23,659 bases of DNA from IMG/VR virus record IMGVR_UViG_3300038825_000309, positions 1 to 23,659 of that record; one strand, given 5' to 3'. Position numbers and translations under genes: made by a program. The notes beneath the pieces are model-generated. The model worked only from the letters and a program-made list of their open reading frames with translations, ran no database searches and had not been told where the DNA came from. Of this stretch, positions 1 to 23,659 are shown in pieces. Within the stretch, counting starts at the first letter, position 1; the number at the start of each line of letters is the position of its first letter. Origin of the DNA: a virus.

Positions 1-19
1 ATTATAAGAGAATGTCTTT

Positions 20-340
20 TTAGAAAAAAGCCCCCCCTCCCCTAGACTCTTTCCCTGACTTAGAGTTATGATGATAATGGCACAAGGATTGAAAGTTATT
101 CATGTCTAGTCCCAGCTCAGGCTTCTGTCTGTAGGGAATGATATGATCCACTACATTAGCTGCTGTAAGTTTATCATCCTTCATACACTCAACGCACAAA
201 GGATTAGCTTCAATGTATAACTTCCTGATATTCCTCCATGCAGAGCTATGATAGAACTTCTGTGTACTCTCATCTCTCCGACCTCTAAAGGGAGTCCTCT
301 TCCCTAACCACCATCTCCTCTTTCCTGTTGGCTTCTTCAT
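20..340 (-). CDS. HNH endonuclease, packaging-associated
   Basis: This 106-aa protein has a clear HNH nuclease core. FYHSSAWR is at about residues 29-36, CVEC at about 49-52, DHIIP at about 65-69, then NNFQSLCHYHHNSK near the C terminus, which supplies the final His/Asn and zinc-type residues. Small HNH proteins encoded beside the terminase in HK97-type cos phages act with TerL and portal in cos cleavage. Here the gene is the last of the leftward set, so in a circular or concatemeric molecule it would lie just upstream of TerS, the usual position. Its 5' end overlaps the DnaA-like gene by 56 nt in another frame. It has an Arg/Lys-rich N terminus and a GGGAFF tail encoded by a G-rich run. The packaging role is inferred from family and position. 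Confidence 0.9.
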   Translation of the reverse strand: MKKPTGKRRWWLGKRTPFRGRRDESTQKFYHSSAWRNIRKLYIEANPLCVECMKDDKLTAANVVDHIIPYRQKPELGLDMNNFQSLCHYHHNSKSGKESRGGGAFF

Positions 341-743
341 ACTTTCTAAATACTTCTAAGATTGCTTCTGTCTTTGTGTTAGGAGTTGTATATATATCTA
401 AGCATAACCTAATCTGTTCTCTCATTGTGAAGTGATCAGGTAGTAGATGATTATCTACTGAATGCTTCAGAGTATTAATATACTTATCGAATACAGCTGT
501 CTCCCTGATAAACTTATTAGAGTGAATAATACTTGCATGATTGCAGTTCATTAGCTTCCCTATCTCAGTCCATGTAACTCCTTCCCTACTATGTAAGTAG
601 TACCTTGTGAGATGCCTAGCTAATACTATATTCCTCTCTCTAGAGATTCCCATTACATCAGCTGGATCTACTCTCATTAGTTTAGATGTAAAGTCTAATG
701 CTTTAGTCAATAACTCTGTTCTTAGTGTTGTGATCTTATTCAT
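285..743 (-). CDS. Stand-alone DnaA domain IV-like DNA-binding protein
   Basis: This 152-aa protein resembles the C-terminal DNA-binding domain (domain IV) of the bacterial initiator DnaA, without the AAA+ ATPase domain. The match covers about residues 25-82: VDPADV, then RERNIVLARHL (the basic-loop and helix region with the conserved AR), TWTEIGKLM, and NCNHASIIHS in place of DnaA's RDHTTVxHA signature. The His of that signature is kept, but Asp is Asn and Thr-Thr is Ala-Ser, so its DNA site probably differs from a standard DnaA box. The C-terminal 60 residues are charged and helical. It lies between HNH and an AT-rich intergenic region carrying repeated TTGTCTA words, the last of which touches its start codon. 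Origin binding, autoregulation or both are plausible inferences. The family match is convincing by motif, but the function is untested. Confidence 0.75.
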   Translation of the reverse strand: MNKITTLRTELLTKALDFTSKLMRVDPADVMGISRERNIVLARHLTRYYLHSREGVTWTEIGKLMNCNHASIIHSNKFIRETAVFDKYINTLKHSVDNHLLPDHFTMREQIRLCLDIYTTPNTKTEAILEVFRKYEEANRKEEMVVREEDSL

Positions 744-780
744 TTGTCTATTTGTCTATCTTTGTCTAGTGTTCTGTCTA
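744..780. repeat. Four iterated TGTCTA repeats
   Basis: TGTCTA begins at 745, 753, 763 and 775, giving spacings of 8, 10 and 12 bp. The first three copies are extended to TTGTCTA. On the coding strand of the DnaA-like gene they read TAGACAA, and the last copy abuts its ATG (741-743). Single TTGTCTA/TAGACAA copies also occur elsewhere (13409-13415 in the tape-measure gene, 21168-21174 before portal), so the clustering is the signal rather than the word itself. Confidence 0.7.
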
Positions 781-979
781 TTCTTAATCCTTTGCTATTA
801 CTGAGCTTAGTTACTGTTTAGCCATATCTTTATAATATTATTAATAATAATTAGTATATATATAATATATAAAGAGATAACTCATTTAAAACCCTCTTTG
901 TTTTATGTCTGTCTAGCTGTCAAGTTGGCTAATCTGCACATATCTAACTGATACATAATTAGTTACTCCTAGACACAAC
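744..979. other. Candidate replication origin / operator region with TGTCTA iterons
   Basis: This is the longest non-coding gap in the window. TTGTCTA occurs at 744-750, 752-758 and 762-768, with CTGTCTA at 774-780. TGTCTA recurs at 910-915, and the inverse TAGACA at 970-975 and 981-986. Between the clusters is a very A+T-rich stretch (about 825-880) with the inverted repeat CTTTATA (828-834) / TATAAAG (868-874) and TTAATAATAA-type tracts that could melt easily. The layout of iterons, AT-rich element and an adjacent DnaA-like gene is what an origin looks like, but a simple operator for the downstream gene would also fit. I saw no convincing minus-strand promoter or gene here. Confidence 0.5.
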
Positions 980-989
980 CTAGACACAA
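968..989. repeat. Tandem 11-bp repeat CCTAGACACAA x2
   Basis: CCTAGACACAA occurs at 968-978 and again immediately at 979-989. Each unit contains TAGACA, the inverse of the TGTCTA iteron on the other side of the AT-rich region. The second copy overlaps the stop codon of the 87-aa gene to the right. Confidence 0.7.
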
Positions 990-1243
990 GACTCTTCTTC
1001 TGTCTTATTAACTCCATCCCTGATAGAATATATTAGATCAGTAATAGAGTCATATACTATCTCTAAGTTCTTATCATCATTCTTCTTCAAAGACTTCTCA
1101 TAAGAATTAGCCGTATTAACCAGCCTATTAAACCATCTCTTAGTATGTCCTGAATGCTTCCCTTTCAAGTTATAAAGCTGTTCATTGAAGCTCCTGAATG
1201 TAGCTAATAAGATGATTAAATCAATCTGTTCTTCTTTAGTCAT
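980..1243 (-). CDS. Small helical protein of unknown function
   Basis: This is an 87-aa protein that I do not recognise. The sequence is dominated by charged and helical segments: MTKEEQIDLIILLATFRSF at the start, a basic central patch (KGKHSGHTKRWFNRL, about residues 27-41) and an acidic C terminus ending in EEESCV. The basic patch could bind nucleic acid or a protein partner, but nothing is diagnostic. It lies between the PAPS-reductase-like gene and the candidate origin, and its TAG stop codon falls inside the second CCTAGACACAA repeat. About 105 bp separate it from the upstream gene. That gap holds a small direct repeat GCAGTCT-(C)-GCAGTCT and no recognisable promoter. Confidence 0.6.
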   Translation of the reverse strand: MTKEEQIDLIILLATFRSFNEQLYNLKGKHSGHTKRWFNRLVNTANSYEKSLKKNDDKNLEIVYDSITDLIYSIRDGVNKTEEESCV

Positions 1244-1348
1244 TAGTATTAATTTAGTTAGTTAATATATTAGGCTCTCTCGTTTTGTATTGCAGTCTCG
1301 CAGTCTGTATAAGAGATTATTAGAGTTTAACAGCTTCACTCATGCCTA

Positions 1349-2218
1349 TTATATTCCACAATGTCCTGAGTCGCACTCATTGAAGTCCTCATCAAATAAT
1401 TCTACTTGACTTAATGACTGACTTATTTTTTCATAAGTTACATCTGAACGCCATTGATTATTTTTATATGATTTAATTGCCTTTTTTTCTGCTTCTACAA
1501 ACCATTTCATTTTTACAGGTTCTTTGTCGAACATTCTTCTTAAAAGTATAGGATTTCTGTGCATACAACCTACACAATTATTCATATATGCAAACTGAAC
1601 TGGTTTATCCTTCCAATAGTTCTCAATTTTATCCTTATATATGTTATCTTTTATCAAGGGAAATGATGGTATTTGATAAGGTATTTCTGCCCACTTATTT
1701 CTTTTGCCATTTTTAGACTTACCTACAATAGTTTTATATGTCATAATACCATTTGTTGATTTACATCTTTCAATCATTGTGTTTGCTCGTCTTGTTTCAT
1801 TTGCTCTAAAACCTATTCTTGTTTCAACAATCTCACCAATATTATTTTTCCAAAAATTAAACATAGGCTCAATTTTCATTTCTACGGTACAAAATCTTCG
1901 CATAGGTGTAGGTAATTGTACTTTACCATTTTTACCTCTTGCTATTGTTTCATCAAAAGTTTTACCAGTAACCCAATTTATATTAGATCCAATAAACTGC
2001 TCTAAATCTAACATAGTTTTTATTATTGTATCTTCTTCTAATGTACCTATAAATTCTTGACCAATCTTATCAGATACAATTTGCCTCACTTTAGCATCCG
2101 GATAAATACAAGACTTATCATTAGTTCTAACTAATGCAAATACATTATAATCAGCTGGATAATTAGCTGCTATGTAAGCTGAAGTTTTACCTCCTGATAT
2201 TGAGTTAACTGTTTTCAT
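1349..2218 (-). CDS. PAPS reductase-like (PP-loop ATP pyrophosphatase) protein
   Basis: This 289-aa protein belongs to the adenine nucleotide alpha-hydrolase / phosphoadenosine phosphosulfate reductase-like superfamily. The PP-loop is SGGKTSAY at residues 8-15, with Thr where many PAPS reductases have Asp (SGGKDS). RRFCTVEMKI (107-116) is the conserved Cys-containing block seen in phage members, and GFRANE follows at 136-141. CVGCMHR (215-221) and a Cys-rich tail CDSGHCGI suggest a metal or Fe-S site. Phage relatives are usually annotated as PAPS reductases, although their substrate is generally unknown; sulfur chemistry on DNA, tRNA or small molecules is possible. The gene starts one base after the primase-helicase stop, so it is co-transcribed. 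Its base composition differs from its neighbours: it is nearly free of the AGCT word common elsewhere and has more CpG, which suggests recent acquisition. Confidence 0.8.
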   Translation of the reverse strand: MKTVNSISGGKTSAYIAANYPADYNVFALVRTNDKSCIYPDAKVRQIVSDKIGQEFIGTLEEDTIIKTMLDLEQFIGSNINWVTGKTFDETIARGKNGKVQLPTPMRRFCTVEMKIEPMFNFWKNNIGEIVETRIGFRANETRRANTMIERCKSTNGIMTYKTIVGKSKNGKRNKWAEIPYQIPSFPLIKDNIYKDKIENYWKDKPVQFAYMNNCVGCMHRNPILLRRMFDKEPVKMKWFVEAEKKAIKSYKNNQWRSDVTYEKISQSLSQVELFDEDFNECDSGHCGI

Positions 2219-2219
2219 A

Positions 2220-4433
2220 TTAAAAAGGAGCTTTCCAATCTTCCTCCTGTTGTTTCTGCATCATTGTTATTCTAGCTACATAGTAACCCCTGAGCTGCTT
2301 TCCATCTATACTCTTTCTACCTACCTCAAATCCAAGTTGTTTCATAGCTCTAGATACATTATAAGTATTAAGCCTTAGCTTACCATCAGAAGCCCCTATT
2401 AGCTCCTCTAGTATCTCTGTATTAGATAAGAATTGCCCTGTATTCTCAGGAACTGTTCTATAGTTCTTTATAATAAGCTCTCTCTCTGATGTAATTACTT
2501 CAAATCCCTTATTAATAGACTCTCTCTTATCAGCTTCCTCAGTAGTCAGCTGGTAGTTATATCCATTCCTATATAAACTCCAAGCCTGTCTCCATACATC
2601 ATCTATATTAATAGAAGTATATGAGAAGTTAATATCCAATACAGAGAAACATAGCCATCTAGTATTCTCTATATCAGCTAAGAAATCAGTCTTATTAGTA
2701 GATCCGAAGAAATTACATCTTCTAGGCTGTTCTATCTCATTAACTGCATAGGCTTTACGCTCCTTAACTACAGACTTAGATATAATAGCTTTCAGCTTAT
2801 TAATCTCCACATAAGATAATGATGATAGTTCCTCTAGATTATATATAAAGTTCTCAGAGAATCTAAACTCTGTATCTTTATTATCAGCCAATGGACTCTC
2901 TGTATAATACTTATCTCCGAACGGATTAAGGAATCTAAGGAATGTAGACTTTCCTGTTCCCTGTTTCTCTCCTACTAATACAAAGACTATTCTATTCTCT
3001 TTATTATATAAGCTACAAGCTATGCACCTTACTAAAGCCTTCCTAAACATCTCTACAAAATACTCATTGTCATCTGTAGATATATGTTCAGCTAATTGCT
3101 TAATATAATCAGGATCAGTATCAGTATATTCCTCTAATCCTGTAAAGTATTCTATAAAAGGATTATAAGACTTAACAAAGTCTGAGTTCAAAAGAGACTT
3201 AATTCTATCTAATCCAAACTTGAACCCCGAATGCTGGAGATCCCTATATATGTCATTAGTATTAAGTAGCTTGAATGAGTTATCTGATAGCTTCTTAAAG
3301 TCTGTTGTCTGATTTATTTCATTATATAGAAATTCATATTTTGAGTTTAGATAATGCTCTACCTTGACTATCATAGGCTTATTATCTAAATCAAACTCAT
3401 CCTTATACTTTAGATATACCTGATTAAAAATAGCTCTAGAATCATCTCCATTAATATCGAACAGCTCCCCACATTTAATAACATCTGAGTTACTCCATTT
3501 CTTCCCTGATCTATTTAACTCTCTAGCATATTCCTCTACAGATTGAGTCTTAGCTAATTTCTTAAAGTCTTTATTAATATCCTCTAGATATAAAGGTCTG
3601 AGCTTCCCATTCTGCAATCCATCTAAGATAGTTCTAATAGCTCCATCCATATCTTTAGGACTTCTCTGTCTGATAGCATCTACTAAAGCTCCTTCACAAA
3701 CTATCTCATCTAATACTCCTCCAGCTACATAACCTCCTAATAGATTAGCAGCTGATAATAATACTTCATGCTTTTTTCCATCAGGAGCAGAGAATATCAT
3801 ATCTATAGCATTCGTTATTAACCTTTCAGAACTAGATTCTGCTTTAGATGATGATACTCTCTTCTTTTGCTTGTAAACTGTAGGAAGCTCCTGACTTAAT
3901 TCTATTTGTATGTTTTCTTTAATATCTGTATATATCTCAGCTGTAGGATTGAAGAATAAATGTGGATCATAAGAGATATATCTAGGTCTAGAAATGTCCT
4001 TACAAGCCTTATCTACTTCTATTCCATAAGTTGACTTATAATAGTCTTGAAGAGCTAAGAATGTATCTCTGTGCTTATCTCCATTTATCTTAACTATTAC
4101 AGCTAATCCATTCCCTGAACAGGACATGAATAAATATTCTGTATAAGGATCAAGAGATAACAAACCTCTAACATCCTCTAGATTATCTATATTATCTATG
4201 TCTATAATAATTCTATCATTATGTTCCTTCAGTCCTTTCTCATTCCTCTTAGAAAATGTCCCTGACCCTGTGAAGTAAGGAAGTGATGTCTTAATAGACT
4301 TATCTCCTGTCTCTCTGAGTTTTTCTACAGCTCCTTTCCATCTACCTCTCTTAATGCCATCCATGACTTTAGAGATAGGTACATCTACTCCTCCTGTAGT
4401 TTGCTTAATGTTAGGGAATATTGTTGTATTCAT
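2220..4433 (-). CDS. Primase-helicase: AEP-like N terminus plus VirE/SF3-like ATPase
   Basis: This 737-aa replication protein has two parts. The N-terminal ~170 residues match the BT4734-like / primase-polymerase type: IIIDIDNID (75-83) gives the acidic D-x-D pair, CSGNGLAVIVKI (105-116) is the SGxGL strand, and ISRPRYISYDP (148-157) the basic motif. After a linker of about 300 residues comes a VirE-type (virulence-associated E) P-loop ATPase. Its Walker A is GEKQGTGKST (488-497), Walker B is FIYNLEEL (529-536), the sensor is GSTN (577-580), and NTRWLCF supplies the arginine region. The likely role is priming and unwinding at the phage origin. It is the largest gene of the leftward DNA-metabolism block and lies within a tightly packed run of genes. 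Separate primase and helicase genes are absent, which supports a dual role. Confidence 0.88.
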   Translation of the reverse strand: MNTTIFPNIKQTTGGVDVPISKVMDGIKRGRWKGAVEKLRETGDKSIKTSLPYFTGSGTFSKRNEKGLKEHNDRIIIDIDNIDNLEDVRGLLSLDPYTEYLFMSCSGNGLAVIVKINGDKHRDTFLALQDYYKSTYGIEVDKACKDISRPRYISYDPHLFFNPTAEIYTDIKENIQIELSQELPTVYKQKKRVSSSKAESSSERLITNAIDMIFSAPDGKKHEVLLSAANLLGGYVAGGVLDEIVCEGALVDAIRQRSPKDMDGAIRTILDGLQNGKLRPLYLEDINKDFKKLAKTQSVEEYARELNRSGKKWSNSDVIKCGELFDINGDDSRAIFNQVYLKYKDEFDLDNKPMIVKVEHYLNSKYEFLYNEINQTTDFKKLSDNSFKLLNTNDIYRDLQHSGFKFGLDRIKSLLNSDFVKSYNPFIEYFTGLEEYTDTDPDYIKQLAEHISTDDNEYFVEMFRKALVRCIACSLYNKENRIVFVLVGEKQGTGKSTFLRFLNPFGDKYYTESPLADNKDTEFRFSENFIYNLEELSSLSYVEINKLKAIISKSVVKERKAYAVNEIEQPRRCNFFGSTNKTDFLADIENTRWLCFSVLDINFSYTSINIDDVWRQAWSLYRNGYNYQLTTEEADKRESINKGFEVITSERELIIKNYRTVPENTGQFLSNTEILEELIGASDGKLRLNTYNVSRAMKQLGFEVGRKSIDGKQLRGYYVARITMMQKQQEEDWKAPF

Positions 4434-4442
4434 TCTCTGCTT

Positions 4443-4622
4443 TTATAATTTTTTAAAAGTTACAGGATAAGATGATAAATAAGGCTCTACCTCTTTGAGT
4501 TTAGCAAATTTAATATACTTCCCATCTGTATCTAATACCTTTACCATAGATATTACAATCTTAGGCTCTCCTTCTATAAATTCAAACTTATAACGAGTTA
4601 TTTCAAAACTTCCTATATTCAT
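4443..4622 (-). CDS. Small hypothetical protein (59 aa)
   Basis: This 59-aa reading frame starts with an ATG that overlaps the upstream methyltransferase stop (TAATG), typical of translational coupling, and ends 9 nt before the primase-helicase start. It begins MNIGSFEITRYKF and ends SSYPVTFKKL. The pattern of alternating hydrophobic and charged residues suggests a small beta-rich fold, with FEFIEGEPKIVISMVKVLDT in the middle. I know no family for it. The tight fit between two genes and the normal composition support it as real. A role in replication or DNA modification is only a guess from position. Confidence 0.6.
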   Translation of the reverse strand: MNIGSFEITRYKFEFIEGEPKIVISMVKVLDTDGKYIKFAKLKEVEPYLSSYPVTFKKL

Positions 4623-5263
4623 TAAAATAGTCTTATCTGATTCTTATGATTGTTTAATCTCTTCATAGCTGCATTGTAATAGTCTTTATCAAGTTCACAA
4701 GCTGTAAGGTCAAATCCTAAATTATGACAAGCTATTGCAATGGAGCCACTACCTAAATGAGTATCTAATATTTTATCTCCATCTTTAGCATAGTTCATTA
4801 ACAGCCATTCATAAAGTTCACTTGGTTTTTGTGTTGGATGAATTCTAATATTATCTTTTGTATCAGTAATAAAACCTAATTGTCTTTGCTTAAACATTTT
4901 AACTACTTTTCTAAAAGATGTCCAAGCCAATTCTCCATCTGCAAAAACACTTTTATTTTCTGTTTGACAAATTTTATCCCATACTATCCAAGATTTTGAT
5001 ACTCGTATTTTGTCTGTAAAATAATTTCCACCCCAAATTATCTGATTCTTACTAACTCTTTGTAGTTCTGTAAAATATTCTTGATTAGGTGTTTCTTTAT
5101 CCCATTTAACATCTTCTAATTTTGGTCTGTTTTCATTAACACCAAAACCATTTTTACCCCTTGCGTATGAAACACCATAAGGAGGATCAACAATAGCCAA
5201 ATCAAAATAGTTATCTTCATAGCGAGCCATAAGCTCCATGTTACACTCATTAGTTATCTTCAT
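4622..5263 (-). CDS. DNA methyltransferase, N6-adenine/N4-cytosine type (beta-class order)
   Basis: This 213-aa enzyme transfers a methyl group from S-adenosylmethionine to an exocyclic amino group in DNA. The catalytic motif IV is DPPYG at residues 26-30. HPTQKP is at 142-147 and the SAM-binding motif I, DTHLGSGSIAIA, at 167-178. The order IV then I is that of beta-class enzymes. The target-recognition part between them (about 60-140) is short, so specificity cannot be read. No cognate restriction enzyme is visible, so it is probably an orphan phage enzyme for protection from host restriction or for marking phage DNA. Its start overlaps the end of the VRR-NUC gene by 4 nt. DPPY does not decide between adenine and cytosine. 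Confidence 0.9.
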   Translation of the reverse strand: MKITNECNMELMARYEDNYFDLAIVDPPYGVSYARGKNGFGVNENRPKLEDVKWDKETPNQEYFTELQRVSKNQIIWGGNYFTDKIRVSKSWIVWDKICQTENKSVFADGELAWTSFRKVVKMFKQRQLGFITDTKDNIRIHPTQKPSELYEWLLMNYAKDGDKILDTHLGSGSIAIACHNLGFDLTACELDKDYYNAAMKRLNNHKNQIRLF

Positions 5264-5688
5264 GAGAACACAGCATTCATAAACTCAGCATAATCCTTAT
5301 AGTTCTTAGCTATATAATATACACCTCCAGCTTCATTAATTTCTAGCTCTATTACTCTCTGATCAGCAGACTGTTTATCTCTACCTATCTTCACTTCTAT
5401 CCCGAAGAAAGTTCCATCTATTACTCCTATAATATCAGGGATTCCTTTTCTCATTCCTCCCTTTCTCCATCTACCTCTCTTCTCATCATAGATCCCCATA
5501 GTATTAATCCTGTAAGCTATTCCACCTCTAACCTCAAAATCCTTAATAATGCACTTAGTAAGCTCATTAGAAGTCTTATCTTTTAGATTAGTTCTAGGGA
5601 TTGCAAACTCAGGAACAGAGGAATACTTCCCACAGTTCAGTTCGAATGCGAATGCGTTTAATTCTTTTAAGTCTTTAGGTAAGTTCAT
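5260..5688 (-). CDS. VRR-NUC domain nuclease
   Basis: This 142-aa protein has the VRR-NUC fold of the PD-(D/E)XK nucleases. NELTKCIIKDFEVRGG (41-56) forms the first helix with the conserved Glu, KGIPDIIGVIDG (81-92) supplies PD, and FFGIEVKIGRDKQSADQ (95-111) supplies the E-x-K and the following Gln. EINEAGGVYYI (117-127) is the usual closing strand. Phage VRR-NUC proteins act as structure-specific or branch-resolving nucleases in replication or recombination. The gene has an unusually good Shine-Dalgarno-like AAGGAG upstream of its ATG, in contrast to most starts here. It overlaps the preceding 53-aa frame and the following methyltransferase, showing one transcript. Confidence 0.88.
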   Translation of the reverse strand: MNLPKDLKELNAFAFELNCGKYSSVPEFAIPRTNLKDKTSNELTKCIIKDFEVRGGIAYRINTMGIYDEKRGRWRKGGMRKGIPDIIGVIDGTFFGIEVKIGRDKQSADQRVIELEINEAGGVYYIAKNYKDYAEFMNAVFS

Positions 5689-5836
5689 CTATACTCCTTA
5701 GTTTAATTGTAACTACTTCCAGCTTTAGCTCCTTAATAATCTTAGCAAATCTCTCTAAAACTAGCTCTTTAGTCTCAGCTGTAAATGAGATAGTCTGCTG
5801 TCTATTATTGTCTGTTAGTGTTCCTTTATGTTTCAT
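5675..5836 (-). CDS. Small hypothetical protein (53 aa)
   Basis: A 53-aa frame fills the gap between the C5-methyltransferase-like gene and VRR-NUC. Its ATG overlaps the upstream stop as ATGA, and its end overlaps the VRR-NUC start by 14 nt. The protein reads MKHKGTLTDNNRQQ, then a regular beta/helix pattern (ISFTAETKELVLERFAKIIK), ending LRSIDELT. The amphipathic helix AKIIKELKLEVV is a plausible interaction surface. I recognise no family. Tight packing on both sides makes it likely to be a true gene. Confidence 0.6.
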   Translation of the reverse strand: MKHKGTLTDNNRQQTISFTAETKELVLERFAKIIKELKLEVVTIKLRSIDELT

Positions 5837-6462
5837 AGCTCTATTGATTTTATTATCTCTTCACATAGTTCTCTAGGAATTATAGACCTTTCATAATTAC
5901 CTTTCTTGCCTTGTGTTCCTGTTTTACTTCCTCTAGGAGCAGATTCATGATGACAGTTTATATTACCATTATGACATTCAGGCCTAGAATTCCATCCATC
6001 AGGATTAAATATGTTTCTTATATTATTACTAAATATATCTGTAGGCTTTGCAGAAGTATCTCCATAAGTGCAATACCAAATAGTAGTTTTAGGAATTCCC
6101 CTCATAAATATTTGATTTCTTAATGTAGCTCTAGGATTTTCTATATAATATATACAATCAAAGTAATTTATTATTTTAAGAGTATTTTTAACTAATCTAT
6201 CAGATTTAAAAGCAAATTCACTAATAGGTTTTCCTTCTTTTCTGTGAGCAGATATACCACAAATAGAATAAGTAGTACAAGGAGGAGAAGCCCATATCAT
6301 ATCAGGCTTAAAAGGAATATCCTCAGGAGTTAGGAACTCAATATCTTTGACTAAATCAATTCCATCAAATTCTTTAATATCTACACTAAAAACATTATGT
6401 CCTCTACTCTCTGCTACCTTCCCTATACTTCTGGATCCTGCATATAATTCTAATACATTCAT
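5833..6462 (-). CDS. C5-cytosine methyltransferase-like protein
   Basis: This 209-aa protein has landmarks of the DNA cytosine-5 methyltransferase family. The N-terminal SAM-binding block is VLELYAGSRSIGKVAESRG (motif I, residues 3-21). The catalytic Pro-Cys is in SPPCTTYS (59-66), and ENPR (109-112) stands where the family usually has ENV. YCTYGDTSAKPTDIFSN (130-146) matches a block common in phage versions. At 209 aa it is much shorter than full enzymes (usually over 300), and I do not see a clear QxRxR motif VIII or a large target-recognition domain. It may be a minimal or altered-function enzyme. It sits between the exonuclease and a small frame in the DNA-metabolism operon. Methylation of phage DNA is likely but unproven. 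Confidence 0.75.
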   Translation of the reverse strand: MNVLELYAGSRSIGKVAESRGHNVFSVDIKEFDGIDLVKDIEFLTPEDIPFKPDMIWASPPCTTYSICGISAHRKEGKPISEFAFKSDRLVKNTLKIINYFDCIYYIENPRATLRNQIFMRGIPKTTIWYCTYGDTSAKPTDIFSNNIRNIFNPDGWNSRPECHNGNINCHHESAPRGSKTGTQGKKGNYERSIIPRELCEEIIKSIEL

Positions 6463-6468
6463 AGCTTA

Positions 6469-7203
6469 TTATTTTAACCATTCAGGGAGATACATTGTAA
6501 AATAATCTAAAGCTATCTTATGATCATAGGCTTTATTCTCTCCATTCCACTCCTTAAAATCTGTTATTAATTTAGATAATTCACTCTTAGCATATTCTAA
6601 TAAATCCTCATCTAATTTGAATACTGATACAGCAAAAGGAGAACTCTTTTCTACTGCTATTATATAATAATTGTTTACTCCTGTAACAGCACAATATATA
6701 GCAGCTTGTAGATGATACTTCATATTCCATGAATCTCTACTAAATTTATGAGGATCTGCTGATACAGTTGTCTTTAAGTCTAATAGATAATCTTTACCTA
6801 CCCCATCAATAAACCCATGAAACTCTAAGCCTTCTATCTCAGCCTTAAAGTATTTCTCTGTTGCCTGTAAGTCATTAATCAACCTACTAGCTTTTTTATG
6901 ATTAGAAATACTATTCTTAACATCTAAAGCCATATCTAGCTCTGAAGCCTTAACTATGTCTTTAGTAATATTATTCTGCTTAAACTCTGTCCATTCCTTA
7001 CCAGCTCTCCTACCATTAAACACAGCAAAATCCTCTAAGAATAAATCCTCCTCTAATATTAGCTTATGTATTAACCTACCCTGAAGCATAGCAGCTGAAT
7101 CTTTCCTCTGAGCATTCTTATAAGATAAGAAGTGAGCTGGAGAGACAGAAAATTGTTTCAGACTGCTATAGCTTAAAGGTAAAAGCTTAGAATGGGAGAT
7201 CAT
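6469..7203 (-). CDS. RecE-like PD-(D/E)XK exonuclease
   Basis: I place the start at the ATG at 7203, giving 244 aa beginning MISHSKLLPLSYSSLKQF. An upstream in-frame ATG at 7254 would overlap the SSB gene by 68 nt instead of 17. LSYSSLKQFSVSPAHFL is the N-terminal motif typical of RecE/Cas4-like phage nucleases. GFIDGVGKDYLLDLKTT carries the D...(D)xK catalytic core, and KYHLQAAIYCAV the downstream Gln and Tyr motif. Such enzymes digest one strand of a DNA duplex end to leave single strands for annealing or recombination. The gene follows an SSB-like protein, a common recombination pairing, although no separate annealing protein (RecT, Erf or Sak) is recognisable here. Confidence 0.85.
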   Translation of the reverse strand: MISHSKLLPLSYSSLKQFSVSPAHFLSYKNAQRKDSAAMLQGRLIHKLILEEDLFLEDFAVFNGRRAGKEWTEFKQNNITKDIVKASELDMALDVKNSISNHKKASRLINDLQATEKYFKAEIEGLEFHGFIDGVGKDYLLDLKTTVSADPHKFSRDSWNMKYHLQAAIYCAVTGVNNYYIIAVEKSSPFAVSVFKLDEDLLEYAKSELSKLITDFKEWNGENKAYDHKIALDYFTMYLPEWLK

Positions 7204-7708
7204 CAGCTTTAACTTCTTCACATTTAAAAGGATTCTCTGATGTAAATAAAGCATCTAAATTAACAGGAACTGTCTTAGCTGCTTCCTTAACTTCTTTAGA
7301 TACTGCTTTATGAGGCTTAGGAGATACTGTATATTCTGTAGAAAGCCCTTCTCCTGTTCTTGTAACTTTAATATCATAACTCATAGGATCTCCCCAATCA
7401 GAATCTTTAGCTAATGCCATTATCTCATTCTGTATAGATGTCTGAGTTAACTGAAGAATATTAACAGCTTTATCTCTATAGTTATATACTACTAACCCCC
7501 AAAAATGCTTATGTTTATCATTATCAAAATCAGAAGCTGGAGGAAGATTATCAGTCATTCTAAATCTTACAGGCTTCCCCCCTGACCAATTTTCCCAACC
7601 TACTACAGGCTTAGCTAATATTCTAAAAGTATTATCTCCTTTGAGGAATTTCATATATCCTCCCTTAGATGTTTTAGGGACATCATAGCCCTGTTCAAAA
7701 AATGACAT
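7187..7708 (-). CDS. ssb: Single-stranded DNA-binding protein-like
   Basis: This 173-aa protein begins MSFFEQGYDVPKTSKGGYMKFLKGDNTFRIL, a layout like phage SSB proteins in which KGDN-x-FRIL starts the OB fold. GWENWSGGKPVRFR and KHKHFWGLVVYNY continue the core with many aromatic residues for stacking with bases. The protein ends in a short acidic tail, EVKADDLPF, close to the DDIPF tip by which bacterial SSBs recruit partner proteins. It would coat single strands made during replication and by the adjacent RecE-like exonuclease, whose start it overlaps. The symbol is used for function; it is not a close relative of bacterial SSB by eye. Confidence 0.75.
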   Translation of the reverse strand: MSFFEQGYDVPKTSKGGYMKFLKGDNTFRILAKPVVGWENWSGGKPVRFRMTDNLPPASDFDNDKHKHFWGLVVYNYRDKAVNILQLTQTSIQNEIMALAKDSDWGDPMSYDIKVTRTGEGLSTEYTVSPKPHKAVSKEVKEAAKTVPVNLDALFTSENPFKCEEVKADDLPF

Positions 7709-7711
7709 AAT

Positions 7712-7996
7712 TTATATATGTTTGGTTAATAATTCTGATACTTTACCTAATGCAGAATTCCATTCTAAAACATTAGATTCCTCATAGCCAATAGCAGTAC
7801 CTACATAAGTAGTAGATAGCTCAGCTGTAAAAAAAGAATCTATTTGTATTAGCTTAATTCTAAGACTTATTAATTCCCCATCTTTCTTATAAACTTTATA
7901 GAAATAATGGGAACCTTCATACTGTGTATCTTTGTAGTACGCAGGAATAATTATAGTCTTTTTTCCTGACTCTGTGAGAATTGATGTTTTTTCCAT
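7712..7996 (-). CDS. Hypothetical protein, first gene of the DNA-metabolism operon
   Basis: This is a 94-aa protein of unknown family. It begins MEKTSILTESGKKTIIIPAYY, followed by aromatic strands (GSHYFYKVYKKDGELISLRIK) and a C-terminal helix with WNSALGKVSELLTKHI. The pattern suggests a small alpha/beta protein; there is no signal peptide or membrane segment. It is the first gene after the promoter at 8002-8031, whose -7 element ends only 5 nt before the ATG, so the mRNA may be leaderless. As the first gene of the block it could be an early regulator or host-interaction protein, but this is inference from position only. Confidence 0.65.
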   Translation of the reverse strand: MEKTSILTESGKKTIIIPAYYKDTQYEGSHYFYKVYKKDGELISLRIKLIQIDSFFTAELSTTYVGTAIGYEESNVLEWNSALGKVSELLTKHI

Positions 7997-8001
7997 GAGA
8001 G

Positions 8002-8031
8002 CAAATATACAAATAAATGCTAAACATCAAA
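8002..8031 (-). promoter_or_regulatory. Bacteroidota-type promoter for the leftward DNA-metabolism block
   Basis: On the minus strand TTTG (8031-8028) is followed after 18 nt by TATATTTG (8009-8002). This closely fits the Bacteroidota housekeeping promoter TTTG-N19-TANNTTTG. The gap lies between the phosphoesterase stop (8038) and the 94-aa gene (ATG at 7996-7994). Transcription would start at or within a few bases of that ATG. Confidence 0.6.
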
Positions 8032-8037
8032 GATTTA

Positions 8038-8736
8038 TTAACAAATATTATCCCATCTACCATTCTTATCAAGAACCATAGGGATTAACTGAGGTTGTCC
8101 GTTAATGATTATTCCACAGCCTATAATAGGTCTAGTAGGAATTACTTTGTTATAACTAAAGGCTAATGATTTGTCATCTATAAGGCAGCCAACCATTAAA
8201 GACCAATTAAGATTGTTAGGATTAGAAGTATATCCTATTGAGAACTCTGAATGATAATGCCCTTGAATAGTTGACATTCCCATCTCTTTACATAAAGCTA
8301 AACCATTTTTCTTAAATCCATGTATCATAAAAACCTCCTGACCATTACAGAGCTTATGTTTATGATAATTCTTCCATTCCCATCTCTTAACTCCTAAAAT
8401 CTCCTTATAAGACTTAAATACTGACTTAGGAATCCCATTAGTTTTAGCTTTCCTGTAAACTAATGAGCCATGATTAGAATCTACTAAAATCATCTCAGGG
8501 AAGAGACTTTCTAGCTTCTTAATAAATTTCTTAGCTTTCTTTAACTCATCTCCAGCTGAAGGTAAATCAGGATCAGAGTCATGATAACTGATAGCATGAT
8601 AATCTACCTCATCTCCTACATTCCAAACAGCAGTAGGTTTATATTTCTTCTTAATAGCTTCTAAGAATTTCAGAGAATCCCTGTGTTGATAGGGAGCATG
8701 AAGATCAGAGATAACTAATATAACTTCATTTTTCAT
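8038..8736 (-). CDS. Calcineurin-like metallophosphoesterase
   Basis: This 232-aa protein carries the metal-binding motifs of the calcineurin-like phosphoesterase family: DLH (11-13), GDEVDYH (41-47), SNHGS (87-91), an isolated His in MIHG (137-140) and GHYHSE (159-164). These bind two metal ions and hydrolyse phosphomono- or diesters. The substrate is unknown; phage members have been linked to nucleotide, RNA-end or DNA-end processing. The start overlaps the DUF5675 stop as ATGA, so it is the last gene of the late transcript before the new promoter. No signal peptide is seen, so it should act in the cytoplasm. Confidence 0.88.
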   Translation of the reverse strand: MKNEVILVISDLHAPYQHRDSLKFLEAIKKKYKPTAVWNVGDEVDYHAISYHDSDPDLPSAGDELKKAKKFIKKLESLFPEMILVDSNHGSLVYRKAKTNGIPKSVFKSYKEILGVKRWEWKNYHKHKLCNGQEVFMIHGFKKNGLALCKEMGMSTIQGHYHSEFSIGYTSNPNNLNWSLMVGCLIDDKSLAFSYNKVIPTRPIIGCGIIINGQPQLIPMVLDKNGRWDNIC

Positions 8737-9134
8737 ATTACATCTAATTTGAATCCTTCAGGAGCTACTTTTATAAGCTCTTTGAGAGTCTTTCTAGAAG
8801 ATGATATATCTAATAACTCATCATCATTAATATAAGCAAAGGACTTTCCTATTAATATACAGCCTTCTGTCTGAGTTTTATAATTACCTACATGAATTAA
8901 TATATGAGTTCTATTGTGAACATCTAATATATGATAATGATTTTTGTACTTCTCAGAATATCTAGGAACTACTGTATAATTACCTTTAGGAATACAGCTT
9001 ATCCCTGTTAGATTCATAACATAAGGAAGCTCTAAAGTCTTACAGGAGAATAGTCTTTCTATCCCACTATAAACATTAAGCTCTCCTAATGTCTGATTAT
9101 TACCCTCTTCTAGTCTTACAAGTATTGCTCTCAT
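8733..9134 (-). CDS. DUF5675 family protein, candidate lysis enzyme
   Basis: This 133-aa protein matches the DUF5675 family. TLGELNVYSG (15-24), CIPKGNYTVVPRYSEKY (47-63) and HILIHVGNYKTQTEGCILIG (77-96) are its hallmark blocks. The His81 and Cys92 arrangement recalls L,D-transpeptidase-like active sites, where a Cys and a His act on peptidoglycan peptides, but a catalytic role in this family is not established to my knowledge. The gene directly follows a run of small membrane-type proteins, and I find no other lysozyme, amidase or peptidase in the window. A cell-wall role is therefore a reasonable inference. It overlaps the upstream membrane protein gene by 35 nt. Confidence 0.8.
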   Translation of the reverse strand: MRAILVRLEEGNNQTLGELNVYSGIERLFSCKTLELPYVMNLTGISCIPKGNYTVVPRYSEKYKNHYHILDVHNRTHILIHVGNYKTQTEGCILIGKSFAYINDDELLDISSSRKTLKELIKVAPEGFKLDVI

Positions 9135-9360
9135 ATTGAAATACGCTAAAGCATAAAGGAAGAACTGCTATAAAACTTAAGGCAACATTCTCCCAACCAA
9201 TGCCATTAATAGTAATATCTGATACAGCAGCAGCACATAATACACCACTAACTGACCTCTTAGCACTCCATTTCTTCTGTTTCTGTCCTTCTTTAAATAC
9301 ATCCGAAATAGAATTTATAGAGCTGAGGAGTTTAGCTACCACAGGCTTCACAATCCTCAT
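9100..9360 (-). CDS. Small membrane protein, holin-like
   Basis: This 86-aa protein has a basic, amphipathic N terminus (KEGQKQKKWSAKRS, about 23-36), then two hydrophobic stretches, VSGVLCAAAVSDI and NVALSFIAVLPLCFSVF, separated by a short polar turn (TINGIGWE). The tail QYESNTCKTRRG is basic. Two membrane helices with both ends on one side fit a class II holin, and the position before DUF5675 supports a lysis role. It could also be a generic membrane protein. Its start overlaps the 40-aa Cys-rich frame, and its end overlaps DUF5675 by 35 nt. Confidence 0.65.
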   Translation of the reverse strand: MRIVKPVVAKLLSSINSISDVFKEGQKQKKWSAKRSVSGVLCAAAVSDITINGIGWENVALSFIAVLPLCFSVFQYESNTCKTRRG

Positions 9361-9454
9361 CTTCTATATTACAAGTTTCAGGCTGTTCCTGATCCTCTAA
9401 TTCTTTTACCCATGATTCAAAAATATCTTTTGCTTTCTCCTTATTTTTAGACAT
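9332..9454 (-). CDS. 40-aa acidic, cysteine-containing protein
   Basis: A short frame beginning MSKNKEKAKDIFESWVKEL and ending in a Cys-rich acidic tail, CNIEDEDCEACGS. Three cysteines in 11 residues could bind a metal or form disulfides. It overlaps the start of the holin-like gene by 29 nt and follows the 53-aa protein with a small overlap, so it fits the tightly packed cluster. No family is recognised. It is supported by packing and codon pattern only. Confidence 0.5.
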   Translation of the reverse strand: MSKNKEKAKDIFESWVKELEDQEQPETCNIEDEDCEACGS

Positions 9455-9608
9455 CCTTTCTTTTATCTTTAACTAAGTAGTTAATAAAATCATCAACAAA
9501 TCCGAATATTTTAACAGCCTTCTCAGAAGGAATGTAATTGAATATTACCTTCAAGAATGTCATTAGAGCTAAGAGAATCTCAACCCAATTATTTTCTAGT
9601 ATTTCCAT
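9447..9608 (-). CDS. 53-aa small membrane-associated protein
   Basis: The frame begins MEILENNWVEILLALMTFLK, continuing VIFNYIPSEKAVKIFGF, and ends in a basic tail, LVKDKRKDV. The region of residues 9-26 is hydrophobic enough for one membrane helix, followed by an amphipathic segment. Small proteins of this kind (N-terminal helix, charged tail) are common in phage lysis cassettes. It overlaps the upstream 54-aa frame by 20 nt and the downstream 40-aa frame by 8 nt. A holin accessory or second holin role is a guess. Confidence 0.55.
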   Translation of the reverse strand: MEILENNWVEILLALMTFLKVIFNYIPSEKAVKIFGFVDDFINYLVKDKRKDV

Positions 9609-9753
9609 TTCTAACTTCTTTAATGAATTTATATATTGTGAATGATAATGCAGCGACTAAAGATAGTATCTGTAAAATCTGATGTATATCTGTAAATGAG
9701 AGAGATAATGCTCCTACATTAGCTAAGAATATCTCTGTTGTATCTTTATCCAT
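9589..9753 (-). CDS. 54-aa single-helix membrane protein, holin-like
   Basis: This frame begins MDKDTTEIFLANVGALSLSF, has a hydrophobic segment ILQILSLVAALSFTIYKFI (26-44) and a basic C terminus, KEVRNGNTRK. A single C-terminal membrane helix followed by positive charges is typical of small phage holin-like proteins. It starts right after the large tail protein's stop codon and overlaps the next frame by 20 nt. It is probably the first gene of the lysis-like cluster. Which of the small membrane proteins is the actual holin cannot be decided. Confidence 0.6.
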   Translation of the reverse strand: MDKDTTEIFLANVGALSLSFTDIHQILQILSLVAALSFTIYKFIKEVRNGNTRK

Positions 9754-9754
9754 A

Positions 9755-12700
9755 TTATACTGCTGCTATTGTTATTTTTGCTCCGTAAATCTCATCAGTA
9801 CTAGACTGAAAAGTTAGTTCTAATATTACATAAGTCCCTAATACACTCACATAAGGAGTTCCGAAAGGAATAGGAGTATTCGCATTCCCTGTATATAGAG
9901 AAGTAGTAGTATCATTAGTAGTTGTTCCTGTTAATACCTCTATACCTCTGTTTTGATTGCAGCTTATAAGTACATGAGTAATCTTATAACCTACAGGAAT
10001 AAAAGTAGATGCAAAGGCTTTATTTCCTCTAGTATATGATGATTGTTGTATAGAACCTAAGTCATCCCTAGAATACATATGAAAGTTAGCTGTACTAGGA
10101 GTAATAAATTTATCAGGACTTAAATATATCTCCGTAGTAGTTACTCCCTGATATAAGTTTGGAGTAGATGTTCCAGCTGTTATTACATTAGTTAAATCAT
10201 AAGTCAGTATAGATAATATACTACCTATAGGATAGATAACATCAGGAGTAAAAGCATCTACTTCTATATATCCTGATGATGTCGTAGAAGCTCCATCTTT
10301 AGTTAATATTATAGGCTGAGTTAAGTCAGGTCTAGTAAGGACTAATTTTTGATCATCATACAGAGAACATCTAGGATTATTTAATAAATATACCTTATCA
10401 GTTTGCACTAGATTTATAGCTGTTGATGATACTCCTATAGAATTATATAGATGAGCATTAAACATAGCCTTCTCCATTGATTGATCTCCTGTAGGATCAT
10501 GAGGATTAGGAGGAGAAGGAGGAGGAGGATCAGGATAAACTATAGTATCATCTACTGTAGTTATAGTTTGAGTAGAAGTTGCTAGTTTATACCAATTACC
10601 AGCCATTGTATCAGAATCAGCTGTTAATGTACCCTCAAAGAATACATATTTCTCTCCATCTAAAACAATACATTTAAAAGCAGAAAAATCATTAACATAG
10701 TAACTACCCTCTAATATTTTTAAAGGCTCTATTTGTGGCTCTAAATACTCCTCTAATAGTAAAGAAGTCATATTATACTGAGTCCCTGTATTATTAACTT
10801 GTAAATAATCAGGCACAACCATAGCTCCCGTATTACTAACTATCTGAATACAATTAAGCCATGAGTTCTCATCTCCTGTGATTCCTAAATTTAATGTTCC
10901 AAATTCTTCTGTTTGATAATTATCTAATCCTGTAGAAGCTGAAAATTGAATCCCTGAAGCTGAAGATTCAGGAGAGCTAAAAGATAAAGAAAAATTCATA
11001 ACAGGCATATAACTTCCAGCTGCGTTAGATCCTGTAAACCATTTTGTACTTAGATTATTTTTAACAGGAGTTAAAGGAGTAGGAGGAGAAGAAGGATCTG
11101 ATGTATCAGGATTAATATAATAATTAACTACAGCTGATACGAATTGCAAATCTACAGATCCCCCTGAAGCAGCACTAGGTAGATAGACTTGTTTATTTAC
11201 TCCAATCATCCCTAAAGATCCTGTTCCTGTAAAGAAAGGAGCTGTATTTTCATTAGGATAGAATGTTTGTGCATCCTCTTGTAAAGTTTGAACTAAAAAG
11301 TTACCAATATAAGAAGTATCTATCTCTGCTATAGGTACAGGAACAGTAAAAGTAGAATCTGATCCTGACCATGATAAATCTCCCTCAGTATCTCCTGAAA
11401 GATATAAACTTCCAAGCTTCAGCTTTAATGTAAGAGTACCTCCTATATGAGTGAAGTTATCTGCTGCTGATAAATAATCAAATTTCTCTGCGTAAAATAC
11501 ATTCATATTCATCATTATCTGATCAGCTGCTGCTGTAGAGAATGCACCTATATTAGAAAGTGTAGTATATTGAGATTGCACTACTGTTGTATCAATTCCT
11601 ATAGGAAAGTTACTTGTAGCCTGTGCTACAGATACTCCATAATTAAAATTAGCTGTTACACTAGAAATAGGTCTTTGATACCTCCATCTCTGACCTCCTA
11701 AGAATCTTCTGTTAGTGAGATGTCCTTTCTGTAAACCTATAAATTCTACAGTTTTAGTTCCTGTAGTAGTAGCCATAATCTTTAATCTACCTCCTGAAGC
11801 TCCTATCTGAAAATTAGCTCCCCCTGATTCTGTTAATAGAATATTATCAGCTCCTGAAGTGTTAGCATATACTATCTGAGTATTAGCTAAATTCTGAGAG
11901 AATGAGACATGATAATCTCCTTCAGTTAATGAAACATAAAGATAAGAAGTAGTTAAAGCTATATTAAAGGAATTGCTTGTTATTGAAGTAACTGATCCCT
12001 GTGCTGACCAAGTAGTGAAATCAGCTGGATTCTGTAGCCATTCTGTTCCTCTAAAACCTGAGTCTATTGTAGGAGCTACAGTAGTATCATTTTCTGCATT
12101 CTGTCTGTTATCAATATCTTCATAAGCTACAGGAGTTAAAGTATCACTTGCATCACTTCTTACTTTCTTAACATTAATAGTATTATCAATATAACTATAA
12201 GGCTGAATTATATTAACTTTTCCTTCAGACTGAAAAGCTTTAAGTCCGTAAGCTTTTAATATTTCTTTAAAAGCATTAGCTGGATAATACTTTCCTACTT
12301 CATTTGCATTAGCTTCAAATCCTCCTACATTTATTCTATTAATAGAGAAAGGATTAAAATCATTATTATAAGATATTTGATTTGGAGCAGTCCATCTAGT
12401 ATTAAGCCTAATTATTTTTTCTTGTATGCCAAAAGGGAAAGCATCAGTTAAAAAACCATTAGATCCTATATTACTTCTACTTAATATCTGATTCCCTGTA
12501 AGTTCTCCAATAGTTATAATAGGATCATCGGGAATATCTACATAATCTTTTCTGTTTATTACTTCCCCTATAAAATCATTAGCTTTTAAAGTTACTTCAT
12601 AAGGATAGTAATCATTCTCTAAAGAATCGAATCCAGCATTAAGATTACCCCACCAAAATATAACAAAGTTTCTCCGAATTAATACGAAATATTCATTATC

Positions 12701-12946
12701 ATCAGCTTCAAATAATGTAGTTATAAAAGTCTGATCATCAGCATCCTTAATTATAAACTGCATTGTCATCTCAGAAGGCATAGTAATATCTCTTCTACTA
12801 TCTGAGCCTTTATAAGATAACTTAAATCCTCCTTTTCCTGTAGTAAATATATTCCCTGTTGAAGTATCTGATTGAGACCATATCTCTATATCCCATCTGT
12901 TATTCTTCTCAGAATAGAATGTATTAGTGTAGTTCTTATAAGCCAT
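9755..12946 (-). CDS. Large tail tip/baseplate and probable receptor-binding protein
   Basis: This 1063-aa protein follows the tape measure, the usual place for distal-tail and tip proteins. The N-terminal ~150 residues (RWDIEIWSQSD, GGFKLSYKGSDSRRDITMPSEM, EYFVLIRRNFVIFWWGNLN, PYEVTLKANDFIGEV) resemble N-terminal tail-tip domains of Bacteroidota siphophages. The middle is Ser/Thr/Gly-rich and beta-like. Two proline-rich hinges, PDTSDPSSPPTPLTP (about residue 620) and PDPPPPSPPNPHDP (about residue 805), separate it from C-terminal domains. The last ~250 residues look like beta-sandwich modules and could bind the host surface. No separate tail fibre or receptor-binding gene is visible, so this protein may do both jobs. 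The tail-tip call is by position and N-terminal pattern; the receptor role is inference. Confidence 0.75.
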   Translation of the reverse strand: MAYKNYTNTFYSEKNNRWDIEIWSQSDTSTGNIFTTGKGGFKLSYKGSDSRRDITMPSEMTMQFIIKDADDQTFITTLFEADDNEYFVLIRRNFVIFWWGNLNAGFDSLENDYYPYEVTLKANDFIGEVINRKDYVDIPDDPIITIGELTGNQILSRSNIGSNGFLTDAFPFGIQEKIIRLNTRWTAPNQISYNNDFNPFSINRINVGGFEANANEVGKYYPANAFKEILKAYGLKAFQSEGKVNIIQPYSYIDNTINVKKVRSDASDTLTPVAYEDIDNRQNAENDTTVAPTIDSGFRGTEWLQNPADFTTWSAQGSVTSITSNSFNIALTTSYLYVSLTEGDYHVSFSQNLANTQIVYANTSGADNILLTESGGANFQIGASGGRLKIMATTTGTKTVEFIGLQKGHLTNRRFLGGQRWRYQRPISSVTANFNYGVSVAQATSNFPIGIDTTVVQSQYTTLSNIGAFSTAAADQIMMNMNVFYAEKFDYLSAADNFTHIGGTLTLKLKLGSLYLSGDTEGDLSWSGSDSTFTVPVPIAEIDTSYIGNFLVQTLQEDAQTFYPNENTAPFFTGTGSLGMIGVNKQVYLPSAASGGSVDLQFVSAVVNYYINPDTSDPSSPPTPLTPVKNNLSTKWFTGSNAAGSYMPVMNFSLSFSSPESSASGIQFSASTGLDNYQTEEFGTLNLGITGDENSWLNCIQIVSNTGAMVVPDYLQVNNTGTQYNMTSLLLEEYLEPQIEPLKILEGSYYVNDFSAFKCIVLDGEKYVFFEGTLTADSDTMAGNWYKLATSTQTITTVDDTIVYPDPPPPSPPNPHDPTGDQSMEKAMFNAHLYNSIGVSSTAINLVQTDKVYLLNNPRCSLYDDQKLVLTRPDLTQPIILTKDGASTTSSGYIEVDAFTPDVIYPIGSILSILTYDLTNVITAGTSTPNLYQGVTTTEIYLSPDKFITPSTANFHMYSRDDLGSIQQSSYTRGNKAFASTFIPVGYKITHVLISCNQNRGIEVLTGTTTNDTTTSLYTGNANTPIPFGTPYVSVLGTYVILELTFQSSTDEIYGAKITIAAV

Positions 12947-14827
12947 TTATCCTAATGTATTTCTGTGCTTTCTAGCTCTATCAAATACTATAATTAAATC
13001 TTCTCCTGATATTCTTACATCAGGGATTCCCATTTGAGCTGTCTGAGAGGCACTAGATATTCTTCCTCCTGAGCTTCCTGAAGGTACAAATAATTCAGGT
13101 CCATGCTCCCCAACAAGATAAGGCTGTCCTGACAGAACATTCCCTCCTGTAGCCATTCCTGTTAATCCACTTGCAAAGATACTAGCAAAGTTAGTCCCCC
13201 CTACAGCAGCTACTCCTGTAAAACTTCCTCCTGTTATTGCAGTCATAATAGCAGCGAATATAGCTGCTTTAACTATCATCTTAACTAAATCTCCTATTAA
13301 AGACTTTGCAAAATTCTTAAACTTCTCTCCGAAGGTCATAATATTACCCTCTAAATCCTCAACCTTACCAAATAACTCAACAAAACCATTGCTAAAAGCA
13401 TTTACAAATTGTCTAGTTATTTCACTAACTACATTTATTTTCTCTCCTAAATCATTAAAATCTACACCCCATTGCTGAGCAAAAGAAGGAATCAGAGCCA
13501 TGTTTTCCGCTAGTTCTTTTGTAGAATTTGAAGAGTCATCTAGAGAATCGTTCCATTCTTTCTGTTTAATATGTAATTCAGTCAGAGTAGAAGTATATCC
13601 ACTAATATCAGATTCTAAATTCATAATCTGAGATCGTAGAAAACCTATGTCCTCCATAGACATATCCATCCCAAATCTATCTGTACCTGATTCTAATTTG
13701 GATTTAGCAGCATCTAGATTAGCCTGAGCTACTTTTTTTAATTGTGAAACCTCATCTATTAAGAGCTGTATTCTACTCTTCCCTGATTCCTCAATCTCTT
13801 TATTTATTTCTGATAATCTTTCAGCAGCAGTTAAGCTACTTTTATTAAAGTCATCTAACTCTGATGCTGCATACTTAGTATTTCTACCAAAGGTTAAAAA
13901 CAATCCAGCAGCTGCAGATAATCCTGTTATTAAAGCTCCTAGAGGATGAGTTGATATTGCTACCTTTAAAGCTCTTAATCCTCCAATAAAAGCTGGAAAT
14001 AATCCTATTATAGTTCTAAATCCAGCTGCTATTTTACTTAATACTAAAATTACAGGACCTATTGCAGCAATGAATAATCCTGTCTTTAACTTAGCAGTAA
14101 TCTGCTCTGTACTCATCTTAGATAGAGAGTCTGTTACCTGTTGGAGCTTTTCTTTTAAAGGCTCTAGTATAGGCATCAAAGCAGCCCCTACTTCCTCAGC
14201 GAAGTCCATCATTGCATTCTTCAGCTGAGTAAATGCACCAGCTCCAGCTTCAGCTGCTGCCTTAGCTTGTCCTCTGAATTGTTCAGCTACTACATCAACA
14301 GCAGCTCCAGCTTTTAACTGTTCGGTAGTTAACTCTTTAAGTGCTGGAATAGACTCTCCTAGTTCCCCTGTTAATCCAGCAAAAGTCTTAGCTAAATTCT
14401 TAACACCGAATTCTAATGTTTGTCCTGTTCCACTAGCTAAGTCCATAGAAGCTTCAATAACTTCATTAATCTGATCCTCAGTCATTCCTAAGGAAGCTAG
14501 ATAACTTTGTTGTTGGATTATAGTCTCATCTCCAAACAGAGAGACAGCTTGAAATTCCTTTGCTTTTTCTGTGAGTGATTGAAAAGCATCTTTATTCCCT
14601 TTTAGAGCAGTTAATAAACTAGCTTCAGCTTTAGCCTGTTGATCAAAAGCTCTAATTGATACAGCTGCAAATCCCATCATAGGAACAGTAAGCCCCTGAG
14701 TTAAAGACCTTCCCATTTGAGCTGTGCTTCTCTCAAATTTTCTAAGGCTTCTCTTAGCTGATTTAAGCCCTCTTTCAAGTCCTTGAATCTTAGCTCCTAC
14801 TAATACATTTAATCTAGACTCAGCCAT
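12947..14827 (-). CDS. Tape measure protein
   Basis: This 626-aa protein begins MAESRLNVLVGAKIQGLERG, with a basic helical KSAKRSLRKFERS segment, then TQGLTVPMMGFAAVSIRAFDQQAKAEASL, typical of tape-measure N termini. Long alanine-rich helices fill the middle. Hydrophobic stretches include LFIAAIGPVILVLSKIA and AAIFAAIMTAITGGSFTGVAAV. The end, QPYLVGEHGPELFVPSGS, is the signature tail of this family. The protein sets tail length and is ejected with the DNA; 626 residues at about 0.15 nm each suggest a tail near 95 nm. It follows the chaperone frameshift pair, as in most long-tailed phages. Confidence 0.95.
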   Translation of the reverse strand: MAESRLNVLVGAKIQGLERGLKSAKRSLRKFERSTAQMGRSLTQGLTVPMMGFAAVSIRAFDQQAKAEASLLTALKGNKDAFQSLTEKAKEFQAVSLFGDETIIQQQSYLASLGMTEDQINEVIEASMDLASGTGQTLEFGVKNLAKTFAGLTGELGESIPALKELTTEQLKAGAAVDVVAEQFRGQAKAAAEAGAGAFTQLKNAMMDFAEEVGAALMPILEPLKEKLQQVTDSLSKMSTEQITAKLKTGLFIAAIGPVILVLSKIAAGFRTIIGLFPAFIGGLRALKVAISTHPLGALITGLSAAAGLFLTFGRNTKYAASELDDFNKSSLTAAERLSEINKEIEESGKSRIQLLIDEVSQLKKVAQANLDAAKSKLESGTDRFGMDMSMEDIGFLRSQIMNLESDISGYTSTLTELHIKQKEWNDSLDDSSNSTKELAENMALIPSFAQQWGVDFNDLGEKINVVSEITRQFVNAFSNGFVELFGKVEDLEGNIMTFGEKFKNFAKSLIGDLVKMIVKAAIFAAIMTAITGGSFTGVAAVGGTNFASIFASGLTGMATGGNVLSGQPYLVGEHGPELFVPSGSSGGRISSASQTAQMGIPDVRISGEDLIIVFDRARKHRNTLG

Positions 14828-15169
14828 TTAGAACTCTTTTAATCTATTCTGTAATTCTTTTTTATCTTCAGGAGATAAGACTTTTCTATTAGCTCTCTCC
14901 CATTCAAATTCAATTAGGTCTTTTTGTTTAACTCTATTCTTCTTCTCCATCTGTATATTTAAAAGTAGAGTAGTTTGCCATCTGCATCTAATCCACTCAG
15001 ACCTATCTAATAGCTCCTGACTCTTATAATAGCCCTTTAATGCGTTATCATATTGTCTGAAGGTTAAATCATCTAAAGCTTCAGGAGATAATCTTAGAAC
15101 TCCTAATCCCTGTTGATCTATTTTATCAAAAGTTAGTGGCTCAGAAGAATCTCCTTCCCCTGAAGCCAC
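14828..15169 (-). CDS. Tail assembly chaperone C-terminal part (gpT-like), made by -1 frameshift
   Basis: Read alone this is a 113-aa frame starting with GTG (VASGEGDSSEPLTF...). It is better explained as the -1 frameshift extension of the upstream chaperone. Slippage on GGGAAAG (15175-15181) continues as V-E-V-A-S-G directly into this frame, giving a fusion of about 217 aa. The protein is acidic at its start and helical and basic later (NRKVLSPEDKKELQNRLKEF), with a conserved-looking QYDNALKGYYKSQELLDRSEWIRCRW block. In lambda, the gpG and gpGT pair binds the tape measure and tail tube during assembly. The gene's location directly before the tape measure fits exactly. Independent initiation at the GTG cannot be excluded but seems less likely. 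Confidence 0.8.
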   Translation of the reverse strand: MASGEGDSSEPLTFDKIDQQGLGVLRLSPEALDDLTFRQYDNALKGYYKSQELLDRSEWIRCRWQTTLLLNIQMEKKNRVKQKDLIEFEWERANRKVLSPEDKKELQNRLKEF

Positions 15170-15170
15170 T
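15135..15170 (-). promoter_or_regulatory. Frameshift-stimulating RNA hairpin
   Basis: On the minus strand AGTGGCT (15170-15164) pairs with AGCCACT (15141-15135). Inside, after one bulged T, CAGGGGAA (15162-15155) pairs with TTCTTCTG (15149-15142) with two G-U pairs and a 5-nt loop GGAGA. This 15-bp hairpin begins 4 nt after the slippery heptamer, in the position of known stimulators of -1 frameshifting. It is read directly from the sequence; no folding energy was calculated. Confidence 0.7.
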
Positions 15171-15171
15171 T

Positions 15172-15480
15172 CTACTTTCCCTCAGAGAAAGGCATAGATT
15201 CTCCGAAGATCCCCATAACCTTCTCTATTCCTCCCTCTGTATCATCTATTAAATCGCATACAGCATCAATATCTAAAGAGAACTTCTTGTTAGCTTTTCG
15301 ATGTCCTTCTTTAAATGCTATGAATATCATATTCATTAAGTCATCTAGAGTTAGCTTATCCATCATACTCCCATCTGTAAATTCTGAGATAGGGATATTA
15401 GCTTCTGCTGAGAACTTTCTTAAAGTACCTATTCCAAAGTGAATAGGAAGTTCTTTTTCTTTTAGTGTTACTGTAGCCAT
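15172..15480 (-). CDS. Tail assembly chaperone (gpG-like)
   Basis: This 102-aa protein begins MATVTLKEKELPIHFGIGTLRKFS, continuing EANIPISEFTDG and LTLDDLMNMIFIAFKEGH, the pattern of small tail-assembly chaperones encoded between tube and tape measure. Its C terminus, MPFSEGK, ends at a TAG placed directly after the slippery heptamer, so most ribosomes would stop here while a few shift into the next frame. It would keep the tape measure soluble and recruit the tail tube protein. The spacing from the tube gene is 10 nt. Confidence 0.85.
   Translation of the reverse strand: MATVTLKEKELPIHFGIGTLRKFSAEANIPISEFTDGSMMDKLTLDDLMNMIFIAFKEGHRKANKKFSLDIDAVCDLIDDTEGGIEKVMGIFGESMPFSEGK
15175..15181 (-). 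promoter_or_regulatory. Programmed -1 frameshift slippery heptamer GGGAAAG
   Basis: The zero-frame codons are GAG GGA AAG TAG, so G-GGA-AAG fits X-XXY-YYZ exactly and lies directly before the stop codon. This is the same heptamer used for lambda gpG/gpGT. A -1 slip continues as GTA GAA GTG GCT, which is precisely the frame of the downstream gene. Confidence 0.85.
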
Positions 15481-15490
15481 TTATTTAATT

Positions 15491-15934
15491 TTAAGAGTTT
15501 GTACCCTCTGTAATTGCTCCTGTAAGTTCTATAGTTACTGAGCAAGTAGTATTATCCTCTGTAGGAGCTGATGCTTCTAAAGATGTAATATATCCAGCAG
15601 CAGTATAATACTTATCTCCTGTTACATTAGTAGCAAATTTCACAAAAATCTGTGTACGATTAGATAAATATCCAAATAAATCATCATAACCATATACAGC
15701 AGCAGAAGAAGAGTCTCTCTCTGCATAAAAGAAATTCCCTGAGATACTTCCTGAGCGAGTTGATTCTAACAATTCTCTCCATCCTGAGCTAGATTTATTA
15801 GTAATATCGCGAGTTTCCATAGATAGAGACAAACTACCATCCTGAGAGAATGCAATTAATGTATAAGTCCCACCTGATGATGTCGAGATGTATAGACCTA
15901 TATCCGATCCGTTAAAAATGTTATCTGTAGCCAT
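15491..15934 (-). CDS. Major tail tube protein
   Basis: This 147-aa protein belongs to the TP901-1-type major tail protein family. FNGSDIGLYI (7-16) begins the fold, then DGSLSLSMETRDITNKSSSGWRELLES (about 32-58) is the diagnostic block. SGSISGNFFYAERD and GDKYYTAAGYITSLEASAPTEDNTTCSVTIELTG follow as the remaining strands. It polymerises as stacked rings around the tape measure to form the non-contractile tail tube. The gene lies between the neck proteins and the chaperone pair, as expected for a siphovirus. The short C terminus carries no additional Ig-like domain. Confidence 0.92.
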   Translation of the reverse strand: MATDNIFNGSDIGLYISTSSGGTYTLIAFSQDGSLSLSMETRDITNKSSSGWRELLESTRSGSISGNFFYAERDSSSAAVYGYDDLFGYLSNRTQIFVKFATNVTGDKYYTAAGYITSLEASAPTEDNTTCSVTIELTGAITEGTNS

Positions 15935-15935
15935 T

Positions 15936-16106
15936 TTAGTTTTGTTTTTTAACTTGTTTAGTTTTTACTTGTTTTGATACATATTCATAAGAAGCTACAC
16001 CTTCCTCTACAAGTTTCTGAGCTGATTGCAAACATACATCAGCAGAATCTCCTACATTCATAGGTTTAAACATCTTAGAATATTTCTTTAAAAAGTAGAT
16101 CTTCAT
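15936..16106 (-). CDS. Small 56-aa protein between neck and tail tube genes
   Basis: The frame begins MKIYFLKKYSKMFKPMNVGD, followed by ADVCLQSAQKLVEEGVASYEY, and ends in a lysine-rich tail, VSKQVKTKQVKKQN. The pattern (two strands, a helix, 'EEGVA') resembles the small phage proteins of about 50-60 aa often found near head-tail joining genes, with the form KxGD...A..LxxxGxA. Its role is unknown. It sits two bases from the tail tube gene's ATG and seven from the DUF3168 gene, and it has the codon pattern of its neighbours. The basic tail could bind nucleic acid. Confidence 0.6.
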   Translation of the reverse strand: MKIYFLKKYSKMFKPMNVGDSADVCLQSAQKLVEEGVASYEYVSKQVKTKQVKKQN

Positions 16107-16113
16107 AATCTAG

Positions 16114-16533
16114 CTAGTTTTTAATTCTTATTCGATACATCTGTTCAATAACAAATATACCACTTTGTCCTTCATGTATATTCTGAATGAAGTTATCATC
16201 TGAATCTATGAAGTATATACTATCTACTGACAGTCCTGAATTAGTCCCTGAGAATTGATCTAATGCACTTTTAATAGCTTTAGATAATACTACAGCACTA
16301 TTATAATCATCCTCTAAGCAAGTTACTAATACCTGATAAACATCTACAGGAGAAGTCTGAGCTTTTACATCTGTAGGATTAGTATTATTAACTTCATATA
16401 TTATAGAAGGAGTTACTGTATCAGCTAAAGTTTTAGCTGGATCAGGAAAAAATAAAGGCTTTATCTTTGTAGTTATCCCTGAGACAGTAGAGTCATTCTT
16501 TAATATATTATATATTACTTTACCTACTTCCAT
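16114..16533 (-). CDS. Tail completion protein (DUF3168-like)
   Basis: This 139-aa protein begins MEVGKVIYNILKNDSTVSGI and continues KIKPLFFPDPAKTLADTVTPSIIYEVNN, with YQVLVTCLEDDYNSAVVLSKAIKSALDQFSG and a terminal strand EQMYRIRIKN. This is the arrangement of the DUF3168 / tail terminator group that caps the tail at the neck. It overlaps the gp10-like gene by 14 nt. The order connector, closure, gp10-like, terminator, tube is the standard siphovirus neck order, so function is inferred from both pattern and position. Confidence 0.85.
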   Translation of the reverse strand: MEVGKVIYNILKNDSTVSGITTKIKPLFFPDPAKTLADTVTPSIIYEVNNTNPTDVKAQTSPVDVYQVLVTCLEDDYNSAVVLSKAIKSALDQFSGTNSGLSVDSIYFIDSDDNFIQNIHEGQSGIFVIEQMYRIRIKN

Positions 16534-17101
16534 GAGATCTACTTACTTCTTCAAATTTATCCTTCAATAATTTCTCCATCAAATTTAATGCTCTATTCTT
16601 ACCAGCTTCTAAACCTCTCTGTATAGGCTTTTCTCCTAATTGCCAAGACTGATTCCTTTTTGTTCCCTGTTCTAAAAATCTAACATACCATCCATCAAAC
16701 TTAGGATTCTTGTTATTTCTCTTTGTTACAGGACCTACAGTTACATCTGAGAACTTTCTATTTAATCTACTTTGAAAGACTTTAACAGACTTCTTAGCTG
16801 TACCTACAGGCTGATAAGTTGACATAACTCCCATTCCTTTAGGAGCTTTATATTTACCTGAGAGCTTAGGAGTAGAGTATCTCCCTATAACTCCTAAAGG
16901 CTTTGTCCTTTTAGGGATTCTAGCCTTTATCTCTTTCTGTATTATCTTTCCTCCCTCTCTAGCTACCTTAGTTCTGAATCTCTTGTATTTAGTTTTAGTC
17001 ATAACTCCACTAATCTCAGAAAATAACTTTCCTAAATTAGCAACCTGAGTTTTATCAACCTTAACACTCCATTGATCCTTTCCAAAGTTAGCAACAGCCA
17101 T
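16520..17101 (-). CDS. HK97 gp10-like neck protein
   Basis: This 193-aa, very basic protein is of the HK97 gp10 type. VAREGGKIIQKEIKARIPKRTKPLG (about 46-70) is the characteristic helix and strand start, and GWYVRFLEQGTKRN (about 136-149) the conserved end block. The segment between is longer than in many relatives (a Lys/Tyr-rich loop, RYSTPKLSGKYKAPKGMG). It acts at the head-tail interface during neck completion. It overlaps its neighbours by one base upstream and 14 nt downstream. Confidence 0.85.
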   Translation of the reverse strand: MAVANFGKDQWSVKVDKTQVANLGKLFSEISGVMTKTKYKRFRTKVAREGGKIIQKEIKARIPKRTKPLGVIGRYSTPKLSGKYKAPKGMGVMSTYQPVGTAKKSVKVFQSRLNRKFSDVTVGPVTKRNNKNPKFDGWYVRFLEQGTKRNQSWQLGEKPIQRGLEAGKNRALNLMEKLLKDKFEEVSRSHGSR

Positions 17102-17484
17102 TAGTATCTACCTTTACAATAAACTTCTACAAATTCCTTATTATTGAATCCTATAGGCTTTACTTCTGTAATGAAATAAAATCTATTTCCCAAAGCTGCA
17201 TTATATAGATTAGGAACTTGAAATCTAAAAAGATTAGTATCTTCTATAATAAGATTAGCTAAATCCTCATAGTAGCCTGTAATCTTAATTTTCTGAATCC
17301 TTTGTTCTACATCATTCTTAACCTCAGAACTCCCTGATAGATAATCTATCTTAACCCACATTGTCTTGTAATTAGTAGTCCATGAATTAGTAGATTCCCC
17401 GTAGTCATTAGCAGCAGACTTAGTAGCTTTATCTAATGCTACATTCTCTGAAAATAATCCAGCTTGTATCTTATCTTCAGCCAT
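17101..17484 (-). CDS. Head-tail joining / head closure protein
   Basis: This 127-aa protein has the small beta-barrel pattern of head-tail joining proteins (SPP1 gp16 / phage H_T_join group): VALDKATKSAANDYGESTNSW, then TMWVKIDYLSGSSEV (42-56), RIQKIKITGYYEDL (62-75), NRFYFITEVKPI and a final KEFVEVYCKGRY. It should close the capsid channel after DNA packaging. The start overlaps the connector stop by one base (TAATG type). Family similarity in this group is weak, so position carries much of the weight. Confidence 0.8.
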   Translation of the reverse strand: MAEDKIQAGLFSENVALDKATKSAANDYGESTNSWTTNYKTMWVKIDYLSGSSEVKNDVEQRIQKIKITGYYEDLANLIIEDTNLFRFQVPNLYNAALGNRFYFITEVKPIGFNNKEFVEVYCKGRY

Positions 17485-18080
17485 TATACAGTAGCTATTC
17501 TAAAAGGATTTAATAAATATTCTGATAGTACAGGCATCTTATAAACCATATCAGTTCTATTAAGATATAACTGTCCTATAATTAAGAACATAGCCTGTTT
17601 TATAGCCATAGGAACAGAATCATTATTTTCATAACCAGCTTCAAATCTAATTTCTACAGCATCCATTCTAGGATAAGTATCAGGATAAGTAAAATTCTTA
17701 GCTGGTAAAATAAAAGCAGAAATAGGACTTTGATCTAAAGAATCGCTTTTACTAATAGTATCAATGTAATTAGATGAATTTACAGTCTGTTGAGAATTAC
17801 TAGAGTCATAGTATTTAACATGAGTTATCCTAGTTACAGGAGTTCTATTAATATCTATCCTGTTTAAGAAATAAGGAATATATAAGTCAATAGTAGAATC
17901 AATTAATATCTGCCCTGTATAGTTTTGAACCATCTCAGTAGCTACAGAAATTAAATTAGTTAAGTAAGTATCTTCGCTTGAAGCTGTTATCTTTAGATGA
18001 GATTTGACTTCAGTTAAAGTTACAGCTGTGCTAGTAGCAGCAGTAGTTACTATATATCTTCCTAATATCGGCTTATTCAT
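17484..18080 (-). CDS. Head-tail connector protein, gp6-like
   Basis: This 198-aa protein has the gp6-like connector signature TLTEVKSHLKITASSEDTYLTNLISVATEMVQNYTG (about 21-56). The central segment (PYFLNRIDINRTPVTRITHVKYYDSSNSQQ) is the usual inserted beta region. VPMAIKQAMFLIIGQLYLNR (about 156-175) is the C-terminal helix that docks on the portal ring. It forms the first ring below the portal. The ATG lies directly after a hairpin and T-rich tract that separates it from the major capsid gene, so its expression may be set lower than capsid. Confidence 0.9.
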   Translation of the reverse strand: MNKPILGRYIVTTAATSTAVTLTEVKSHLKITASSEDTYLTNLISVATEMVQNYTGQILIDSTIDLYIPYFLNRIDINRTPVTRITHVKYYDSSNSQQTVNSSNYIDTISKSDSLDQSPISAFILPAKNFTYPDTYPRMDAVEIRFEAGYENNDSVPMAIKQAMFLIIGQLYLNRTDMVYKMPVLSEYLLNPFRIATV

Positions 18081-18120
18081 ATAAAATAAAAATAAAGAGA
18101 AGGAGTTTCCCCCCTCTCTT
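18081..18120 (-). terminator. Intrinsic terminator-like hairpin after the major capsid gene
   Basis: On the minus strand AAGAGAGGGGG (18120-18110) pairs with CTCCTTCTCTT (18105-18095), 11 pairs including two G-U, around a GAAA tetraloop (18109-18106). It is followed by a T-rich tract TATTTTTATTTTAT (18094-18081) that ends at the connector ATG. It probably attenuates readthrough or stabilises the capsid mRNA 3' end. Confidence 0.65.
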
Positions 18121-18133
18121 ATTAGTTAATTAT

Positions 18134-19357
18134 TTATGATGTAATCTTGTTAGCTATAACTGTTGGAGTTGTTGCAACACCATCAAATAAGCTATTTGCA
18201 ACGATACGACCAAGCCCTGCACCAGCTAAACTGTATGGATCAAATATTAAATCTAAAGATCCGAATACTCCTACATGGAATCGGCTGAAGTCAGCGAATA
18301 GCACCTGATCAGCAGCAGCTCCACCAAATCCAACATTAGAAGATACATAGTAGTTATATCCGTTACAAGTTTTAGCAATAGGATCTACTAAAGGAGATAC
18401 TGAAGATACAGCAGCTAAACCTTTTGCAGTAGCTAAAGCATTAGCATTAAATAAGAATCCCATTCGAGCTATAGCTGGATTCACACCAGCACCGATTAAG
18501 TTACCTTCCATTGTATAAGCTAAAGCAGCTGTTAAAGCATCTCCTGTAATATCAGTAGCATCATTGAATATAGAATCAGGACCTCCTGTTGTAGTAGCTC
18601 CAGCTTGTAATAATGCTTTCTCTAAAGTAGCTATCTGAGAAGCAGCCATATTTCGACGGAATGCAGCTTCAGCTCCTGTATTCTGAACTAATAATTCAGA
18701 AGTCATATTTACTACTGAAATTAATTTCTTAGGCTCTAAAGATACAGAAGTTAAATCTCCTACTGCTTCTACTTCAGTTACATTAGAAGTTGATTCAGCT
18801 ACCCATGAAGAAGCTACATTCTGAACGATAGGCATCTTACGATCTCCTGACATTCCTGTATAGATATTAGCTCCAGCTTCACGAAGAACAGAATTAGCAA
18901 ATAACTGATCTGTATAAGATCCTAAATCTACAGGAGGAACAGCTACTGCATTAGCATCAGCTCTCTGTTGTAGTACATTCATAGGAATAGCAACACCACG
19001 AATCAAACGATTAGGCTCTTGTAAACGAGCTTCAGCATCCATCTCCTTAACTAATCCATCCATGCGACCTGTGTAAGCAGCTTTTACAGCATCAGTAAAA
19101 CGATACTCAGATTCTTCTTTAGGAGCTTTAGGAGTTAAATCTACTCCTGAAGTTGCAGCCATTGAAGCCTTCATTGATTCTAATTTCTCAGCTCTCTCAA
19201 TGTTTTTATTGATGTCAGCTATTTTAGAAGTCTTAGTATCAAACTCAACTCCTTCTTCTGTAGTTAGTTCACGACCTTCAGACTGTGCTAAATCTACCAT
19301 TGTCTCTAGAGAGTCTGTTAACTGAGATCTCTCTTCTTTTAATTTTAAACTATCCAT
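18134..19357 (-). CDS. Major capsid protein, HK97 fold
   Basis: This 407-aa protein is of the HK97 family. The N-terminal ~100 residues are a charged coiled-coil scaffold-like delta domain (MDSLKLKEERSQLTDSLETM ... KNIERAEKLESM), normally removed by the prohead protease. The mature part has the family strands: VPPVDLGSYTDQLFANSVLREAGANIYTGMSGDRKMPIV, WVAESTSNVTEVEAVGDLTSVSLEPKKLISVVNMTSELLV, NPAIARMGFLFNANAL and the C-terminal FHVGVFGSLDLIFDPYSLAGAGLGRIV. No separate scaffold gene is present, consistent with the delta domain. Thirteen of its 16 arginines use CGN codons, whereas neighbouring genes use mostly AGA, a sign of selection for high expression. It starts 2 nt after the protease stop. 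Confidence 0.96.
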   Translation of the reverse strand: MDSLKLKEERSQLTDSLETMVDLAQSEGRELTTEEGVEFDTKTSKIADINKNIERAEKLESMKASMAATSGVDLTPKAPKEESEYRFTDAVKAAYTGRMDGLVKEMDAEARLQEPNRLIRGVAIPMNVLQQRADANAVAVPPVDLGSYTDQLFANSVLREAGANIYTGMSGDRKMPIVQNVASSWVAESTSNVTEVEAVGDLTSVSLEPKKLISVVNMTSELLVQNTGAEAAFRRNMAASQIATLEKALLQAGATTTGGPDSIFNDATDITGDALTAALAYTMEGNLIGAGVNPAIARMGFLFNANALATAKGLAAVSSVSPLVDPIAKTCNGYNYYVSSNVGFGGAAADQVLFADFSRFHVGVFGSLDLIFDPYSLAGAGLGRIVANSLFDGVATTPTVIANKITS

Positions 19358-19359
19358 TC

Positions 19360-19968
19360 TTAGTTTTTTAGTTTACTTAATTTTAATTTAATTTTCTGAT
19401 AATAAGTTAGAGGAACTTCCTCTACCTCTTTCTCAATTTGTTCAGTAGTCTGAGCTTCTACTTCTTCTAATGCTCTAGCTGATACAGTAGCAGATCCATA
19501 AGCTGGATTAGTTACTGCTGAAACATCATAGAGCATATTAATAGAGTTGATAGTTCTGATAAGTTCCCCATCTCTCTTCTCCCATGAATCTCCACCTTCA
19601 GCAATAGTAAAGGCAAAGGAAGAAGAGTTAATATCTCCTCTCTTAATACTTTCATAGAGATCCCTAGCATAGCTCTGATTCCCTAAATTGACTTTATATT
19701 TAAGTCCCCTCTCATCTACAGAAAGCTGTAGAGTATTAGGAGAACGACCAAGTACATAGTTATTATCATGATTAATTAATGCTACTGTCCCTGAAGTATC
19801 TGCTTCTTCAAAAGCTCTAGGATCTATATACTCATAGAATCCTCCTAAGTTCTTACTCCTTGATCCGAACACAGCACCATAACCCTCAATAACATACGAT
19901 CCATCTTCAGCTTCTCTAACTTCAAATTCAGAGCTACTGATATTTCTTCTTTCTATATTATTCTTCAT
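19360..19968 (-). CDS. Prohead protease, HK97/S78 family
   Basis: I use the ATG at 19968 (202 aa, MKNNIERRNISSSEFEVREA). An upstream in-frame ATG at 19989 adds MLVKKKQ but overlaps portal further. IEGYGAVFGSRSKNLGGFYEYIDPRAFEEA is the family start. The catalytic His is in INHDNNYVLG, and the Ser in INSSSFAFTIAEGG. VTNPAYGSATVSAR is the closing block. The enzyme cleaves the capsid protein delta domain during maturation, then digests itself. It lies between portal and capsid, the usual order. The C terminus after about residue 170 is a Glu/Lys-rich helix. Confidence 0.93.
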   Translation of the reverse strand: MKNNIERRNISSSEFEVREAEDGSYVIEGYGAVFGSRSKNLGGFYEYIDPRAFEEADTSGTVALINHDNNYVLGRSPNTLQLSVDERGLKYKVNLGNQSYARDLYESIKRGDINSSSFAFTIAEGGDSWEKRDGELIRTINSINMLYDVSAVTNPAYGSATVSARALEEVEAQTTEQIEKEVEEVPLTYYQKIKLKLSKLKN

Positions 19969-21148
19969 TTGTTTCTTCTTTACTAACATCAGCCATATTT
20001 AAAGGAACTAGATATTCTGATAGTCCTTCCTGAGTGTTAAGATTCTCTAACTCTCTAACTTCATTTCTGTTAAGCCAACCATTCTGAATAGCTATAGCAT
20101 AACTATTATATCTACTTTGAATATCTCCTCTGAGTATTCCTGAAGCATTAAATTCAAAGAATAAGGAATCTTTCTCATCATCTCTAAGTAGTTTTTTATT
20201 CAGCTCCTGTTCCCAATTAATAAGATAAGGTAGTAAACAATTACGATAGAACATAATGCTCTGTTCTTCTACATTAGCTCTAGAAGATGAGTCTCTCATT
20301 ATACCTATCTGAGAAGGAGGAACAGCAAATATAGAAGCTATCTCCTCTCTAGTAAATTCCATCTGCTTAATTAATTCTCCATCAGCTGGAGATAAATTCA
20401 TTCTATGATACTCTAAGCCATTAGGTAGAACTGCTGTACTATGTGAGTTCCCTACTCCTGAATATTTTTGATTCCATGAGAATCTAAGCTGTTCCACTAC
20501 TTCAGGCTTTAAAGGAGAAGGACTTGTTAAATACCCTGATATATTACCTCCGTTAGAAAAGAAGTTAGAAGCAAACTCTCTAGACTTAACTCCTAGTCCT
20601 ATAGTCTGAGCATACATCTGAATAGGAGAATAACCATAGCAACCATCAAAAGATAATCCTGATACATGAAGAACATTATAAGAGCTTAAAGGCTGATCTA
20701 CTCCCTGTACTTCATAGAATAAATCCTCTTCATATTTTATAACTCTAACATTATCTGATACTAAAGGAATTATCTCTACAGGAGTTCCTCTGTTATCTCT
20801 AACGATAACTGAATAAGAATTACCCTCAAGAAGTAAGTTGATCATCTGCTGAACTCTCCAATTATAAGAAGTATTAATCTTATTAGGATTGTCATGCACC
20901 AGCTTATATAATATATGATTCTTCTCAATGTTTTTATCTACTCCATCTTTTCGATAGAGATTAAGTGGAAGAGAAGCTACTGCTGTAGAGATAGCTCTAA
21001 CACAAGCTGTAACAGCTGCTATACTCATAGCCTGTTCTTTAGAACTAGCTACTGTTCCTGTAATATTTGAGAAGAAATTAGAAGAGGTAAAAGAACGCTC
21101 CTCCTTTTTAGGAGAAAATATACTCCGAATGTTATCTATTAACCCCAA
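19958..21148 (-). CDS. Portal protein, HK97 family
   Basis: This 396-aa portal protein starts with a TTG codon; the only stop-free upstream stretch offers no ATG or GTG, and MGLIDNIRSIFSPKKEER is a typical portal N terminus. VTACVRAISTAVASLPLNLYRK (about 46-67), WRVQQMINLLLEGNSYSVIVRDNRGTPVEIIPL and GYSPIQMYAQTIGLGVKSREFASNFFSNGGNISGYL are hallmark segments. FTREEIASIFAVPPSQIGI is the conserved C-terminal-half motif. Twelve copies form the ring through which DNA is packaged and ejected. No clear leftward promoter was found before it. The gene is separated from terL by a rightward gene, so it either depends on readthrough or has an unrecognised promoter. Confidence 0.95.
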   Translation of the reverse strand: MGLIDNIRSIFSPKKEERSFTSSNFFSNITGTVASSKEQAMSIAAVTACVRAISTAVASLPLNLYRKDGVDKNIEKNHILYKLVHDNPNKINTSYNWRVQQMINLLLEGNSYSVIVRDNRGTPVEIIPLVSDNVRVIKYEEDLFYEVQGVDQPLSSYNVLHVSGLSFDGCYGYSPIQMYAQTIGLGVKSREFASNFFSNGGNISGYLTSPSPLKPEVVEQLRFSWNQKYSGVGNSHSTAVLPNGLEYHRMNLSPADGELIKQMEFTREEIASIFAVPPSQIGIMRDSSSRANVEEQSIMFYRNCLLPYLINWEQELNKKLLRDDEKDSLFFEFNASGILRGDIQSRYNSYAIAIQNGWLNRNEVRELENLNTQEGLSEYLVPLNMADVSKEETNEE

Positions 21149-21239
21149 TGATTCGATTACATATAGTTAGACAATTAGGCAATATAGCTATAAGTATTAT
21201 ATAGTGAATGAAATTATTTTAAGTTTTTTTCACAAATAG

Positions 21240-21270
21240 TTTGGTAGTTAAAAATAAGTTTATATCTTTG
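21240..21270 (+). promoter_or_regulatory. Bacteroidota-type promoter for the rightward gene
   Basis: TTTG (21240-21243) is followed after exactly 19 nt by TATCTTTG (21263-21270), a perfect fit to TTTG-N19-TANNTTTG. The expected start of transcription is about 5 nt further on, leaving a 5' leader of about 25-30 nt before the ATG at 21303. Confidence 0.75.
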
Positions 21271-21302
21271 AAGTGTTATTAACAAATAAACAACTAGAAA
21301 TT

Positions 21303-21488
21303 ATGACAAATCAAGATAAAAATACTAAGCTAAAGAAGATGATACTACTCTTCAAAGATTTAACTCCTGAGAATCAGGATCTACTTAGAGACTTTGCTCT
21401 AGAATATCAGAAGGAAGTTGATAGGCTAGAAGGACTTAACTCTGTACTCAGGGAGCAGTTAATTAAAGTAAGAAATGGGAGCTATTAA
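21303..21488 (+). CDS. Small rightward gene, charged helical protein of unknown function
   Basis: This is the only rightward gene. I choose the ATG at 21303 (61 aa) rather than an upstream GTG at 21273, since the promoter places the transcript start at about that GTG. The protein (MTNQDKNTKLKKMILLFKDL, then TPENQDLLRDFALEYQKEVD, then RLEGLNSVLREQLIKVRNGS) is highly charged and almost fully helical, with a likely coiled coil in the second half. LTPENQDLLRDFA resembles the C-terminal segment of some small phage repressors, but no helix-turn-helix is visible. It has its own promoter and terminator and sits between terL and portal, reading against the late operon, which suggests expression at a different time, such as a moron, exclusion or host-control gene. 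Function unknown. Confidence 0.7.
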   Translation: MTNQDKNTKLKKMILLFKDLTPENQDLLRDFALEYQKEVDRLEGLNSVLREQLIKVRNGSY

Positions 21489-21502
21489 GCTCCTTTTTTT
21501 TT
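21478..21502 (+). terminator. Intrinsic terminator of the rightward gene
   Basis: GGAGCT (21478-21483), loop ATTA, AGCTCC (21488-21493), then nine T (21494-21502). The stem begins inside the last codons of the rightward gene, with its stop codon in the loop region. In the other direction there is no T tract, so it should act only on rightward transcripts. Confidence 0.85.
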
Positions 21503-21614
21503 ACTCAAAAATCAACCCTATATATAAGATACCTAAGAATATTCTTATCTCATTATTATCTACTGTGATTCCTAAGCAGACTCCTTTTATCATTGCTAGT
21601 TCTATGTGCATCAT
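21501..21614 (-). CDS. Possible 37-aa protein downstream of terL
   Basis: This frame starts at an ATG overlapping the TerL stop as ATGA and ends at a TAA touching the rightward gene's terminator T tract. It reads MMHIELAMIKGVCLGI, then TVDNNEIRIFLGILYIGLIFE, with a hydrophobic second half that could sit in a membrane. The ATGA coupling supports translation, but the length and absence of a known family make it uncertain. It exactly fills the space between terL and the convergent gene. Confidence 0.4.
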   Translation of the reverse strand: MMHIELAMIKGVCLGITVDNNEIRIFLGILYIGLIFE

Positions 21615-23143
21615 ATAAAGATAATCTCTGAGGATTGCTCCTCTGTTAATCTGTCCTGTAAGTATTCAACCATTCCATTAGAGAGAGCTACTATTCCATC
21701 TATCTTCTCTGAACTCTTCATTCTACTCCATCTCTTATTATCATTCTCATCATATAAGATAACAGCATTATCTACATTCCACTTTAATATAGGATTCCCT
21801 CCATGTTGTAAAGTCTTAGACTTAATCTGATTCTCCATCTCTACTATAGCTGGAGTCCATGTATAGCTTCCCTGAGCTACCTCAGAGCAGTCTATCCCAT
21901 AATCATTATATAAAGATAATATTAATTCTGTAGCGTACTTCCTATCATATCCTATCCTTATTAAAGAGTACATATTATTAATCTCTAATATCCTCTTCTT
22001 TATCTGTCCGTAATCTATAATGTTCCCCTCAGTAGCTTCTATAAATCCTTCTCTCTCCCATACATCATAATTAACTCCCTTCTTCATACTTCTCCCCCTG
22101 ATACTATCTTCAGGAATCCAAAAGAAAGGAAGTACATAATTCTTCCCATCTATATCAGGGAAGTATAATACTAGAGAGCTTAGATCATGACTCTTAGATA
22201 AATCTAATCCAGCATAACAGTCCTGTCCTAATAATATATCAGGATCAAACTTATCTCCACAGCTAGACCATTCTCCAGCTTTAAGCCATCTCTCAGAACT
22301 GCTAACCCATATATTAAGATGATACTTCAGGAAAGAGTTAAGAGTTGATCCTATATTCTTAGCCTTCCTACTTTGCTCCTGTAGATAGTTCTCCTGAACT
22401 GAGACTCCATAGTTAGGATTAGCTTTCTTCCAAGTATCAACAGAGAAGGGATCATCTTCTTTATTAGCTGACCATATCTTACCATAGAAGCTCTTATCTT
22501 CTATTACTCCATTATTTACCTTATTAGTATAATCGTGAACTTCATAACAGATGGATGTTGTATCATATCCAGCTGTAGAGATACTGAAGAAGATAGGATT
22601 TAAGTGAGTTCCTTGTGATGTCCGAAGTACATCATAGAGTTCTCTGTTAGGCTGTGCTAATAACTCATCCATAAATACAGCAGTACAGGATAAACCTAAA
22701 CTTCTAGGAGCATCAGCTGAGACTACCTGATAAGTAGTATTAGTCTTTAGATTAATAATACTGTTCCTCATTACCTTAGTCTGACTCATTAGTATATCTG
22801 AGTTCAAACAAATCTGTTTAGCAGTCTTGAATATAATAGAAGCCTGATTCCTATCTGCTGCTGCTGAGATAACCTGTCCTCCTATAGTATCAGGATCGAA
22901 TAAGTGCCACAGAGCTAAGCAGCTCATCAATGCAGACTTTCCATTCTTTCTAGGAATCTCTAAATATATCTCCTTCTTAATTCTGTTCCCTGACTCATCT
23001 ACATCTCCATAGATAGGATAGATAATATCTTCCTTCTGCCATTTCTCTAATATGAAAGGCTTTCCAGCTTTAGGTCCTGATACATGAGTACATATCCTCT
23101 CTATGAAGTTTACTACTCTTTTAGCTTTCTTATTATCAATCAT
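21611..23143 (-). CDS. terL: Terminase large subunit
   Basis: This 510-aa packaging motor is of the HK97/TerL_ATPase type. The Walker A-like PRKNGKS is at 64-70, ISAAADRNQASIIF (92-105) is the following strand and helix, and Walker B is AVFMDELLAQ (155-164). STAGYDTTSICYEVH is the coupling region. The nuclease domain begins CYAGLDLSKSHDLSSLVLYF, with its first Asp, and continues through IRIGYDRKYATELI to DGIVALSNGMVEYLQDR. It cuts concatemeric DNA and pumps it into the prohead through the portal. The start overlaps TerS by 8 nt. The type, together with the HNH gene, suggests cos rather than headful packaging. Confidence 0.97.
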   Translation of the reverse strand: MIDNKKAKRVVNFIERICTHVSGPKAGKPFILEKWQKEDIIYPIYGDVDESGNRIKKEIYLEIPRKNGKSALMSCLALWHLFDPDTIGGQVISAAADRNQASIIFKTAKQICLNSDILMSQTKVMRNSIINLKTNTTYQVVSADAPRSLGLSCTAVFMDELLAQPNRELYDVLRTSQGTHLNPIFFSISTAGYDTTSICYEVHDYTNKVNNGVIEDKSFYGKIWSANKEDDPFSVDTWKKANPNYGVSVQENYLQEQSRKAKNIGSTLNSFLKYHLNIWVSSSERWLKAGEWSSCGDKFDPDILLGQDCYAGLDLSKSHDLSSLVLYFPDIDGKNYVLPFFWIPEDSIRGRSMKKGVNYDVWEREGFIEATEGNIIDYGQIKKRILEINNMYSLIRIGYDRKYATELILSLYNDYGIDCSEVAQGSYTWTPAIVEMENQIKSKTLQHGGNPILKWNVDNAVILYDENDNKRWSRMKSSEKIDGIVALSNGMVEYLQDRLTEEQSSEIIFI

Positions 23144-23594
23144 CTAATAAATCATCTAAGGATATTATCTTATTTTCTACAGCATTAAGTTTAGCTCTAG
23201 CTGAAGGAGTGAGTCCGAACTCAGATAGCATCTTTCTAACTCTACTCCAAGAATCAGTCATTATCTGTGCCTTTGGATGTTTCTTCCAAAGTAGCTCCCC
23301 AGCTAAATTAGTTACAGAGTATATATCTCCATGCTCATCTATGTACTCTTTAGCTTTCCTGTAATCATCATAGGCTTCAGCTAATAAAACTAATGCAGTC
23401 TGATCTACATCATTTATTAAATTAAGCTTGTGTAATTTAGAAGCTATCCCTAGATAATAATTCTGAGCATCCTCAGAAATGTAATCAGGCAAGACAGGGA
23501 GCGAAGTAGGAAGGTCTAGCTTTTGACCATCCCTGTCCTTCCGAAAAGTTCCTTCCTGTTTTTTTAATTCAATTGGCTTTTTTAATCTTCCCAT
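23136..23594 (-). CDS. terS: Terminase small subunit, P27 family
   Basis: This 152-aa protein matches the P27-type small terminase. MGRLKKPIELKKQEGTFRKDR (basic, DNA-binding N terminus), LPDYISEDAQNYYLGIASKL, DQTALVLLAEAYDDYRKAKEYI and the C-terminal LSEFGLTPSARAKLNAV are its conserved blocks. It recognises the packaging site and delivers DNA to TerL. Three TATTAATA palindromes at 11-bp spacing lie immediately upstream of its ATG and are candidate binding sites. It is the first gene of the late leftward block in the window. Confidence 0.95.
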   Translation of the reverse strand: MGRLKKPIELKKQEGTFRKDRDGQKLDLPTSLPVLPDYISEDAQNYYLGIASKLHKLNLINDVDQTALVLLAEAYDDYRKAKEYIDEHGDIYSVTNLAGELLWKKHPKAQIMTDSWSRVRKMLSEFGLTPSARAKLNAVENKIISLDDLLDD

Positions 23595-23623
23595 ATTAAT
23601 ATATTATTAATACCTTATTAATA
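23594..23623. repeat. Three TATTAATA palindromes at 11-bp spacing upstream of terS
   Basis: TATTAATA is found at 23594-23601, 23605-23612 and 23616-23623, each start exactly 11 bp apart, about one helical turn, so all would face the same side of the DNA. The first copy touches the terS ATG. Candidate TerS-binding (cosB-like) sites or an operator for the late genes. Confidence 0.6.
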
Positions 23624-23625
23624 AA

Positions 23626-23657
23626 CACGAAAATAATATTGACATTTTATTTGCGTG
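23626..23657. repeat. Dyad at the end of the window (possible cos-region palindrome)
   Basis: CACG (23626-23629) pairs with CGTG (23654-23657), and AAATAA (23631-23636) with TTATTT (23647-23652), with one A/G mismatch between and a 10-nt centre. It lies upstream of the TATTAATA repeats and 2 bases from the window end. It could be part of a packaging site or a terminator of a gene across the junction. Confidence 0.5.
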
Positions 23658-23659
23658 TG

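Follow-up and report, generated by a model that had tools for sequence, protein, structure and literature searches.

A slip word and a downstream hairpin suggest programmed −1 frameshifting in the tail chaperone gene pair of a probable Bacteroidota phage

Recoding signals in known systems

Making a longer version of a tail-assembly helper by a −1 slip is a well-known phage trick. Xu, Hendrix and Duda reportedly set out in 2004 the programmed −1 frameshift of the phage lambda G/GT pair.

Several described systems can serve as points of reference for the locus considered here. In lambda, gpG and gpGT coat the tape measure protein, the T part brings the tube protein, and both leave the finished tail; the word GGGAAAG is a strong bacterial shift word, used also by the archaeal virus HCTV-5 (PMC5009743). 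The same source gives a lambda G/GT ratio of about 30:1 (PMC5009743). Lactococcus phage TP901-1, from a different host phylum, likewise carries GGGAAAG in its tail chaperone pair gpG/gpGT, and mutation of its slip site has been used to block gpT (PMC4493119). Escherichia coli dnaX differs in word (A AAA AAG), gene and product; its heptamer is followed by a simple stem-loop and is helped by an upstream Shine-Dalgarno (SD) stimulator (PMC5009743). Because the word is itself shifty, finding GGGAAAG in yet another phylum is to be expected and is no proof of descent.

The window analyzed here is the whole of a 23,659-bp virus record, IMGVR_UViG_3300038825_000309. Its minus strand carries a head-tail module with genes for terminase, portal, capsid, connectors, tail terminator, tail tube, G, T and tape measure. 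The G/T pair is flanked by the tail tube gene (15491-15934, minus strand; PF06199, 2e-15) and the tape measure gene (12947-14827, minus strand; PHROG tape measure, 4e-23), giving the order tube-G-T-tape measure that is also found in lambda (NC_001416). As in lambda, GGGAAAG stands near the end of G, in the same phase, and T would be reached by a −1 slip; this likeness consists of word, phase and gene order, and not of any established similarity to the G or T sequences of lambda. There are also differences: lambda has five more codons before the stop, whereas in the window the stop is immediate, and lambda has no stable structure directly downstream (minimum free energy weaker than that of shuffles, z +1.8), whereas the window does (z −4.5). 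In this last respect the window resembles dnaX, with a stem-loop of similar size a few nucleotides after the heptamer, stable and marked by compensatory changes; no sign of an upstream SD stimulator was seen in the window. The signal is therefore lambda's word joined to a dnaX-type stem-loop. The first-pass annotation had called it lambda-type with a strong hairpin, which holds for the word and does not hold for the hairpin, since a strict lambda site has no stable structure downstream. We regard it as a real and ordinary member of a known recoding type, with a hairpin that is specific to its clade.

Our reading, to which we give a probability of roughly 0.93, is that programmed −1 ribosomal frameshifting at the junction would fuse T to the tail assembly chaperone G. 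The basis in hand consists of the site, its phase, the open T frame, the lack of an independent start, a conserved and covarying hairpin, gene order and the predicted chaperone fold; relatives, gene order and the fold of G all support what the first-pass annotation had proposed for this pair.

Slip site, stop codon and downstream hairpin

Gene G (15172-15480, minus strand), assigned from its open reading frame, position and predicted fold, would encode a 102-aa gpG-like tail assembly chaperone as the zero-frame product. Its 3' end reads GAG GGA AAG TAG, within the minus-strand sequence 5'-TCT GAG GGA AAG TAG AAG TGG CTT CAG GGG AAG GAG ATT CTT CTG AGC CAC T-3'. The slippery heptamer G GGA AAG (15175-15181, minus strand) lies in exact X XXY YYZ phase, and the zero-frame stop UAG (15172-15174, minus strand; UAA in some relatives) follows it directly, just as had been noted at first pass. 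After a slip to GGG AAA, reading would continue as GTA GAA GTG GCT and stay open for 115 codons (15175-14831, with the stop at 14830-14828); the T frame, 115 codons and stop entered at GUA, accordingly spans 14828-15175 on the minus strand. The sequence bears out the fusion of about 217 aa that had been foreseen, with the junction G-K-V-E-V-A. Among 7240 in-frame positions of the window genes, GGGAAAG occurs in phase once, and any in-phase XXXYYYZ word 28 times. A separate AAAAAAG at 3777, in the primase gene (2220-4433, minus strand), is in phase and has moderate predicted structure downstream; its −1 extension comes to 3 codons, and it was judged a chance occurrence.

When IMG/VR was scanned with G, T and portal, 11 other contigs proved to carry the gene pair, with G proteins 64-99% identical to that of the window. 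Loss of the heptamer and its phase in close relatives, which would have counted against the first-pass reading, was looked for: GAG GGA AAG followed by a stop (TAG or TAA) is kept in 11/11 contigs. Exactly these 11 were returned by an IMG/VR pattern scan for Met-Pro-Phe-Ser/Ala and then Glu-Gly-Lys-stop in which any synonymous codons were allowed, and all are spelled GAG GGA AAG. Codon invariance of the heptamer is statistically weak when taken alone (18 of 48 invariant G residues are also codon-invariant). In every relative that contains T, its frame is open from the slip point, at 68-95% amino acid identity.

Since every member of the clade has its stop right next to the heptamer, the shift might occur mainly with the stop in the A site, a single peptidyl-tRNA-Lys slipping from AAG to AAA during slow termination at UAG or UAA, rather than by tandem slippage. 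Such a slip would not need GGG, yet GGG is invariant, including the G contributed by GAG, and the lambda stop comes 15 nt later; we consider a one-tRNA slip unlikely and favor tandem slippage on the whole heptamer.

The probable stimulatory hairpin (15135-15170, minus strand) has 15 bp and one bulged U, arranged as 7 bp, a 1-nt bulge, 8 bp and a 5-nt loop, and begins 4 nt after the heptamer; that spacing is short, and some relatives have 6-7 nt. Folding agrees with the first-pass description of a 15-bp, one-bulge hairpin at this distance, with z about −4 (−3.9 to −4.5). The stretch 15184-15126, which includes an outer helix, folds at −24.9 kcal/mol, where shuffled versions average −13.9 and none of 200 is as stable (z −3.9), and the 50 nt after the heptamer in the window fold at −21.4 kcal/mol (z −4.5). 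The hairpin's energy is matched at 0.06% of the 7240 in-frame positions in window genes. It is predicted in all 10 related contigs with readable sequence, the remaining one of the 11 having ten unknown bases inside the hairpin, and it folds in each of 7 distinct complete sequences; five distinct relatives tested gave z values after the heptamer of −4.2 to −5.5.

Changes that keep pairing were found at four stem positions (U-A/A-U/G-U; C-G/A-U; A-U/G-C; and A-U/G-C/G-U), and in one relative a 3-nt insertion lengthens the stem and leaves the T frame unbroken. Column-based covariation underestimates this support, as the bulge shifts register between relatives, and pairs were for that reason counted by stem position, a count that relies on each sequence's own predicted fold and so leans towards paired outcomes. 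The arms of the hairpin encode the most variable part of T, its start, which is predicted to be disordered; pairing there is consequently not explained by protein conservation.

It could be supposed that the hairpin is an unrelated element, such as a terminator or a processing site, and lambda, which shifts at the same word with no hairpin, does indicate that one is not strictly needed. A terminator scan of the minus strand found none, however, an Rfam search gave the hairpin no match, and the structure lies a few nucleotides past the slip site, its conservation being limited to the clade with the word and the adjacent stop. We hold an unrelated role to be rather improbable; stimulation of frameshifting by the hairpin appears quite probable from the comparative sequence evidence.

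An outer helix may extend the structure. Slip-site GAAAGU (15174-15179) is complementary to an ACUUUU segment just past the hairpin (15128-15133, minus strand), over 6-8 bp. This pairing is invariant in all relatives, which means that covariation lends it no support, and any role for it is putative. In free RNA the longer stem could hide the slip site; a ribosome standing on the slip site would open the outer helix.

The T frame, its protein partners and the likely host

A GTG at 15169 (15167-15169, minus strand), 2 nt past the G stop codon and within the 5' arm of the hairpin, is the proposed start of T, and the SD-like word GAGG lies upstream of it. Translation of T alone from this codon, coupled to termination of G, can draw on that position and that word. 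It is largely refuted by the relatives: the GTG is found only in the window, GAG, AAG, GAA or CAA standing in its place elsewhere, and the relatives have no other conserved ATG, GTG or TTG ahead of the conserved part of T. The codon is moreover buried in the hairpin, and ribosomes of Bacteroidota as a rule make no use of SD sequences (PMC8710568). Independent translation of T from a start of its own is therefore very improbable, and GTG is judged not to be a start; to judge from these comparisons, T is almost certainly produced in fused form only, as the first-pass annotation had thought probable from the burial of its GTG.

The frameshift that we propose would work as follows. Most ribosomes would end at UAG or UAA and release the 102-aa gpG. 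In a minority, tRNA-Gly on GGA and tRNA-Lys on AAG would slip one base back onto GGG and AAA, the hairpin at the mRNA entrance holding the ribosome during the slip, and these ribosomes would read on into T to give a small amount of the 217-aa GT. By analogy with lambda, the coat of the tape measure protein would consist of many copies of gpG and a few of gpGT, the latter recruiting the tail tube protein through its T part. Slippage itself, its efficiency, its stimulation by the hairpin and the division of labor in assembly are all inferred here.

Structure prediction bears on the identity of G (pLDDT 85). Its model matches annotated tail assembly chaperones in a viral library, for example A0A8S5M2L5 (E 2e-4, TM 0.76); proteins of unnamed function in the same library match at similar scores. 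Fold searches of the PDB listed only weak, unrelated matches for G, a negative that does not speak against the fold. No Pfam match was obtained for G, and T matched a Pfam tail-chaperone family below threshold. The predicted model of G thus matches a phage tail assembly chaperone fold. For T, a helical domain is predicted to follow a disordered 12-residue linker at the junction.

T has a homologue in Cellulophaga phage phi39:1 (tblastn, 33% identity, E 1e-6). Among 50,697 phage records its homologues occur in Cellulophaga and Bacteroides phages only, the Bacteroides matches being weak by tblastn alone; a tblastn search of the phage collection with G gave no match. Comparison with the pair of the Bacteroides phage F4 family gave E values of 7e-6 for G and 1e-7 for T, from profiles that are shallow. 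No relatives turned up in bacterial genome contigs with either alignment, that of G or that of portal, so host assignment rests on phage relatives. A Bacteroidota host, in line with the Bacteroidota phage of the first-pass annotation, is likely on the strength of the T homologues, the absence of an SD-like motif before 24 of the 27 window genes, and a BT4734-like/VapE primase encoded in the window. VirE proteins of Cellulophaga phages show that the same primase type is also seen there.

Comparative RNA evidence of this kind documents G/GT recoding in Bacteroidota-type phages, whose hosts generally do without Shine-Dalgarno pairing; the open-access literature searched, of incomplete coverage, yielded no article about G/GT recoding in phages of this kind.

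Other signals in homologous Bacteroidota pairs

Isolated phages, too, have an out-of-frame G/T pair in the same gene order: Bacteroides uniformis phages F4, F2 and Bacuni_F1 and Cellulophaga phages phi39:1, phi18:1 and phi17:1. Most of these pairs have runs of A8-A10 in place of GGGAAAG, and no hairpin. The first-pass annotation had taken the slip site as an argument for deep conservation; what extends to these phages is the out-of-frame arrangement of G and T, and not the slip word. T lies in −1 in some homologous pairs and in +1/−2 in others.

In F4 and its IMG/VR kin (L034:3956-3968; L059-L070) the junction has A9 with T in −1 and no hairpin, and the same holds for two further loci (L072:482-494; L035:5785-5797); in each of these the A9 is the sole run of at least 8 A in the locus and stands exactly at the G/T junction. 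Among Cellulophaga phages, the junction has A9 with T in +1/−2 in phi18:1 (L087:30629-30638) and phi12:1 (L089:399-408), A8 with T in +1/−2 in phi39:1 (L033:3963-3972), and A10 with T in −1 in phi17:1 (L088:399-409). Set against phi17:1, the frames of phi18:1, phi12:1 and phi39:1 suggest slippage during transcription, −2 frameshifting or a sequencing error in the homopolymer. That the needed frame shifts with run length between close relatives suggests, on sequence comparison, either polymerase slippage or a sequencing error in the run.

Runs of A8-A10 are a known type of polymerase slip site, and their presence in homologous pairs of other Bacteroidota phages is what could be said for RNA polymerase, rather than the ribosome, as the source of the fusion in the window; in its clade, A runs near the junction reach 4 at most, and GGGAAAG has no long homopolymer, so that the idea is scarcely credible there.

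It is possible, as a tentative reading, that the fusion mechanism has been swapped within a homologous gene pair: a slip word with a hairpin in the window clade, as against an A8-A10 run in the Bacteroides and Cellulophaga phages, which would then be read by a slipping RNA polymerase or by another ribosomal slip (−2/+1). If this were true, selection would act on having a minor GT fusion, whichever slip mechanism makes it. With hairpin-assisted GGGAAAG on one side and relatives with A runs on the other, it can be tested how different recoding signals keep the same type of fusion, and this exchange of signals inside a single gene pair is the more interesting lead.

Two more distant loci may be added. 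A relative with a phi39:1-like T (L058) has GGGAAAG in phase at 4007-4013, 27 nt ahead of the stop of G, and lacks a strong hairpin; in L055, a distant portal relative, no convincing G/T pair was found.

Existing records of these phages present the pair in other ways. The phi39:1, phi18:1 and F4 records each deposit one recoded gene as two "hypothetical proteins," and the pairs of F2, Bacuni_F1, phi12:1 and phi17:1 are likewise split into two. The F4 entry puts the start codon of T inside G, out of frame and well before the junction. In the phi39:1 record neighboring structural genes carry proteomics notes and gp19 and gp20 (G and T) do not, which fits proteins that leave the finished tail, if weakly.
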